This document shows positions 1 to 64,000 of a stretch of DNA of 64,000 bases, one piece after another. Origin of the DNA: Pirellulales bacterium (GTDB taxonomy: Bacteria; Planctomycetota; Planctomycetia; Pirellulales; Thermoguttaceae); NCBI GenBank assembly GCA_016935315.1, contig JAFGRD010000026.1, positions 1-64,000 of the forward strand. Direction: 5' to 3'. Position 1 is the stretch's first letter. Each line of letters opens with the position of its first letter. Below the pieces are notes generated by a model. It made no database searches. It had not been told where the DNA came from and saw only the letters and a program-made list of their open reading frames with translations. The position numbers were made by a program, and so were the translations under genes.

Positions 1-82
1 GCAAGCTGAACCGCCGTGGTACGGACCCGTATGCCCGGTGGTGTGGGAGGGGAGCGGCCGCGAGGCCGCCCCCTATCCCGAT
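1..82 (+). mobile_element. Possible 3' end of a group II intron (domain VI-like hairpin), cut by the window edge
   Basis: Positions 45-79 fold into a long hairpin: GCGGCC (54-59) pairs with GGCCGC (64-69) across a GCGA tetraloop, GGGG (49-52) pairs with CCCC (70-73), and GGG (45-47) pairs with CCC (77-79). An A at 75 is left bulged in the 3' strand, seven bases before a GAT at 80-82. This matches domain VI of bacterial group II introns, where a bulged branch-point A lies seven or eight bases from an AY-type 3' splice site. A second hairpin at 10-42 precedes it. Domain V and any reverse transcriptase would lie upstream of the window, so the call rests on shape and on resemblance to intron ends I remember. 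Confidence 0.45.
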
Positions 83-333
83 TGCCGAGGATTTGACGGC
101 GGCCAGGGTCCCGCCAGAATGGCCGATCCGGACCGCCGCGGGATCGCCCGGGGATTGGCCACACACCGGCACCACCGCAAAGAAGCCGGCAAGTCCCCCC
201 CTTTCTTCAGCTCCCGCCGTCCGGTACACTGATCTGGTTTGTCCTTGTCAGGACTCGCAGAAGAACCTCCGTGCATGATCAACCCGTTCTCTAACGAGTC
301 CTCGGAATCCGGCGTTCCCCTTGCAGCAGACCC
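83..333. other. Non-coding stretch upstream of dapL
   Basis: No convincing gene is seen. Short open frames here have no ribosome-binding site or recognisable protein. The promoter of dapL should lie in this stretch, but no clear -35/-10 pair could be picked out. Confidence 0.5.
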
Positions 334-1566
334 ATGAGCGATCCCTATTTTCAGCGACTATTCGCCCAGCGCATCGGCGGCAGCAGCTACGGCAAAGGCA
401 CCGAGATCTACAAGTTCGAGAAGATCAAGCGGGCCAAGCGGAAGGTACTTGCCGAGAATCCCGAGCGGCCGCTGATCGATTTTGGCATCGGCGAGAACGA
501 CGAGATGGCCCCGGCAGCCGTTCGCCAAAAGATGGCCCACGCGATCAATCAGCCCGAGAACCGGGGCTACGCAGACAACGGCATCGTCGAGTTCAAGGAG
601 GCGGTCGCCCGGTTCATGGATCGCCAGTTCGACGTTCAGCTCGATCCGGCCACCGAGATCAACCATTGCATTGGCTCGAAGACGGCCCTGGCGATGTTGC
701 CGGCCACGCTGATCAACCCGGGCGACGTGACGCTGATGACCACACCCGGCTATCCGGTCGCGGGCACGCACACCAGATACTACGGTGGCGAGGTCCATCG
801 GCTGCCGCTGCTGGCCGAGAACGACTTCCTGCCCGACCTGGACTCCCTCGCCGAGGATGTCCGTCGCCGGGCGAAGCTGCTGGTGATCAACTACCCGAAC
901 AGCCCCACCGGCAAGGTGGCCTCGAAGCAGTTCTACTCCGAGGTGATCGAGTTTGCCCGACAGAACGAGATCGTGGTGGTTCAGGACGCCGCGCACGTGA
1001 TGCTGACCTACGAGGGCCGGCCGCTGAGCTTCCTCCAGGTGCCCGGGGCCCGCGACGTCGGCGTGGAAGTCCATTCGCTGTCGAAGGGCTGGAACATGAT
1101 CGGCTGGCGGATCGGCTGGGTTTGCGGGCACGAACGGCTGGTGCGGGCGTTTGCCGACGTGAAGGACAACTGCGATTCGGGCCAGTTCATCGCCGTGCAG
1201 AAAGCGGCGGCCGCGGCGCTGGACGACGACGAAATTCCTCGTCAGGTTCGCCAGAAGTACCGGCGCCGGCTGGAGAAGCTCGTGGCGACCCTCGACCGCT
1301 GCGGCTTCCGCTGCCGCATGCCGGGCGGATCCTATTTTCTCTACGCGCCGAGCCCGAAGGGGATTGCCGGCGGATCGACGTTTGATTCGGCCGAAGCGGC
1401 CGGCCAATACTTGATCACCGAGCACTCGATCTGTACGGTTCCCTGGGACGATGCGGGCGCCTTTTTGCGGTTCTCGGTCACTTATGAAGCGGCCGACGAG
1501 GCGGCGGAAGATAAGTTGATGGCGGAGACCCAACGGCGGCTGAAGAAGCTGCGGTTGGTCTTCTGA
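334..1566 (+). CDS. dapL: LL-diaminopimelate aminotransferase
   Basis: A 410-residue PLP-dependent class I/II aminotransferase that fits the DapL family in length and opening (residues 1-30, with YGKGTEIYKFEKIKRAK). DapL makes LL-diaminopimelate from tetrahydrodipicolinate and glutamate in one step, feeding lysine and peptidoglycan synthesis; planctomycetes and chlamydiae are known to use this route. The PLP lysine is in the motif SLSKGWNMIGWRIGW, and NYPNSPTGKVAS is the usual cofactor/substrate-binding segment. The ATG at 334 directly precedes a conserved-looking N terminus. The gene stands alone: the next gene converges on it, and a 38 bp repeat lies just after its stop. The specific activity is inferred from family resemblance. 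Confidence 0.88.
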   Translation: MSDPYFQRLFAQRIGGSSYGKGTEIYKFEKIKRAKRKVLAENPERPLIDFGIGENDEMAPAAVRQKMAHAINQPENRGYADNGIVEFKEAVARFMDRQFDVQLDPATEINHCIGSKTALAMLPATLINPGDVTLMTTPGYPVAGTHTRYYGGEVHRLPLLAENDFLPDLDSLAEDVRRRAKLLVINYPNSPTGKVASKQFYSEVIEFARQNEIVVVQDAAHVMLTYEGRPLSFLQVPGARDVGVEVHSLSKGWNMIGWRIGWVCGHERLVRAFADVKDNCDSGQFIAVQKAAAAALDDDEIPRQVRQKYRRRLEKLVATLDRCGFRCRMPGGSYFLYAPSPKGIAGGSTFDSAEAAGQYLITEHSICTVPWDDAGAFLRFSVTYEAADEAAEDKLMAETQRRLKKLRLVF

Positions 1567-1574
1567 CCGGGCTA

Positions 1575-1612
1575 GGGCGAATCTACGTGCTATACCGGGT
1601 TAATCGACCCGG
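1575..1612 (+). repeat. Short hairpin repeat, copy 1 of 2
   Basis: A 38 bp sequence whose core CGTGCTATACCGGGTTAATC (1586-1605) recurs exactly on the opposite strand at 28569-28606. CCGGGT (1595-1600) and ACCCGG (1607-1612) form a hairpin with a six-base loop. It lies between the convergent genes dapL and the BtuF-like gene, and the TAA stop of the latter (1600-1602, minus strand) falls in the loop region. It could act as a two-way terminator, but there is no T-tract. Confidence 0.6.
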
Positions 1613-2526
1613 CTGTCGCCCCAGTCGACCTCCGGGTGGATCAGCCGGGCAAGCTCTTCGACCAGCAGGATAAAGCGCGGCCCGGGCACGAAGGCGTAAT
1701 CGCGCTGGACGAGATGGACCTGGCCCCGGGCGACCGCGTCGACCTGGTCGAGCTGCCGCCAGTCGTCGAGCATCGTCGCCGGGTCGTGGTCCCCCGCAGC
1801 CAGCCCGAAGGTCATGTCGAGAATCACCTCCGGATTCAATTGGAGGATGCTCTCGCGGGAAACGACCGGGAAGGCGACCGAGCGATCGCGATGGGCGTTC
1901 TCGCCGCCGGCCAGCGTGATGATCCGGTTGAAGTAGCCGCCGGCACCCGCAATATACACGTCCTCCAACGCTCCGGTGCCGAGCGTCCGCTCGACGACGA
2001 ACAACACACGCGGCTGCCGCAGCCCGGCCGTCTTCCGTCGCACGCGATCCATGCGGGCCTGCAACTCGGACCGGAGTTGGCGAGCCTGCTGCGTGGCGCC
2101 GCAGACCCGGCCGATCTCGTCGATCGAATCGAGGATCCCGTCGACCGTCTGGTGACAGACGGCCAGGGACCTGAAGCCCAGCTTGCCCAAGGCCGGCATC
2201 GACTGCTCGTTCTCGACCAACATCACGACGAGGTCGGGATCCAGCGCCACGACGGCCTCGAGGTTCGGATTCAAGTAGGCGCCGATGCGGGCCTTCTGCC
2301 GGGCCGCGGGGGGATAGTCGCAGAAACCGGTCACGCCCACGACCCGATCGCCCAGACCGAGCGCGAAGAGCGTTTCGGTCAGACTGGGCGCCATCGACAC
2401 GATCCGTCGGCAATCGGACGTTGCGGCCGCCTGGCTGCCGCGCGGCCGTCCCAGCAACCCCTTTGCCAGGAACGCGCCCACGAAAACCAGCAGGATCGTC
2501 GTGCTGAGAATGAGCCGATTCAGCAT
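1600..2526 (-). CDS. Helical-backbone metal/cofactor receptor, BtuF-like ABC substrate-binding protein
   Basis: A 308-residue protein with an N-terminal hydrophobic anchor (about residues 4-24) and then a periplasmic-binding-protein fold of the BtuF/FhuD class. Typical segments are RIVSMAPSLTETLFALGLGD (residues about 41-60), VVGVTGFCDYPP, and DPDLVVMLVEN. This family binds cobalamin, haem or ferric siderophores outside the membrane and hands them to an ABC importer. No lipobox is present, so it is probably held by the N-terminal helix. No permease or ATPase gene is adjacent, so the ligand cannot be assigned from context. The last residues and the stop lie inside the 38 bp hairpin repeat. Confidence 0.75.
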   Translation of the reverse strand: MLNRLILSTTILLVFVGAFLAKGLLGRPRGSQAAATSDCRRIVSMAPSLTETLFALGLGDRVVGVTGFCDYPPAARQKARIGAYLNPNLEAVVALDPDLVVMLVENEQSMPALGKLGFRSLAVCHQTVDGILDSIDEIGRVCGATQQARQLRSELQARMDRVRRKTAGLRQPRVLFVVERTLGTGALEDVYIAGAGGYFNRIITLAGGENAHRDRSVAFPVVSRESILQLNPEVILDMTFGLAAGDHDPATMLDDWRQLDQVDAVARGQVHLVQRDYAFVPGPRFILLVEELARLIHPEVDWGDSRVD

Positions 2527-2619
2527 GGAGGGAGACTCGGACTGCCGACGGAGAAGCCGTGGTCTGAACGGGACTCCTGCATGATACCAGACAACGACGG
2601 CGGCGGACAGGCAATCGGA

Positions 2620-3846
2620 TCAGGACCGGTCCAGCGTGGCGCTGCGCCGCTTTGCGGCCGAGTTTGCCGAGCGGCGCTGCGCTTGTCTCGTGGCCTTGGC
2701 CGCGTAGATTCCGGCGATCAGGTCCTGATAGCCCTCGACGGTCCGCTCGATCGACCAGCGGGCGATGACTTGCTCGCGGCCGGCCCGGCCCATGGCGGCG
2801 GCTGCCTCGCGGTCGCTCAACAGGGCGGCCACGCGTGCGGCGATTTCCTCCGCGTTGCCCGACTCAGCCAGGTAGCCCGTCCGGCCGTCGATCACCGCTT
2901 CCGGAATCGAGCCGACGCGCGGGGCCACCACCGGCTTCTCCGACGCCATGGCTTCGAGGATCGAAATCGGATTGGCCTCCATGTGCGAGGTGAGCACGAA
3001 TACGTCGATCAGCGAAAGCAGGTCGGCCACGTCGCTGCGACTGCCGAGAAAGCGGACGGCTTCGTCCAACGACGATTGCCGCGCCATCGCAACCAGCGGT
3101 TCGCGTCTCCGACCGTCGCCGATCACAAGGAACCGGGCACGGGGAATCCGTCGCCGCACGCGCGCGGCAACTTGCAGAAACAGCTCGTGATTCTTCTCCG
3201 GACGCAACGCCGCCACGATGCCGACGACTGGCGTGTCCGGCGCCAAGCCCAATTCCGCAAGCAACTCCGCCGAACGCCACCGTGGGTGAAACTGCTCGAC
3301 GTCCACGCCGTTGGGAATCACCCGAATCTTGTGCGACGGGCAGCCCTCCTGCTCGGCCAGGTAGCGTCCGTGCGGCTCGGCCACCGCGATGAACGCATCG
3401 GTGATCGGGGCAAGCAACCGGTTGGGCCACTCGACGTGGTCGGGCAAGCCGGTCGAGTGCAACGCGGAGCAGATTGCGGGCACGCCGGCCCACCATGCGG
3501 CTAGACGACCCCAGAACATCTTGTCGCCCCCGGTGCCGACGGTCACAACCGCATCGACACGCCGTCGCCGCAGCAATCGCACCAGCCGGGGCAGCACCGC
3601 CACGTCGTACTTGCCGCCCAGCAGCCCCATGTATGCGGGTACCTCCTCGGCCAGTACTTCGCCCAAGGGCCCGAGGAACTTCAGACAACACAGTTCGGGC
3701 AGCAGCCGGGAACGATCGAGCCGGCGGATCAGCTCGACCAGCAACGTCTCGGCGCCGCCGACCGGCATGCTCGTAATCACGAACATCGTCCGCAGCGGAC
3801 CGCGATCGTCCGGCAGCATCAGGTCTTGGCGGCGAAACAGGGGCAT
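2620..3846 (-). CDS. Glycosyltransferase family 4
   Basis: A 408-residue GT-B glycosyltransferase. The N-terminal half carries the acceptor-side GGAETLLVELIRRLD motif (about residues 30-44) and FIAVAEPHGRYL. The C-terminal half has the donor-side pattern VGIVAALRPEKNHELFL, then FLGSRSDVADLLSLIDVFVL and the catalytic EX7E-like segment NPISILEAMASEKPVVAP. It would transfer a sugar from a nucleotide donor to a growing surface polysaccharide on the cytoplasmic side. No good ribosome-binding site marks the ATG at 3846; internal ATGs at 3819 and 3786 are alternatives, and the motif MFVITSMPVGGAE starting at 3786 is where many relatives begin. It lies next to the exopolysaccharide island. Donor and acceptor are unknown. 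Confidence 0.85.
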   Translation of the reverse strand: MPLFRRQDLMLPDDRGPLRTMFVITSMPVGGAETLLVELIRRLDRSRLLPELCCLKFLGPLGEVLAEEVPAYMGLLGGKYDVAVLPRLVRLLRRRRVDAVVTVGTGGDKMFWGRLAAWWAGVPAICSALHSTGLPDHVEWPNRLLAPITDAFIAVAEPHGRYLAEQEGCPSHKIRVIPNGVDVEQFHPRWRSAELLAELGLAPDTPVVGIVAALRPEKNHELFLQVAARVRRRIPRARFLVIGDGRRREPLVAMARQSSLDEAVRFLGSRSDVADLLSLIDVFVLTSHMEANPISILEAMASEKPVVAPRVGSIPEAVIDGRTGYLAESGNAEEIAARVAALLSDREAAAAMGRAGREQVIARWSIERTVEGYQDLIAGIYAAKATRQAQRRSANSAAKRRSATLDRS

Positions 3847-4399
3847 AGGCGGGGCGCGGGTATTGGGAACGTCAGGTCGAGATGTCAGGAGTCTTCTGCT
3901 TCAGCCTTTCCTCTGCGCGGCCTGCACACGTGTTTATTGACGTTTGCACGGTCAATGCGCGGGAGCGATCAACGGGAGCCCGGCTTTTTCCGGCCTCCCG
4001 TTGGTCGGCCTTGATCATTCGCAATGCAAACATCAATAGGAGGAACGGGCGAGTGTCTCCACGCGGGTCCGGACAGTACCGCGCGTCCTTCTGCTGTTTC
4101 CGCGAACCCGCTCAACAAGTATGGCATGTTGTGGTGATGTCGAAGCGCCCCAAAGCCGAAGTCTTGCGACTTCAGCTACCATCTGGCTGAAACGCCGGCG
4201 ACAGCCAACTGCCGACTGTAGGACTGGGAACGCTTGGGTAGGCCGCAAGGATTCTACGGGCCCCTGAAACAGCTCCGACCGTATTCCGGCCAGTCGGCGA
4301 AAATCGCCCGCATCGCAGACCCCCGGAGCATGCCATCTTTACGATGTGCGGCCGCCCTCCGGCGACGCACTCGGCAGTCCAGCCCCGGGGAAATCGCAT
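3847..4399. other. Intergenic region with palindromic element copy A
   Basis: The stretch lies between divergent genes and should hold both promoters. It contains element copy A (3935-4038). The rest (4039-4399) holds no gene or obvious promoter that I can support. Confidence 0.5.
3935..4038 (+). repeat. 103-104 bp palindromic element, copy A
   Basis: A 104 bp member of a six-copy family. It starts TATTGACGTTTGCA and ends TGCAAACATCAATA, forming near-perfect terminal inverted repeats. Inside, GATCAACGGGAG pairs with CTCCCGTTGGTC around a CCGG..CCGG loop. Its ends are TA on both sides, matching a duplicated TA target. It is one base longer than the other copies because of an extra base in the loop. 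Same orientation as copies C, D and E. Confidence 0.9.
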
Positions 4400-5392
4400 A
4401 TGGAAACCACGCTACCGGATGAAACCAAGCCGGTCGAACCGCAGCCGGAACGTCCACCCACGCTGGAGGTCGTGCTGGAAGACGGCTCGTCGCGGGACCT
4501 CGGCGGCCTTTCGGGCGATGAGCTGCGCCTGCTGCAATGGGAACAGGAGCGACTGTTTGCCCGGCGGATTCTCGACTCCCCCAAAGGCTCGTCGCAGCGG
4601 GCCGATGCCCTCTGTCATGCTTACGACACGGTCAACCGCATCGTGGGCGCCCGGATGGCGGTGGCCTCGGGCGGCGCCCTGGACGAGCCGCCGGTGTTGG
4701 GATTGGATGCCCGGCATGAGCAACTGACCTTCAGACTTCTGTCGCGATGGAGGGCCGCAGGCGTGCAACCCCGCTTCTTCGAGGTCGGCTACGGCAACGG
4801 CGTGCTGATGAGATACCTCAGCGAGCGTGGCTTCCCGGTGGCCGGGATCGAGGCCTCGGCGTCCATGCGGAAGCACGCCTGCACATTGCTCGGTCCGGAC
4901 CATGAGCAGGCACTGCTGCTGGGCGACTTTCTCAGTGCGGAACTGGCCGGCTCCGGGCGCGGCTACCATCTGGTCTATTGGAACGACGTGTTCGAGCATA
5001 TCCCACCCGACGAGGTCCTCGACTATCTGCGGAAGATCCACGATCTGCTGGTTCCCGGCGGGCAACTGGTCACGATTACTCCGAACTGGCACACGCGGCC
5101 TTCGGACGTCACCGGCGACGTCTGTCGGCCGCGGACCGAGGCCGCCGGTCTGCATCTGAAGGAATACACGCTTCGCGAGGTGACAGGGCTGCTGCGCCGG
5201 GCGGGGTTCACGCACGTGAGCACGCCGATGGTCGTCGTGCCGGGTCGGATCGTCCTTTGCGGCAACGGGCTGGCCGGCTGCAAGCGGTTCTTCGAACCCT
5301 GGCTGGAGTGGTTGCCCTTCCGGCTGGCAAGGCTGCTTTGCCGGGGCTTCGGGCTGGATTGCACGATGGCGACCAAGGGCATGTCGCCTTGA
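4400..5392 (+). CDS. Class I SAM-dependent methyltransferase
   Basis: A 330-residue protein when started at the ATG at 4400; the frame is open further upstream, but that extension is compositionally poor. The SAM-binding motif I is FFEVGYGNGVLMRYLSERGF, followed by AGIEAS (motif II acidic position) and the post-motif region VYWNDVFEHIPPDEVLDYL with LLVPGGQLVTITPN, typical of small-molecule and sugar methyltransferases. The first 90 residues are charged and unrelated to the core domain. A C-terminal hydrophobic stretch (FEPWLEWLPFRLARLLCRGF) may rest on the membrane. Its place in the exopolysaccharide island suggests modification of a sugar or lipid-linked intermediate; the substrate is not visible. 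Confidence 0.8.
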   Translation: METTLPDETKPVEPQPERPPTLEVVLEDGSSRDLGGLSGDELRLLQWEQERLFARRILDSPKGSSQRADALCHAYDTVNRIVGARMAVASGGALDEPPVLGLDARHEQLTFRLLSRWRAAGVQPRFFEVGYGNGVLMRYLSERGFPVAGIEASASMRKHACTLLGPDHEQALLLGDFLSAELAGSGRGYHLVYWNDVFEHIPPDEVLDYLRKIHDLLVPGGQLVTITPNWHTRPSDVTGDVCRPRTEAAGLHLKEYTLREVTGLLRRAGFTHVSTPMVVVPGRIVLCGNGLAGCKRFFEPWLEWLPFRLARLLCRGFGLDCTMATKGMSP

Positions 5393-5462
5393 CTTGCCGG
5401 ATTGCGGATCTCCGGCAACAACGGCTGTCCGACAGACGTCGTCGTTCCGGCATGGGGGAGCA

Positions 5463-7016
5463 TCAGCCCGAACCACGTTCTGCCGGCTTGCGGGTCGGCA
5501 ACAGGCCGCGAAACCTCTCGGCGTATACTCGGTAGCGGTCGGCGATTTGGCGTTTTTCCGCTTGAGAGAACAACCGCTCGGAAGTGACGACCTGAAGAAC
5601 CGCGGCCAACAGCACGGCCAGTGCCAGCCAGGGGCCGAAGCAGATCGTAATGGGCATTGCCAGGACGACGCCGGCGCCGAAGCTCAGCCGGAAGCCGAGC
5701 AGGTGGTTGAAGCCGCAGATGAGCACCAAGGCAAGCAGGTTGGCGACGGTGGTCGCCAGGACGGCACCCAATAGCCCCAGCCGCGGCAACAGCAGAAGGT
5801 TCAGCCCCACGTTGGCGATCAGGCCGATCAACAGCGCCAGACTCGCCAGCCGGGCCTTCTCGGCACACCACAGGTAGTTCTGGCAGACAGCCTGCATGCC
5901 GAACCAGATGCAGTAGGTCAGGGTCCACGGCAAGACGGCCAGTCCCCCGGCGAACTTGCCCTTGAGCGCCACGCCGAACAGCAGCGGCGCGGCCAGCAGC
6001 ACGGCCACCGCGGCGGCGAACAGGATCAGTCCCAACAGCTTCACGATCAGGTTCAGCCGCTGGGCCACCCGCTCGCGCTGCCCCGTTTCCCACTCATGGC
6101 TCAGATGGGGCGTGGCCGTGGTCGAAAGCATCATGGCCACGGAAACGAACAACAAGGGCACGACCCGGGAGCTGTGGTAGTCGCCCACGCGAGCCAGCGC
6201 TTCGGCGGCCGGCACGGCGGAGAAGTGGATGATCATGTAACGGTCGACCACCGCGAATAGGTTGGCCAGCGTGCTGGTTGCCAACACCCAGGCGACAAAC
6301 GGGAGCACCTTGGACCAGAGCTCCCGTTGCGGCAGGTGACCCTCGTTTTCCGGAAACGCCCGCCAGCTTCGCCGCAGCCACACCAGGGCGCCCAGGGCAC
6401 AAAGCATCGTGGCGCCGCCGTAGGCGATCACCACGGTCGCCGCCGTGCACCGCCAGAAGAGCAACAGACCGACGGCCAGAACGGCGAAAGCCACCGTGTT
6501 GAACAACTGCAGCGCCGCGATCAGCCGGACGTTCCGCAGGGCGTTGAACAGATCGATGAAGTAGTTGGTGGCAACCACCGCCAACAGGCTGACGGCCAGC
6601 ACCGCGACCAACTCGCTCTGCTCGGGCGTGCCGAAGATCAGTTGCGAGAACCACTGCCGGGCGGTGTAGATCAGCAGGACGGCCGGCACGGCCAGGAAGG
6701 CGCAGAAGACGGCAGTCCGCCGCAGAAACGTCCGAAGCTGTTGCCGCGTGCGGAAGTGTTCCACGTACCGCCCGAACGAGCCCGACAGCGAGAATACCGA
6801 CAGCGGCGCCGCCAGCATCAGGAAGCTGAAGGCCATGTCCCACTGCCCCAGTTGATCGGGATCGAGCCAACGGCAGAAGAGGACCGCCCGGCCGAAGCCG
6901 ATCAGCCGCTGCAGGACCGTCAGCGCCAACAGGATGATCACGCTGTCGGCTAGCGTGTCGGTGCGCAGGGTCGGCGCGGCGCGCGGCGCGTTCGGTTTGC
7001 CGGGGGCAGCGGTCAT
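5463..7016 (-). CDS. Oligosaccharide flippase (Wzx/MATE-like membrane protein)
   Basis: About 517 residues with roughly 12-14 transmembrane helices spread along the chain. Early segments such as LIGFGRAVLFCRWLDPDQLG and SLSGSFGRYVEHF are typical of polysaccharide-biosynthesis flippases. It should move lipid-linked repeat units across the inner membrane. The ATG at 7016 overlaps the TGA of the deacetylase gene (ATGA) and sits six bases after AGGA, so I prefer it to the ATG at 7022. It is the last gene of a three-gene run (transferase, deacetylase, flippase) and is probably translationally coupled. Confidence 0.85.
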   Translation of the reverse strand: MTAAPGKPNAPRAAPTLRTDTLADSVIILLALTVLQRLIGFGRAVLFCRWLDPDQLGQWDMAFSFLMLAAPLSVFSLSGSFGRYVEHFRTRQQLRTFLRRTAVFCAFLAVPAVLLIYTARQWFSQLIFGTPEQSELVAVLAVSLLAVVATNYFIDLFNALRNVRLIAALQLFNTVAFAVLAVGLLLFWRCTAATVVIAYGGATMLCALGALVWLRRSWRAFPENEGHLPQRELWSKVLPFVAWVLATSTLANLFAVVDRYMIIHFSAVPAAEALARVGDYHSSRVVPLLFVSVAMMLSTTATPHLSHEWETGQRERVAQRLNLIVKLLGLILFAAAVAVLLAAPLLFGVALKGKFAGGLAVLPWTLTYCIWFGMQAVCQNYLWCAEKARLASLALLIGLIANVGLNLLLLPRLGLLGAVLATTVANLLALVLICGFNHLLGFRLSFGAGVVLAMPITICFGPWLALAVLLAAVLQVVTSERLFSQAEKRQIADRYRVYAERFRGLLPTRKPAERGSG

Positions 7017-7915
7017 GGGCATCCTTCCCGCGCCGGTTTCGCATCTCCCGCCACGGCGGACTGCGACGATACCTGGCCGACAGCGGGCGGCTCGTAGGCA
7101 AATCTCGGCGTGCCCAGCTTGCGGGGGTCGAGGGTCGTCCAGTTCTTCAGACGGATCATGGTCTCGTCGGCGGCGATCCGCTGCACGTGAAAGGGGTCGT
7201 CACCGGGAAAATTGAAGCCGCCGTAGGCCGAGCACGCCGCCAGGTAACCGGCCCCATAGGCCAAGTCGAACGCCGCCCGGCTGAGGTTGGCGTGGTGGCC
7301 GATGGGAAACGCGAAATAGCGCACGGGACGCTCCAGCGCCGCCCGCAGGTCCTCGCCGGCCGTGATCACCTCGCGCCGCAGTTGCTGCGGATCGTCGATG
7401 CGTCCCAGATCGGCGTGGGTATAGGTGTGAGCGCCGATCTCGATGCCGGCGTCGGCCATAACCCTAAGCTCTTCGAGCGTGTTGGGCTCCAGCGGCCTCC
7501 CCAGGGCCGCGTCGTGGGGGAACGGCCGACCGTGCAGCACGTTTTCGGTGGCCACGAAGTAGGTGCACGGGATCCGCTGCTTGATGAGCAGGGGAATCGC
7601 TTCGCGACAGTTGTCGGCGTAACCGTCGTCGAACGTGATGCTGACACACGGCCGCCGATTCGTCCCCAGATGCATTCGGCGCTGGACCTCCTGGAGCGAG
7701 ATCAACTCGAAGCGCGACCGGAGCCAGCGGATTTGCCGGGCGAACATGCGGTGAGAAAGGGTCCACTCGTTCGCCTGGTCGTCGGCAACCCGATGGTAGA
7801 AGAGCACGGCCATCGGCACCCGCCCCGCGGCCACGGCCTGGCGCAGATACCGGCGTCGCAGCGGATAGGAGCCGTAGTAGTAAAGGTGCAGCAGCAGAGG
7901 TTTCCAATGCGACAT
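7013..7915 (-). CDS. Polysaccharide deacetylase (NodB homology domain)
   Basis: A 300-residue protein with the full NodB-domain signature: FYHRVADD, then motif 1 SITFDDGYADN with the catalytic and metal-binding Asp pair, and motif 2 GAHTYTHADL with the HxxxH metal ligands. YFAFPIGHH carries motif 3. These enzymes remove N- or O-acetyl groups from polysaccharides. No signal peptide is evident, as in several exopolysaccharide-locus deacetylases. The C-terminal tail after residue 270 is proline-rich and probably disordered. The gene starts 36 bases after the transferase gene and overlaps the flippase gene, so all three look like one operon. Confidence 0.88.
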   Translation of the reverse strand: MSHWKPLLLHLYYYGSYPLRRRYLRQAVAAGRVPMAVLFYHRVADDQANEWTLSHRMFARQIRWLRSRFELISLQEVQRRMHLGTNRRPCVSITFDDGYADNCREAIPLLIKQRIPCTYFVATENVLHGRPFPHDAALGRPLEPNTLEELRVMADAGIEIGAHTYTHADLGRIDDPQQLRREVITAGEDLRAALERPVRYFAFPIGHHANLSRAAFDLAYGAGYLAACSAYGGFNFPGDDPFHVQRIAADETMIRLKNWTTLDPRKLGTPRFAYEPPAVGQVSSQSAVAGDAKPAREGCP

Positions 7916-7951
7916 GATTCGAAAATGCCCGGCCAGGCTCCCACGGAGCGG

Positions 7952-9103
7952 TCAACCTTCTCGTGCTCCCGCCAATCGCAAGCCGCTCTTGAACCAGTGC
8001 TTGACGTGGCTGCCGGCCAGCCAGAGGTGGTGTCGCAGTTGGGCGGCGGGTCGGTTGGGAACGACGCGGGCTTCGAGGCTGGGCCGGGGCTGGGCACGGA
8101 AGTGGGGCTTGTAGGGCTCGTCTCCCCGCAAGAAATCAAACGCCCGATAGCCTTCCTCAATCGCCTTCTTCAAGGTGGCCATGATAATCAGCCGACCGGG
8201 CTGTCGGTCCATGGCCTCCGGATCGATGCCCGACTGATAGGCGTAGACAACGCCTCCGCCGGCCAGCCCGTATTCGACGGCAACCGGCTTGCCGTCGAGC
8301 TCGAGCCAGTGGAAATGGAGCTGTCCGGCCAAGAGGATCTTCGGCATGACCTCTCGATGAAAGGCCTCGAAAGGCGCCGAAGCGAAGCAACCCGGCTCCC
8401 CCAACACACGCCGTCGCCGCTGGTGCAGCTCCACGAGCAGATCGATCGCCCGCGGCAGCTCCTCGGCCCGCTCGACCGAGTGCAGCACGGTCCGGCCGTT
8501 GTCGAACATCTTCCGCTGCAACCGGCGGAGCTGACTGCGATGGCTCTTCGAGAGCGAGGCTAGGTACGCGTCCCAGCTATCGGGCAGCTCGACTCGCCAG
8601 CAATTGGGCCCGACGCGGCGATGGATCGTGTAACCCCGTTCGTCAAGGTGTTGCAGCAGGTGGCCGATGGCGACGTCTTCGGCGTCGCACCCGCTCAGCT
8701 CGAGTAGGTCCCACGGCAAGGTGTCGTAGGTCTCGACCCGCTCGTCTCTGACCAGACACTCGCACAACAACTGGGTGACGGCGTATTCCGTGCCCGGCTG
8801 GCAAAGCACGCTCAGGTAGTCGGAACAGATCTCGCCGCTGCCGAGCATCCGCAGGACGCGGCCCTGGGGGCCGCCGCTGTCGACGTACCAGGGCGCTATG
8901 CCGATCAGCCTATCGGTATGATCGAAGACACAGGGAACGAACAACCGCCAGGCATGTTGCACGCCGTGTCGCTGTGGGCCATAGTGACGCCACCAGGTGG
9001 AAAGCCAGGTCCAACTGCGAAAGGGCACGCTGCGGGACAGGCGATCCCAATCGGCGGCGTAGGGCTCCAACTCTTCGATTTCAAAGAGACAGAAAACTCG
9101 CAT
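7952..9103 (-). CDS. FemAB/BioF2-like acyl- or aminoacyltransferase (CelD/BcsL type GNAT fold)
   Basis: About 383 residues when started at the ATG at 9103 (MRVFCLFEIEELEP), with GAGG in the upstream leader; the open frame to 9286 is low-quality sequence. The N-terminal half has SWTWLSTWWRHYGP, the usual opening of CelD/BcsL and PEP-CTERM FemAB proteins. The C-terminal half has the acetyl-CoA-fold pattern with HFHWLELDGKPVAVEYGLAG, VVYAYQSGIDPEAMDRQPG and YRAFDFLRGDEPYKPHF. Relatives acylate sugars or add groups to exopolysaccharide precursors. It leads the transferase-deacetylase-flippase run and diverges from the chain-length gene across a 512 bp gap. The acyl group is unknown. Confidence 0.8.
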   Translation of the reverse strand: MRVFCLFEIEELEPYAADWDRLSRSVPFRSWTWLSTWWRHYGPQRHGVQHAWRLFVPCVFDHTDRLIGIAPWYVDSGGPQGRVLRMLGSGEICSDYLSVLCQPGTEYAVTQLLCECLVRDERVETYDTLPWDLLELSGCDAEDVAIGHLLQHLDERGYTIHRRVGPNCWRVELPDSWDAYLASLSKSHRSQLRRLQRKMFDNGRTVLHSVERAEELPRAIDLLVELHQRRRRVLGEPGCFASAPFEAFHREVMPKILLAGQLHFHWLELDGKPVAVEYGLAGGGVVYAYQSGIDPEAMDRQPGRLIIMATLKKAIEEGYRAFDFLRGDEPYKPHFRAQPRPSLEARVVPNRPAAQLRHHLWLAGSHVKHWFKSGLRLAGAREG

Positions 9104-9615
9104 GGCGATCGGCCTCGTGCTGGGAGTTGAGGGCTCAAAAAGGAGCAAGTTGGACATTCTCATGGGTGGACAGAGGGCACCCCCGCCGCCTTCGGCCCGG
9201 CCTTCCGCGCAGCCGCACGGCCTGGCCCTCGCGCCACATTCCCGCGGCCAACACGCCGAGACGCAGGTCTCGCTGGGCAACGGCACTGCTTAACTCTCTG
9301 TCACGTTTTGCCGGAAGCAAGTCGCTTTGTCCCCGAAAAGGAAGCCAAGCCGAACGTCGCGGGCGTCGCCTTTGGACAACGGGGGGTTGTGTTCGGGCAA
9401 CGCCGTGCGATCGGGGATCGGGGGGCCGGCCTTCCGTCAGTCGGTGAAAGTCCGGTTCCCGCACGGTTTTGGCCCGGCCATTGCCGTTTGGGCCGTGGCC
9501 GCGTCTCGCTTGGCATCGCCTTTGCAAGTTGGGGTGTTCCACGCTTCGGTATCCGTCGCCGAGGGTCCCTGCAATCGATCCAACCCCCCAGACCGTAAGC
9601 CGAGAAGACTGCATC
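9104..9615. other. Divergent promoter region in the exopolysaccharide island
   Basis: 512 bases separate the two divergently transcribed exopolysaccharide gene sets. The only regulatory site I can support is the sigma-54-like promoter at 9511-9526 facing the chain-length gene. The frames here are open by chance (GC-rich) and carry no recognisable protein. Confidence 0.5.
9511..9526 (+). promoter_or_regulatory. Candidate sigma-54 (RpoN) promoter
   Basis: TGGCATCGCCTTTGCA matches the -24/-12 consensus TGGCAYrN4TTGCW with the exact GG-to-GC spacing. Transcription would begin near 9538, about 78 bases before the ATG of the chain-length gene at 9616. Exopolysaccharide loci of the PEP-CTERM type are often RpoN-controlled. 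No sigma-54 activator gene lies in this window. Confidence 0.5.
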
Positions 9616-11148
9616 ATGAACTGCTCATCGCAAACGATTCCCAGCCCCGGCCAAGTCGTCCGCCTGCTCGCGACCCACAAGAGGCACTGGTTGATTCCGG
9701 CCGTGGTGGTGGGAGTGTTGGCCCTGCTTTACGCCTTGTTTCGCCCGGCAACTTGGGAGGCCTCGCAGGCGTTGATCGTCCGCGACGAGGCGACCAACAA
9801 CGAAGTCAGGCCCGGCGAGTTCGGCCACGCCGACGAGATGAAGACGCTTCAGGAGACGATCCTCGAGCTGGCCAAGAGCGGGGGAGTTCTCAGCGCGGCC
9901 CTCGGAGAGATCGGTCCCCCGGCAGGCGAGCGGCCCGGTGATGCCACATGGCCCAGCCCGGCCGATGTGGCCAGGCTTCGCGACCGTGTGAAGCTGACGC
10001 CGCCCAAAGGCGCCGAGTTCGGCAAGACCGAGGTCTTCTACCTGAAGGTCCGCGATCACGACCGGGATCGGGCCGTCGCCCTGAATCGCGCGACCTGCGG
10101 CCACCTGCAGGCCAGGCTTCAAGAGCTCCGCGACGCCAAGGCCCAGAGCATGATCAGCGAGTTGGCCAAAACGGTCCATCTGGCCAAGAACGACCTGCAA
10201 GAATCGACTGCCCGTCTGGAGCAGCTCGAAAAGCAGGTGGGCAGCGATTTGGCAGAGCTGCGTGTGCTGAACGAGCCGGGGCTGGGCGACAGCGCGTTGC
10301 GTCGCACGATGACCGAGATCCGCAGCGAATTGCGGCAGATCGACGCCACCCGACGAGCCAACCAAGAGTTGCTCGCCCTGCTGGTGGCAGCTGGCGACGA
10401 TCCGGGCCGCTTGTTGGCTACGCCCAATCGACTCCTGGAATCGCAGCCGGCTTTGCGGCGGCTGAAGGACGGCCTGGTTGATGCCCAGTTGGCTACCGCC
10501 GCACTGATGGGGACCATGTCGGCCGAGCACCCCCTGGTGAAATCAGCCTTGCAGTCCGAAGAGGAGATCGGCCGGCACCTGCACGACGAGTTGTCCATCG
10601 CCATCCGCGGGCTGAACGTCGAGCTGCAGATGAACGACGACCGGGCCACCGTGCTGGAAGGCCAACTGGCCGAGGTCACCGCGCGGCTGGGCCGTCTGGC
10701 CGAGCTGCGGGCGAGCTACGCGAATCAACTGGCCGAGACGGCCAACCGCACCCAACGGATCAAACGGGCCGAGCAGAATTTGTCGGAGGCCCAGGCGACC
10801 CACGCCAGCGCCAAGGCAACGAACCTGATCAGCCGCATCGACGTTCCCGACACCGGCGTCGATCCGGTCGGCCCCAGCCGCAGTCTGATCGTGCTGCTGG
10901 GGATCGCCGGTGGGCTGGCCGTCGGTTTCGGCGTGGTGGTGCTGGTGACACCTCCGGTTTCGGTGGCCGGAGCCCATGCGTCGCCCGCCGAGCCAACGCG
11001 GCCCAGTCCGGTTGCGGCCGGGCCGTTCGACCTGCCGGCTCCCGTGGTCCAGCCCCGGCGAAGGCCCGTCGCGTGTGGTTTTCCCGCGGACCAAGGCCTG
11101 TCGATCAAGCAGGCCCTACAAAAAGTCGTCCTGCACAACACGGTCTGA
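9616..11148 (+). CDS. Polysaccharide chain-length determinant (Wzz/PCP-type membrane protein)
   Basis: 510 residues from the ATG at 9616. A first membrane helix (about residues 27-46, WLIPAVVVGVLALLYALF) is followed by a long alpha-helical, coiled-coil-rich periplasmic region (residues about 170-430). A second helix (LIVLLGIAGGLAVGFGVVVLV, about residues 440-460) is followed by a proline-rich cytoplasmic tail. The Wzz-like motif WEASQALIVRDEA follows the first helix. No Walker motif or tyrosine cluster is present, so this is a co-polymerase without a fused BY-kinase, and no separate kinase was found here. It should set polymer length together with the Wzy-like protein downstream. Its TGA stop is provided by the end of palindromic element copy B. 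Confidence 0.82.
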   Translation: MNCSSQTIPSPGQVVRLLATHKRHWLIPAVVVGVLALLYALFRPATWEASQALIVRDEATNNEVRPGEFGHADEMKTLQETILELAKSGGVLSAALGEIGPPAGERPGDATWPSPADVARLRDRVKLTPPKGAEFGKTEVFYLKVRDHDRDRAVALNRATCGHLQARLQELRDAKAQSMISELAKTVHLAKNDLQESTARLEQLEKQVGSDLAELRVLNEPGLGDSALRRTMTEIRSELRQIDATRRANQELLALLVAAGDDPGRLLATPNRLLESQPALRRLKDGLVDAQLATAALMGTMSAEHPLVKSALQSEEEIGRHLHDELSIAIRGLNVELQMNDDRATVLEGQLAEVTARLGRLAELRASYANQLAETANRTQRIKRAEQNLSEAQATHASAKATNLISRIDVPDTGVDPVGPSRSLIVLLGIAGGLAVGFGVVVLVTPPVSVAGAHASPAEPTRPSPVAAGPFDLPAPVVQPRRRPVACGFPADQGLSIKQALQKVVLHNTV

Positions 11149-11248
11149 TGATGTTCGCATTGTGAATGATCCAGGCCAACCAACGGAAGGCCGGACAAGT
11201 CGGGCTTCCGTTGGTCGCCCTCGCGCATTGAGTGTGCCAGCGTCAATC
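11146..11248 (-). repeat. 103-104 bp palindromic element, copy B (inverted)
   Basis: Inverted relative to copy A. Its first bases, TGATGATG, include the TGA stop of the chain-length gene (11146-11148). The internal stem carries a paired change: ACGGAAG opposite CTTCCGT, where other copies have ACGGGAG opposite CTCCCGT, so base pairing is kept. The terminal bases have drifted (TGATGA at one end, TCAATC at the other) and the flanking TA is lost. It separates the chain-length and polymerase genes. Confidence 0.9.
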
Positions 11249-11354
11249 ATGCTCGACACCGGCCGCCGTGCCGCGGCGTGATGCGTTTCAGATTGCCATG
11301 GGTGCCGCACGGCCGCGGCACCCCGACGAGCCCTACCAGCCACCGGATTTCGCC

Positions 11355-12764
11355 ATGACCGCAATCTACTTCGTTGCCGCCGCCGTTGCTTTGATCTGGA
11401 GTGCGATCTTCGTCTTGCGTGGATCGCTGACGGCCGGGTGCCTGGCGCTGCTGGTGGCCGGGGCCTGCTTTGGGCACGACTTCCTGCGTTTCGAAGTCGG
11501 TCCGATCCCGATGACGATCGATCGGCTGGTGGTGGTGCTGCTGCTGCTGGCCTATGCCGTGCACCGTCGCCTGGGTCGTACGGCCCCGAAACCGTTGGGA
11601 AAGACCGACGTCTTGTTGTTCGCCTTCTTGGGTGTGCTGGCCTTTTCGGCCTGCTACGGCAGCTTCGGCGGCCAGGGCGACGGGATCGAAATTGTGTTTC
11701 GACTCTTGGCAGGCTACCTGATTCCCGGCGTGGTCTACTGGATTGCCCGACAGTCGCCGCTGAATCGATCGAACGTCTCACTGACCCAAGGCGTCCTGAC
11801 CTGCCTGGGCGTGTACCTGGCCCTTACCGGGCTGCTGGAAGTTTCCGGTCAGTGGTGGGCCGTCTTTCCCCGCCACATCGCCGATCAGAACGTCGGGCTC
11901 CACTTCGGACGTGCCCGCGGACCAATGGTCCACGCGGTCAGCTTCGGTCTGCACCTGGGCGTGTGCCTGTTGGCCGCGTGGTTGTGGCAATGGCGATTCG
12001 GCCGACCGGGCCGGCTGGTGATTGTCGCGTTGGTGCCGCTGCTTCTGGCCGGCATCTACGTCAGCTATACGCGGAGCGTGTGGATGGGGACGGGCTTGGG
12101 GGCGCTGATCGTGCTCGCGCTGACTCTGCGGGGTTCGTGGCGACCGCTGGTCATCGGCGGCATGGTTTCGGCCGCCCTACTGCTGGTCGCCACGCGAATG
12201 GACAAGCTGGTGAGCTTCGAGCGCGAGTATGCGGCCACGTATACCGGCAAGAGCGTCGAAGTGCGAGGGGCCTTCGCCTACCTTTCCTGGCAAATGTTCC
12301 TGGACCGGCCGCTGCTGGGCGTCGGATTCGGCCAGTTCCCCGAGGCCAAACTGCCCTACCTTGCCGATCGCTCCACGGAGTTCAATCTGGAGGCGGTCCG
12401 GCCCTATTCCCATCACATCGGGTTCCTCAGCGTGCTGACCGAGACGGGATTGGTCGGGTTCGTGCTCTTCCTGGCGCTCCTGGGTGGCTGGGTGCGGGCG
12501 GGCTGGCAGGTTTGCCGCAACGCCACACTGCCCCCCTGGGCCCGGGCCCAAGGGATCTTGCTGCTGGGCGTGTTGGGCGTCTACCTCTGCCAAACCGCCT
12601 TCCACGAAATGAGCTACACGCCGATCGACAACGCCCTGGTCTTCTTCCTGGCCGGTCTGACGGTCGGACTGCGGGCGGCCCCGGCGACGGCGGACGTTCC
12701 GGCCGCGGAAACCGCTCCGGCCCGTCTCTGCCACCTTGCGCTCAGTCCCGGCATGGCGTCGTAA
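11355..12764 (+). CDS. O-antigen ligase/polymerase family membrane protein (Wzy-like)
   Basis: 469 residues with about 11-12 membrane helices. The Wzy_C/O-antigen-ligase signature region is visible: FGRARGPMVHAVSFGLHLG, then YTRSVWMGTGLGALIVLAL, and a large periplasmic loop with GVGFGQFPEAKLPYL and RPYSHHIGFLSVLTETGLVG, where the conserved Arg and His residues of this family lie. It would polymerise or ligate the lipid-linked repeat units at the periplasmic face. The ATG at 11355 immediately precedes the first helix; the frame upstream overlaps the palindromic element and is unlikely to be translated. It shares direction with the chain-length gene, but element copy B lies between them. Confidence 0.83.
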   Translation: MTAIYFVAAAVALIWSAIFVLRGSLTAGCLALLVAGACFGHDFLRFEVGPIPMTIDRLVVVLLLLAYAVHRRLGRTAPKPLGKTDVLLFAFLGVLAFSACYGSFGGQGDGIEIVFRLLAGYLIPGVVYWIARQSPLNRSNVSLTQGVLTCLGVYLALTGLLEVSGQWWAVFPRHIADQNVGLHFGRARGPMVHAVSFGLHLGVCLLAAWLWQWRFGRPGRLVIVALVPLLLAGIYVSYTRSVWMGTGLGALIVLALTLRGSWRPLVIGGMVSAALLLVATRMDKLVSFEREYAATYTGKSVEVRGAFAYLSWQMFLDRPLLGVGFGQFPEAKLPYLADRSTEFNLEAVRPYSHHIGFLSVLTETGLVGFVLFLALLGGWVRAGWQVCRNATLPPWARAQGILLLGVLGVYLCQTAFHEMSYTPIDNALVFFLAGLTVGLRAAPATADVPAAETAPARLCHLALSPGMAS

Positions 12765-12892
12765 TCGGATCTCGACTCGCATCGGCCCGGCAAGGCCAAT
12801 CGGTCTCCGAGTGCCCCGTCTTGCCGTCGTCGGAGATCATCCACGCGAAAACCCGATTCCGGACATGATCTCTGCAGCGACTCCACGGGGGG

Positions 12893-15415
12893 CTATCTCG
12901 GCGGCTTCTCGACGAGCACGGCCGTGGCCGGATCGATCTTCATCGCCCAGGCCTCTCCCCGAAACGTGAACACGTAGGCCAGTTTTCGCCGGGCGTCGTA
13001 CATCCAGCCGGTGCTGTGGCCCGAGGGCACGTCTCCGGCGTCCAGCAGGAACATCTTGTTCCGGCGGCAGTCGTAAACGCGCGTGTAGCCGGGGGCGTCC
13101 GACTGGCCCCCCGGTCGGCACAGCTCGCCGATGAGCACCCAGTCGGCATGCACGACGTAGGCCATCTCCCGAGCGTTGTGAGTCCTGGCCGGCTCGGGGT
13201 TCTCGGGGGCAACCGTGTCCAAGGCCCCGGTCGCAAAGTCGAACGCCAGCAGCGTGCCGTTGCTGAGCTTGTCGTAGCCGCCGCCCACTCCGCCCAGCAG
13301 CATCCGGTCGCGCTTCGAGTCGTACACCATGCCGTGGGCGTCGCAGTACGGCTCGAACAGCTTCCCTTTCGGCTCCAGGTCGATCCAGCCGCGGTCGCGG
13401 TCGAACAGCCAGAGCCCGAACTGCTCGGTGCCTTTCCGGTTGGCCCAGGCGACGGCGCCGTGCGCAGAGGCCTCCACGCAGGTGTGGTGCCAGGCAAACG
13501 CGAAGGGCAGCGGCATCGGCTCGCTGCGCAGCCAGTCCATGCGCTCCGGGTCGTAGAGGTAGCCGCGGCCGGAGACCAGCAGCTTGCACTTCGGGTCGTA
13601 GGCATAGTGGTTGTAGTTGTGTGCGGAAACCCACGGGCGGTTGAAGAGCGACGAGTCGAACCCGCCGCCGCCGTTGGCCCCATACGGCTCATCGGCGTCG
13701 AATCCCTCGACGATCCGCCCCGAGGCCGGGGAGTAGTGGGCCACCGTGCTGGCTGAACGCACGCAGTGGCCGCCGCCCCAATGCAGCACCTGGTCGCGGT
13801 CCGAGTCCCATATGCAAGTGCCCCAATCCCGCTGGCGACAACCGCGGCACGGGTTGCGGGGCGGATCGGGCAGTCGCACCCAACGGTTCGCGGGAAGCCG
13901 ATCCAGATTCGTCGGATTCGGCTCCGCCGCCACCTCGCAGAACTCGGCCACAAACGCGCCCGAGCGGTAGAGTCGCTGGTCGGGGGCCACCCCAAGCTCC
14001 TCGCGGCCGGCCGCGTCAGGCGGCGCCGGCTCCAACGTCATCGCCCACGTTTCGCAAGGCCGCTTCCACTGCCAGGACCACGGGCCGCAGCGGTGGGCGG
14101 CCAGAACCAGCAGATCGTTTGTGTCGGCAGCCAGTGGCGGCGGGCAGAACCACTGGCTCGCATAGCCGTCGAAGAAACCCAGCGGCGCCGGCATCGTCAG
14201 CTCGTCCTTGCCAGGCAGCGGCCAACTCGCCATCAGGTCCCAGCGGTCGGCCTTCGGGTCGAAGCACCAGAGCTGGCACGGGTCCAGCGGCGCATAGGGG
14301 ACGGCGCCGTAGTCCGTGCCGGAAGTCTGCACGTAGCCTTCGTACAACGCGACCCTGCCGCATCCGGGCAAACCGCAGAGTGCATGCCCGGCCCGTGGGC
14401 TGGGGACCTTGTCGGGCTGCGACCGTCGCCACGACTCCTTCGCAAGGTCCAACACCCAGGTGTCGTTCATCAGATAGTCCTCGTGGTCGCCGCCAAAAAG
14501 TACGAAGACCTGGTTGGTCTCGTCGAAGGCCAGCGGCGAGTTGCGACGTGCGCAAGGCACCGGATATCGGACCTCGGCCGTCTGCTCGATCTTGCGCTGC
14601 ACGGCGCGGGCCGACTTGAGGGCGTCCAACGTCTTTCCGCCGGCCAGCAGATCGGCCACTGCTCCGATGTCTCCGCCGAACTCGTCCATCCGTGCCATCG
14701 TTTCCAATGCCGCGCAACGCCGGCCGAGGGCCGCGAGCTCTGCCGCGGTGCCCACGCCCGCCGGGTCGCGGTACCAGGCCAACCGGATGCGCCCGACCAG
14801 ATCGATCACGGCTTCTTTCGCTGCCACCAATTCCCGGTGCTGCCGCACGACGTTCGTGTCGGTCACCTCGAGTCGAGACCATTTTCCCGCGGCAATGTCG
14901 TAGACGACCGTCCGACACCAGCCGAGGTTGTCCGCCTGCTTGTCGGCGCCGAGCACCACCAGCTGGCCGCCGATCGTGTCGCACGCCATGGTGTGCCAAC
15001 TGAGGCCCTCAAGCTCCGGAGCGGGGGGATGCGCCGTCCAGGTTTTCTCGGCAAGGCTCAGCGAGTACAGCACCGGCCCGCCCGAAAGGCAGTATACGGT
15101 CTTGCTGCCCGGGTCGTAGGCCGCTTGGTAGTAAGGATGGATGGCGCCTTGGACCGAGGGAGCCGCCGTGGCCAATTCGCTCCAGGTCTGCGTGGCCGGG
15201 TCAAACGCCTGCACGAAAAGTGCGTTCTCATCCGGGCCGACCAACAGCATCTGCTTCCGGTCTGATGCATACAACAGTACCGAGCCCACGCGGTCACCCG
15301 TCCGGCCATCGGCCACCCAGGTCCACGAGTTGGTGCGATTGGGCTCGCCGCACAACCCGAGTTCGCCCGGGCCGGACATCGCCAACAGCAGCATAATTGC
15401 CGGAAAGCACCGCAT
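12893..15415 (-). CDS. Secreted kelch/galactose-oxidase-like beta-propeller protein
   Basis: 840 residues. A signal peptide covers about residues 1-22 (AIMLLLAMSGPGELGLCG). The mature protein contains two sets of kelch-like blades: residues about 30-420, with VFVLFGGDHEDYLMNDTWVLDL as a clear kelch motif, and residues about 500-840, with VLHWGGGHCVRSAST and MLLGGVGGGYDKLSNGT. A cysteine-rich linker (NPCRGCRQRDWGTC) joins them. Kelch propellers bind proteins or carbohydrates, and galactose oxidases share the fold, but I see no convincing copper-site set, so no enzyme activity is claimed. It is transcribed away from the glutamate-synthase-like gene across an AT-richer gap with inverted repeats. 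Confidence 0.72.
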   Translation of the reverse strand: MRCFPAIMLLLAMSGPGELGLCGEPNRTNSWTWVADGRTGDRVGSVLLYASDRKQMLLVGPDENALFVQAFDPATQTWSELATAAPSVQGAIHPYYQAAYDPGSKTVYCLSGGPVLYSLSLAEKTWTAHPPAPELEGLSWHTMACDTIGGQLVVLGADKQADNLGWCRTVVYDIAAGKWSRLEVTDTNVVRQHRELVAAKEAVIDLVGRIRLAWYRDPAGVGTAAELAALGRRCAALETMARMDEFGGDIGAVADLLAGGKTLDALKSARAVQRKIEQTAEVRYPVPCARRNSPLAFDETNQVFVLFGGDHEDYLMNDTWVLDLAKESWRRSQPDKVPSPRAGHALCGLPGCGRVALYEGYVQTSGTDYGAVPYAPLDPCQLWCFDPKADRWDLMASWPLPGKDELTMPAPLGFFDGYASQWFCPPPLAADTNDLLVLAAHRCGPWSWQWKRPCETWAMTLEPAPPDAAGREELGVAPDQRLYRSGAFVAEFCEVAAEPNPTNLDRLPANRWVRLPDPPRNPCRGCRQRDWGTCIWDSDRDQVLHWGGGHCVRSASTVAHYSPASGRIVEGFDADEPYGANGGGGFDSSLFNRPWVSAHNYNHYAYDPKCKLLVSGRGYLYDPERMDWLRSEPMPLPFAFAWHHTCVEASAHGAVAWANRKGTEQFGLWLFDRDRGWIDLEPKGKLFEPYCDAHGMVYDSKRDRMLLGGVGGGYDKLSNGTLLAFDFATGALDTVAPENPEPARTHNAREMAYVVHADWVLIGELCRPGGQSDAPGYTRVYDCRRNKMFLLDAGDVPSGHSTGWMYDARRKLAYVFTFRGEAWAMKIDPATAVLVEKPPR

Positions 15416-15738
15416 CGTTTCCCCCTTGCGTCAGACGCGTCCGTCACCTTGTGCACCAAGTCTGCGCGGCGTGCCGGTGTCGCCCCGTCGGCATGACTGC
15501 GCGATCACCCGGCCGTACAGGCTCACGCGCACCAACGATATCACAAATATCAGCTTCTCGGCACCTGTTCGAGCGAATCTCGGCCACGCACATAAGTATT
15601 GCTAATGTTACGTATTAGCAAGACAGGGGGTTCATAATACTCCCGCAGGCACTAGTATTAGGATGTCTTCATTTTGGATACGCCATCGAAGAAGTTTTCA
15701 CTTGACCGCTATCAGGACCGTGCCAAGGAGAGATCATT
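15416..15738. other. Divergent intergenic region with AT-rich operator-like repeats
   Basis: This gap holds the promoters of the kelch gene (minus) and the glutamate-synthase-like gene (plus). Bases 15590-15665 are clearly more AT-rich than the surroundings and contain two inverted repeats. No small gene was found. Confidence 0.55.
15599..15660. promoter_or_regulatory. Two AT-rich inverted repeats, candidate operators
   Basis: TTGCTAAT (15599-15606) and ATTAGCAA (15614-15621) are exact inverted arms separated by seven bases. TAATACT (15635-15641) and AGTATTA (15654-15660) are a second exact pair separated by twelve. Dyads of this size next to divergent starts commonly bind dimeric repressors or activators. 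They lie 79-140 bases before the GTG start of the glutamate-synthase-like gene. Confidence 0.45.
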
Positions 15739-17331
15739 GTGAACCTACAACGACCCAACGCCAATGATGCCACGCGGAGCTTGAACCGTTCGCGGTCCGT
15801 GGTGCCTCAGTCAGGACTCTGCTCCCGGTGCGTTGACGGGTGCAAGGGAAACTGCGAGGTGTTTCAAGCGACGTTTCGGGGCCGCGAGCTGTTGTACCCG
15901 GGGCCCTTTGGCAACGTCACCGCCGGTGGCGACAAAGACTATCCCGTCGACTACTCCCACCTGAACATCCAAGGTTATGCCTTCGGCGGCAGCGGGCTGC
16001 CCGAGCACGTCGAGGCGAACCCCGACACGTGCATCTTCCCGGAAGTGCAGGTCGCAACTGAATACGGCTGGGATCGGAAGGTCAAGATGGCGCTCCCCGT
16101 GTTCACCGGCGCCTTGGGCTCGACCGAGATCGCGCGGAAGAACTGGGAACACTTTGCCGTCGGCGCGGCGCTGAGCGGCGTCACGCTGGTTTGCGGCGAG
16201 AACGTGTGCGGAATCGACCCGCGGCTGGAGCTCGACTCGGGCGGCAAGATCACCTCGGCCCCCGACATGGATCGCCGCATCGAGACCTACAAGCGATACC
16301 ATCGCGGCCTGGGTGAGATCCTGGTGCAGATGAACGTCGAGGACACCCGGCTCGGCGTGGCGGAGTACGTGATCGAAAAGCACGGCCTGGATACGATCGA
16401 ATTGAAATGGGGCCAGGGCGCCAAGTGTATCGGCGGCGAGATCAAGGTGGACAGCCTCGAGCGGGCGTTGGAACTGCAGAAGCGCGGCTACATGGTCACG
16501 CCCAACCCCTCTGATCCGATCATCCAGGCGTCGTTCCAGGACGGAGCGATCAAGGAGTTCGAGCGCCACAGCCGACTGGGCTTCATTGACGACGAAGGCT
16601 TCCTGGCCGAGGTCGATCGGTTGCGCGGCCTGGGCTTCAAGCGGATCACGCTGAAGACCGGTGCCTATTCGCTCCGCGAACTGGCCATGGCGCTGAAGTG
16701 GGGAAGCAAGGCGAAGATCGACCTGCTGACCATCGACGGGGCGCCCGGCGGAACGGGGATGAGCCCCTGGCGGATGATGGAGGAGTGGGGCGTGCCGGCG
16801 ATCTACCTGCATTCGGCGGCCGTCCAGTTCGCCGACAAGCTGGCCGCCAAGGGCGAGCGCGTGCCCGACTTGGCCTTTGCCGGCGGCTTCAGCGCCGAAG
16901 ACCACCTCTTCAAGGCCCTGGCCTTGGGCGCGCCGTACGTCAAGGCGGTCTGCATGGGCCGCGCGTTGATGATTCCCGGCATGGTCGGCAAGAACGTCGT
17001 CGAATGGATGAACAACGGCGGGCTGCCCAAGAGCGTCTCGATCTACGGCACGAAGCCCGAAGAGATCTTCGTCTGCTGGGAGCAGATTGTCGATCTGGTG
17101 GGCAAGAACGAGATGAAGCGCATTCCGCTCGGCGCGGTCGGTTTCTACTCCTACGCCCAGAAACTCGCCGTCGGCTTGCAGCAGTTGATGGCCGGAGCCC
17201 GCTGCTTCAACCTCTCGGCGATCAGCCGTCGGGAGCTGATGAGCCTGACCAGGGAGTGTGCCGAAGTGACCGGCATTCCCTACCTGATGGAAGCCTATCG
17301 CGACGAAGCCGAGGCGATCCTCGACAGCTAG
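15739..17331 (+). CDS. FMN-binding glutamate-synthase-family protein (GltB domain-2-like)
   Basis: 530 residues, equivalent to the FMN/FeS synthase domain of glutamate synthase large subunits and shared with archaeal-type GltB-like proteins. The barrel motifs are LPVFTGALGSTEIA, ELKWGQGAKCIGGEI, KIDLLTIDGAPGGTGMSP (phosphate-binding region) and the C-terminal AFAGGFSAEDHLFKALALGA. The N terminus has a cysteine cluster, CSRCVDGCKGNC, at about residues 28-39 that could bind a metal or FeS centre. There is no glutaminase domain and no partner subunit next to it, so ammonium-dependent or other amide/redox chemistry is possible. The GTG start is chosen because AAGGAGAG lies at the right distance upstream (15725-15732). 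Confidence 0.8.
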   Translation: MNLQRPNANDATRSLNRSRSVVPQSGLCSRCVDGCKGNCEVFQATFRGRELLYPGPFGNVTAGGDKDYPVDYSHLNIQGYAFGGSGLPEHVEANPDTCIFPEVQVATEYGWDRKVKMALPVFTGALGSTEIARKNWEHFAVGAALSGVTLVCGENVCGIDPRLELDSGGKITSAPDMDRRIETYKRYHRGLGEILVQMNVEDTRLGVAEYVIEKHGLDTIELKWGQGAKCIGGEIKVDSLERALELQKRGYMVTPNPSDPIIQASFQDGAIKEFERHSRLGFIDDEGFLAEVDRLRGLGFKRITLKTGAYSLRELAMALKWGSKAKIDLLTIDGAPGGTGMSPWRMMEEWGVPAIYLHSAAVQFADKLAAKGERVPDLAFAGGFSAEDHLFKALALGAPYVKAVCMGRALMIPGMVGKNVVEWMNNGGLPKSVSIYGTKPEEIFVCWEQIVDLVGKNEMKRIPLGAVGFYSYAQKLAVGLQQLMAGARCFNLSAISRRELMSLTRECAEVTGIPYLMEAYRDEAEAILDS

Positions 17332-17414
17332 ACGAAGAAGGAAAGCAGGACGCACGGCTTGCCGGGGGCCGGCACTTGCCCCTTCCGCTCAGCCGACGAT
17401 GCTTCGCTGCGATG

Positions 17415-18485
17415 CTATCCCGCCTCGCCGGCAAACACTTTGACTTCCCGCGGGGCAATGTAGACCTGGCTGCCAACCGCCACGCCCAACTCGCGGTAGC
17501 GTTCCTGGGAGACTTCGGCGCAGAGCGATTCGCCCGACTCGGCCCGCAGCTCGAGCCGCACGTTGGGGCCCGCCGAGTGGACGTGCGTCACCGTCGCCTG
17601 GAAGCAGGAGTGCCCGTTGCGGCAGACGTCGACCTCACAGTCGTGCGGGCGGACGAACACCTGGGCCGGCTGCGTACGGACCGAATCGTGGTTGGGCCAG
17701 TCCAGGCTCAGGCTGGCGAAGTGCACCTTCCCCTGCTCCAGACGCCCGTGGAACCGGTTCACCTGACCCAGGAAGTTCATCACGAACTGCGTGCGGGGAT
17801 GGTGGAACACCTCGTCGGGCGTGCCGACCTGCTCGATGCGTCCGGCGTTCATCACCAGCACGCGGTCGGCCAGTTCCAGGGCCTCGTCCTGGTCGTGGGT
17901 CACGAACACACTGGTCACGTGGATCTCTTCGTGCAACCGGCGAAGCCAGCGACGCAACTCCTGGCGAACCTTGGCGTCCAGCGCCCCAAAGGGCTCGTCC
18001 AGCAGCAGCACCTTCGGCTCCATGGCCAGGGCCCGGGCCAAGGCCACGCGCTGCCGCTGTCCGCCAGAGAGTTGGTTCGGGTAGCGATTGGCCAGGAAGT
18101 CCAATTGGACCAGTTCCAGCAACCGATGTACCTTGGTCTTGATGGCGGCCTTCGAGGGCCGCAACTTCCGCGGCCGAACGCGCAGACCGAAGGCCACGTT
18201 CTCGAACACGCTCATGTGGCGGAACAGGGCGTAGTGCTGAAAGACGAATCCCACGTGCCGATCCCCCACGTTGCACTGGGCGACGTCTTCGTCGTGGAAG
18301 CGGATGGGTCCGCTGCCCCGGTCGGGTTGCTCCAGGCCGGCGATGATCCGCAGCAGCGTCGTCTTGCCCGAGCCCGAGGGGCCCAGCAACGCCACCAACT
18401 CGCCGGTGTCCACCGTCAGGCTCACGTCGTCCAGGGCCACGAAACGGCCGAACGTCTTGGAGATGTGCTCTACGGCGATGCTCAT
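17415..18485 (-). CDS. cysA: Sulfate/thiosulfate ABC transporter ATP-binding protein
   Basis: 356 residues from the ATG at 18485. Walker A is GPSGSGKTT (about residues 34-42), the ABC signature [15 protein letters not shown] is followed by Walker [13 protein letters not shown], and the switch histidine is in [17 protein letters not shown]-terminal TOBE-like domain ([12 protein letters not shown] onward) follows, as in CysA. It powers sulfate uptake with CysT/CysW. The start overlaps the stop of cysW by four bases (ATGA), so translation is coupled. The open frame continues upstream to 19220, but that part is a shadow of cysW. Confidence 0.92.
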
Positions 18486-19393
18486 GACAGGCTCTCCTCT
18501 GCGTCTTCGATCCTTTCGGCAAGCGCCAGTTGGCGCGCCACTTTCCATTCGAACACCGATTTCAGAACCAGGGTGACCAGGGCCAGCACGGCCAACAGCG
18601 AAGCGATGGAGAAGGCGGCCACGAAGTTGTAGTCGTTGTAGAGAATCTCTACCTGCAACGGCATCGTGTTGGTGTTGCCGCGGATGTGCCCCGAAACGAC
18701 CGACACCGCGCCGAACTCGCCCATCGCCCGGGCGTTGCACAGAATCACCCCATACAGCAGGGCCCACTTGACGTTCGGCAACGTGACCCTCCAGAAGGTA
18801 TGCCAGCCGCTGGCTCCCAGCACGCGGGCGGCCTCCTCTTCCTCGGTGCCCTGGGCCTGCATCAGCGGGATCAGCTCGCGGGCGACGAACGGAAAGGTTA
18901 CGAACAACGTCACCAGCACGATCCCCGGCACGGCGTAGATGATCTGGATGCCGTGGGCCTGCAACCAGGGTCCCAACCAGCCGTTGCGGCCGAAGATCAG
19001 CACGAAGACCAAGCCCGCGACCACCGGCGACACCGTAAACGGCAGGTCGATCAGCGTAATCAGCACGTTCTTGCCGCGGAATTGGAACTTGCCGATCGCC
19101 CAGGCTGCGGCTAGGCCGAAGGCCGTGCTCATCGGCACGGCCACGGCGGCGGTGAATAGGGTCAGCCGAATGGCGGCCAGGGCGTCGGGATCGCGAAACG
19201 ATTGCAGGTAAACGCCCCATCCCTTGGCCAACGCCTGGGCAAACACACCCACCAGCGGCATCAACAGGAACAGCCCCAAGAAGCCCAGTGCCGTAACCGT
19301 CAGCATGCCGCGGACCAGCCAGGGCTCGGTCGTCGCCACGCGCTGCTGCGCCGGGGCCCCCGAAGTCGGAACTGTTGCCGTGCCCGTTGCCAT
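18482..19393 (-). CDS. cysW: Sulfate ABC transporter permease CysW
   Basis: 303 residues from the ATG at 19393, with about six membrane helices. The BPD_transp_1 EAA loop is visible as [20 protein letters not shown] followed by [11 protein letters not shown], the contact site for the ATPase. [20 protein letters not shown] is characteristic of the CysW subfamily. It forms the heterodimeric membrane pore with CysT. It starts 14 bases after cysT and overlaps cysA. An open frame extends upstream to 19855 but lacks helices there and overlaps cysT. Confidence 0.9.
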
Positions 19394-19407
19394 TGTCGAG
19401 GTCTCTC

Positions 19408-20250
19408 CTATTCGCTGTGCCGCCGGCTCCACCACTGGAGCATGTTGATTGCCAGCAGCAGCAGGAACGACGCCGAGAGCATCACCACTGCAATGGCCGT
19501 GGCCCCGGCATAGTCGTACTGTTCGAGCTTGGTAATGATCAGCAGCGGGGCGATTTCCGTCTTCATCGGCATGTTGCCGGCGATGAAAACGACCGAGCCG
19601 TACTCTCCCAGTCCCCGGGCGAACGCCAGCGCGAAGCCGGTCAGCAGCGCCGGCAGAATCCCCGGCAGCAGAACGCGCCGGAAAGTCTGCAGGCGGCTGG
19701 CGCCCAGGCTGGCCGCGGCCTCCTCCAACTCCGGATCCAGGTCTTCCAGCGCCGGTTGCAGCGTGCGCACCACGAACGGCATCCCGATAAAAGTCAGTGC
19801 AATCACCACACCCAGCCGACAGTAGGCGGCCGGAATCCCCAACGGCGTCAGCCAACGGCCAAGCCAGCCACCGGGGGCGTACAGCGCCGTCAAGGCGATC
19901 CCCGAGACGGCCGTGGGCAGCGCAAAGGGCAGATCGACCATGGCGTCAACCAGCTTGCGCCCGGGAAAGGAATAGCGGACCAACACCCAGGCCACGATGA
20001 ACCCGAACACGGCGTTGACGGCCGCCGCGATCAGCGACGCTCCGAAACTCAGCCGATACGAGGCCATCACGCGGGGATCGCAGACCGTGTCCCAAAACTG
20101 CTGCCAGGGGACGGTAGCCGATTTCAGCACCAACGCGGCCAACGGCAGCAACACGATCAGGCCCAGATAGAATACCGTGACCCCCATGGTCAGCCCGAAA
20201 CCGGGCAACACGCTGCGTTGAAGCACTCGGATCTGCACGATAGGACTCAC
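19408..20250 (-). CDS. cysT: Sulfate ABC transporter permease CysT (CysU)
   Basis: 280 residues with about six membrane helices. The EAA loop reads [20 protein letters not shown], followed by [21 protein letters not shown] and [20 protein letters not shown], the usual CysT ending. The start is a GTG: at 20250 it abuts AAGGTGA with no spacer, so the in-frame GTG at 20238 (13 bases after AAGGTG) is a real alternative. It follows the binding-protein gene by 55 bases and precedes cysW by 14, in the order of a standard sulfate operon. Confidence 0.9.
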
Positions 20251-20305
20251 TCACCTTGAAACCACGCCCCAAGACAAGCACGGCGGCCAATTCCGGCGTT
20301 TGGTG

Positions 20306-21400
20306 CTACGGCTTGTAGATCTCGTCGAACACGCCGCCGTCGTTGAAGTGCATCTGCTGCGCCTTCTGCCAACCACCGAAAACGTCGTCGACGCTGAATC
20401 GCTGCACGTCGGGAAAACGCTGCATATCCTCCTCGGGCACCTTGCTCGGGGCGACCGGCCGATAGTAGTTCTTGGCCGCCAGGGCCTGACCCCGCTCGCT
20501 GTAGAGGTACTTCAAGTAAGCCTCGGCCACTTCCCGCGTGCCGTGCTTGTCGACCATCTTGTCGACGACGGTCACGGGCGGCTCGGCCAAGATGCTCACC
20601 GACGGGACGACAATCTCGAATTGATCGGGGCCCAACTCGTTGACCGCCAAGAAGGCCTCGTTTTCCCAGGCCAGCAGCACGTCGCCCATCCCGTTCTTGA
20701 CAAAAGTCATCGTTGAGCCCCGGGCACCCGAGTCGAGTACCGGTACATGGCGGTACAGTTCGGTGACGAACCGGCGGGCCTTTTCCTGGGCCTTGGCCAC
20801 CGCCTCAGCCTTCTGGGGATCGTCCAACACGGCCAGATCGCCCAGTTCCTGCTGCAACACGTATCCCCATGCGGCCAGGTAATTCCAGCGGGCGCCACCC
20901 GAGGTCTTCGGATTGGGTGTGATCACCGAAACGTCCCCCTTGACCAGGTCATCCCAGTCGTGAATGCCCTTCGGGTTTCCCTTGCGGACCAGGAACACGA
21001 TCGTCGAGGTATAGGGGCAACTGTTGTGCGGCAGCCGCTTCTGCCAGTCCTGGGGAATCAGGTCGGTCTTCTCGTGGATGGCATCGATGTCGTAGGCCAA
21101 CGCCAAGGTCATCACATCGGCCTCCAACCCGTCGATCACCGCGCGGGCCTGTTTGCCGGCGCCCCCGTGCGACATCCGAATCGAGACCTCCGTGCCGGTC
21201 GAGTCTTTCCAATGTTGGGCGAAGGCCTCGTTGAACTGTTTGTAGAGTTCGCGCGTGGGATCGTACGAGACGTTGAGGATCTCAATGCGTTGCCCGTCGG
21301 CGTTTCCGCCCCCGCCACAGCCGGCCAAACCCATCGCCATGCCTGCCAAACCGATGCCGATCCAAAGGCTGCATCCCAACGGCGTCTTGCCCGATCTCAT
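20306..21400 (-). CDS. Sulfate-binding lipoprotein of the ABC transporter
   Basis: 364 residues from the ATG at 21400, chosen because GAGGAGG lies six bases before it; the ATG at 21406 would touch that site. A lipobox LAGC places the lipid-modified cysteine at residue 28. The mature protein has the Sbp/CysP signatures [29 protein letters not shown]-like strand order, [18 protein letters not shown] and [20 protein letters not shown]. It captures sulfate or thiosulfate at the outer face of the membrane. First gene of the operon; the 542 bp upstream presumably carry its promoter. No assimilatory sulfate-reduction genes are nearby. Confidence 0.9.
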
Positions 21401-21942
21401 AGTCATCCTCCTCGGAGAACTGCTGAATTGATGCTTGTGCTGCCTCGCCTCGCTTACGTTGGCGTCGGGCAGCATACGACGCGGGGCGCCGACCGGCGGC
21501 GGCCGAGAGATTGGAACAATAAGCAAACGTCGTGCCAGAAGACCGTTCGATCTGTGGAGGGTCCGCCGAGGCGATTGCGCTTCAATGCACGCAGAACGTC
21601 TCTTGAGCCGGCCATCTGAAGACCGGGGCAAGCAGCGGTTCGGTCCACGAAGCCTTTGCCGCACAGCCACTTACGGCGACCGCGGCGGGTTGCCAAGTCG
21701 GGTGCGGCATCGATCCGAAGCCTGGCCGCTTTTCTTACCTCAACAGCGATGCGGCGAGGCATTCCAAGGGCCGACCAGCGGTGGCCAAGACACCGCAACC
21801 AGCATATATCACGGCTTCTACTCCAGGACAGGCCGCGCGACCGTGATATTTGCTCGCTTCAGGCGAGCCGAGGCGCACCCCGCCCAGCCTCGGTCTGTTC
21901 ACGTCAGGGTCCAGCGGGGCGGAACGCCGGCAACGACCGGAA
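21401..21942. other. Leader/promoter region of the sulfate operon
   Basis: 542 bases with no convincing gene. Two dyads stand out: ATATCACGG (21806-21814) with CCGTGATAT (21841-21849), and GCTCGC/GCGAGC just after it (about 21852-21868). The first is a possible operator or long hairpin. The second lies about 75 bases downstream of the propeller gene and could help end its transcript, although it lacks a T-tract. Confidence 0.45.
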
Positions 21943-23271
21943 TCACCCATTGCCCACGCAGTAGAGTTTGCGGGTGGTGCGGATAAAGAGTTGGCCGGCG
22001 GCGGCGGCGATGGATGATCGGACCTGCTCTCCGGCGCGGGGCTCGTCCATGGGGATCACGCTGAGCAGTTGGCCGTCCGCCGCGCCAACCACGGCGACCT
22101 CCCCTTCGAAGTTGATCAGGTAGATCTTGCCGTCGGCCGCCAGCGGCGAGGCTTCATACTTCGAGCGGCCCGGCGTTGCGATCGCCCATTTCACCTTGCC
22201 CGTGCGGGGCTCGACTCGCGAGAGACTGCGGCGCACGTCGCTGAGCACGAAGAAGTCGCCGTCGTAGAAGGCAGGCGTGGGCACGTCGGAGGAGACCTCT
22301 CGCACGTCGCGGCTGGCCCAGGCGACGGCATCGTCACCGAGTACGCCCGTCCCGCCGGCCTTGATGGCGTAGACGGGCTCGCGCTTCGGGCCGCAGGCCA
22401 AGATCACGCCGTCGCCGGCCACCGGCGAAGCCACCAGCCGCCAGTGCGTAACCCGTTGTGGGTTCCAAGTGCCCCAGCGCCATAACTCGCTGCCGCTGTT
22501 CGGGTCGTGACCAGTCAGGGCATCGCCGCCGACCAGCAGCAATTGCTTGGTCCCTTCGTGCTGCAGCGGGATGGGCGTGGAGAAAGCCTCTCGCGACTCG
22601 CCTCGGGCCTCGCTCGGGCGCGTCCGGCGCCAAAGCGTCTTGCCCGTTTCCGGATCAAGGGCCAACAGATACGACTCGTTTTCCCGGTCCGTCCATCCGC
22701 GACCCTCAACCGCCACGTCGCGCTGCAGGACTTGCACGTAGAGCTTGCCGTCGAACAGCAAGGGCGTGCTGCTGAAGGTCCAAAGGAACGCGAACGTGCC
22801 GTAGTCCTCCTGGATGTTGCGGCCCCAGAGACGCTTGCCGTCCAGATCGAAGCAGACCAGATCGCCGTTGCTGTAGAAGAACACCGCCAGCTTCCCGTCG
22901 GTCACCGGCGACGGCGCGGCAAGCGTGCTGCGGTAGTCCTTGCGCGTTCCCTCGGCGACGTCGTGCCGCCAGCGTAGCATCCCGTCGGTGCGGCCAAAAC
23001 ACATCGCTTGCAGAACGTTCCTCTCGGCGTCGATGCCCGAGAGGAAGACCCAATCGCCGGAGATGATCGGTGTGGCGGCGGCGCAGCCGGGCAACTCCGC
23101 GGTCCAGGCGATGTTCTCCGTCGTGCTCCACTGGGAAGGCAGGTCCGTCTCGTCGGTCGAACCATTGAAGAACGGGCCTCGCCATTGCGGCCAATCACTG
23201 GCTTCCACCCAAGAAGTCGCCAGCAGTAGCAGCACCACAAATCCAGCACACTTCATCACCGACGATCTCAT
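21943..23271 (-). CDS. Secreted PQQ-like beta-propeller protein
   Basis: 442 residues from the ATG at 23271, with GGGAGA eight or so bases upstream. A signal peptide (KCAGFVVLLLLATSWVEA) ends near residue 24. The mature protein begins SDWPQWRGP, the opening typical of planctomycete PQQ-like propellers. Repeated blade motifs follow, such as GDLVCFDLDGKRLWGRN, LLALDPETGKTLWRR, GHDPNSGSELWRWGTW and KIYLINFEGEVAVVG. It resembles PQQ dehydrogenases and BamB in fold, but no catalytic Asp/Cys-Cys set of alcohol dehydrogenases is visible, so it may be a non-enzymatic or unassigned propeller. Confidence 0.82.
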   Translation of the reverse strand: MRSSVMKCAGFVVLLLLATSWVEASDWPQWRGPFFNGSTDETDLPSQWSTTENIAWTAELPGCAAATPIISGDWVFLSGIDAERNVLQAMCFGRTDGMLRWRHDVAEGTRKDYRSTLAAPSPVTDGKLAVFFYSNGDLVCFDLDGKRLWGRNIQEDYGTFAFLWTFSSTPLLFDGKLYVQVLQRDVAVEGRGWTDRENESYLLALDPETGKTLWRRTRPSEARGESREAFSTPIPLQHEGTKQLLLVGGDALTGHDPNSGSELWRWGTWNPQRVTHWRLVASPVAGDGVILACGPKREPVYAIKAGGTGVLGDDAVAWASRDVREVSSDVPTPAFYDGDFFVLSDVRRSLSRVEPRTGKVKWAIATPGRSKYEASPLAADGKIYLINFEGEVAVVGAADGQLLSVIPMDEPRAGEQVRSSIAAAAGQLFIRTTRKLYCVGNG

Positions 23272-23386
23272 GAGGGGTATCTCCCTGAAAACAACAACCT
23301 GGAGCAGACGTTTTCTCTTCCGGACAAGTATCGCGACAGTTCGCATTTCCTACGGTTTCGAGTGTACTGCGGCCGACCGGCCGCGC

Positions 23387-25822
23387 CTACTGCATCTGCG
23401 GCGGCGGAACCGATTCGCCTTGGAGTTGGGCCTGACGCTCCCGCGGGCGATACGTGCCGTAGAACGGCGCGTTGCCGTCGAGCCAAACATTCATCCGACG
23501 GCGATCGGCGTCCGAGAGCCTGACGCGCTCGGCGTGAACGCCTTCATCGAGGATCTTGCTCAACGGGCTTTCGTCGGCGCCGATGCGGCCGGGGAGCGTG
23601 ACGATGGGGTGAATACTGGATCCGCCCCATTCGTACCAACGGACGTGCGGCTTGAGGCTCTCGTACGCCCGGGAGAAGGTGCCCGCCGGCTCGCCGGTCA
23701 AGTCGGGCGCCGCCTTGTCGGGGCCCTCCGTGCCGTCGTGACAGCCTACACAGTGGCGGTCGAGCACCGGCTGGACCAGCCGCGGGAAGCTGAACGGGCG
23801 GGTGCCGTCGGGGCCGGGTTCGATGGCCGACGGCGGACGCCTCAGGGCCAGGGTCCGGCGGGTCGGCGGCGAGGTGCCGGGCCGCTCATGGCAACCGACG
23901 CAGCCGCGCCGCTCGCCCGGCTGAAGGTAGGTCACGCTCCGCATGCTTTGCACGGCCCGGCCGTCGCCGTCGACCGCCTGGAAGTAGAGCGGCTTGCGGG
24001 CCGGGGCACGGAAATAGGCCGAGCCGTCGACCTCCACCGGCACAGTGCCCAGCAGCATCCGCGCGCTCTCGGCGTTGGCGTACCCGATCCGTGGCCGGTT
24101 GGCCATGTGCGTTTCCTCCTTCGGCAGCACCTGGAAGATACGGAGCCGGCGAATCGGCCGGTCGGCGGGCAGCGGCAACAGGCTCCAGCGGACGTCGCTG
24201 AGCACGAACTCGCCCTGATCGCCCAGGCCGGCATCCAGCATGCTGGGAACCGTCGGCGGCGCGGGCCGCGGGGCCAGAACCGCCGGGTCGCAACAGACGA
24301 TGCCCGGCTCGCGATAGAGCAGCTCAAGATTGTCGAACCGATCGAAGTAGTAGATGCCCGTCTCCGTGTCGCGAACCTCGCCGGACCCCATGCCCGGCAA
24401 CGGGTCCAGACTGAAACCAACCAGGTAATAGTCCTCCGACAGCGGGCAGGGGCTGACGTAGTAGGTCGCCGGCCAGCCGTCGGGCGCCTCGGGAAAGCAG
24501 ACCTCGGGCGTGAGGATCTCGATCGAATCGAAGCGGTCCTGACCCGTTTCGGGGTCGAGCTCCACCCGGGCCGGATCGAACAGGGCCAACGACCCGCCGA
24601 CGTTGGCGTGATGGGCGCCGGCAACGAACAGGATCCGATTCGAGCCGGGGATGGCTCGCGGTTGATAACACGTGCTCACGCGCTGCGTGTAGTTGCCGAA
24701 AAGAATGCCCGGATTCGAGCCGTCGGGGTTGCTGACCCAGATGCCGTGGAAGTGGGCCGCCGAGCGGTCGACGTAGTCCCAGCGGCAATAGGCGATCCGC
24801 CCGTCGTTGAGCACGGAAGGATGCCACTCGTTGGTCTCGTGGAACGACAGCGTGCGCAGCCGGCCGCCGTCGGCTTCCATGCGGTGCAGCGTGTGCGTGG
24901 GGATCGGCTCGAACGGGTTGTCGCAGCGACAGAATCCGCCGCGTCGGCTCGACATGAAGATCAGATCTCCCCCGGGCAACGGGCAAGGGTCGAAGTCGTC
25001 CTCGATGCCGTCGGTCAACTGGCGGAGGTTGCCGCCGTCGGCGTCGATGGCCCAGACGTGGAACGAGCTGCGCCCGGCCGTGTAGTAGTTCAACCATTCG
25101 GGAACCTGGTCGGCCGCCGGAAGCCCTCGCCAGTGGGCCAGCGGCGCGTGCTCGCGGCGGACGTCGCGGACCTCGGAGAAGGCGAAATAGAGCGTCCGAG
25201 CGTCGTACGCGAGGGCCAGGGTGGCAAACGTGCCTCGCGGCAGACGGTCGCCGATCAGATCGCGCGTCTTGAAGGAGTGCCCGGGCTGCTCCAGGACATA
25301 CGCTCCACCGCCGGCCAGGTTGCCGTAGTTGTAGTAGTAGCCGATGTACTCGTGCAACATCTGGCAGATGAAGCGGCGGCGCTTCAGGAACACGATGGGC
25401 TTCTCGGCCAGCAAGGGGTTTTTCAAGGCCGCTCGCCGCACGACGTGTCGCACTCGGCGATAGAGATCGAGCCGGGCCGCCTCGTCGAGCAGCTCCACGC
25501 TGCCCACTTCACGACGCAACTGCTCGATCTCCGACGCTTCCGCGGCGAGATCCAGCCGGGCGGGCATCTGCCGCAAGTCCTCCAGCAGCCGGTCGGCCCG
25601 GGAAAGGACCTCGCGAATCGCTTGCGCCGAGTCCGGTTGACGACCGCGACGTTGCTCCTGGGCCGTCCAATCGGCTTCGATCGCCTGACGGTAGACGGCC
25701 CCGTCGGAGGCGACCGGCGATTCCGAGGCCTCGGTCGCCGCGTGGGGAGCAGCGGCCGTCAGTAGAAGCGTTGTCGTGGTGAGCCACGCGAATCGCACGC
25801 CCGCTGTGCGGCGCCGTATCAT
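23387..25822 (-). CDS. HzsA-related secreted beta-propeller protein with two c-type haem sites
   Basis: 811 residues from the ATG at 25822, preceded by GGGAGGT at good spacing. A signal peptide ends near residue 32. Residues about 180-560 form a TolB/PD40-like propeller, with DGGNLRQLTDGIEDDFDPCP and SSRRGGFCRCDN. Two haem c motifs follow: C641-VG-C644-H645 and C691-VG-C694-H695, the second in the usual planctomycete cytochrome setting RHCVGCHDGTEGPDKAAPDL. The same architecture occurs in the family annotated as HzsA-related after the hydrazine synthase alpha subunit; this is a fold and domain resemblance and does not imply anammox. An electron-transfer or oxidoreductase role in the periplasm is inferred. 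Confidence 0.78.
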   Translation of the reverse strand: MIRRRTAGVRFAWLTTTTLLLTAAAPHAATEASESPVASDGAVYRQAIEADWTAQEQRRGRQPDSAQAIREVLSRADRLLEDLRQMPARLDLAAEASEIEQLRREVGSVELLDEAARLDLYRRVRHVVRRAALKNPLLAEKPIVFLKRRRFICQMLHEYIGYYYNYGNLAGGGAYVLEQPGHSFKTRDLIGDRLPRGTFATLALAYDARTLYFAFSEVRDVRREHAPLAHWRGLPAADQVPEWLNYYTAGRSSFHVWAIDADGGNLRQLTDGIEDDFDPCPLPGGDLIFMSSRRGGFCRCDNPFEPIPTHTLHRMEADGGRLRTLSFHETNEWHPSVLNDGRIAYCRWDYVDRSAAHFHGIWVSNPDGSNPGILFGNYTQRVSTCYQPRAIPGSNRILFVAGAHHANVGGSLALFDPARVELDPETGQDRFDSIEILTPEVCFPEAPDGWPATYYVSPCPLSEDYYLVGFSLDPLPGMGSGEVRDTETGIYYFDRFDNLELLYREPGIVCCDPAVLAPRPAPPTVPSMLDAGLGDQGEFVLSDVRWSLLPLPADRPIRRLRIFQVLPKEETHMANRPRIGYANAESARMLLGTVPVEVDGSAYFRAPARKPLYFQAVDGDGRAVQSMRSVTYLQPGERRGCVGCHERPGTSPPTRRTLALRRPPSAIEPGPDGTRPFSFPRLVQPVLDRHCVGCHDGTEGPDKAAPDLTGEPAGTFSRAYESLKPHVRWYEWGGSSIHPIVTLPGRIGADESPLSKILDEGVHAERVRLSDADRRRMNVWLDGNAPFYGTYRPRERQAQLQGESVPPPQMQ

Positions 25823-25920
25823 GGGCGACCTCCCGTGCACTGGTTCGATTGTCGAAGTCGCCAGCAGTGCGGCGCGTTGCGCCCGGCGCCCTGTGAAGTC
25901 GCTGGCGGCCCGGTGGACTG

Positions 25921-26910
25921 TTACTTCTCGACCACCCAGATGTTGCGGAAACGGACCGGGTTGCCGTGGTTCTGCAGGAAGATCGGGCCGGGGCCGGGGC
26001 CCTCGCGAACTGGGGCGGCCGTGGTCGCGTGCGGCACGTCCTGGTCCTTGTGGACGACCACGCCGTTGTGCCGAACGGTCATCATGGCGTTGCGGACCTT
26101 CTTGCCGTCCTGGTACTCGGCGGCCGTGTAGTCTACGTCATAGGTCTGCCACGATAGCGGCGGCAGGCACATGTTCACCTTGGGTTCGGCCACGCCGTAG
26201 ATCCCGCCGCACTCGTTGTTGCGGCCCTCCAGCCCGAAGGAATCGAGGATCTGCACCTCGTAACGCCCCTGGGCGTAGAAGCCGCTGTTGCCCCGTCCCT
26301 GGCCCCGGGCAGTGGGCTGGAAGGGCGTGCGGAACTCCAAGTGGATCTGGAAGCTCTGGAACTGCTGCTTGCTGGTGTCGCCTTCGGCCAACAGGCCGTC
26401 CTTGGTCATGTGGCCGCCTTCAAAGGCATCGGCACTGGTGCCGTCAAAGAGCACGACCGCGCCGGCCGGCGGCTTGGCACCCAGCGTAGGGCTCTTGCGT
26501 TGGACCTTCTTCAGCGTGGCGATCTGCTCACCCTCGCTGCTGACAATCGTCAGCTTCCCGTCCTTGATTGTGACCTTCCAATTGCCGTCCTCGCCAGAGA
26601 ACGTCGCCACGCCGTTCACGGCCTGGCCCTCGACGGCGCGTCTCTCCTTGCCGTCCCAGCCGTCGCCGGGCAGTCCGCCCTCGTGGCCGACGGCGCGGAA
26701 CTTCCCTTCGCCCAGGGCGATGACTTGCACACCGATTTTCATCTCCTCCTTTTCGCCGGGCACGGTGCCGACGTACTCGCCCTGGACGGCGAAGTCGGGG
26801 CCTGCCTTTGCGGGATCGGTAGCGGCCTGGCCCTGGTCGGCCGCCGCGGCCGAGGTGGCCAACGCCAGCATCAGGATCGCCGCCGACAGGAATTGCGCTC
26901 TTCGTAACAT
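25921..26910 (-). CDS. Secreted DUF1080 (3-keto-disaccharide hydrolase-like) protein
   Basis: 329 residues from the ATG at 26910. A signal peptide (LSAAILMLALATSAAAA) ends near residue 24. Residues about 38-130 form an extra domain with EYVGTVPGEKEEMKIGVQVI and a glycine-rich GGLPGDGWDG. The DUF1080 jelly-roll (laminin-G-like) domain fills the rest, with VLFDGTSADAFEG, LLAEGDTSKQQFQSFQIHLE, GNSGFYAQGRYEVQILDSFG and the C-terminal GPIFLQNHGNPVRFRNIWV typical of the family. Some relatives hydrolyse 3-keto-glycosides; catalysis here is not shown by sequence alone. Confidence 0.85.
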   Translation of the reverse strand: MLRRAQFLSAAILMLALATSAAAADQGQAATDPAKAGPDFAVQGEYVGTVPGEKEEMKIGVQVIALGEGKFRAVGHEGGLPGDGWDGKERRAVEGQAVNGVATFSGEDGNWKVTIKDGKLTIVSSEGEQIATLKKVQRKSPTLGAKPPAGAVVLFDGTSADAFEGGHMTKDGLLAEGDTSKQQFQSFQIHLEFRTPFQPTARGQGRGNSGFYAQGRYEVQILDSFGLEGRNNECGGIYGVAEPKVNMCLPPLSWQTYDVDYTAAEYQDGKKVRNAMMTVRHNGVVVHKDQDVPHATTAAPVREGPGPGPIFLQNHGNPVRFRNIWVVEK

Positions 26911-27077
26911 GATCGGGTCTCCGCAGGTCTGAAGGAAGGTAGTTCGATGGCGGGGCCGCGCGACCGCGACCGTGCCCTCATTGTGCGACACGCGAAGGCC
27001 GTTTGCAAGGGTTTGCCCGGCACCCGCTTTTTCCCGGAGGTTCTGCCGGGCTCCGCCACAGTGGGGGCGCCCGGGTT

Positions 27078-28202
27078 TCAGGGACGCGAGGCGCCCCGAA
27101 TGCGGCCACTGAAGACCGCCCATCCGGCGGCTGCCGGTCGCCGAGCGGCTTGGTACAGGTCGCGCAGCGAGGCGGGAAACCGCACGATGCCCAGGCACAG
27201 CAGCGGAGCAAACAGCGAGCCCCAATACTGATTGAATTCCTGGCCCACCAGCGCAAACGCCGTCACGAATAGACAGGTCGTCAGCCCGCAGCGCAGCCCA
27301 AGCTCCGTGTGCCAGCCGGCCATGGCAAACAGCGCGGCCACCAGGTACAGCGCCGTGATCCACTGAGGCAACAGCACTAGATAGGCGTTCATCTGCGCCG
27401 TAGCAATCACAAAGCCTGCCCCGCCGAGTTGGATCCAGCCCTGGCTGTGTGCGACGGCGTTCGGAGGCATCACTCGGGCCACCTGGAGTCCGTGCAAAGC
27501 GAAGAAGCCGAGCCACGCGGCCAGGCCAACGCCCCAGGCGGTCCCTTCTGCCCGGCGCCCGTGCCACCAGGCAATTGCGGCCGCCAAAAGGCAATAGGGC
27601 AGGGCCAGCTCCCGAAGGAACAGGGCCGCCAATCCCATCGCCACGCCCAACCAGGGCCGATCAATGCCGTAAGCGCAGATCGACAGGGCGATGAACACAC
27701 CGGCCCAAAGCACCGGCATGACGAAAAGGTTGCCCAATAGGCAGGGCATCAACGGACCGGTCAGCAGTAACGCGCAGGCCACGGGTCGCCTGATGATGTT
27801 GTTCTCCTCCCGGGCGAGTGCCTCGAATGCGATCAGCAACAACGCCAGTGCCGCCCCACAGATCAGGGCCTTGCCCAGCACGACCGCCGGCAGCTTCCCG
27901 ATCAGCCACATCGGCAGCGGCGTGCGCCAGTTGAAGAGGCTCCGCGTGGGATATCCCCTCGCGGGCAACTCGGCCGCCGCGGCCTGGTAGTAGCCTTCGC
28001 CGGCGTGAATCCGCTGAACCTCGGCCCAGTAGAGCGCTACGTCTCCCTCGTCGGGCGGCCGCTTGCCGACGTTTCCCCGACGCAATGGCGAAAACGTGAC
28101 CCCCACGAAGAACAGGGCCGACAAGGCCAGCACGATCATCACAAGTCGCGCTTGGCGCGGGGTCAGCCGGGCATAGCCGGTCTCGCTGGACATCTCGGGC
28201 AT
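27078..28202 (-). CDS. Polytopic membrane protein, possible GT-C/DUF2029-like mannosyltransferase
   Basis: About 374 residues from the ATG at 28202; the ATG at 28193 or an upstream frame to 28286 are alternatives with no better ribosome-binding site. About ten membrane helices are visible. The first external loop holds GDVALYWAEVQRIHAGEGYY followed by FNWRTPLPMW, which resembles the acidic first loop of GT-C/DUF2029 glycosyltransferases that use polyprenyl-linked sugars. LLRELALPYCLLAAAI-type helices follow. The last 30 residues are cytoplasmic and arginine-rich. It is not in an operon with its neighbours. Function is an inference from topology. Confidence 0.6.
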   Translation of the reverse strand: MPEMSSETGYARLTPRQARLVMIVLALSALFFVGVTFSPLRRGNVGKRPPDEGDVALYWAEVQRIHAGEGYYQAAAAELPARGYPTRSLFNWRTPLPMWLIGKLPAVVLGKALICGAALALLLIAFEALAREENNIIRRPVACALLLTGPLMPCLLGNLFVMPVLWAGVFIALSICAYGIDRPWLGVAMGLAALFLRELALPYCLLAAAIAWWHGRRAEGTAWGVGLAAWLGFFALHGLQVARVMPPNAVAHSQGWIQLGGAGFVIATAQMNAYLVLLPQWITALYLVAALFAMAGWHTELGLRCGLTTCLFVTAFALVGQEFNQYWGSLFAPLLCLGIVRFPASLRDLYQAARRPAAAGWAVFSGRIRGASRP

Positions 28203-28420
28203 GGCCGTTCGGACGGAGACGGATCGTAGCGATTGTAGCAGCGGCTGCGGGTATTCCCCCGATGGCGGCGCGATCGGGCGCATCACGCCGTAGCATTTCC
28301 AGGGAAGTCTAGCTTGAGTTCGGCGCCGAAAAAGCCGATTTGCCGAAACACCTTTCGCCGGCGGGTTTGGCCCAAGAAGTGTCGTTGAGACAACAGGTTG
28401 CGCCTGGTAGAATCGTCTGT

Positions 28421-28523
28421 TATGAACGCTTGCACAGTCAATGTGCGAGGGCGACCAACCGGAACCCGATTTCTCCGGCCTCCCGTTGGTCGGCCTGGAT
28501 CATCCACAATGCAAAAATCAATA
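28421..28523 (+). repeat. 103-104 bp palindromic element, copy C
   Basis: 103 bp, same orientation as copy A. Ends are TATGAACGCTTGCA and TGCAAAAATCAATA; outer TA is kept on both sides. The internal stem is the most damaged of the six: GACCAACCGGAAC faces CTCCCGTTGGTC with several mismatches, suggesting decay of this copy. Confidence 0.88.
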
Positions 28524-28568
28524 GGAGTCGTGCCCCACAGGGCCGAATCGACGTAAGCGGAATCCATG

Positions 28569-28606
28569 CCCGGTTGATTAACCCGGTATAGCACGCGAAT
28601 TCGCCC
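28569..28606 (-). repeat. Short hairpin repeat, copy 2 of 2
   Basis: Reverse-strand copy of the 38 bp repeat at 1575-1612, the same length, with an identical 20-base core. The hairpin is kept here as CCCGGTT facing AACCCGG with one mismatch. It lies 45 bases after palindromic element C. Confidence 0.6.
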
Positions 28607-28645
28607 CGCGTAGATTGCGGACCAAAGGAGGGGGGCCCTGTCACC

Positions 28646-29170
28646 TTGGAACTGCCGCCGGAAACCCCAACCGTGCATCGTCCGCACCACGTTACGCCGC
28701 ACCCGGGGGGAACAGGAAGCTATCGGGCGTTGATCCGGCGGGCGTTGCACGTCTGCGTGCTGGTGGGCATTGTCGTGTCGGCTTTTCTGCTGCGGGGGCG
28801 TGACAACCTGCCGAGCACACCCGCCGACGCGGTGAGCCGGTGGTTCGACGCCAGCGAGCAAGGCGACGACGAAACCTGTCTTCGCCTGGTCTGCGGCCGG
28901 TTCCGCCAATCGCTCGAGCAGTCGCGATCGCAGATGGGTGCGACGGCCTTCCGGGAGCACCTGCGGCGGTCGGTTGCCGGCGTGAAGTGCCTGGCCATCA
29001 TCCGCAACGACACGGCCCCGGACGGCGGCGTCCTGCTCGAGGTGAATATGGTCTTCGCCGACCACGACGAACGGCAGGAGGTTCATCTGTGTCGCCAGGA
29101 AGCCGGCTGGATGATTACGTCCGTCGAACGGTCGCGTGTGTCCTACCACCCGCCGAGGACCGGAGACTGA
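28646..29170 (+). CDS. Small membrane-anchored protein of unknown function, NTF2-like
   Basis: About 174 residues with a TTG start; AAAGGAGG lies about 15 bases upstream, and a GTG at 28673 would shorten it by nine residues. A single membrane helix covers residues about 32-50 (LHVCVLVGIVVSAFLL). The exported part begins PADAVSRWFDASEQGDDETC and continues with KCLAIIRNDTAPDGGVLLEV and EVHLCRQEAGWMITSVERS, which matches the small alpha+beta (NTF2/DUF4878-like) domains found on many bacterial lipoproteins. The EamA transporter gene follows 69 bases later in the same direction. Role unknown. Confidence 0.6.
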   Translation: MELPPETPTVHRPHHVTPHPGGTGSYRALIRRALHVCVLVGIVVSAFLLRGRDNLPSTPADAVSRWFDASEQGDDETCLRLVCGRFRQSLEQSRSQMGATAFREHLRRSVAGVKCLAIIRNDTAPDGGVLLEVNMVFADHDERQEVHLCRQEAGWMITSVERSRVSYHPPRTGD

Positions 29171-29239
29171 CCGTCCAAGACTCCTTTCATTGTCCCTGTA
29201 GAAATCCGGCAACCGCTGACAACACACCTTCGACGCTCC

Positions 29240-30118
29240 ATGAAACGCCTTGCGCTGTCCGCTCTGCTGCTGTCGATCGTCGCCGTTTGGGGATGGACGT
29301 TCGTGGTCGTCAAGGACGCGGTCAACGCCTATGGCGTGGTCCCCTTCCTGGCAATTCGCTTTCTGATCGGCTCGCTGGCGATCGGGCTGTTCGCGGCCCG
29401 GCATCTTACTCGGCGAAGTCTGCTGGTCGGCGGTCTGATCGGCTTCGCGCTGGCGTCGGCCTACCTGTTTCAAACGTTCGGCGTACATCTGACCACGGCC
29501 ACGAACGCCGGCTTGATTACGGGGTTGTTCATCGTCTTTGCGCCGCTGGCCAACCGGGTGCTGTTCGGCGTGCGTACCGCAGCCCTCCAATGGACGGCCA
29601 TTGCCGTGAGTCTCGCGGGGCTGGGCATGCTGAGCATCAGCGAGGACGGCTCGGGCCAACAGCGGCTCGGCGACGCACTGACTTTGGGATGCGCCGCGTG
29701 CTTCGGGCTGCACATTGCCCTGCTCGACCGCCATGCCCATCGCCATCGGGCGTCCGCACTGGCGTTCGGGCAGTTGTCTTCGGCAACGGCCGTCTTCTTT
29801 GTGATCTGGGCGGCCCTAGGGGCACAGTCGCCGGCGGACTACGCCGTCGCCTGGCCCAGCGGACAGGTTTGGTTCGCCTTCGCGGTGACGGGCCTGATCG
29901 CCACGGCGGCCGGCTTCTTCGTCCAGACGTTTGTCCAGCAGAGGCTTTCTGCGGTGAAAACCGCCGTGATCATCGTCACCGAGCCGCTGTTCGCCGCGCT
30001 GTTCGGCTACCTGCTGCACGGCGACCGGCTCAACGCCACTCAGATCGCCGGCGCGGTGCTGATGATCTTCGCCGTGATCGTCGCCGAACTCTATCCCCGC
30101 TGCCGCAACACCTCGTAG
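29240..30118 (+). CDS. EamA-family (DMT superfamily) transporter
   Basis: 292 residues with ten membrane helices arranged as two five-helix EamA repeats. WGWTFVVVKDAVNAYG lies in the first helix region and LFQTFGVHLTTATNAGLITGLF is the hallmark of the first repeat; the second repeat has FVQTFVQQRLSAVKTAVII and EPLFAALFGYLLHGDRL. Members export or import amino acids, nucleosides or other metabolites, and the substrate cannot be told from sequence. Its 3' end overlaps the 3' end of the convergent RNA methyltransferase gene by 28 bases. Confidence 0.9.
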   Translation: MKRLALSALLLSIVAVWGWTFVVVKDAVNAYGVVPFLAIRFLIGSLAIGLFAARHLTRRSLLVGGLIGFALASAYLFQTFGVHLTTATNAGLITGLFIVFAPLANRVLFGVRTAALQWTAIAVSLAGLGMLSISEDGSGQQRLGDALTLGCAACFGLHIALLDRHAHRHRASALAFGQLSSATAVFFVIWAALGAQSPADYAVAWPSGQVWFAFAVTGLIATAAGFFVQTFVQQRLSAVKTAVIIVTEPLFAALFGYLLHGDRLNATQIAGAVLMIFAVIVAELYPRCRNTS

Positions 30119-30891
30119 AATACGACCGCCGCGGCCGCCGAGACGTTCAGGCTGTCACCCACCCCGCACATCGGCAGACGCACGGCCGCCACGTCGTCGG
30201 CCGACCAGGCGTCCGAGAGCCCTTCGGCCTCGTTGCCGAGCACGACGGCCGTCGGGCCGCGGTAGTCGATCCTGGTATACGGCACCGAGCCGTCCACGCG
30301 CAAAGCAACCATTGTCAGGCCGTGCCGGCGGAGCCAATCGAACGTCTCGGCGGTTGTCGCGGCACAAACGGGCAGGAAAAAAATGGTGCCCAGGCTGGCG
30401 CGAATCGCGTTGGGATTGTAGAGATCGGTCCGGCCGTCGGCCACGATCAAGGCCGAAACGCCCGCCGCATCGGCACTGCGCAACACGGCCCCCACGTTGC
30501 CCGGCTTCTCCACGCATTCCAGAACGGCCACCAGCGGAACCTCCGGCAGCACCAGTCCGTCGAGGGTCGGCCGCGGCATCTCGGCGACGCCCAGCACGCC
30601 TTCGGCCCGGCTGCCGAACGCCAGCTTCTCGAAGACCGGCTCCGTGACGTGCAGGATCTCGGCGCGGCACTCGGGCAACAGGACCAGCAGCCTCCGGCAC
30701 GCCTCGCCGCCACAGAGCGGCTCGCAGACGAACACTTCCTGCAACGCGACGCCCGCCGCCATCGCCCGGCTCAATTCCCGGGCGCCGTCGATCAGGATGC
30801 GCCCCTGCTTTTCCCGGTGCCGCCGATCGCGCAGCCTGACCGCGTTCTTCACACGCGGGTTCTGGCGGCTGGTGATCAGACTGTTGGTCAT
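30091..30891 (-). CDS. SpoU/TrmH-family RNA 2'-O-methyltransferase
   Basis: 266 residues from the ATG at 30891 (MTNSLITSRQNPRVKNAVRL), the usual opening of RlmB/TrmH-like enzymes; the frame is open to 31083, but that part overlaps the neighbouring gene and looks unconserved. The substrate-binding N domain is followed by the SPOUT knot motifs: LECVEKPGNVGAVLRSADAAG (motif 1), VVLGNEAEGLS (motif 2) and LPMCGVGDSLNVSAAAAVVFYE (motif 3). It would methylate ribose 2'-O in rRNA or tRNA. The target nucleotide is unknown. Confidence 0.88.
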   Translation of the reverse strand: MTNSLITSRQNPRVKNAVRLRDRRHREKQGRILIDGARELSRAMAAGVALQEVFVCEPLCGGEACRRLLVLLPECRAEILHVTEPVFEKLAFGSRAEGVLGVAEMPRPTLDGLVLPEVPLVAVLECVEKPGNVGAVLRSADAAGVSALIVADGRTDLYNPNAIRASLGTIFFLPVCAATTAETFDWLRRHGLTMVALRVDGSVPYTRIDYRGPTAVVLGNEAEGLSDAWSADDVAAVRLPMCGVGDSLNVSAAAAVVFYEVLRQRG

Positions 30892-31058
30892 GACGTCGAG
30901 CGAGACAAGCTTTTCGGCGTTCGAAAAACGCGCCGCGGAGTTCATCCCCGCGCGAATGCCCGCCGAATCACGTTCTTTCTCCGTAACGGTCCAGACCTCG
31001 GCGAATTGACGCGGCGATGAACCCCGCGGCTTACCGAACTGGGCGCGGACACGCACGC

Positions 31059-31922
31059 TCATTCCACCGGCCGGCTCGTCCAACGGGCAACGACCCCGCT
31101 GGGCATCTCGCGTCCCGCAACCGAGCAGATCGCCAACGGACGGGCTTCCACCGAGCCTCGGTCCGTCTCGCCCATCGCGTCGGCCATCATCTCTCTTACT
31201 CGCTTAGGATCATAGCCCGGCGTATGGCACGTCAACAGCATGAACTGCCGCCGCCCGGCCGTCAACTGCCCACACAGTTCGAGCAGCCGCGGCAGGTGCC
31301 GGGACAACCGCCAGACCTCGCCCCGCGCGCCGTGGCCGTAGCTGGGGGGATCGAGGACCACCGCGTCGTAGCGGTTCCCGCGCCGCAGCTCCCGCTTGAC
31401 GAACTTCGTCGCGTCTTCGGCGATCCAGCGGATCGGCAAATCGACCATGCCCGACAGCTCGGCGTTGCGCCGCGCCCAGGCGACTGTATTTCGGGCCGCA
31501 TCGACATGCACCGCCTCCGCCCCGGCCGCCGCCGCGATCAGCGTGCTCCCGCCCGTGTAGCCGAACAGGTTCAGGATCGTCATCGGCCGGTCCGCGGCCC
31601 GGAGCTGTTGGGCAATCCAATCCCAATTGGCCGCCTGCTCGGGAAACACGCCCAGGTGTCCGGCGGGTGTCTGTTTCAACTCGAGGGCGAGCGGCCCATG
31701 GGCAATCGTCCAGGTTTCGGGCAGTTCGCGGTGGGCCGACCACTGCCCCTCGTTCTCGCCGGTCCGCTCGAACCGCGCGTCCGCGTCCGGCCATGCTTGT
31801 GGGCTACCTCGCTCAACGCCCTCCGCCACCGGGCAGGGTCGATCGAGCCGCCAGGACCCGAAGCGTTCCAGCCGCCGGCCGCCGCCGAAGTCGATGAGTT
31901 GGTATTGATCGGGGTCGAACAT
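31059..31922 (-). CDS. Class I SAM-dependent methyltransferase, RlmI/RlmK-like
   Basis: About 287 residues from the ATG at 31922; a TTG at 31946 is possible. The core resembles the methyltransferase half of RlmI/RlmK: HLGVFPEQAANWDWI, MTILNLFGYTGGSTLIAAAAG (motif I), VHVDAARNTVAWARRNAELSG, and the catalytic region YDAVVLDPPSYGHG (DPPSY, motif IV). The family methylates C5 of cytosines or N7 of guanines in rRNA. The N-terminal PUA domain of RlmI is missing, so this is a short version. It runs in the same direction as the SpoU gene, which fits an rRNA-modification pair. Confidence 0.8.
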   Translation of the reverse strand: MFDPDQYQLIDFGGGRRLERFGSWRLDRPCPVAEGVERGSPQAWPDADARFERTGENEGQWSAHRELPETWTIAHGPLALELKQTPAGHLGVFPEQAANWDWIAQQLRAADRPMTILNLFGYTGGSTLIAAAAGAEAVHVDAARNTVAWARRNAELSGMVDLPIRWIAEDATKFVKRELRRGNRYDAVVLDPPSYGHGARGEVWRLSRHLPRLLELCGQLTAGRRQFMLLTCHTPGYDPKRVREMMADAMGETDRGSVEARPLAICSVAGREMPSGVVARWTSRPVE

Positions 31923-31986
31923 CGTGCCAGCCGCGAGTCCTCTCAATCGCCGAGGATTGCGCCCATCGCTGCCAGGGATGGACGTG

Positions 31987-33918
31987 TCACTTCCGCCGTT
32001 TCGCCGTCTTTCGATGTGGCCGATAGCCGGGCGTGGTCGGCTTGCCCGACCGTTGGCCGGTGGATCGACGGCCCGGTTCTCCCCGGCTCCTTCCGGGCGA
32101 CCGGGCGGGGATCAGACAGTCCGGGCCGTCGCCGATCAAGTCGAGACGGTTGGCTTGCTCCAACGCCCGCCGCACGTCGTCGTAGTGCTCCGGCTTCCAG
32201 TATTGCAGCAGCGCCCGCTGCAATCGCCGCTCACGGGCGCCCTTGGGCACGTCGACCTGCTCGCCGCTGAGCGGATCGATGCCCGTGTAGTACATGCACG
32301 TGGCAATATCCATTGGGCCGGGAATGAAATCCTGCACTTTGTCGGGCCGGTGGCCGGTTCGCTTCAGGAACAACGCCAAATCGATCATCGCCCGCAGATC
32401 GCTGCCCGGGTGGCCGGCCATGAAATAGGGCACCAGGAATTGTCGCTTACCGGCGGCGGCCGAGGCCTTGCGAAATCCCTTCTCGAACACCTCGAAGTCC
32501 CCGATCGGCGGCTTCTTCATCGCCCCCAGCACGGCCGGATCGCAGTGTTCCGGGGCCACCTTCAACAGTCCGCCCGTATGGTGCCGGGCGAGGTGGCTGA
32601 TGTAGGCCGGGCTGTGCCGGGCCAGGTCCATCCGCACGCCCGAGGCGACCAGCACCTGTTTCACCCCCTGCTCCCGACGGGCGGCCTTCAACAACCGGAT
32701 CAGCGGCCCGTGGTCGGTCCGCAGCAGCTTGCACACGGTCGGGTGCAGGCAGCTCAGGCGACGGCATTTCTTGCGGACCTCGGGCCGGCAACAGTTCATC
32801 CGATACATGTTGGCTGTCGGCCCGCCCAAGTCGCTGATCGTACCTTTGAAGTCCGGTGCGGCGGCGATGCGTCGAATCTCGGCCAGAATCGACGCCTCGC
32901 TGCGGCTCTGGATGATTCGGCCCTGGTGGGCCGTCAGTGAGCAGAACGTGCAGCCGCCGAAGCAGCCTCGCATGATCTGGATCGAGTCTTTCACCACGTC
33001 GAACGCTGGTATGGTCCGCTTGCCGTAACACGGATGCGGCTGCCGCGTAAACGGCAGGCCGTAGATCCGATCCATCTCCTGCTCCGAAAGCGGCCACGCC
33101 GGCGGATTGACCACCACTGCCTCGCGATCGTGGTATTGCACCAACCGCCGTGCACTCTCCGGAGTGGCTTCGCGGTGGATCAGGCGCGTCATCCGGGCAA
33201 ACGCCCGCTTGTCCGACGAGACCTCTTCGTAGCTGGGCAGAACGACCGTCTCGCCTTCCGGCCGGGGCTCGCTGGCCCCAAGGCGATGGACGACGCCGCG
33301 GATGTCGCGCAAATCGCCGAGCGACGCGCCGGCGTCGAGCCGGCGGACGACTTCCACCAGAGGCGCTTCCCCCATGCCGTAGACGACCAAGTCGGCCTTG
33401 GCGTCGAGGATGATCGCCCGGCGGACCTTGTCGCTCCAATAATCGTAGTGGGCCAACCGCCGCAAGCTGGCCTCCACGCCCCCGGCGATCACCGGCACGC
33501 CCGGATAGGCCTCGCGCGCCCGCTGGCTGTAGGCCAACGTGGCCCGGTCCGGCCGCAGCCCGATCTGCCCGCCCGGGCTGTAGGCGTCGTCGTTGCGGAC
33601 CTTGCGGGAGGCCGTGTAGTGGTTGAGCATCGAGTCCATGTTGCCCGCGCTGACGGCAAAACACAGCCGCGGGCGGCCGAAACACCGCCAAGGCTCACAC
33701 GAGCGCCAATCCGGCTGGCTGAGGATCGCCACGCGATAGCCTTCGGCCTCCAGCACGCGGCCGAGGATCGCCATGGCGAAACTCGGGTGGTCCACATAGG
33801 CGTCGCCGCTGACGAAGACCACATCGACCGCGTCCCAGCCCCGCTCGGCAACCTCTGCCCGAGTCGTCGGCAAGGGCGCGAGCGATTCGGACGCCAGATC
33901 GTGGTTTGGTGCAGACAT
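31987..33918 (-). CDS. YgiQ-family radical SAM protein
   Basis: 643 residues. An N-terminal B12-binding-like region (VDVVFVSGDAYVDHPSFAMA, SQPDWRSCEPW) is followed by the YgiQ hallmark AGNMDSMLNHYTASRKVRNDDAYSPGG. The radical SAM cluster is RGCFGGCTFCS (CxxxCxxC), preceded by DSIQIM. A cysteine-rich segment NCCRPEVRKKCRRLSCLHPTVC could bind a second cluster. The basic tail after residue 600 is probably disordered. These proteins are widespread and their reaction is unknown. A possible -10 element (TAAAAT, 33964-33969, minus strand) lies 46 bases upstream of the ATG. Confidence 0.9.
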   Translation of the reverse strand: MSAPNHDLASESLAPLPTTRAEVAERGWDAVDVVFVSGDAYVDHPSFAMAILGRVLEAEGYRVAILSQPDWRSCEPWRCFGRPRLCFAVSAGNMDSMLNHYTASRKVRNDDAYSPGGQIGLRPDRATLAYSQRAREAYPGVPVIAGGVEASLRRLAHYDYWSDKVRRAIILDAKADLVVYGMGEAPLVEVVRRLDAGASLGDLRDIRGVVHRLGASEPRPEGETVVLPSYEEVSSDKRAFARMTRLIHREATPESARRLVQYHDREAVVVNPPAWPLSEQEMDRIYGLPFTRQPHPCYGKRTIPAFDVVKDSIQIMRGCFGGCTFCSLTAHQGRIIQSRSEASILAEIRRIAAAPDFKGTISDLGGPTANMYRMNCCRPEVRKKCRRLSCLHPTVCKLLRTDHGPLIRLLKAARREQGVKQVLVASGVRMDLARHSPAYISHLARHHTGGLLKVAPEHCDPAVLGAMKKPPIGDFEVFEKGFRKASAAAGKRQFLVPYFMAGHPGSDLRAMIDLALFLKRTGHRPDKVQDFIPGPMDIATCMYYTGIDPLSGEQVDVPKGARERRLQRALLQYWKPEHYDDVRRALEQANRLDLIGDGPDCLIPARSPGRSRGEPGRRSTGQRSGKPTTPGYRPHRKTAKRRK

Positions 33919-34188
33919 GCTCGGAAGACGCCCCGGCTACGGAGAAGAAACCGCAAGTGTCTTATTTTACCCGAGTTTCCACGGATAGAGAACCTTCGAG
34001 GCCGCACCGTGTGCAAAACGGGTCCTGGCACAGGAGCCTTGGGCGTGGGCCTTCCGATCGGGCGAAACCGGCTTTATCGACAAACTCCACGCAGAGCGCG
34101 TAAATTGACTAACCGGACTTCGCTCGTCGATCCGATAGTGAGAGAGAGGTAGACAGGCGGACTTGTTCTCACCAGGGCGTAGCCGAAC

Positions 34189-35280
34189 ATGCACATCATG
34201 GAAATCGTCTCCGGCCGGAGCGTCAACGGCGCGGTCTTCCACTGTCTGTTGCTTAGCCGCGAGTTGGTCCGCCGCGGCCATCGCGTGAGCTTGGTCTGCT
34301 ACGGCGACTCCTGGATTGCCCGGCAGGCCGCCGCGGACGGCATCCCGATCATCACCTCCGATTTGCATCGGTGGCCACCCGACGAGCTACGCCGACTTGC
34401 GGGGCTGATCCACCGCACCGACGTCGATGTGGTGCACACCCATTCGAGCCGTGCCCAGTTTTTCGGCATCCTCTTGCGATGGTTCAGCGGCGTCCCCAGC
34501 GTGGCGACCGCCCACAGCCGTCATTTCCAGCTGCATTGGATGTTCAACGATCAGGTGATCACCGTCTCCGAGGCCAGCCGAAGGTACCAGCGGACCCGCA
34601 ATTTCGTGCGCCCCAGCCGCATCGAGACGATCTACAACTTCATCGACCATCGCCGCATGACCGACGTCCCCGACCAGACACGGTTCCAGGTGCGACGGTC
34701 GTTGGGCATCGGCAAGGCGACGCCGCTGATCGGGATCGTCGGCGACATTGTGCCTCGAAAGGGGTTGATTCATCTGGTCGGTGCCATGCCGGAGATCCTC
34801 CGGGCCGTTCCGGAGACCCGCCTGATCGTGGTCGGGCATCCTCGCGACGAGAAATACGCCGAGCTTGTGCAGACGGCGGCAGTGCGGCTGGGCGTTGATT
34901 CCCAGATCCTCTGGACGGGCTACCGCGGCGACGTTCACGAAATCATGGCCGCCCTGGACGTCTGCGTACTGCCGTCGCTGGAAGAGAGCTTCCCCTTGTC
35001 GATCCTCGAGGCGATGGCGGCCCGCCTGCCGGTGGTGGCCACGATGGTAGGCGGCATCCCCGAATGCGTGGTCGACGGCGTGACGGGCACCCTGGTACCG
35101 CCCGGCGACAGCGACACCTTGGCCCGGGCGATCGTCTCGATCCTCGGCGACCCCTCCGAGCATCGCCGCTTGGGCGAAGCGGCCCGCCGCCGCGTGCTGC
35201 AGTGCTTCTCGCCCGAAAGCCAGACCGCTCGCGTCGAGCGGCTGTTCCAGCGCGTGATCGAGCGCCGGCGGGCGGCCTGA
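34189..35280 (+). CDS. Glycosyltransferase family 4
   Basis: 363 residues. Acceptor-domain features are SVNGAVFHCLLLSRELVRRG near the N terminus and HTHSSRAQFFGILLRW. The donor domain has PLIGIVGDIVPRKGLIHLVG, ILWTGYRGDVHEIMAALDV and EESFPLSILEAMAARLPVVA, the EX7E-type catalytic segment. It would elongate a surface polysaccharide or lipid-linked glycan. A GT9 gene follows in the same direction after a 122 bp gap, so the two probably act in one pathway, perhaps lipopolysaccharide core synthesis. Sugar and linkage are unknown. Confidence 0.87.
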   Translation: MHIMEIVSGRSVNGAVFHCLLLSRELVRRGHRVSLVCYGDSWIARQAAADGIPIITSDLHRWPPDELRRLAGLIHRTDVDVVHTHSSRAQFFGILLRWFSGVPSVATAHSRHFQLHWMFNDQVITVSEASRRYQRTRNFVRPSRIETIYNFIDHRRMTDVPDQTRFQVRRSLGIGKATPLIGIVGDIVPRKGLIHLVGAMPEILRAVPETRLIVVGHPRDEKYAELVQTAAVRLGVDSQILWTGYRGDVHEIMAALDVCVLPSLEESFPLSILEAMAARLPVVATMVGGIPECVVDGVTGTLVPPGDSDTLARAIVSILGDPSEHRRLGEAARRRVLQCFSPESQTARVERLFQRVIERRRAA

Positions 35281-35402
35281 TGTTCGATGTTCTCGTGGGG
35301 TGAATGTCTGTTGGAGGATCAGCGCCCGGCCGGCTATACTGGGTGATCCCGTACTGCACTTCGAGTCCTTACCGTCGCGAGTCCCCCTTGCCACGGACGG
35401 CC

Positions 35403-36455
35403 ATGTCTTCTCGATCGATCTGTCTGCCGGCGGCCCCTCGGATCCTTATCGTTCGCCTCAGTGCGATCGGCGACGTGGTTCAGGGAATGCCGATTGCCTG
35501 CACACTGCGGGACCGGTTTCCCGACGCCTTTCTGGCCTGGGCGGTGGGCGAGCCGGGGGCCGCGCTGCTTCAAGGACACGAGGCCCTCGACGAGCTAATT
35601 GCGTTGCCCCGTCGGTGGCTGAAGTCGCCCGCGGCCGTTTGGCGTTTGCGGCGCCGGTTGCGGGCAATGCGTTTCGACGTGGCGATCGATGCCCAGGGGC
35701 TGACCAAGGCCGCGCTGGTCGGCCGGCTCTCGGGCGCGAAGCGCCGGATCGGCTTTGGCGACCCGTGGGGCCGGGAGCTCAGCCGGTGGCTCAACAACGA
35801 GCTGGTCGACACGACGGCCCGGCACGTCGTGGACCGAAACCTCGAGTTGCTTCGACCGCTGGGCATCGAGTCGCCCGGGGTGCGTTTCCAAGTCCCGCGG
35901 CACGAGTCGGCGCGCCTCGCGGCCGAGGCCATGATCCGCCGGGCCGGCCTGGAGGCCGGATTCGCGATGATCAACTCGGGCGCCGGCTGGCCTTCGAAGC
36001 TCTGGCCCAACGACCGCTACGCGGCGGTGGCGGCTTATCTCGGAAGCGAATTGGGCCTGCCGACCTTGATCGTATGGGGCGGCGACGACGAGCGGGCGGC
36101 GGCCGAGCAAATCGTCGGCGGCGCCGCGGGGCACGCCCATCTGGCGCCGCCGACCTCGCTGACCGAACTGGCCGCCCTGGCACGCCGCGCCCGGCTGTTC
36201 CTCGGCTCCGACACGGGCCCGCTGCACCTGGCCGCAGCGGTGGCTACGCCCTGCATCGGCCTGTTCGGCCCCTGGCCGGCCGAGCGACACGGGCCCTACG
36301 GTCCGCAGCACGCGGCACTGCAAGAGATGGTGTTCGAGGGCTCCACCCGCCAACGCCGAAACGCATCGCCGAAGTACATGGAGGCGATCGGCGTGGATCT
36401 GGTCTGCCGGACGTGCCGGCGGATTCTGCGGCGCGAAGGCTGGAAGGCGGCGTGA
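35403..36455 (+). CDS. Glycosyltransferase family 9 (heptosyltransferase-like)
   Basis: 350 residues from the ATG at 35403, which places ILIVRLSAIGDVVQGMPIAC near the N terminus as in WaaC/WaaF; the longer frame from 35304 is unlikely. FDVAIDAQGLTKAALVGRLS matches the heptosyltransferase acceptor side, and INSGAGWPSKLWPNDRYAAV and FLGSDTGPLHLAAAVATPCIG are the ADP-heptose-binding and catalytic segments. It probably adds heptose or a similar sugar to lipid A core. Paired with the GT4 gene upstream. Confidence 0.88.
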   Translation: MSSRSICLPAAPRILIVRLSAIGDVVQGMPIACTLRDRFPDAFLAWAVGEPGAALLQGHEALDELIALPRRWLKSPAAVWRLRRRLRAMRFDVAIDAQGLTKAALVGRLSGAKRRIGFGDPWGRELSRWLNNELVDTTARHVVDRNLELLRPLGIESPGVRFQVPRHESARLAAEAMIRRAGLEAGFAMINSGAGWPSKLWPNDRYAAVAAYLGSELGLPTLIVWGGDDERAAAEQIVGGAAGHAHLAPPTSLTELAALARRARLFLGSDTGPLHLAAAVATPCIGLFGPWPAERHGPYGPQHAALQEMVFEGSTRQRRNASPKYMEAIGVDLVCRTCRRILRREGWKAA

Positions 36456-36651
36456 AGTTGCGTCCGAGCGTGCAGCGGCCTTCCTCTTTCACTTTCCACT
36501 CAACACCGGCTGATGAGACCGTTGCGTCTTGTGGCTCTTTCCCAATCTGAAGGCATGTCGCACCACCTCTCCAACGCTGCCGGGCAGTCTTCTGACCACA
36601 CCCTTCGGAGGCGGCACAACGCGAATTCTCGAAGGCTTCCCTTGCCCTGCT

Positions 36652-37626
36652 TTATCGCTCTTCCTGGGCCGCCAGGTCCAGCCAGCGCCGGTAGAGCTGC
36701 TCGATCTGGGCCTTGTCCACCTTTCCATCCCACGCCGCCACGCCGTAGCGCAACGCCAACGGCTTGGCGGCCTCGACCTTCAGCGGCTGCCGGTCCAGAC
36801 CGAGCGTGGCGGAGATGTAAGCGAAGTTCTCCATGGTGAACCACGTGGCGGGATGCCGGGCGTTGGTCTTGTCGTCGAAGACGGCGATCGTCACCGGATT
36901 GCCGTCCGCGCTGGCCGTGTAGGCACACCAGCGTGACCGCACGGCGTTGGTTCCCTCAACGCCCGTCCGGCCGTCGGCGTTGGAAAACTCACCACCGGTG
37001 TCCATGGAGGGGAGAAACCGCATTCCCAGACCGAAGTAGGGCGAGCCGCTAAGCGTCACCGACAGCTTGCCCTCCGGCGGCGACAGCCGGCAGCGCCAGG
37101 TCACCAGCGTCGTGGGGACGTCGAAGGGCGCATGGACCCAGATGTTTCGCTCTTCGGCCAACAGCGGCGTGCGGCCGTCGGCGTGCGTCCAATCGAGGAA
37201 CTGACTGAAATGGCCAAAGGCCTCGGAGCCGTCGGCGCTTCCCACCCAGGGCCCTTCGACCCGGCGGCTGATCTGGCGTCCGCTGTCGTCCCACTCAGCC
37301 CAACAATCCACGCCGTCGACGGCCACGGCGAACATCAAGGCGTGGTGATGCCGGTGGTCGACCGGCGCGTCGCGCAGCACGTTGATCCCGGCCGGCGTGA
37401 AGAGTTGCTTCACATAGGGTTTTCTGGGATTCGGTGTCACCTGGTACTGGAGTTTCGGCTGGAAGGCGCCCTCCGGACGGGCGCGGATACTCAGCCGGAT
37501 CTCGTCATCGCTTTGGGTAGCGCTGGCGTTTTTCTGCCCATGTGTCGGGACCGCGGCGCCGAGCGCCACGATGTACGCCAGGACCGCCGCTTTCCGCTGG
37601 AATCCCCGTGTCTTGTTTGCCGCCAT
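36652..37626 (-). CDS. Secreted DUF6807 (PmoA-like) protein
   Basis: 324 residues with a signal peptide of about 30 residues (AAVLAYIVALGAAVPTHGQ). The DUF6807 core shows NPRKPYVKQLFTPAGINVLRD and DHRHHHALMFAVAVDGVDCW, the conserved histidine cluster, and later FTMENFAYISATLGLD. The domain is common in planctomycete secreted proteins and is often labelled methane-oxygenase PmoA-like, which is a historical name and not evidence for methane oxidation. An active role on sugars is possible because the fold resembles galactose mutarotases. The gene stands alone. Confidence 0.8.
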   Translation of the reverse strand: MAANKTRGFQRKAAVLAYIVALGAAVPTHGQKNASATQSDDEIRLSIRARPEGAFQPKLQYQVTPNPRKPYVKQLFTPAGINVLRDAPVDHRHHHALMFAVAVDGVDCWAEWDDSGRQISRRVEGPWVGSADGSEAFGHFSQFLDWTHADGRTPLLAEERNIWVHAPFDVPTTLVTWRCRLSPPEGKLSVTLSGSPYFGLGMRFLPSMDTGGEFSNADGRTGVEGTNAVRSRWCAYTASADGNPVTIAVFDDKTNARHPATWFTMENFAYISATLGLDRQPLKVEAAKPLALRYGVAAWDGKVDKAQIEQLYRRWLDLAAQEER

Positions 37627-37715
37627 GATGTGACCTCCGCCGGGAAAGAAAAACGAGAATCGGGTTCTCTGGACGAGTCCCGCCAGCGACTCATTCTAAT
37701 CGACGTGAGGGCGTC

Positions 37716-40238
37716 TCACCAGCCGGCAAACACTTCGCCGATCTGGGCCGCCGTGGGCTCGCGGCGCAGTCCGGGCGAAAGCAGGCCGCTCATGAGGCTG
37801 CCGGGCTGGGAGCCGAGATCCGGCAAACCCAGCACGTGACCCAGTTCGTGGGCGACGACCGTCAGCAGGTCCATCCGGTCGGCCGCCGACGGATCGACCA
37901 CGGCCGATTCCGCGCCGCTGCCGAAGGCGAATTCCTCATCGTCGGCTGGCGTGGGATCGACGAACCAGCCGTAGCCAGCCGCGTCGCGATCGAGGTAGAT
38001 CGTGTCCGACTCGCTCAGTCCCAGCGTGGCGCCCGGCAGATCGGCGATCACGAAATCGACGGCCGCCAGATCGGCCTGCGGTGCGGCGGCTTCCCAACGG
38101 GCGACGGCCTCGGCCACGATCGGCCGGAGCTGCTCGTCGGCCAAGACGCCGGCCTGGGCTCCGGCCGTGGCCTCGCCGCCGGCCGCCAGCAGGGGCAGCG
38201 CACCGGGTCCGTTCCAGTCGCCCACGATCGGCAGCAGCCCCGCGCCGCCGGCCCCGTAGACGAAATTCAGATCGGCGTAGCCGGTGGTGTTGGTGTTTCG
38301 CAGCAGCAGGGCCGAGACGGCCGGGTCGTACAGCCCGATGGTGTCGGTGCCGTCGCGGTTCCAGTCGCCCGCCAGCGGCGTCGAACCGGCGCCGCCGGCG
38401 CCATAGGCGAACTCGCGGTCGGCCACGCCGGTGTCGTTGGAATTGCGCAGCATAAACAACGAGGTGGCCGGGTCGTAGAGCCCGATGCTGCCGATGCCGT
38501 TGCCGTCGAAGTCGCCGGCGATCGGTTGCAGTCCGGCCCCGCCGGCGCCATAGATGAAGTTGAGATTGGCGAAGCCGGCATTGTTGGAGTTGCGCAGCAG
38601 GAACCGCGAATCGGCCGGATCATAGAGTCCGACCGTGTCGATGCCGTCGCCGTCCCAGTCGCCGATCACCGGCAGCAGGCCCACTCCGCCGGCGCCGTAG
38701 ACGAAGTCGAGGTCGGCGAACCCGGCGTCGTTGGAGTTGCGCAGGAGGAATTGCGACGTGGTCGGATCGTACAGCCCGATGGTTGCCAAGCCGTCGCCGT
38801 CCCAGTCGCCGGCAATCGGCACCAGCCCGGCCCCACCAGCGCCATAGGCAAGCTGAAGGTCCGCGGTGCCGGTCGTGTTGGCGTTGCGCAGCAGGAACAG
38901 CGAAGTGGCCGGATCGTAGAGCCCCGGCGTCTTGGCGTCGTCGCGGAAGCTGCGGATCTGGATCGAATCGAGCACGGCCGCCGGGCTGTATTGCCACGCC
39001 ATGACGAATCCACCCGAGGCGTTCATGGCCACCGACGGCAGGAACAGGTCGTGCTTGATCGAGGTGGTCGGGCGCTGGACGCTGCGGGGTTTGCCGCGGG
39101 CGGTGGTCGACGCGTCGGCCGAAAACTGCGCGAAGAAGACGTCGAAATCCCTCAGCGGCACGTCCTGATAGGTCACCACGATGCGATCGGCCGACATGGA
39201 GACGTTCGAGGCCGTTTGCCTGCCGGAGCGGGTGTCGACGAGCACCTCGGGCCCCCGGACGACGCCCTTGGAGGTGAACTGTTGCAGGAAGACGTCGTCC
39301 TCGCGCGCCGAGGTCGCATTGGTCCAGGTGATGGCGAAATTGCCGTCGGCACCGACGGCCACCGAGGATGCGTACTGGTTCCGCCCGCCATCGGTGGTAT
39401 TGGCCTGGGTCCGGGCCTTGCGCTCCGTCCCATCGGCATTGAAGATCCGGAAGTAGACGTCGCGATCGCCGCCGCCGACCGGCTGCTCGGTCCAGGCGAT
39501 CACGAAATCGTTGGTGTCGGACGCAATGGCGATGTCGGGCTCGGTTTCGTCGAGGCTGGTATTGCCGGCGGCGACCTGGTCCTCGTCGGTCTCGGCGGTG
39601 CCGCTGGAGTCGAAGCGGCGGAAATTGACTTCCCAGCTTCGGCTGCCCAGCTTCCGCTGCCAAGTCACCACGAAGCTCCCGTCGTCGGCCATGGCAACCC
39701 GGGCGTTCTGGTGGGTGCTCACGTCGTCGGCCGTGCTGACGACAGTGACCGATCCCACGCGGTTGCCCGAGGAATCGAACCGCTGGAAGAGCACGTCGTT
39801 GCTACCGCTGCCGTCGACATTGGATCGCGTCCAGACGACCACGAAGTTCCCGCTGGCGTCCACCGCCACATCGGCGTCGGTTTCGTTATCGGAGGTGGCC
39901 CGGGCGAACTGCTGCTCGGTGAAAACCGGATTTCCGTAGGCGTCGAGCAGTTGAAAGAAGATGTCGGAGTCGGCCCCGCTGAGGGCGTCCCAAACGACCA
40001 CGGAGTTGCCGCTGGGGGCCATGGCAACCTCGGGGCGGAGCTGGTTGTAGAGGATGTCCGTGCTGGCCGTGTCCACGTCGCCGGTCGCCCGCGCGCTGAG
40101 CAACATCCGGTTCTCGAGTTGCTCGAAGCGTGCCTGCCGGCCGCGTGCGCGCCGGGGGTCACGAGGTAGGGACGGCTGTCTCCCGGCCGGACTGTCTGAT
40201 GCATGCCCGAAACCACGCCGGATAGAGCTTGGCCACAT
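37716..40238 (-). CDS. Giant secreted protein with LEPR-like N terminus, 49-residue repeats and a C-terminal metalloprotease motif
   Basis: 840 residues. The N terminus is arginine-rich and ends in RQARFEQLENRMLLSARA, a variant of the planctomycete LEPR export/anchor motif. Residues about 55-420 are beta-rich repeats around VVWDALSGADSDIFFQLLD and related stretches. Five 49-residue repeats follow (DNA 38200-38935, 147 bp period), each with GDWDGDG, TIGLYDP and FLLRNSN motifs, which resemble FG-GAP-like calcium-binding blades. Near the C terminus, VVAHELGHVLGLPD is a zinc-protease HExxHxxGxxD site, with SLMSG as a possible Met-turn. It is probably a secreted, calcium-stabilised peptidase or a protein degraded into one. 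Confidence 0.75.
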   Translation of the reverse strand: MWPSSIRRGFGHASDSPAGRQPSLPRDPRRARGRQARFEQLENRMLLSARATGDVDTASTDILYNQLRPEVAMAPSGNSVVVWDALSGADSDIFFQLLDAYGNPVFTEQQFARATSDNETDADVAVDASGNFVVVWTRSNVDGSGSNDVLFQRFDSSGNRVGSVTVVSTADDVSTHQNARVAMADDGSFVVTWQRKLGSRSWEVNFRRFDSSGTAETDEDQVAAGNTSLDETEPDIAIASDTNDFVIAWTEQPVGGGDRDVYFRIFNADGTERKARTQANTTDGGRNQYASSVAVGADGNFAITWTNATSAREDDVFLQQFTSKGVVRGPEVLVDTRSGRQTASNVSMSADRIVVTYQDVPLRDFDVFFAQFSADASTTARGKPRSVQRPTTSIKHDLFLPSVAMNASGGFVMAWQYSPAAVLDSIQIRSFRDDAKTPGLYDPATSLFLLRNANTTGTADLQLAYGAGGAGLVPIAGDWDGDGLATIGLYDPTTSQFLLRNSNDAGFADLDFVYGAGGVGLLPVIGDWDGDGIDTVGLYDPADSRFLLRNSNNAGFANLNFIYGAGGAGLQPIAGDFDGNGIGSIGLYDPATSLFMLRNSNDTGVADREFAYGAGGAGSTPLAGDWNRDGTDTIGLYDPAVSALLLRNTNTTGYADLNFVYGAGGAGLLPIVGDWNGPGALPLLAAGGEATAGAQAGVLADEQLRPIVAEAVARWEAAAPQADLAAVDFVIADLPGATLGLSESDTIYLDRDAAGYGWFVDPTPADDEEFAFGSGAESAVVDPSAADRMDLLTVVAHELGHVLGLPDLGSQPGSLMSGLLSPGLRREPTAAQIGEVFAGW

Positions 40239-40503
40239 CCTGTTCTCTCCTTGCTTCGACGAACGTCAACAGGCTTGATCGAGGTACACCTGCCCCCTTG
40301 ACCGTGTGCCGGATACGGCCCAGGTCATGATCGGGTCACGCAAGATTCATCGTCTCGGCGGAAGTTTCGGAACAGTCCAATTGTATAAGATTGGATCGGG
40401 CGGGGGGCTTGAAACGAGCGATCGGGGCAAGGTTTGCGGGCTGCGGAAAATGGTTGGGCAGAATGGCGCGTTGGGCCACTTGACGAAAGGACAGAAGCAG
40501 CGG

Positions 40504-42357
40504 TCAACGGTCCAGTGCCAGCGTGAGCACGAAACAGGCCCCTCCGGTCACGCTCTCGTCGAACTGCAAATCGCCGCCCATGTTTCGGGCCAGCCGGCGG
40601 CTCAGCGCCAGGCCCAGCCCGACCCCCGGCGCCGTGTGCGCCGCCTCGCGGGCCGACTTGCCGAAGCTGCAAAACAGATGCCGCCGCGCCGTGCCGGAGA
40701 GCCCCGGCCCGTGATCGCGCAGCCGCACTTCGGCCGCGTTGCCGTTGCGCCCCAGCATCAAATGAATCCGCTTGTCGGAAACGTCCGCGGCGTATTTGCA
40801 CGCGTTGTCCACCAGATTGAAAAGGACCTGCTCGGCCGCCGAGACGTTAACACGGACCCGAACCGCGCCCGAACCGTGGTCCGACTGAACCACCAACTCC
40901 TTGCCGCCTTGCGCGGCGCGCGCCGCCAGACGCCCCTCCATCTGCTCGATCAGCCGGTCCAAGGCAACCGTCTCCAGCCGCCCGTCGGCCCGGCCGCGCT
41001 CCAGGCGGGCGTAGGCGAGCACGTTTTCCACCAGATGACCCAGGCGGGCCGCCTCGGCACGGAGGGTGTTCAGATAATGCTTCTGTTGTTGCGGGTCGGG
41101 CACCATGCCTTCGGCCAACATCTCCGCGTACATCTGGAAGGTCGTTAACGGAGTCCGCAACTCGTGGGTGACCGCCGAGACGAACGACGCCCGACGCTCG
41201 CTCAACCGCACCACCCCCCACAGCAACAGACCGACCGCCACGGCCGCCAGCAACATGCAGCTCCAGGCGATGGCCAGCGAGAGTCGGATCGGCCACCGGG
41301 AGTTCGCCGCCGACACGGACGGGGGATCGCCGACGAGGCCATCCACGGTCGGCTTGCCGGGCAGCAGTCGGACGGGCAAGGCCGCTAGCATGCCGTCCAC
41401 GTGGTCGCCCGAGCCTGCGAGCACGGGTTTCAGATCCGCCTGGGGGAGGAGATCCCCGACCATCTCCAACAGTGACGTCTTGACCGCCGACCAGTCGAGC
41501 AGGCATCCCTGGACGTATTCATTGCCCCCGGCGGTGATGCGCCGGGCCAGCAGGAGCTCGCCGTCGATCCAAAGCGGCGTCATTACCACGCCGTGCACGT
41601 CCGTGGGAGGCAACAGCAGACTGTTCAGCGCGTTGGCCGCAAACTGACCCTGGGCCATCGCGTCGGTGTTCTGGCGAATCACCTGGTTGCGTTCGTTGAA
41701 TTCGACCGTGCCGCGCCCGTAGTTCTCCAGATCGAGCTGCCGCTGTCGCTGCTGGACTTGTCGCTGTTCGACCGTTTGAAACAGCGGCGAAATAATGGCC
41801 TCGACCGGTTCCGGCGTGTGCTCGGGAAGCCTGGCCAGCAGCTTCTGCCGATCGACCAGGCTCTCGATGCGGGCGAGCTGTTGCTGCGCGCGTTCCACCG
41901 AGGCTCCACTGACATGCTCCGGAACGGCCAGGCGGAGGTTGCCGTCGCGAGGCACCTGCGGCGACGTGAGCCGGCCGTCGGGCTCGAACTGGAAGTATAC
42001 CCGGATGTTCGGCAGGTTCTCAGACAGCAAGGGGGAAGGAATCAGCATCTCGCCGCTGTCGCGGGGGCGGAACATGTTTCCATACGCCCGGGCCAACGGC
42101 AAGAACGAGCTGTAGGCGAAATAGGGACGAACGCTCTCCTGGGCGACAAACGGGGCCAGGGCCGAATCGATCCTCCAGAGGGCCAGGCGGATCCGCTCCT
42201 CCCAGGCCGCCTTGCGCCAGGCCTCGGCCTCCTGCCGGCGCGCCTCGGCTTCCGCCCGATCCAAGCGCAACGCCGCCAGGCTGATCCAACTCACCGCGGC
42301 CAACACCACGACCAGACAGAACAGAAAGCCGATCCAGATGGGCCAGGAACGTCTCAT
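40504..42357 (-). CDS. Membrane sensor histidine kinase
   Basis: 617 residues. Helix 1 covers about residues 6-30, then a periplasmic sensor region of about 330 residues with no recognised ligand motif, then helix 2 (SLAIAWSCMLLAAVAVGLLLW, about 365-386). The HisKA domain holds the phosphorylated His in SFVSAVTHELRTPLTTFQMY (about residue 402). The ATPase domain has NLVDNACKYA (N box), DHGPGLS (G1) and GVGLGLALSRRLA (G2). The start lies ten bases after the regulator gene, so the two form one operon with the regulator first. The signal sensed is unknown. Confidence 0.92.
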   Translation of the reverse strand: MRRSWPIWIGFLFCLVVVLAAVSWISLAALRLDRAEAEARRQEAEAWRKAAWEERIRLALWRIDSALAPFVAQESVRPYFAYSSFLPLARAYGNMFRPRDSGEMLIPSPLLSENLPNIRVYFQFEPDGRLTSPQVPRDGNLRLAVPEHVSGASVERAQQQLARIESLVDRQKLLARLPEHTPEPVEAIISPLFQTVEQRQVQQRQRQLDLENYGRGTVEFNERNQVIRQNTDAMAQGQFAANALNSLLLPPTDVHGVVMTPLWIDGELLLARRITAGGNEYVQGCLLDWSAVKTSLLEMVGDLLPQADLKPVLAGSGDHVDGMLAALPVRLLPGKPTVDGLVGDPPSVSAANSRWPIRLSLAIAWSCMLLAAVAVGLLLWGVVRLSERRASFVSAVTHELRTPLTTFQMYAEMLAEGMVPDPQQQKHYLNTLRAEAARLGHLVENVLAYARLERGRADGRLETVALDRLIEQMEGRLAARAAQGGKELVVQSDHGSGAVRVRVNVSAAEQVLFNLVDNACKYAADVSDKRIHLMLGRNGNAAEVRLRDHGPGLSGTARRHLFCSFGKSAREAAHTAPGVGLGLALSRRLARNMGGDLQFDESVTGGACFVLTLALDR

Positions 42358-42367
42358 TCCGGTTGCG

Positions 42368-43075
42368 TCATTTCCCTATCGATTCGTTGGCCACCATGTA
42401 GCCCTTGCCGCGAACAGTCAGAATCACCGCAGGCCGGCCCGCGTCCTTTTCGATCTTCTCTCGGAGCCGGGCAATATGCATGTCGATGGTCCGGGTGGAG
42501 ACCCCTCGGGGGCTGATTCGCCAGATGTTTGCCAACAGCTCGTCGCGCGCGATGGCGCGCCCCGAGTTGGCGGCCAGGTAGTGTACCAGCTCGACTTCGC
42601 GTTCGGAAAGCTCCACGCGGCGCCCGTCCTGGAATCGCACTTCGCGCCGTGCCAGGTCGATCCGCCCGTCCGGAATGGAAATCTGGGGCACATGGTCCGG
42701 GCGCTCCGGGGAGCGGCGGATGACGGCTTCGACGCGAGCGAGCAACTCCTTGACGCTGAACGGCTTGACCACGTAGTCGTCGGCGCCGTCGCGGAGGCCG
42801 CGGACCCTGTCGGCCTCTTCGCCTCGAGCCGTAAGAATGATAATCGGCAAGGTGGGGCGCAGCCGCCGCACCTGATCGAGAATCTCCAGGCCGTCGCGCT
42901 TGGGAAGCACCAGGTCCAGCAACAACAGATCGAACTCCTGCCGGAGTGCCATTTCCAGACCGATTTCCCCGTCCGGCGCCTCCAGCGTGTCGTAGCCGGC
43001 GAAGCGGAGGGCGTCCACGATCCCTCGACGGATAGGCGGGTCGTCTTCAATCGTCAGGATCCGTAGCCGCGACAT
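42368..43075 (-). CDS. OmpR/PhoB-type response regulator
   Basis: 235 residues from the ATG at 43075, preceded by GGGAGAA at a suitable distance; the frame to 43324 is not used. The receiver has TIEDDPPIRRG (acidic pocket), the phosphorylated Asp in LLLLDLVLPKRDG (about residue 52), ILTARGEEAD and the lysine in DYVVKPFSVKELLARV. The winged-helix DNA-binding domain has ELSEREVELVHYLAANSGRA and VSTRTIDMHIARLREKIEKD. Partner of the kinase immediately downstream. Its targets are unknown. Confidence 0.93.
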   Translation of the reverse strand: MSRLRILTIEDDPPIRRGIVDALRFAGYDTLEAPDGEIGLEMALRQEFDLLLLDLVLPKRDGLEILDQVRRLRPTLPIIILTARGEEADRVRGLRDGADDYVVKPFSVKELLARVEAVIRRSPERPDHVPQISIPDGRIDLARREVRFQDGRRVELSEREVELVHYLAANSGRAIARDELLANIWRISPRGVSTRTIDMHIARLREKIEKDAGRPAVILTVRGKGYMVANESIGK

Positions 43076-43383
43076 CGTTTTCTCCCGTCGCCCGAAGGCG
43101 AAACCCCCAGTGAATTCTACCAAGATACGGCGGACTTTGGTGTAACACGTTTGTAACGGCAAGAACGGACATGAATGTGTCGGCAGAAGGGCAGAGGCCG
43201 GAAGAGCCGCCACCCCCTCGCATCGGGGGAAGATGGCCCACATCGACCGGCACGACCCTCGCAGTTGGGGCAACCGTTCGCCGCCGCCGGCTGCCTCCGA
43301 TTCGGTGGGCCGCCGACGGCGCATCCTCCCGGACGCCTTGTTGTATATTTCAATAATAGGGTGATCAGGCAGCTAGCGCCAGA

Positions 43384-43506
43384 GATACGGCAGGGCACAC
43401 CCTTTCTGTGCCTGGTGCGAGCTAGGTTCAGGGCGTATCGGTTGGTCGCGTCGCGGTATTCACCGCATTTTCGCACGTGACCGCAGATCTGCGGCCTGTT
43501 TTTCTT
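43384..43506 (+). ncRNA. Candidate structured small RNA with intrinsic terminator
   Basis: Four hairpins line up: GATACG (43384-43389) with CGTATC (43434-43439); inside it CAGGGCACA (43391-43399) with TGTGCCTG (43407-43414); GCGGT (43453-43457) with ACCGC (43462-43466); and CCGCAGATCTGCGG (43481-43494) followed by a T-rich stretch to 43506, which looks like an intrinsic terminator. No open frame explains it. The promoter is not clear; TTGTTGTATATTTC near 43338-43351 is AT-rich. It could be an independent sRNA or a leader element for the hybrid kinase. Confidence 0.4.
43481..43506 (+). terminator. Candidate intrinsic terminator
   Basis: The perfect palindrome CCGCAGATCTGCGG is followed, after CCTG, by TTTTT and CTT. 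It would end a plus-strand transcript before element copy D. Confidence 0.45.
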
Positions 43507-43562
43507 CGATGATTGGGCAATCGGTTCGATGGCATGGCCACGGGCCGTTGGGCTGAGAGTTT

Positions 43563-43665
43563 ATTGACGTTTGCACAGTCAATGCGCGAGGGCGACCAAC
43601 GGGAGCCCGATTTTTCCGGCCTCCCGTTGGTCGGCCTTGATCATTCGCAATGCAGACATCAACAG
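43563..43665 (+). repeat. 103-104 bp palindromic element, copy D (best-preserved stem)
   Basis: 103 bp. Starts TATTGACGTTTGCACAG and ends GCAGACATCAACA. The internal stem is perfect: CGACCAACGGGAG faces CTCCCGTTGGTCG with loop bases CCCGATTTTTCCGG. It ends 24 bases before the ATG of the hybrid kinase and so lies in that gene's 5' leader. Confidence 0.92.
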
Positions 43666-43689
43666 GATAGTCGCTGGGGACCGCAACGG

Positions 43690-46260
43690 ATGAGCAGCAT
43701 TGACGCCAAGAATCAACGCATTTTGGTGATCGACGACAGCCCCGCGATCCACGACGACTTCCGCAAGATCTTGGGGGCCCTCGAGGGCGACGCCGCCGTA
43801 GATCAGTTGGCCGCTCGCCTGTTCGACGACGACATCGGGACGGACGATGCGGCTGTCTTCGAGATCGACTCGGCCTACCAGGGGCAGGAGGCGCTGGCGA
43901 TGGTCCAACAAGCGGTCGACCGGCGGCGGCCGTATGCCATGGCGTTTGTCGACGTGCGCATGCCGCCGGGTTGGGACGGCATCGAAACGACTTGTCGAAT
44001 CTGGGAAGTGGACCCCGAAATCCTGGTGGTCATTTGCACGGCGTTCTCCGACCATCGCTGGGAGGAAATCGTCCAGCAGTTGGGAAGAGCCAGCCACTTC
44101 CTGATTCTCAAGAAGCCATTCGACAACATCGAGGTCCGACAGCTTGCCTGTTCGCTGACCGATAAGTGGGAACAGGCCCGCGCCGCAGAGCTGAAGCTGG
44201 ACGAGATGAACCGGAGGGTCGAAGAGCGGGCCCAGGCGATCCGTGCCAGCGAAGCCCGCATGCAGGCGATCATGGAGACGGCCGCCGATGCCATTATCAT
44301 TACCGACACCCAAGGCGTCGTGCAATCGTTCAACAAGGCCGCGGAGGCGAGCTTCGGGTATGCGGCCGAGGAGATGCTGGGCCGTCTCGTGACCAAGCTC
44401 ATGCCGCCGTCGGAGCACGCGCTGTTCGCCCGGCTGACGAGACAGTTCCTGGAATCCGACGGGGCCGCGGCTTCGGCCGTTCGTCGCGAGATCACCGGGC
44501 TGCGCAAGGACGGAACGGAGTTTCCCGCCGACCTGACCTGCAACATAGTGGAGACCGGATGCGAAAAGCTGATGATGGGGATTATCCGCGACATCACCGA
44601 GCGGAAACAGGCTGAAATGGAACTGCGCCGAGAGCGGGATTTCAATCTCGCGCTGATCGAGAGCTCCACGGCCTATATCGCGGCAACCTCGCCGGATGGA
44701 ATCGTTCACATGGCCAACGAATCGCTGCTGCGGGCGCTGGGCTACACCGCAGCGGAGCTGATCGGTAAGAACTACCTTGACTTGGTGGTGCCACCGGAAG
44801 AACGGCACCGGGTGCTCGAGACAACCGAGGCGCTGATGACCGGCAAGATGCCGGTCACCTTGGAGACGGAGATTCTCACCAAAGAGGGCGCCAGGCTACA
44901 AGTTGTCTGGGGTACCGGTCAGGTCTCCAATGCCCAGGGCGAGACGGAATCCGTTTTCGGGGTCGGGATCGATATTACCGAGCGTAAGCGAGGCGAGCAC
45001 GAATTGAAGCAGTACGCCGACGCCCTGGAAAGGGCCAATCGCCGTTTGGAGGAGCACTCTCTTTCCGCACAAGAGGCATCGCGAACGAAAAGCGAGTTCC
45101 TGGCCAACATGAGCCACGAAATCCGCACGCCGATGACGGCCATCCTCGGGTTCTCAGAGAATCTGCTGCTGCCGGATCTGTCGGAAGAGGATCGCGTCGT
45201 CGCCGTGGAGACCATCCGACGCAACGGCAAACACCTGCTGGCGCTGATCAACGATATTCTCGATCTCTCCAAGGTCGAGGCCGGCAAGCTGGACGTCGAG
45301 CGCATCGCTTGTTCGCCGGGCCAGGTCATAGAGGACGTTCGGTCGCTGATGCACTCGCGGGCCCTGGAAAAGGGCCTGGAGTTCCAGGTCGAGTACGCCA
45401 CGGGTCTGCCCGAAACCATCCTCTCCGATCCCACACGCCTGCGCCAAATCCTCATCAATCTCGTCGGCAATGCCGTCAAGTTCACGGAAGAAGGATCCGT
45501 CTGGCTGGTCGTGGGCTTCCAGCACCCGCAGGACGGCGAGGAGCCGTTCCTCTACTTCGAGGTGACCGACACGGGAATTGGGATGACGCCGGAACAGACC
45601 GAGCGGCTGTTCCAGCCGTTCGCGCAGGCCGACTCCTCGACAACCCGCAGGTTCGGTGGCACCGGCCTGGGGCTGACTATCTGCAAGCGCTTGTCGGAGA
45701 AACTCGGCGGGACGGTCGAGGTTTCCAGCCAACTGGGGGTCGGAAGCACGTTTCGCGTCACGATCGCCACGGGAAAGCTGGACGGCGTGGCCGTGGTCGA
45801 GAAACCGGCCGCAACCGTGTCCCGTTTCGTGGAGCCCCAGCCCGCCCTTGCTGCATCCGCCCCGGTCGACAAGCTCGACTGCCGCGTCCTGTTGGCCGAG
45901 GACGCTCCCGACAATCAGCGGTTGATATGCCTGATTCTCAACAAGCTGGGCGCGCGGGTCACCGTGGCGGAGAACGGGCAGATCGCCTATAAACAGGCCA
46001 TGGAAGCCTGGCGCATGGCCGAACCGTTTGACGTGGTTCTCATGGACATGCAGATGCCCATTCTGGACGGCTACCAAACCACGCGGAGGCTCCGAGAGCA
46101 GCGATACACGGGGCCGATCGTCGCGCTGACCGCTCATGCCATGGCCTCCGATCGCGCCAAGTGTCTTCAGGCAGGCTGCGATGCCTATCTGTCCAAGCCC
46201 ATCGAGCGAGAACGCCTGACGGCTCTGGTCGCGGAGTATGCGAGGCAGACCATTGTCTGA
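43690..46260 (+). CDS. Hybrid sensor histidine kinase with N- and C-terminal receiver domains
   Basis: 856 residues from the ATG at 43690; the longer frame would run through element copy D. An N-terminal receiver-like domain (ILVIDDSPAIHDDFRKIL, AFVDVRMPPGWDG, ILKKPFD) carries an insertion of about 40 residues, then a coiled coil. Two PAS domains follow (DAIIITDTQGVVQSFNKAAE; TSPDGIVHMANESLLRAL). HisKA has MSHEIRTPMTAILGFSE and the ATPase has NLVGNAVKFTE and GTGLGLTICKRL. The C-terminal receiver has LLAEDAPDNQ and VVLMDMQMPILDG. No membrane helix is present, so it is a cytoplasmic phosphorelay kinase. Its output partner is not adjacent. Confidence 0.9.
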   Translation: MSSIDAKNQRILVIDDSPAIHDDFRKILGALEGDAAVDQLAARLFDDDIGTDDAAVFEIDSAYQGQEALAMVQQAVDRRRPYAMAFVDVRMPPGWDGIETTCRIWEVDPEILVVICTAFSDHRWEEIVQQLGRASHFLILKKPFDNIEVRQLACSLTDKWEQARAAELKLDEMNRRVEERAQAIRASEARMQAIMETAADAIIITDTQGVVQSFNKAAEASFGYAAEEMLGRLVTKLMPPSEHALFARLTRQFLESDGAAASAVRREITGLRKDGTEFPADLTCNIVETGCEKLMMGIIRDITERKQAEMELRRERDFNLALIESSTAYIAATSPDGIVHMANESLLRALGYTAAELIGKNYLDLVVPPEERHRVLETTEALMTGKMPVTLETEILTKEGARLQVVWGTGQVSNAQGETESVFGVGIDITERKRGEHELKQYADALERANRRLEEHSLSAQEASRTKSEFLANMSHEIRTPMTAILGFSENLLLPDLSEEDRVVAVETIRRNGKHLLALINDILDLSKVEAGKLDVERIACSPGQVIEDVRSLMHSRALEKGLEFQVEYATGLPETILSDPTRLRQILINLVGNAVKFTEEGSVWLVVGFQHPQDGEEPFLYFEVTDTGIGMTPEQTERLFQPFAQADSSTTRRFGGTGLGLTICKRLSEKLGGTVEVSSQLGVGSTFRVTIATGKLDGVAVVEKPAATVSRFVEPQPALAASAPVDKLDCRVLLAEDAPDNQRLICLILNKLGARVTVAENGQIAYKQAMEAWRMAEPFDVVLMDMQMPILDGYQTTRRLREQRYTGPIVALTAHAMASDRAKCLQAGCDAYLSKPIERERLTALVAEYARQTIV

Positions 46261-46327
46261 GAGTCCCCGACCGGGACTTGTGCGCACGGTGGGCGCATTC
46301 TCGCGCGTGCCGCCGAGTCGCGGGCTC

Positions 46328-49300
46328 TCAGCGCTGCATGGTTCTCACGGCGACGATGCTGGAGCCCATCGTCGGGCGGGAACGTCGCCATCCGGAAAGC
46401 AGCGAGGCGATCAGACTTGCCGCGACGATCGCCCAGCCGAACAGGCTCGGCGACAACCACAACCACCAGGCCAATCCGAGGCCCACGCCGAAGGCGGCGG
46501 GCCATCGCTTGAAGGCCTCGGACCATACGCCTCGCCGCAGCCCAAACAGGGCCAGCGCGACGGCCGCCAAGAGGCCGGTGGCCGCCAGCAGCCCGCCGCG
46601 AAGCCGGCCGGCCTTCTCGGGGTGATAGGTGAGCGTCAACGAGGGCACGTCCTGCGGAAACGCGTAGCGCGCAGTCACCTGCCGGCAGTCCAACGACCAA
46701 CTCCAGAGCTCCGCCGGACACTCGGCGATCAGGTCGCCGGAGAGTTGGGCGAACGCGTCGGCCATCCCCAATTCTTCGGCGATCTGCGCTTGCCGTTGGT
46801 CGATCACTCGCGCTTCCAATCGAACGTCCTGTACCCGTTTCGAATTGCCGGCCTCGGAAAGCCGTTGCGTCAACTCCGCCCGGGCGGCGGCCAGCCGCCG
46901 GGCCCAACGCCAGTACCAGCGGAAGGTCTCCTCGGGCGCCTCGGCGGAAACGGCTGCGGCCGATTCGATCATTGCCGCCGCATTTCTCAGCCGAGCCCAT
47001 GCCTGGTGCCATGACGACGCCGGGCCGATGCCCTGCACTTCGTCCGGCGTCCACTGGCCCGGGCCGAGCACGGTCCACAACGTCTCTTCAGCGGGTAATC
47101 CTTCCAGCACGGGCGTTTCGAAGCGGCGGGTGGCCGACCGGAGCGGACCGGACAGGGCGCCGCGGAAGACGATCTCGACGCGTTGCGGGAGTTGCTGCGG
47201 CCCCAAGGGCAGTTGCCAGGACTCCGGATCGATGCGGACCGGGGTGGTCGGCACTCCGGCCACCGACACGTGGACCAGGTCGTAGCCCAACGGCAAACGG
47301 AGCCGACAATCGGTCGCCTTGCCCGGCTCCAAATCGAAGGCAGTCACTCCGTGGCACGAGCCATCCGTTTTCCAGGCCACGTGGACATCGGCCAGGCGGA
47401 CGCGTGCGGCGCCGTCGCTGTCGCTCTGCAGACGAAGGACCGCCCGCCACGGCTCGCCGACGATTCGGTAGGCCGTGAACGATTCCAGCGGCGATTTCTC
47501 GAGGTTGTCCGGCGGCGTGGTCTTTTCAAGGCCGCGTATCTCCCAAGACGCCGGCTGGTCCTGGGAATGCGTCGGCAGGCAGAGCAGCCGCGTGAGCGGT
47601 CCCGGAAGCCGCGGCTCGACTTGAGGGGCCCGTGGCCGGTCGCTCGGCGTCAGCGCGAGTGAGCTGATCAACGTGAAGCGGTACTCGTCCCCGATCGCCG
47701 ACTGCGGCCGAACGATCAACCGGCGCGGCTGGCCGGGCGCGTCGAGGACTTCGCAGATCGCGGACGGATCGGCCTGGACCCGATAAGGCCCGCCGAACAG
47801 GCTCGATACTTCGATCGGAATCGTGTCGAGCAGTCCGTCGGTGACACGAATTCGGAAGTCGACTTCGGCGTCCCATGATCCGCCGTGGCAGAGCAGCCGC
47901 GTGATCTGATCGGTCCGGGTCTGGGGCTGATTGGGCAGAACGGAAAGCGTGATCTTGCCGGGTTGCCCACCGTCGGCACGGAATCGTGCCGCGGCGCGTC
48001 CCAAATCCGGCACGATCGGTTGCCCCGCGGGATCTTCGACGGCTACCATTCCTTGGACCTCGCCGATCTCCAGGCGAACCGACGGGCGGCGGTAGAGACG
48101 CACCTCCGAGGACTGCGCCGACAGGCGCTCAATCTGCACCAGCGGCAGCTCCAGCGGCGTCTGCCCGTCGCGGATCGGCAGACGAGCGCGCAGCAATAGC
48201 CTTTGGGGGCCCGTCATTAATCCCTTCAGGAAGACCGTGATGGAGCCGTCGGGGTCCTGCGACCAGCGGGCGGCCCGCTCGGCCCCCTCCTCCATGGCCG
48301 AGACGTGCTCGATCTGCATGCCTGGAGGCGCCTTCAAGCGGTGCTGGAAGATGTATCCCGCCTTGGGAGTCAGCTCCGCCTCCAGCCGCAGCTCGACACT
48401 CCCGCGCTCGAAGCTGCAGGCAAGCTGGTGTCGGCCGGCAATCTGGGGCTCGCAGAGCTCGGTCCGCAGAGCCCAGTCGATTTCGCCCGGGCCCAGACGG
48501 TAAGCGAGCAGCGGCTGCGACGATGCGTTGCCCCAGGCGGAAAGGAAGTCGGGCACGGCGACCGCCTCGAACCGGCCGGCCGCCGGGGCTTCATGGACCA
48601 ATTCGGGATCGACGGAAACAGCTAGCCAACGCCGTGTGGATCGGGTGCCTAGGGCTCGGACCTCCGGCAGCCGAAGGTGGCCCACGCCCGAAGTCCCCTT
48701 CAGCTTGAAGGTCGCGTCCACCACCACACTCTTGGAAACGGCACGCGGCCATTCCAGGCTGATGATTTGCCGCCGGCCGGGCGCCGCGCGGGTCTGCACC
48801 GTGGGCGGATCGTCGCCCGCAAGCGGCAGGATCTGCAAGGCCGGATCGGTGGCCAGTTGAAGCTCCCGAATCTGCCCCGCGATGATCTTGAACTTAAACC
48901 TGGCACTGACCGAGACCGAGCCAGGTTGGACTTTCAGCCACAGCAGCTCCTCGACATCCGCAGCCGATCCGCTCGGTGCCACCCCGGCCCCGCCGGGCCA
49001 ATGGACCGTCAGCCGGTCGGTCGGGCCGAGCTCCGCGACGATCTTCGGCGGCTGCTTCTCGATGCGCACCATGCCAACCGCCGAGGGAACCTCGACGCCG
49101 GATGCGTCGGGCGGCAGAGCCAACTCCAGGCGTGACGTGGCCAGACGCGGAATTGCCAGGTCGATGCCCGCCGGCTCTTGTCCGCCGCGCGCCATGGGAC
49201 GCACCGACAGCTCCAGACGGTAGTTGCCCGGCTCCGGAACCTCCAGCACCAGCACGCTCCCGTCCGGCTGCCATTGCGGCTGAATCACCCGGCCGTCCAA

Positions 49301-52300
49301 GAGGGCGCCGTCGGGCAACAGAACCGCCTCCTTGCCGAGAAAGGGAAGCGGAATCCGCGCCACCGTGCCGAACACTTGTAGCTGGAAGGTCGCCTTCAAC
49401 GGATCGACCACCATGCCCCCGGACGCAGCCTGCTTCGAGAGCGCGCCGCGATACGTCGCCGAGCGGAGCAGGAAGCCCTGGGGCTGCACGGCGGCCGCCG
49501 CCGCGCGGCGGTGCAATTGCTCGTAGAGGACCTCGGGCACGTAGTACTTGTCGCCGGCCGGCTGCTTGGCGTCGTCGATCGGAATGAAGACCCGATGCAC
49601 GGGCGCCGGTGCACTCGGTCCCGTCGCGGGAAGCTCCTGCCGCGATTCCTGCCCGCCGGCGGAAGCACACCACACGCAGCTTGCCAGAACGGCGAGCATC
49701 ACGATCCCGAGTGGGGCGGCGGTCGCCGAGTTGCCGGCGTCTTCCGAGTTCCCGCCCGAGGTGTCGTGCGCTGGCTGCGGCTTGCCCGGTTGTCGGCGGA
49801 TCAATCGACACGTCAGACAGAACAGGGCTGCCAGCACGCCGGCCGACGCGATGGGTGCGTAGGTGTCGGGAAGGACCAGAGACGCCATGCCGAAAGCACC
49901 CGTCAGCGCCAGCAGCGAAAGCGGCCGATCTGGCAGCTTCCACCAGGCCACGGCGAGTATCAGCAGGAAGGCGCTCACAGCGAACAGCCGCACGGTTGGC
50001 CGGTGGACGAACTCCAACCGCAGCGGCGCCGTGCCCGACGCCTCCAAGCGGTACGCCGTCCACGCATAGCTGTCGGTCGGCTGGCACCCCGCCGGCGCAT
50101 CGCCCGTCCAGGGGACCTTCGGATCTGCGGGCTCTTGTCGCCAGGCCGCGACCGGAACCATGGCTTCCCAGGGTGCTGCCGCGGCCGCCTCCCGCATTCG
50201 GTCGGCCAATTGTCCGGGGTTGACCCACCATAGCACTTCGCGTTGCAGAGGAGCCAGGTGGCCGCGCAACATCCCGGCGTAGGCCTGGCTGGTCAGCAGC
50301 ATTGCATCGGGGTGGACCAACAGCGCCAGTCCGGCTTGGTGCAGCAAGCCGATGCCTCGCGAGGACGGCGCATCACCGCCCCCCGGCCGGACCGGCGTCT
50401 GCGGCGTCAGGGCGAGTTGTGCCATGGCGCGCCGATCGACCAAGAGAGAGACTTCCGGCACGTGGACTGATTCGCTTGCCAGCAAGCGGCCCCAGTCCAA
50501 ACCGCTCCCTTCCGGGCCCGCCGCCCCCTTGGCAATCAGGGCCCCCAGCGTCTGCAACAACCGTTCGGCCTTGCGTTGGGCAAGGTGTTGGGCGCGGCGT
50601 TGGGACGCCCTGCTCGACCAATGCTCCGGCGAAAACGGATCGAAGGAGGCTGCCTCGCCCGATCGCCCCAACGGGCCGAACAACCGTTGGCTCCAACTCA
50701 GCGACGACAGGGGCGGCGTCTGGGGGCAGAGGTTCGGATCGACCGCCTCGTAGCCCGGCGGCAACCACACGGTCCAGCGCTGCGAAAAGACCGGCACGTC
50801 GTCCAGTAGCGTGGGAAAAGGAGGTTCCAGCGAACCGCCGATCCCCAGCCCGGCGCCGGGCGTGGTGAAATGGACGGTCACCCTGGGAAACTTCTCGCCC
50901 GGCGGAAGGTCGATGGCCAGATTCCCGCCCTCCTCTCGCCGGACGGCGCGTTTGCCGTCGATCCACGCGCCGTGGAGGTCCTGCAACCCGGCCGGCGGCG
51001 GCAATCGCAGTCGTATCCGGTTGCCCCGGCAGCTCTGCAAAAAGTACGTCGCCAGGTGTTCGCCCGCCGCATCGCTGCCGTATCGCGACTGGAGTCGGCA
51101 AGCCCATGCCCAGGCCGGGGGCGCGACCGAATCGCTCGAACTCGAGACGACGGTGGCGTCGGGAGACGCCACCGCATCGCGGGTCGGATCGTAGCGGAAT
51201 ACGGCACGAACCGTCTGCCGCCGCTCCGGCGTTACGATCTCGGCCGAGATCCTCTCCAGCCGGCGGTTCACCACGCGCACGGTCTGAGAACCCAGCGAGC
51301 GAACGACCAGCGTGCCCCGCTGCTCGGCGGCTTCCGGCAGCCATGCCAGAGAGACCGGCTGCCTTGCGGACAACTCGCTTTCTCGGACGGCGCGGAGTTC
51401 GAAGGGCTGGCTCCTCGAGCGATTCAGGGTCAACTCCCACGTCTCGCCCTCCGGGGCCAGGCCCGCTGCGGCCTGCTCGTCGATCGACAAGGGCCGCGCG
51501 GATAGCTGCCGCTGGTCCTCGGCGCCCAGCGTGAACCGCGGCGGAACCTCGCGGCGGTGCGAGAAGTGGACCAGCACGCGATCCACGCGGGCCGACTTCG
51601 GCAAGCACCGCAGCGTGTAGTTCTCTCGGAAGAATCCATCGCCCACGCCCGCTTCCACGCGAAGCTCGCCACCGTAAGTCGGCTTCTGGCTTTCCAGCGA
51701 GACCCGCAAGCCGGCGGCGCTGGCGTCGTTGAGCGTCAGCAACTCGCCGGGCAACTGAGCGAACAGGTCCCGCTCGGCGGCGTCGAGGCTCTGTGGGGCG
51801 ATGCGAGGAAGCTGATCACCGTCGATAAGTCGCAGCCGGAACGGGCTGACGGCGTCCACCGCGAGCAGCTGCTTGCTCTGTTGTGGCGCATCGAAGCGCA
51901 GCGGCACCAGATCCTCGCAGTTCACGCCCGACTCCCGGCTCCAAGGCGTGTGGAGTCGCTGCGCCCGGATCACCAGCAACGTCCGCGACGGCGAAAGCGG
52001 CTTGGCCAGACGAACGGTCAACCGCTGCCTGTCGCCTCGTCGATCGAGGAGCCAATCGTCCATGGCCTCCGCTGGCACCGACTCCACCGAATCGATCAGC
52101 CAGCGCGGCGCGACGTCGGCCTGGAGTGAGAACCGCTTGCCGTCGGTCACCCGAAAATCGGCCCGCACCTCGGCGGTCATCTCGCGATCGCCCAGCCGGA
52201 CCGCCGTGCCGCTGGCCAGGCGGACGGTAGCCTCGCGGCGCGCCAGCAGGACTTCTACCGTGGCGTCGGCAGCAAAGCATCGGAATTCCACGGATTCCCC

Positions 52301-53518
52301 CTCGCGCGTCCCCGAAAGCGCAGCGGCGCCCGACTGGCGGCACTTCACCGGCCGGGCCTCCTGCAACAACAGGGGCGCCGGAACCAGCAGCGTCACGTTC
52401 CCTTCCCGCCAGAACAGGTCTTCCGGCACGATTTTCGGCAGCCGCCAGCGGCCGTCGGTTCTCAGCGGGGCCAAGGCCTGGAGCCGCAAGACGCGACCGG
52501 CCTCTTGAATCGGCTCCGGCAGCGTGACGATCACCCGATGGCCGCGACCGCCGGAGTCCGGAGCGGGCGACCAGGACGCGGGCCGGTCGCCGTACGCCGC
52601 GCCGACCAACTGCAATTCGTCTTCCAGGGTCAAGGCAACTTGCGCCAACGGTCTTTCGGGCGATCCGATACTCAACTCGCTCGTGACGTCGACTCCGCGT
52701 GGCGAGAAGTCGTAGACCACCGTTTCCCGCACCGAGGCCGATTGCGGTCGTCGGGCAGCGGACTCGGTCGGGGCGATGCGGAGCCGGAAACGGTAGTGAC
52801 CGCCCAACTCGACGCGCCAAAGCTGGATTCCGCCCTCCGCTTGACCCTCCTGCTGTGCGAGTCCGCGATCGCTGGCGACCGTGAGATCCTCCGGCAGTTC
52901 GAGAATCAGGCGACTGGTAGGGCACGCCGGAAGCGCGATGGGAAAGCTGAGCGTGCCGTCGATTTCGCGACTTCCGCCCAGCGACCAGCGGAAGTGCAGC
53001 CGGCCCGAGCGCGACACCAGCACCTTCAGTTTGCCGTCGGCTCCCAGTCCCAGCACCGCATCCGGCGAGCCGTCCTCGGTGTCTTCGGCGTCGAACCAGG
53101 TCGCCTGATCGACCGCCAGACCGCACGGATCCAGAGGCAACAGCGCAGCCGCTTCGCCCGAATGGACAACCTGCAACGTGGCTCGGCCTTCGGTCAACCG
53201 GTCTCCCTCCAAACGCGCCCGGTATTCGGCCGTGATCGTTCGAGCCGCCCGCAACGCACGGACGTCGGGCGTGGAACCGCGGGCGAGGGTCAGCAGGCGT
53301 TCGAACTCATCGGCCTCGACGGGCAAGTACTTGCCGGAGCCGCGCGGCCAATCCTGGATCCGGTCGGCCGGAACGAATACGCGGTGAAACCGCAGCACGC
53401 CGGATGCCGGCTCCTGGGATGGTGCGGTCTCCGCCTCGGCGCATCGTGCCGCCGGCTGCGAAACCATGGCCAGCAGCACCCACGCAATCGACGAAACGGA
53501 CAACAGGCGAAGGCTCAT
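46328..53518 (-). CDS. Giant two-module envelope protein with an internal signal-peptide-like helix
   Basis: 2396 residues from the ATG at 53518, which overlaps the previous gene's stop (ATGA). An N-terminal signal peptide covers about residues 1-24. Module B (about 25-1240) begins HRVFVPADRIQDWPRGSGKY, is beta-rich, and ends in three membrane helices (about 1178-1241). After a 25-residue hydrophilic linker, a signal-like helix at about 1269-1288 (GIVMLAVLASCVWCASAGG) restarts a second copy, module C, with HRVFIPIDDAKQPAGDKYYV and again three helices at the C terminus (about 2308-2376). Modules B and C match each other and the neighbouring protein in order of motifs. Function unknown; the family is not one I recognise. 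Confidence 0.75.
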   Translation of the reverse strand: MSLRLLSVSSIAWVLLAMVSQPAARCAEAETAPSQEPASGVLRFHRVFVPADRIQDWPRGSGKYLPVEADEFERLLTLARGSTPDVRALRAARTITAEYRARLEGDRLTEGRATLQVVHSGEAAALLPLDPCGLAVDQATWFDAEDTEDGSPDAVLGLGADGKLKVLVSRSGRLHFRWSLGGSREIDGTLSFPIALPACPTSRLILELPEDLTVASDRGLAQQEGQAEGGIQLWRVELGGHYRFRLRIAPTESAARRPQSASVRETVVYDFSPRGVDVTSELSIGSPERPLAQVALTLEDELQLVGAAYGDRPASWSPAPDSGGRGHRVIVTLPEPIQEAGRVLRLQALAPLRTDGRWRLPKIVPEDLFWREGNVTLLVPAPLLLQEARPVKCRQSGAAALSGTREGESVEFRCFAADATVEVLLARREATVRLASGTAVRLGDREMTAEVRADFRVTDGKRFSLQADVAPRWLIDSVESVPAEAMDDWLLDRRGDRQRLTVRLAKPLSPSRTLLVIRAQRLHTPWSRESGVNCEDLVPLRFDAPQQSKQLLAVDAVSPFRLRLIDGDQLPRIAPQSLDAAERDLFAQLPGELLTLNDASAAGLRVSLESQKPTYGGELRVEAGVGDGFFRENYTLRCLPKSARVDRVLVHFSHRREVPPRFTLGAEDQRQLSARPLSIDEQAAAGLAPEGETWELTLNRSRSQPFELRAVRESELSARQPVSLAWLPEAAEQRGTLVVRSLGSQTVRVVNRRLERISAEIVTPERRQTVRAVFRYDPTRDAVASPDATVVSSSSDSVAPPAWAWACRLQSRYGSDAAGEHLATYFLQSCRGNRIRLRLPPPAGLQDLHGAWIDGKRAVRREEGGNLAIDLPPGEKFPRVTVHFTTPGAGLGIGGSLEPPFPTLLDDVPVFSQRWTVWLPPGYEAVDPNLCPQTPPLSSLSWSQRLFGPLGRSGEAASFDPFSPEHWSSRASQRRAQHLAQRKAERLLQTLGALIAKGAAGPEGSGLDWGRLLASESVHVPEVSLLVDRRAMAQLALTPQTPVRPGGGDAPSSRGIGLLHQAGLALLVHPDAMLLTSQAYAGMLRGHLAPLQREVLWWVNPGQLADRMREAAAAAPWEAMVPVAAWRQEPADPKVPWTGDAPAGCQPTDSYAWTAYRLEASGTAPLRLEFVHRPTVRLFAVSAFLLILAVAWWKLPDRPLSLLALTGAFGMASLVLPDTYAPIASAGVLAALFCLTCRLIRRQPGKPQPAHDTSGGNSEDAGNSATAAPLGIVMLAVLASCVWCASAGGQESRQELPATGPSAPAPVHRVFIPIDDAKQPAGDKYYVPEVLYEQLHRRAAAAAVQPQGFLLRSATYRGALSKQAASGGMVVDPLKATFQLQVFGTVARIPLPFLGKEAVLLPDGALLDGRVIQPQWQPDGSVLVLEVPEPGNYRLELSVRPMARGGQEPAGIDLAIPRLATSRLELALPPDASGVEVPSAVGMVRIEKQPPKIVAELGPTDRLTVHWPGGAGVAPSGSAADVEELLWLKVQPGSVSVSARFKFKIIAGQIRELQLATDPALQILPLAGDDPPTVQTRAAPGRRQIISLEWPRAVSKSVVVDATFKLKGTSGVGHLRLPEVRALGTRSTRRWLAVSVDPELVHEAPAAGRFEAVAVPDFLSAWGNASSQPLLAYRLGPGEIDWALRTELCEPQIAGRHQLACSFERGSVELRLEAELTPKAGYIFQHRLKAPPGMQIEHVSAMEEGAERAARWSQDPDGSITVFLKGLMTGPQRLLLRARLPIRDGQTPLELPLVQIERLSAQSSEVRLYRRPSVRLEIGEVQGMVAVEDPAGQPIVPDLGRAAARFRADGGQPGKITLSVLPNQPQTRTDQITRLLCHGGSWDAEVDFRIRVTDGLLDTIPIEVSSLFGGPYRVQADPSAICEVLDAPGQPRRLIVRPQSAIGDEYRFTLISSLALTPSDRPRAPQVEPRLPGPLTRLLCLPTHSQDQPASWEIRGLEKTTPPDNLEKSPLESFTAYRIVGEPWRAVLRLQSDSDGAARVRLADVHVAWKTDGSCHGVTAFDLEPGKATDCRLRLPLGYDLVHVSVAGVPTTPVRIDPESWQLPLGPQQLPQRVEIVFRGALSGPLRSATRRFETPVLEGLPAEETLWTVLGPGQWTPDEVQGIGPASSWHQAWARLRNAAAMIESAAAVSAEAPEETFRWYWRWARRLAAARAELTQRLSEAGNSKRVQDVRLEARVIDQRQAQIAEELGMADAFAQLSGDLIAECPAELWSWSLDCRQVTARYAFPQDVPSLTLTYHPEKAGRLRGGLLAATGLLAAVALALFGLRRGVWSEAFKRWPAAFGVGLGLAWWLWLSPSLFGWAIVAASLIASLLSGWRRSRPTMGSSIVAVRTMQR

Positions 53519-56500
53519 TTGGTGGAATCCGGAATCTCCGGCGGCTCGACGGACGGCGCGGTCCGAGTCGAGGCCAAATGGTCGACCATCGGCACCTGCG
53601 ATACTTGGAATTGAGCTTGTGTGGAACCGTTTTCCAGCACCACGGCGGCGGAGACACCCGACAGGGCCGTCTCCCGCCGTCGCCGCGCCACACTCCGCTC
53701 CAACAGGCCGGCCAGCAAGGCCAACGCCAATCCCAGGCTGGCGGCCTGCGAGACCAGCAGGGCCGGTTCCGGGTAGAGCAGCCCGGCGCAAAGCAGCCCG
53801 ACTGCGGCTGCAAACAGCGTTCCGGGATGGCGGGTCAGAGGAACGTAGATCAACAGGAAGCCCGCCACCAGGGCGGCTCCGGAAGCAAACAACACGATCC
53901 AGGTCCGGCCGGCGGTCCGCAACTCCAATCGCGCAAGGCTGCCTAAGCCGCCGAAAAGATAGTGGTTGGCCCCTTGGTGCGACGTGCGGATGATCCCGTC
54001 GGCAGCTGCGTTCCGATTCGATACGCCCGCCCAGGTCTCCAGGTCCGATTGCCCCAGCAGCGGCTTGCGGCCCCAGAAATACCCGTCCCAGCCCCAGGTG
54101 AACTCGCTGATGAATCCTTCGGGCGTGACTACCACGTGTTCATTCTGGGGCAGGATGAGCTGCCAATAGAACCGGCGGACCCAAACGTCGTCTCCCAGGT
54201 GGGGCAGTTCGATCGAAAGATGTCCCGGCCCGGGACGCCGCCCCGGGAAGTAATAGTCCAACTCCAACACGTGCTGGCGAACGCTGGAATCGCCGGCGAG
54301 GGCGATGATCCAGCGGTTCTGGCCGGCGGCACGCTCCGTAATCCGCTGACCGTCCAGCAGCATCTGCAGGTGGTCCGCGGCCGTACCGGCCGGGATCGTC
54401 AGCTCCAACTGTGTCGAGTTGGTGCTGAAGCGGAAGACGGCCCGATCCTGCCGACTGGAGTGCGTCAGCCAGGTTTGCACCCATGCCCGCTCGACCACCG
54501 TCGCCTCGCCCTGCGCCCCGCCGGCCAAACGTACCGCCAGTTCCACCCGCTCCGTACGCTGCCCGGTGGTCAGCTCCAACCCGCGCGATGGTCCGGCTCG
54601 CGGCGCCCGCGGCTGGGCAACGGTCCATGCCCCCGCCGGCGCCGATACGTCCAGACCGGCCGCCGCATGGACTTGGACCGTGTTGCCCGTCAGCTCGCCG
54701 TCGCCGGGCATTATCAACGGAACAGACAGCGGGGTCGGCGTCTTGGTGCCCGGTGTTGGAACAGAAAGCGGGTAGCGGACCACCAGCACACACGGGCCGA
54801 TGCAGGCCTCGGGCAGCGCCACGCGAAAACGCACCGTTCCGGCGGCCGTCGCGCTGCCGTCGTCGGACGGCCTGGTGTGGGCCAGCGCTTGTCCGGCACG
54901 CTGAAACGTCAACTGGTTCGACTCGGCCAGGCTCAGTGGCAAATCGACCAGGAAATGGTCGGTCGGGAGATGGGCGATCGTATAGGCCAGCTCCTGTTCC
55001 ACGCCGGCGGTCTGCTCGTCGATGCTGATCCGGCTGGTGACCTCGACCGCGATCTTCTGGGCGCGGAGCAGGAAATCGGCCGCAAAACAGGCCTTCCCCG
55101 TCTCGCTCCGATAGCATCGCGGGGCCTGTTGCCTTGGGGGCAACTGCAACTGAGGGTCCACTTGCTGAAGCGTCAACCCTTCCATCGCTTCCTGGCTGGG
55201 GATCAACTCGACATTGTCGTTCGGGACCACCACCACCGTCGCGGGACACGGCGCATCGACCAGCGGTTGCGGCAGCGGAAGGCTGATCGATTTCGTGTTT
55301 GGGGGAATCGGCCAATGCGCCTGAAACCACAATTCGATCTGGCCGGTCGACGGTTGCGACAAGGGAATCGAAAGCAGGTTGGAGTCGATCACGGCCACCG
55401 CATCCACCTCGGCCAGATTCTCCGGCCCCACCGCGTCGAGTTGCCACTGCTCGGGAAGTCCCACATCGATCTGCGATGCCTTTCCTCCGCGGACCGTGTA
55501 TTTCAATCCCGCCTCCAGTCGCACCTGCTCCGGCTCCACCAGCAACTTATAGACCGGCTCGACGTTGACGCGCGTTAATCGGGGCACTAGCCGCACGGTC
55601 AGCGAGCTGGGCTGGGCAACGTGAAAATACTCGAAACCGGCGACGAGGTTCTCGGGCCGAAGCGGGTTGGGCAACTGGTCCGTCTCGACCTGCTCGAATC
55701 CGCGGCCCTCGCGCCATCGAACCAGCGTCTCGTCCATCGCGACCAGCGCCACGTGTCCCGATTGCCGGACCGCCTCGACCACCTCGAATCCGGCCACCTC
55801 GAACCATCCTTGCGGCTCGGACACGGTGTGAGGTCGCCGGGTCATCAGCCGCACCGTGATCGGCTCGGTGTCGGCTTTCGCCCGCACAACCTCGACGAAT
55901 CCCTTCGTCGCCGCGCCGGGATCGAGCGAGACCGCCGGATCGACGCCGTTTCCCGGCACCAACTCAGTGCCCGGAGGCAGACGCACATGAAAGCGATCGA
56001 AAGGGGCCCCCGAGCTGCGGACCACCAGCGTCGTTTCGCTCTCGACAGTGGATTTATCGATTCGAATCAGCACGGCCCCTTCGGCCGTCAGCACGGACGC
56101 CGTGGCAGCCGCGGCACCGTCCGACTTGAACCATCGCAGCTCGAAATCCCCGGCCGGGCCCAGAACCGTCAACTCCGTCTCGTTGTCGCCAGCGGCAGGA
56201 GGCTCCAGCGTGGCCCCCTCCGAAACCTCACCCGCGGCGTTGGCCACCGGCACCTTCAGCTTCAGTTGCGAGGCGGCCGCCCGCGGAAGGTGCAGCCGCA
56301 ACGCGGTCTTCTCCCCCGTCTTGATCACCGGAACCAGGACCGTCAAGGTCAACGTATGTTGGCTTCCGGCCTCGCCACGGATCCAGCCGGTGTATCCGTC
56401 GCCACCCTCCGTCAGGTGGACGAACCCCTCGCCGGGGCCCTGATACACGGCTGGCTCGCGAAGCACGGCCTGGTCAAGGTGCAACGGAACACGAGCCCAA

Positions 56501-56886
56501 CCCTCGCGGCGGACCAACACGCCCATCTCCAACGTCAATTCGGCCCGCTCGGCCCCGGTGGTCCCGCTGGCCGAGATCCGCTGCAGGCTGTACGGCGGCT
56601 GCTGTTGCTGCTGTTCGAACTGGTGCTTCAAGTCGTAGTACTTCTTGAAGTCTTCCCAACGGAAGCCGGGTACGGCGATCAGGTTGCCGTGCTCATCCTC
56701 CAGGTAGTACAGTGTCGGCTGCGATTCCTCGACTTCCGCCCGGGGCGCGGGCGATGCAGCCCCCGGAGGCTGCTTGGCGCCATCGGGCGCACCGGCGGCG
56801 CCGGCGTCTTGGGCGTGGCCAGGACAACACCACAATACCAGGTGGCAAGCCACCATCGCGATCGCACAACGCACGCTGTCAGGCAA
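53515..56886 (-). CDS. Giant single-module envelope protein related to its downstream neighbour
   Basis: 1123 residues if started at the TTG at 56886, where GGAGG lies seven bases upstream; a GTG at 56874 and an ATG at 56979 are alternatives. A signal peptide ends near residue 26. The mature region opens with YYLEDEHGNLIAVPGFRWED and a glutamine run (QQQQQ near residue 95), then about 900 residues of beta-rich sequence. Three membrane helices (about 996-1066; IVLFASGAALVAGFLLIYV, TLFAAAVGLLCAGLLYP, ALLVSQAASLGLALALLAG) precede a hydrophilic tail of about 50 residues. Its layout equals one module of the 2396-residue protein that follows with a four-base overlap. Function unknown. Confidence 0.75.
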   Translation of the reverse strand: MPDSVRCAIAMVACHLVLWCCPGHAQDAGAAGAPDGAKQPPGAASPAPRAEVEESQPTLYYLEDEHGNLIAVPGFRWEDFKKYYDLKHQFEQQQQQPPYSLQRISASGTTGAERAELTLEMGVLVRREGWARVPLHLDQAVLREPAVYQGPGEGFVHLTEGGDGYTGWIRGEAGSQHTLTLTVLVPVIKTGEKTALRLHLPRAAASQLKLKVPVANAAGEVSEGATLEPPAAGDNETELTVLGPAGDFELRWFKSDGAAAATASVLTAEGAVLIRIDKSTVESETTLVVRSSGAPFDRFHVRLPPGTELVPGNGVDPAVSLDPGAATKGFVEVVRAKADTEPITVRLMTRRPHTVSEPQGWFEVAGFEVVEAVRQSGHVALVAMDETLVRWREGRGFEQVETDQLPNPLRPENLVAGFEYFHVAQPSSLTVRLVPRLTRVNVEPVYKLLVEPEQVRLEAGLKYTVRGGKASQIDVGLPEQWQLDAVGPENLAEVDAVAVIDSNLLSIPLSQPSTGQIELWFQAHWPIPPNTKSISLPLPQPLVDAPCPATVVVVPNDNVELIPSQEAMEGLTLQQVDPQLQLPPRQQAPRCYRSETGKACFAADFLLRAQKIAVEVTSRISIDEQTAGVEQELAYTIAHLPTDHFLVDLPLSLAESNQLTFQRAGQALAHTRPSDDGSATAAGTVRFRVALPEACIGPCVLVVRYPLSVPTPGTKTPTPLSVPLIMPGDGELTGNTVQVHAAAGLDVSAPAGAWTVAQPRAPRAGPSRGLELTTGQRTERVELAVRLAGGAQGEATVVERAWVQTWLTHSSRQDRAVFRFSTNSTQLELTIPAGTAADHLQMLLDGQRITERAAGQNRWIIALAGDSSVRQHVLELDYYFPGRRPGPGHLSIELPHLGDDVWVRRFYWQLILPQNEHVVVTPEGFISEFTWGWDGYFWGRKPLLGQSDLETWAGVSNRNAAADGIIRTSHQGANHYLFGGLGSLARLELRTAGRTWIVLFASGAALVAGFLLIYVPLTRHPGTLFAAAVGLLCAGLLYPEPALLVSQAASLGLALALLAGLLERSVARRRRETALSGVSAAVVLENGSTQAQFQVSQVPMVDHLASTRTAPSVEPPEIPDSTK

Positions 56887-57292
56887 AGCGTTTCCTCCAG
56901 CCAGCTTGCCGTTAGAATCCAGCAAGGGCCCCCATTTTACTGCCGGCACGGCTCGGAAGGGAGTGAGCCAGAAAAGCACTCCCTCTTAGTCTAATCGCTC
57001 GTTGTGGGAGAATAAAGCGCCGGAGATGGCAATTTCTTGCCAAGGGCACCAAGCACCCCCCCACGATACATAGGCGTGCTGCCTCGCAAAGGCTGTTGAC
57101 CAGATGCAGCGGCGCCACTCACGCAGGGCCGCTGCGCGACCTTGCACTTTCATGTATGTCCAATTTGCCCTTTTGCGAGTCCTTATTGACGCTTGCACAC
57201 TCAATGCGCGAGGACGACCAACAGGAGCCCGACTTGTCCGGCCTCCCGTTGGTCGGCCTGGATCATTCACAATGCAGACATCAATAGAGGTG
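56887..57292. other. Intergenic region containing element copy E
   Basis: Between the leader of the giant-protein operon and the end of the inositol-phosphatase gene. It contains element copy E (57184-57286); 56887-57183 shows the GGAGG for the TTG start but no gene and no clear promoter. Confidence 0.5.
57184..57286 (+). repeat. 103-104 bp palindromic element, copy E
   Basis: 103 bp, same orientation as A, C and D. TATTGACGCTTGCA at one end, TGCAGACATCAATA at the other, with TA kept on both outer sides. One stem position is unpaired: ACAGGAG faces CTCCCGT. It ends six bases from the stop codon of the inositol-phosphatase-like gene, in its 3' untranslated region. Confidence 0.9.
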
Positions 57293-58087
57293 CTAGGCCA
57301 ACGCTCGGGCCACCAGTTCTTGAAGCTGCCGGTGCAGCGTGTCGTTGGCGGCGGCCAGGAAACGGGCGTCGTTGAGGATAAACGGTCCGCCGTCCGGCGA
57401 GGTGACCTTGCCGCCGGCCTCGCGAACCATCAGCACGCCGGCCGCCACGTCCCAGACCTTGGTCGAGAATGACCAGTACACGTCGAAACGCCCCGCAGCC
57501 AGGTAGCAGAGATTCAACGCCGACGAGCCCGTCCGGCGGATCGCCTGGCACGCTTTCAGGGCCTCGAGAAACACGATTGCGTCGGGCGAGTTCCGCGACG
57601 AGCCGGGCGGAAAACCTACAGCGGCCAAGGCCTCGGGCAGGTCCGACACGCCACTGGTGCAGATCGGGCGCCCATTGAGGCTGGCCCCTTCGCCGGCAAC
57701 GGCCGTGAAACACTCGTCGCGCGTCGGATCGTACACGGCGCCTACCAGGAGTTCGCCACGGCGTTCCAATGCCAACGACACGCTGAAGTGTGGCACCCGA
57801 TGCACGAAGTTCGTGGTGCCATCCAGCGGATCGACGACCCATCGGTATTCCGCTTGTTGCGCGGCCGCTTGCGCGTCGCTGTCCTCTTCGCCCAACAGAG
57901 CGTGGTCGGGAAAGGCGTCGAAGACGATCTCGGCGATCACCTCTTGCGAGGCGAAATCGGCCTGGGTAACGAGATCGGCGGGCCCTTTCTTCTGGACTTC
58001 GATTCGGCCGATCCAGTCGAGCACCGCAGCCCCCCCGGCTCTAACCGCCTCTTCGCAAATCGTTTTGTAGTCGTGTATTGCGTTCAT
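57293..58087 (-). CDS. Inositol-monophosphatase-family phosphatase (SuhB-like)
   Basis: 264 residues with the full Li+-sensitive phosphatase set: LLGEEDSDAQ (metal-binding Glu-Glu), WVVDPLDGTTNFVHRVPHFSVS (DPLDGT core) and KVWDVAAGVLMVREAGGKV (WDxAAG). These enzymes release phosphate from inositol phosphates, 3'-phosphoadenosine phosphates or fructose bisphosphate, using two or three Mg2+ ions. GAGGA lies six bases before the ATG. A textbook promoter precedes it (58120-58148), giving a short leader of about 26 bases. Substrate is not determinable from sequence. Confidence 0.9.
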   Translation of the reverse strand: MNAIHDYKTICEEAVRAGGAAVLDWIGRIEVQKKGPADLVTQADFASQEVIAEIVFDAFPDHALLGEEDSDAQAAAQQAEYRWVVDPLDGTTNFVHRVPHFSVSLALERRGELLVGAVYDPTRDECFTAVAGEGASLNGRPICTSGVSDLPEALAAVGFPPGSSRNSPDAIVFLEALKACQAIRRTGSSALNLCYLAAGRFDVYWSFSTKVWDVAAGVLMVREAGGKVTSPDGGPFILNDARFLAAANDTLHRQLQELVARALA

Positions 58088-58119
58088 TGATGTCCTCGCC
58101 CTGCTGGAAGTTCTCGCCG

Positions 58120-58148
58120 ATTATAGGAACTCCAGTGAAATGTGTAAA
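58120..58148 (-). promoter_or_regulatory. Sigma-70-type promoter of the phosphatase gene
   Basis: On the minus strand, TTTACA (58143-58148) and TATAAT (58120-58125) are separated by exactly 17 bases. Transcription would start near 58113, about 26 bases before the ATG at 58087. Confidence 0.7.
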
Positions 58149-58335
58149 TGGGCAAGCTGGCTCACCCACCAGAGGGGAATTTCCGAAAAATGGCCGATCG
58201 GGGCCCGTTTTCGTCGTGGAAGTCTGGACAGGAGGAAAAAAGTTGGTATCATCGAATTAGGAGATGAGGGGAGTCATTGGCCAGAGGAGGGCTTTTACCA
58301 CGCTGCGTTCGGGACGCGCTGTTCTCCTTTCGGTG

Positions 58336-58437
58336 TATTATACGGGAACTTTCTATCGTTAGGTGTATCTGGGTACCACGGCCTCTTCTCTGTTCCGGCC
58401 CCGCCGTTTCGCTTAGCTGCGAGCGGCGGGGTTTTTT
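58336..58437 (+). ncRNA. Candidate short transcript or leader RNA ending in a terminator
   Basis: A -10-like TATTAT (58336-58341) and the strong terminator at 58399-58437 would bound an RNA of about 90 bases starting near 58348. No protein frame explains it and no good -35 box is seen at the right distance. It may be a small RNA or a 5' attenuator for the unknown gene at 58544. Confidence 0.3.
58399..58437 (+). terminator. Strong intrinsic terminator
   Basis: CCCCGCCG (58399-58406) pairs with CGGCGGGG (58424-58431), extended by TTCGC/GCGAG inside, and is followed by TTTTTT (58432-58437). It is the clearest terminator in the window and faces plus. Confidence 0.8.
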
Positions 58438-58543
58438 CGTCGCCAGTGCTGCGCGGCCACTCGACAACGCATCGTCGCTCAGCAGTTGATCCTCAGCGTT
58501 TGCCCTGCGGTCGCGGGCCGCCTTCTACAGGACGGTGTATGTC

Positions 58544-59305
58544 ATGATCTCGTTGGCTTGGCAGTTGGACAAACACGTCGCTCGTTTGCAGTCCGATCGG
58601 TTTGGCGCCGCCGTTGATTTGACTCGACCGGCCGAAGGCATCGTTGACGTTGGCGTAGATGGTCGCCACCTGGAGGATGCTCGTCTGCTGGCCGCGGAAA
58701 TCCCTTCGCTGCGGGCCGGTGATGCGGACTCGTTGATCGAGCACTACGCCCGTGGCGCTGAGCTTGTGGCAGCCTATAGGCAATCGGCAGAACACCCTGT
58801 TCGCGTCGACAGTTTGTGGCGCGCCCTGCCCCACACGGCATCAGACCTCATCGCGGCGGTCGAGTTGGTGGTCTCGGTTCGAACCGAGCTGCTCAACTCC
58901 CGGCCCGAGATGCATGTGCAGAGTGGATTGGCCGCCAACGAGGTGTTGCGGCTGACGAACACCGACGCCGCCGGATACGTGCCGATCGTGCCCTCGACCA
59001 CGGAGACAATCCTCCAGCCGTCCGATGGCATCGGGTGCGTGCTGTTCCGGCCGACCGGCGCCGAAATCAGTTACGCGGAAATGATCCATCCGGACGATTT
59101 CCAGCACGACGAGGTGCTCTGCGGTGGCCGGAAAGGTCGTTGCGTGTTGCTGCGCCACCGCCTGTTTTCAGAACGGTTGGAAAAGGGCGTGATTCTACGC
59201 GCCCGCCTGCGAGCGGCGTTCGTGCCGCGCAATGACGACTTGCGTATCGCGGCCGCCTGCTACGGGAGCTTCGTCGCCACGGAGGCCCCGCTGGAGTCCT
59301 ATTGA
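58544..59305 (+). CDS. Conserved-looking protein of unknown function
   Basis: 253 residues from the ATG at 58544, with AGGA eleven bases upstream; a GTG at 58535 lies too close to that site. No signal peptide or membrane helix is visible. The protein is predicted mixed alpha/beta: a helical part around ARLLAAEIPSLRAGDADSLI and a beta-rich second half with YVPIVPSTTETILQPSDGIG, EISYAEMIHPDDFQHDEVLC and RLRAAFVPRNDDLRIAAACY. That half is loosely like sugar-binding beta-sandwich proteins, but this is a weak impression. I do not recognise a family. Its TGA stop (59303-59305) lies in the terminal repeat of element copy F. Confidence 0.6.
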   Translation: MISLAWQLDKHVARLQSDRFGAAVDLTRPAEGIVDVGVDGRHLEDARLLAAEIPSLRAGDADSLIEHYARGAELVAAYRQSAEHPVRVDSLWRALPHTASDLIAAVELVVSVRTELLNSRPEMHVQSGLAANEVLRLTNTDAAGYVPIVPSTTETILQPSDGIGCVLFRPTGAEISYAEMIHPDDFQHDEVLCGGRKGRCVLLRHRLFSERLEKGVILRARLRAAFVPRNDDLRIAAACYGSFVATEAPLESY

Positions 59306-59402
59306 TGTTTGCATTGTGAATGATCCTGGCCGACCAACGGGAGGCCGGAGAAATCGGGCTCCCGTTGGTCGCCCTCGCGCATTGACTGTGCAGGCGTCAA
59401 TA
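59300..59402 (-). repeat. 103-104 bp palindromic element, copy F (inverted)
   Basis: 103 bp, inverted like copy B. It begins TATTGATGTTTGCA, and the TGA of its TATTGA is the stop codon of the gene at 58544. The stem is perfect (GACCAACGGGAG facing CTCCCGTTGGTC). TA is kept on both outer sides. With copy E it encloses the phosphatase and unknown genes in opposite orientations. Confidence 0.92.
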
Positions 59403-59795
59403 AATGGGCTTGCACGATTCCGAGAACTACCGACTCCGCCGCCACCCTTCGGGAGGCGGCTCCAAGACGCCGCAGTTCTCCGACCACTTCAGAGAGGGTG
59501 GCGACGAAGTCCGAGACTGCCCACATCCTACCCGTTCATTCACCGCTTGTCGGCCGACCGCACACCCCCGCTGCCGTGGGAATCTGCGATATCCCGGACT
59601 GTTCCAAAAAAGTTGCACATCTGGGGGGGATTTGTCATAATGGGCCTGCAGGCTTTGCCGGCCCTTGCGGCGATCTGCATTGCGTATACTCAACCGGAAC
59701 AGGCCACTGCGGCAACAGCCTCGAGCGTCCGCTGCGTCGCCGTGGCGTGGAGTCTTGTGATCAGGCGGTGAAGCGGAGATTCAACGGAGGTCGTC
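59403..59795. other. Leader region of the giant CotH-domain protein gene
   Basis: No gene is supported before the GTG at 59796. A good sigma-70-type promoter lies at 59613-59641, and GGAGG directly precedes the start. The remaining bases show nothing I can name. Confidence 0.5.
59613..59641 (+). promoter_or_regulatory. Sigma-70-type promoter
   Basis: TTGCAC (59613-59618) and CATAAT (59636-59641) are separated by 17 bases. Transcription would start near 59648, giving a leader of about 148 bases to the GTG at 59796. Confidence 0.6.
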
Positions 59796-62700
59796 GTGCT
59801 ACGCAGCTTTACTTCACTGATTTCGGCGTCGTGCGGCGCGCGCTCTGGATGTCGGGAAGCAGCGACCTCGCCGAGGCGTGCAGCGGCGATGCGTCTGGCG
59901 CTGGAGCGCCTGGAACCGCGGCTGGTGCTCGACGCCGGCCCGCTGGTGATCAGTGAGCTGCTGGCGGTCAACAACGGCGATTATCCCGGCGCGCTGTCCG
60001 ATGCCGACGGCGACCTCTCCGACTGGCTGGAGATCTACAATCCGACCGGTAACTCCGTCAACCTGGACGGCTGGTACCTGAGCGACGACTCGAACCTGCT
60101 GACGAAGTGGCAGTTTCCGGCCGTTTCGATCAGCGCGGATCAGTATCGGGTGGTGTTTGCTTCAGGCAAGGATCGCATCGTCGGCAGCGAGTTGCACACG
60201 AACTTCCGGCTCGACGGCGACGGCGAGTATCTGGCCCTGGTGCAGCCCGACGGCCAGACGATTTCGCACGCCTGGCCCGACTATCCGCGACAGTACCCCG
60301 ACGTCTCCTATGGGCTGTCGGAGGAAGCGGCGGCGTTTACTGTGGAGGCTTCGGGATTGACCTATCACGTCCCGACCAGCGCCGATGCAGGGCTGGAGGG
60401 GGCCTGGACGGCCGTCGATTTCGACGATTCCCCATGGGATCGATTTGCAGCCACGCCCCAGGTGCTGATCACCGAGATGGGCACGACCAGTCCCGATTTC
60501 GTGGAGATCCAGAACCTTTCCGGGGGACCGATCGACACGTCCGGCTGGGTGGTGGCCGTAAACAACGGCAGCGGCGTCCCGGCGGACATCAACAGCATAC
60601 ACGACACGCTTTGGGCGTTGCCCAACTCGATGGCCCCCGGCGAAGTGCTCTACCAGACCGACACGGACGACCATCCATGGGGCGAAAACATCTATTGGTC
60701 GACCGCTGGCCCCGGCTGGGCCATGATCGTCGACGACCACGGCAACGTCGTCGATTTCGCGGTCTTCGGCTACAGCGAAGCCGACGTCGCCTCGCTGGCG
60801 GTGAGCGTCAACGGCTTCGACGTCACCGCGGCCGAGGCCTGGGGCGGACCGGCCATCGACATCCAGATCAACCCCAGCTTCTCCCTGCAGCGCCAGGGCG
60901 ACTCCGACCACGACAGCGCCGACGACTGGGCTTCGATCACCACCCTCTCCATGGGCCAACAGAACGCGGGGCTCCAGCCGCCGTTTTCCGGTCTCCCGGA
61001 CCCGGGCATCGGCTTCGAACTCAGCGCACCCGGGCTGGGCGGCGCCGTGCAGATCGATGTCGCCGAGGCCATGCACGGCACCAACGCCTCGCTGTGGGCG
61101 CGGATCCCCTTCGAGGTCGACAATCCCGGCGGCTTCAACTCGATGACGCTACGGATGAAATACAACGACGGCTTCGTGGCCTACCTCAACGGCCAGGTCG
61201 TGGCCAGCCGCAACGCGCCTGGCGCCTTGGCCTACAACGCCGCCGCCACTGCGGCCCGCAGCGTCGGCGAGTCGCTCGATTACGAAGAGATCGACGTCAG
61301 CGATTTTCTCGATGCGTTGGTAACGGGCACCAACGTGCTGGCGATCCACGGGCTGAACGTCGGCGCCGCCGACGGCAACTTCCTGATCCTACCCCGTGTG
61401 GTGGCGACCAGCGCCCAATACTTCGATCCTCCCTCGCCGGGCGGCCCCAACGGCGTCGGCTACCAGGGCGTGATCAGCGACACCAGCTTCAGCGTCGACC
61501 GCGGCTTCTTCGACGCCCCATTCGAGGTGGAAATCACCACCGCCACGCCCGAGGCAACGATCTACTACACGATCGACGGCAGCCTGCCGACCGAGGCCAA
61601 CGGCGCTCTGTACACGGGGCGGATCTCCGTCGGCACGACCACGACCTTGCGGGCCGCCGCGTTCAAGCCGGGATACCGACCCACCAACGTCGACACGCAG
61701 ACCTACCTGTTCATCGACCAGGTGGCCAGCCAGCGCCGGCCGGCCGGCTACCCAACGTCCTGGGGCGCCGCCCCGGCCGTCGATTACGACGTCGATCCGG
61801 AAATCGCCGCCAGCCCGGTCTACCACGATCGATTCCTGCAAGGGCTCACGTCGATCCCCACGCTCTCGCTGGTGCTGCCGGTCGAAGACATCTTCGGCCC
61901 CGCCGGCATCTACTCGAACACGCAGAACGAGTTGCTCGAGGTGGCCACTTCGGCCGAGCTGCTCGCTCCGGACGATCCGGGCGGCGGTTTTCAGATCGAT
62001 TGCGGATTGAAGCTCCAGGGCGGCGCCAGCCGCGTGCCCGACAAATCGCCAAAGCACTCGCTGAGCCTGCGGTTCCGAAACGAGTATGGCGCGGGCCGGC
62101 TGGACTATCCCCTCTTCGAAGGCTCGCCGGTCGAGGAGTTCAACTCGCTGCAGCTTCGCGCCATGTTCAACAACTCGTGGATCCATTGGGCGGGCGAGCA
62201 GCGAGCCCGGTCCCAGTACATCCGCGACCAGTGGGCCCGCGATTCGCTGATCGCCATGGGCCAGGACGACGCCGGACGCGGCTGTTACGTGCAATTGTAC
62301 ATCAACGGCCTCTACTGGGGCCTCTACAACGTCCACGAGCGGCCCGAGGCCTCGCACTACGCCGCCTACAACGGCGGCGACGACGACGCGATCGATGCCC
62401 TCAACGGGACGTCGCCCATCGACGGCAACCTGACCTCGTACAACCGCATGCGGTCGGTCGTCGCCAGTCGCAACTGGAGCGCCATCCAGGAGGTGCTCGA
62501 TGTGGACAACTACATCGACTGGACCATTTTCCACCGGTTTGGCGGAAACACCGACTTGAAGGACACCGAAAACTGGCGCGCCGCCGGCGGCGGCCCCGAC
62601 GACCTGCCCTGGAAGTTCTACGCCTGGGACTCCGAGCATATCCTGGAAAACGTCGGCAACACTTCCCTGCCGGTGCCTTCGGCCGACCCGCCCGGCTTGT

Positions 62701-64000
62701 TCTCCTACCTGGACGACATTCTCGAATTCCGCGTCCGCTTCGCCGACCGGTTGCACAGGCACCTCTTCAACGATGGCGCGTTGACCCCGAGCGAGAACAT
62801 CGAGCGCTGGATGGAGCGCGCCAACGAGATCGACCTGGCGGTTATCGGCGAGTCGGCCCGCTGGGGCGATTACCGTCGCGACGTCCACTCCTGGCAAAAC
62901 GGCCCCTACGAACTCTACACCCGCGACGGCCATTGGGTCGCCGAACGCAACCATCTGATCAACTACTACTTCCCCAGCCGCACGACGAACATCATCAACC
63001 GGCTGCGCTCCGACGGGCTCTATCCGAACGTCAACGCGCCGGTCTTTTACGTCGACGGCGTTTACCAGCACGGCGGGCTGATCGCGTCGACCGACCCGCT
63101 GACCATGCCGGCCGCCGGCGGAGTCGTCTACTACACGCTCGACGGCAGCGATCCCCGGCTGCCCGGCGGCAACGTCTCCCCCGGGACCCGGGTCTTCGAC
63201 GGCACGCCGCTGCTGCTGGCCGACTCCGCCCGGGTGAAAGCCCGGGCGCTTAGCGGCGGCCAGTGGTCGGCGCTCAATGAGGCGGAGTTCCTCGTGGGCC
63301 AGATGGCAGCGGCCGGCAACCTGGCCATTACCGAACTGAACTACAACCCCTATCCGCCGACCGGGGACGAGACGGCCGACGGCTTCATCGATGGCAACCA
63401 GTTCGAGTTCATCGAGCTGGGCAACATCGGCCCCGATACGATCGACCTCTCGGGCGTGCAACTGACCGACGGCATTGACCTAACCCTCTCGCCCAGGGCC
63501 TTGGCTCTGCTCGATGCCACCTTCGACACCGGCCCCGGCGGCTTCTCCTACGCCGACGATGCCTTCGAGGGCACGGCCGCCCCGGAGATGGCCGCCGGCA
63601 GCTACGAGGCCTCCGGCGGCGTTGACGGGGGCGGTCTGCGCGTGCTGCTGGGCCCCGACTCCAACTACGCCCCTTGCTCCGGCGCTTGGTCGGGGACGTT
63701 CAGCCTGGTCGGACCCGCCACGGTCGACGTCTCGCTGCGATTCCGCATGATCCTGGGTTCCGGGCTAGAGAGCAGCGAGTTTGGCGAGGTGATTCTCGAG
63801 ATCGACGGCGTCCGTTATGGCGGCGACACCAACGACAGCCTGATGCACGGAATCGGCGACGGCAACGGCGGTGGAGACGACGATTCGGGTTGGCGCTCGG
63901 CCGGATTCAGCGTTCCGCTCTCGGCCGGCGAGCACACGATCACCTTCGGGGCATACAACAACCGCTCCACATCGGCGGATGAGTTCGTCGAGGCGCTGTT
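59796..64000 (+). CDS. Giant secreted protein with LEPR motif, lamin-tail, chitobiase-like and CotH domains (partial)
   Basis: Open to the window end: at least 1401 residues. The GTG at 59796 follows GGAGG; the in-frame ATG at 59889 is 31 residues later and may be used instead. The planctomycete motif LERLEPRLVLDAG follows. A lamin-tail-like domain (VISELLAVNNGDYPGALSDA, DWLEIYNPTG, residues about 48-130) and a second one (VLITEMGTTSPDFVEIQN) precede a chitobiase-C-like beta domain (TIYYTIDGSLPTEANGALYT, about 590). The CotH kinase-like region follows (FGPAGIYSNTQNELLE, CGLKLQGGASR, LYINGLYWGLYNVHERPE), then a second chitobiase-like unit and a third lamin-tail unit. It is an exported surface protein; kinase activity is not claimed. 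Confidence 0.85.
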   Translation, partial: MLRSFTSLISASCGARSGCREAATSPRRAAAMRLALERLEPRLVLDAGPLVISELLAVNNGDYPGALSDADGDLSDWLEIYNPTGNSVNLDGWYLSDDSNLLTKWQFPAVSISADQYRVVFASGKDRIVGSELHTNFRLDGDGEYLALVQPDGQTISHAWPDYPRQYPDVSYGLSEEAAAFTVEASGLTYHVPTSADAGLEGAWTAVDFDDSPWDRFAATPQVLITEMGTTSPDFVEIQNLSGGPIDTSGWVVAVNNGSGVPADINSIHDTLWALPNSMAPGEVLYQTDTDDHPWGENIYWSTAGPGWAMIVDDHGNVVDFAVFGYSEADVASLAVSVNGFDVTAAEAWGGPAIDIQINPSFSLQRQGDSDHDSADDWASITTLSMGQQNAGLQPPFSGLPDPGIGFELSAPGLGGAVQIDVAEAMHGTNASLWARIPFEVDNPGGFNSMTLRMKYNDGFVAYLNGQVVASRNAPGALAYNAAATAARSVGESLDYEEIDVSDFLDALVTGTNVLAIHGLNVGAADGNFLILPRVVATSAQYFDPPSPGGPNGVGYQGVISDTSFSVDRGFFDAPFEVEITTATPEATIYYTIDGSLPTEANGALYTGRISVGTTTTLRAAAFKPGYRPTNVDTQTYLFIDQVASQRRPAGYPTSWGAAPAVDYDVDPEIAASPVYHDRFLQGLTSIPTLSLVLPVEDIFGPAGIYSNTQNELLEVATSAELLAPDDPGGGFQIDCGLKLQGGASRVPDKSPKHSLSLRFRNEYGAGRLDYPLFEGSPVEEFNSLQLRAMFNNSWIHWAGEQRARSQYIRDQWARDSLIAMGQDDAGRGCYVQLYINGLYWGLYNVHERPEASHYAAYNGGDDDAIDALNGTSPIDGNLTSYNRMRSVVASRNWSAIQEVLDVDNYIDWTIFHRFGGNTDLKDTENWRAAGGGPDDLPWKFYAWDSEHILENVGNTSLPVPSADPPGLFSYLDDILEFRVRFADRLHRHLFNDGALTPSENIERWMERANEIDLAVIGESARWGDYRRDVHSWQNGPYELYTRDGHWVAERNHLINYYFPSRTTNIINRLRSDGLYPNVNAPVFYVDGVYQHGGLIASTDPLTMPAAGGVVYYTLDGSDPRLPGGNVSPGTRVFDGTPLLLADSARVKARALSGGQWSALNEAEFLVGQMAAAGNLAITELNYNPYPPTGDETADGFIDGNQFEFIELGNIGPDTIDLSGVQLTDGIDLTLSPRALALLDATFDTGPGGFSYADDAFEGTAAPEMAAGSYEASGGVDGGGLRVLLGPDSNYAPCSGAWSGTFSLVGPATVDVSLRFRMILGSGLESSEFGEVILEIDGVRYGGDTNDSLMHGIGDGNGGGDDDSGWRSAGFSVPLSAGEHTITFGAYNNRSTSADEFVEAL

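Follow-up and report, generated by a model that had tools for sequence, protein, structure and literature searches.

The window, i.e., the whole stretch of 64,000 nucleotides analysed here, is contig C62:1-64000 of a Pirellulales bacterium genome that was searched as 7.10 Mb in 172 contigs, with a GC content of about 65%. Six copies (A to F) of one element, an imperfect palindrome of 103 bp with inverted ends TATTGA...TCAATA, lie in the window; about 103 bp can be aligned across all six, and the end sequence is TATTGAYGYTTGCA. The element copies and the genes that they adjoin are as follows.

3935..4038, minus strand: element copy A; no stop called here
9616..11148, plus strand: chain-length-determinant-like gene, with weak Wzz and GNVR matches below the Pfam cut-offs; start codon uncertain
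11146..11248, plus strand: element copy B; left end TGA for TAT, right end TC for TA
11146..11148, plus strand: TGA, stop of the chain-length gene; element bases 1-3, one codon before the stop in copy F
11149..11151, plus strand: second in-frame TGA, in tandem; the element's canonical stop, equivalent to that in copy F
28421..28523, minus strand: element copy C; no stop called here
43562..43664, minus strand: element copy D; no stop called here
57184..57286, minus strand: element copy E, six bases past the stop of the minus-strand gene 57293-58024
58544..59305, plus strand: 253-residue gene ending ...PLES-Tyr-stop; no NCBIfam or Pfam match
59300..59402, plus strand: element copy F, ends TATTGA...TCAATA
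59300..59301, plus strand: TA, putative left copy of the target and bases 1-2 of a former TAA, from the flanks and homologue C termini
59303..59305, plus strand: TGA from element copy F that terminates the 253-residue gene; element bases 4-6
59401..59403, plus strand: TA-A, putative right copy of the target plus the last base of the former TAA, from the sequence and flanks

A sequence-only reading of this DNA had noticed that two genes end within the element, and both stops are where it placed them: the TGA at 59303-59305, part of the TATTGA of copy F, ends the 253-residue gene, and the TGA at 11146-11148, at the start of copy B, ends the chain-length gene. The two were said to occupy the same position of the element, which is not so, as F uses bases 4-6 and B bases 1-3; the reading frame is nevertheless common to both copies. 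B and F do share their orientation, which is opposite to that of A, C, D, and E, and copy E is indeed separated by six bases (57287-57292) from a third stop codon, that of the minus-strand gene 57293-58024.

The element is short and non-coding, has terminal inverted repeats, and is present in high copy number; it is probably mobile DNA. A pattern consisting of the 29-base left half, with up to three mismatches allowed, matched the genome 119 and 165 times (284 in all) and the reversed control not once; a covariance model built from the six window copies gave at least 150 genome matches. Five contigs of the genome (G000 contigs C14, C22, C50, C58, and C101) terminate within a copy, so the repeat interrupts the assembly and the copy number is probably too low. 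Elsewhere, two copies were seen in direct tandem (L051:2992-3192), joined with a few end bases missing. As DNA, copy F has arms that pair end to end (-32.8 kcal/mol, z -7.2), and as RNA this copy folds into a hairpin of -62.9 kcal/mol (z -8.0), with no T-run on its 3' side. No Rfam family matched in the window at its gathering score.

Stop codons at the element ends

For gene-level counts, 120 stretches were retrieved, mostly around copies, which together with the window amount to 932,324 bases. An nhmmer search of this sample gave 183 non-redundant hits, of which 168 were full length and 15 were partial and excluded from every count; the sample is biased to well-preserved copies because best-scoring lists were its starting point. 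Gene calling relied on a codon-usage model for which 298 long ORFs served as the training set. Gene starts outnumber gene ends at the 336 element ends (193 vs. 132), the remaining 11 having no gene. Thirty-eight of the 168 sampled copies lie at stops and 130 lie elsewhere.

The coincidence of stop codon and element is far beyond chance. Counting from the first T of TATTGA, the stop of the facing gene is at offset +3, and thus within TAT-TGA, at 39 of the 132 ends faced by a gene end, at offset 0 at two (copy B and L120 only, one codon earlier than TAT-TGA), and before the element at 89; the other two of the 132 genes extend further into the element, one in each other frame. In other words, 43 genes have their stop at or inside an element end, and 41 of them share one frame, whereas random frames would put about one-third of the 43 in each. 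This outcome depends little on how genes are called: with gene-caller thresholds of 8, 12, 20, 35, and 60, offsets 0 and 3 accounted for 42, 42, 41, 38, and 29 ends, and at every threshold there was one stop elsewhere inside the element and one gene running through it. The stop is supplied by the left end in 18 cases and by the right end in 23, and both orientations are represented. At three copies (L084, L081, and L029), both ends carry a +3 stop for convergent genes, as might be expected if a single TA had been shared by two convergent stops and both genes had been given a new one. Two such shared-TA convergent sites are unoccupied among 119 plus-strand TAA/TAG stops.

Comparison with homologous proteins indicates what happened to two of the genes. 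The F protein was compared, by its unaligned tail, with 16 loci in same-family relatives, 15 of them distinct (L147 = L149); it is exactly one residue longer than 13 of the 15, the exceptions being L140, which has the same endpoint with its own tyrosine, and L147, which is longer. Similarly, FabF at L081 ends FAG-Y, and 26 of the 29 homologues whose loci were obtained stop at the residue preceding the tyrosine (of the other three, L182 extends beyond it, and L205 and L207 fall short). From these lengths, insertion added one residue and truncated nothing. The expectation that the C termini would be altered relative to homologues is thus borne out as a one-tyrosine extension in F and FabF, and fails as truncation. 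The C-terminal tails of endonuclease III (L090) differ among relatives and are too variable for this gene to count as a length test. Copy B is a different case. Only four of 29 homologues of the chain-length protein (L211, L212, L213, and L227) stop at its aligned residue, and 25 stop elsewhere, shorter or longer; however, L211, L212, and L213 are its three closest homologues, so B probably ends where its ancestor ended. Most simply, the tyrosine codon of copy B would have reverted to a stop.

Twenty-four of the 41 stop-hit genes were annotated, and the named ones include FabF, MreB, AraD, RecO, FlhF, CoaD, and endonuclease III, together with LarC, phosphoribosyl-AMP cyclohydrolase, and a flagellar-type export protein; FabF, MreB, AraD, CoaD, and Nth are near-complete profile matches to housekeeping families, and within the annotated subset the products at F, L051, and L064 had no family match. 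Seemingly, the stop of such genes was replaced by a tyrosine and the stop of the element without harm.

The stop, in contrast to the tyrosine codon preceding it, is retained. Element bases 1-3 or 4-6 read as a stop at 41 of 41 gene ends vs. 245 of 293 others (Fisher p=0.0016). The first of these fractions holds by definition, but copies that had lost their stop would show up as run-on genes in the same frame, and both run-on genes are in other frames, with none in the stop frame. Intact stops are therefore commoner at gene ends, and element ends do serve as stops. The TAT, on the other hand, is intact at 27 of the 41 stop-supplying ends and 207 of the 293 others: the tyrosine codon is free to vary. 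The final residue of the 39 proteins with a +3 stop is Tyr in 27, His in five, Asp in four, Cys in two, and Ser in one, and the codons for the last four residues are here a single base change from TAT. That element ends had been recruited as stops and as 3' structures was an earlier suggestion, of which the former part stands. Of the latter there is no sign: the folding energy of the 38 stop copies does not differ from that of the 84 copies away from gene ends (means -53.9 vs. -54.6 kcal/mol, p=0.43), and comparison with all 130 others also revealed no difference (p=0.41).

Target sites and the origin of the stops

The base preceding TATTGA is a pyrimidine in 95-100% of cases in each class of ends; past the far TA, 280 of 289 control ends have a purine. 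Of the sites with a +3 stop, 38 of the 39 have a pyrimidine before the element and 37 a purine after it, the remaining two having C after TA; the 37 purine-flanked sites comprise 22 with two intact TA copies, 11 with one, and four with none. Nearly all copies thus carry TA at each end, preceded by Y and followed by R, and the arrangement Y-TA…TA-R fits a TA-duplicating, IS630-like miniature element (MITE) whose target would be YTAR. When the flanks are read around a single TA they give NNY-TAA or NNY-TAG, and the original stop would accordingly have been struck in its TA. No empty site was found at the DNA level, so TA duplication rests on the flanks and the homologue lengths; the lengths of most homologues of F and FabF demand that the site contained a TAR stop before insertion.

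YTAR occupancy in the sample was 35 of 95 sites at stops, 118 of 512 intergenic sites, and two of 377 coding sites, a count that omits 12 copies with other flanks and one at an edge. These fractions are too high because the stretches had been selected around copies, although their ratio should be less affected. Stratified by site type, 35 stop sites were occupied against an expectation of 23.1 (sd about 4.4), and the pooled odds ratio of stop vs. intergenic sites is 1.95 (p=0.007), i.e., stops are occupied about twice as often. By site type, the odds ratio was 2.1 for CTAG (p=0.09), 2.3 for CTAA/TTAG (p=0.011), and 1.4 for TTAA (p=0.70), CTAA/TTAG being the single type with p<0.05. The earlier proposal that insertion is favoured at 3' ends survives for the TA of the stop codon itself, where the excess is modest, and not for 3' ends at large. 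This excess may reflect either a preference for the target or selection against promoter-adjacent insertions.

Very probably, the element behaves as a MITE of the IS630/Tc1-mariner type that inserts at YTAR and duplicates the TA, whereby hits in stop codons give NNY-TAT-TGA, of which the TGA is kept. Transposition would have been by an IS630-type enzyme. At about 65% GC, YTAR sites are scarce and the genic ones nearly closed to insertion, whereas TAA or TAG stops that follow a pyrimidine are YTAR sites where insertion is tolerated. Because the ends begin with TTGA, NNY-TAR would become NNY-TAT-TGA, that is, one tyrosine and a new stop; because they are inverted repeats, either orientation would work, and two convergent genes would both be served when they share the TA. 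Selection would then retain the TGA, and the tyrosine codon would drift, sometimes back to a stop, as suggested for copy B.

Other origins for the stops can be imagined. If insertion were random near 3' ends, genes would be truncated and the survivors would be those with an in-frame element stop; that only two coding YTAR sites are occupied does speak for strong selection against damage. However, a second frame of the left end would add few residues before reaching a stop, yet no stop is found there, and the F and FabF proteins exceed most homologues by one residue instead of falling short of them. Truncation at 3' ends was rejected on those homologue lengths; it is largely refuted already, and we regard it as very improbable. 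Recruitment of gene-end copies as 3' hairpins, whether terminators or protectors of mRNA, with the stop as a by-product, would be in keeping with the very stable hairpin of the copy F transcript and with the retained TGA of copies at stops. It does not predict a single frame, though, and copy F is without a T-run; as stop copies fold no differently from others, this candidate was also discarded, and its probability is very low. It is unlikely, too, that the copies arrived by another route, e.g., through a REP-type tyrosine transposase, with the terminal TAs being part of the element itself and not a duplicated target. In favour of such a route, a matching transposase was not identified (the search being for Pfam DDE_3), and REP ends are documented sources of stop codons (PMC3733652). 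Against it, had no TA been duplicated, F and FabF would before insertion have lacked a stop at the point where most homologues end, and the element has long inverted ends and 103 bp rather than 20-40 bp.

If insertion at YTAR with TA duplication is correct, a C-terminal tyrosine has been added across dozens of genes and TAA or TAG changed to TGA. A testable rule follows: a TA-target element with the right terminal bases can occupy stop codons, almost free of cost, in compact genomes. Lineage-specific C-terminal tyrosines and TAA/TAG-to-TGA changes are then predicted, and should not be taken for protein adaptation. The copies at stops would in addition be a natural test of termination at a stop codon located at the foot of a strong hairpin. 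More speculatively, and with rather low probability, the TTGA ends may themselves have been shaped by selection for stop-codon safety; by regenerating the stop in either orientation, they would make of otherwise closed stop codons a reusable landing pad and a real niche for the element.

Mobility and comparison with known systems

A search of the genome for Pfam DDE_3 gave one substantial match (L129) and three short ones, none with the ends of the element, and 13 matches in five of eight relatives were likewise without matching ends. L129:957-2060 is an insertion sequence of IS630 type whose inverted ends, TTGAC..GCAGAAGTAGTGA, have only TTGAC and a few further bases in common with the element ends; its two flanks are TA and GA. 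Its first ORF encodes helix-turn-helix domains. These are in another frame than the DDE part, with an A-rich run close by, an arrangement that looks like two parts connected through frameshifting. Because the ends of L129 differ from those of the element, assignment of the latter to the IS630 family, and hence its description as a putative IS630/Tc1-mariner-type MITE, is provisional.

DNA matches to the element occur in eight of 39 relatives. Twenty stretches from relatives gave 17 copies, two of them half copies. Among their 16 gene-facing ends, one has a stop at +3 (L251, G014) and none has a stop elsewhere inside the element, numbers too few to generalise. The diverged copies retain the ends and much of the right arm. 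In the copies at L240-L252, L255, and L257-L259 (relatives G014, G005, G015, and G025), much of the right arm (around CGGGCTTCCGTTGG and GCCCTCG) is common across genera, other parts having diverged, and this likeness is greater than would be expected of a MITE that shares its ends alone with a parent. A 23-base piece of the right arm, in the version of the relatives, was found in four stretches of the Planctomycetaceae MAG AS06rmzACSIP_219 and one of Botrimarina colliarenosi Pla108; Botrimarina belongs to the order Pirellulales. The exact 29-base left arm had no match in collections of genomes and viral contigs, in which near-identical genomes are possibly absent; these collections yielded no sister strain with empty sites.

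The RUP element of Streptococcus pneumoniae (with IS630-Spn1), of 107 bp and with 108 copies at TA-containing sites, is proposed to be moved by an IS630-family transposase (PMC2229807). By that description it resembles the present element in size, TA-site insertion, and the IS630 proposal; unlike here, insertion into stop codons is not described in the available text of PMC2229807, and for our element no partner transposase was found. According to PMC3733652, REPs measure 20-40 bp, carry an unpaired tag, and are frequently found with IS200/IS605-type transposases, their ends often give the stop TAG to flanking ORFs, and GTAG-tagged REPs occur in Planctomycetes too. The present element differs in being 103 bp, paired end to end at TA sites, and in carrying TAT-TGA at both ends; identity with a REP (a GTAG- or CGTC-tagged palindrome) was rejected because both ends of its 103 bp are paired, which is not the 20-40 bp and tag of a REP.

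As to autonomous elements, ISY100 inserts almost exclusively at TA, which it duplicates, according to PMC2170065, and IS630 prefers TA within CTAG, from the title of a reference cited there. Insertion at TA with duplication of the TA, the latter probable here, is common to these and to the present element, and CTAG is a subset of YTAR; however, both are autonomous, whereas the element is non-coding and its sites also include CTAA/TTAG and TTAA. In thaumarchaea, the integrated element NitEve-E2 replaces the TAG of its target gene with its own TAA (PMC6563490). That is a single integrated element, in contrast to a high-copy MITE. A group II intron lies at the groEL termination codon of Azotobacter vinelandii. 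This is likewise a mobile element in or near the stop of an essential gene, although its mobility is RNA-based and it occupies a single site; PMC4465626 contains related material. No report of MITE insertion into stop codons was found in the literature searched, which is weak evidence as subscription journals were thinly covered. Set beside these systems, what is new, as far as searched, is a TA-target MITE with the stop codon as its target, both of whose ends regenerate the stop and leave a mark of one tyrosine.
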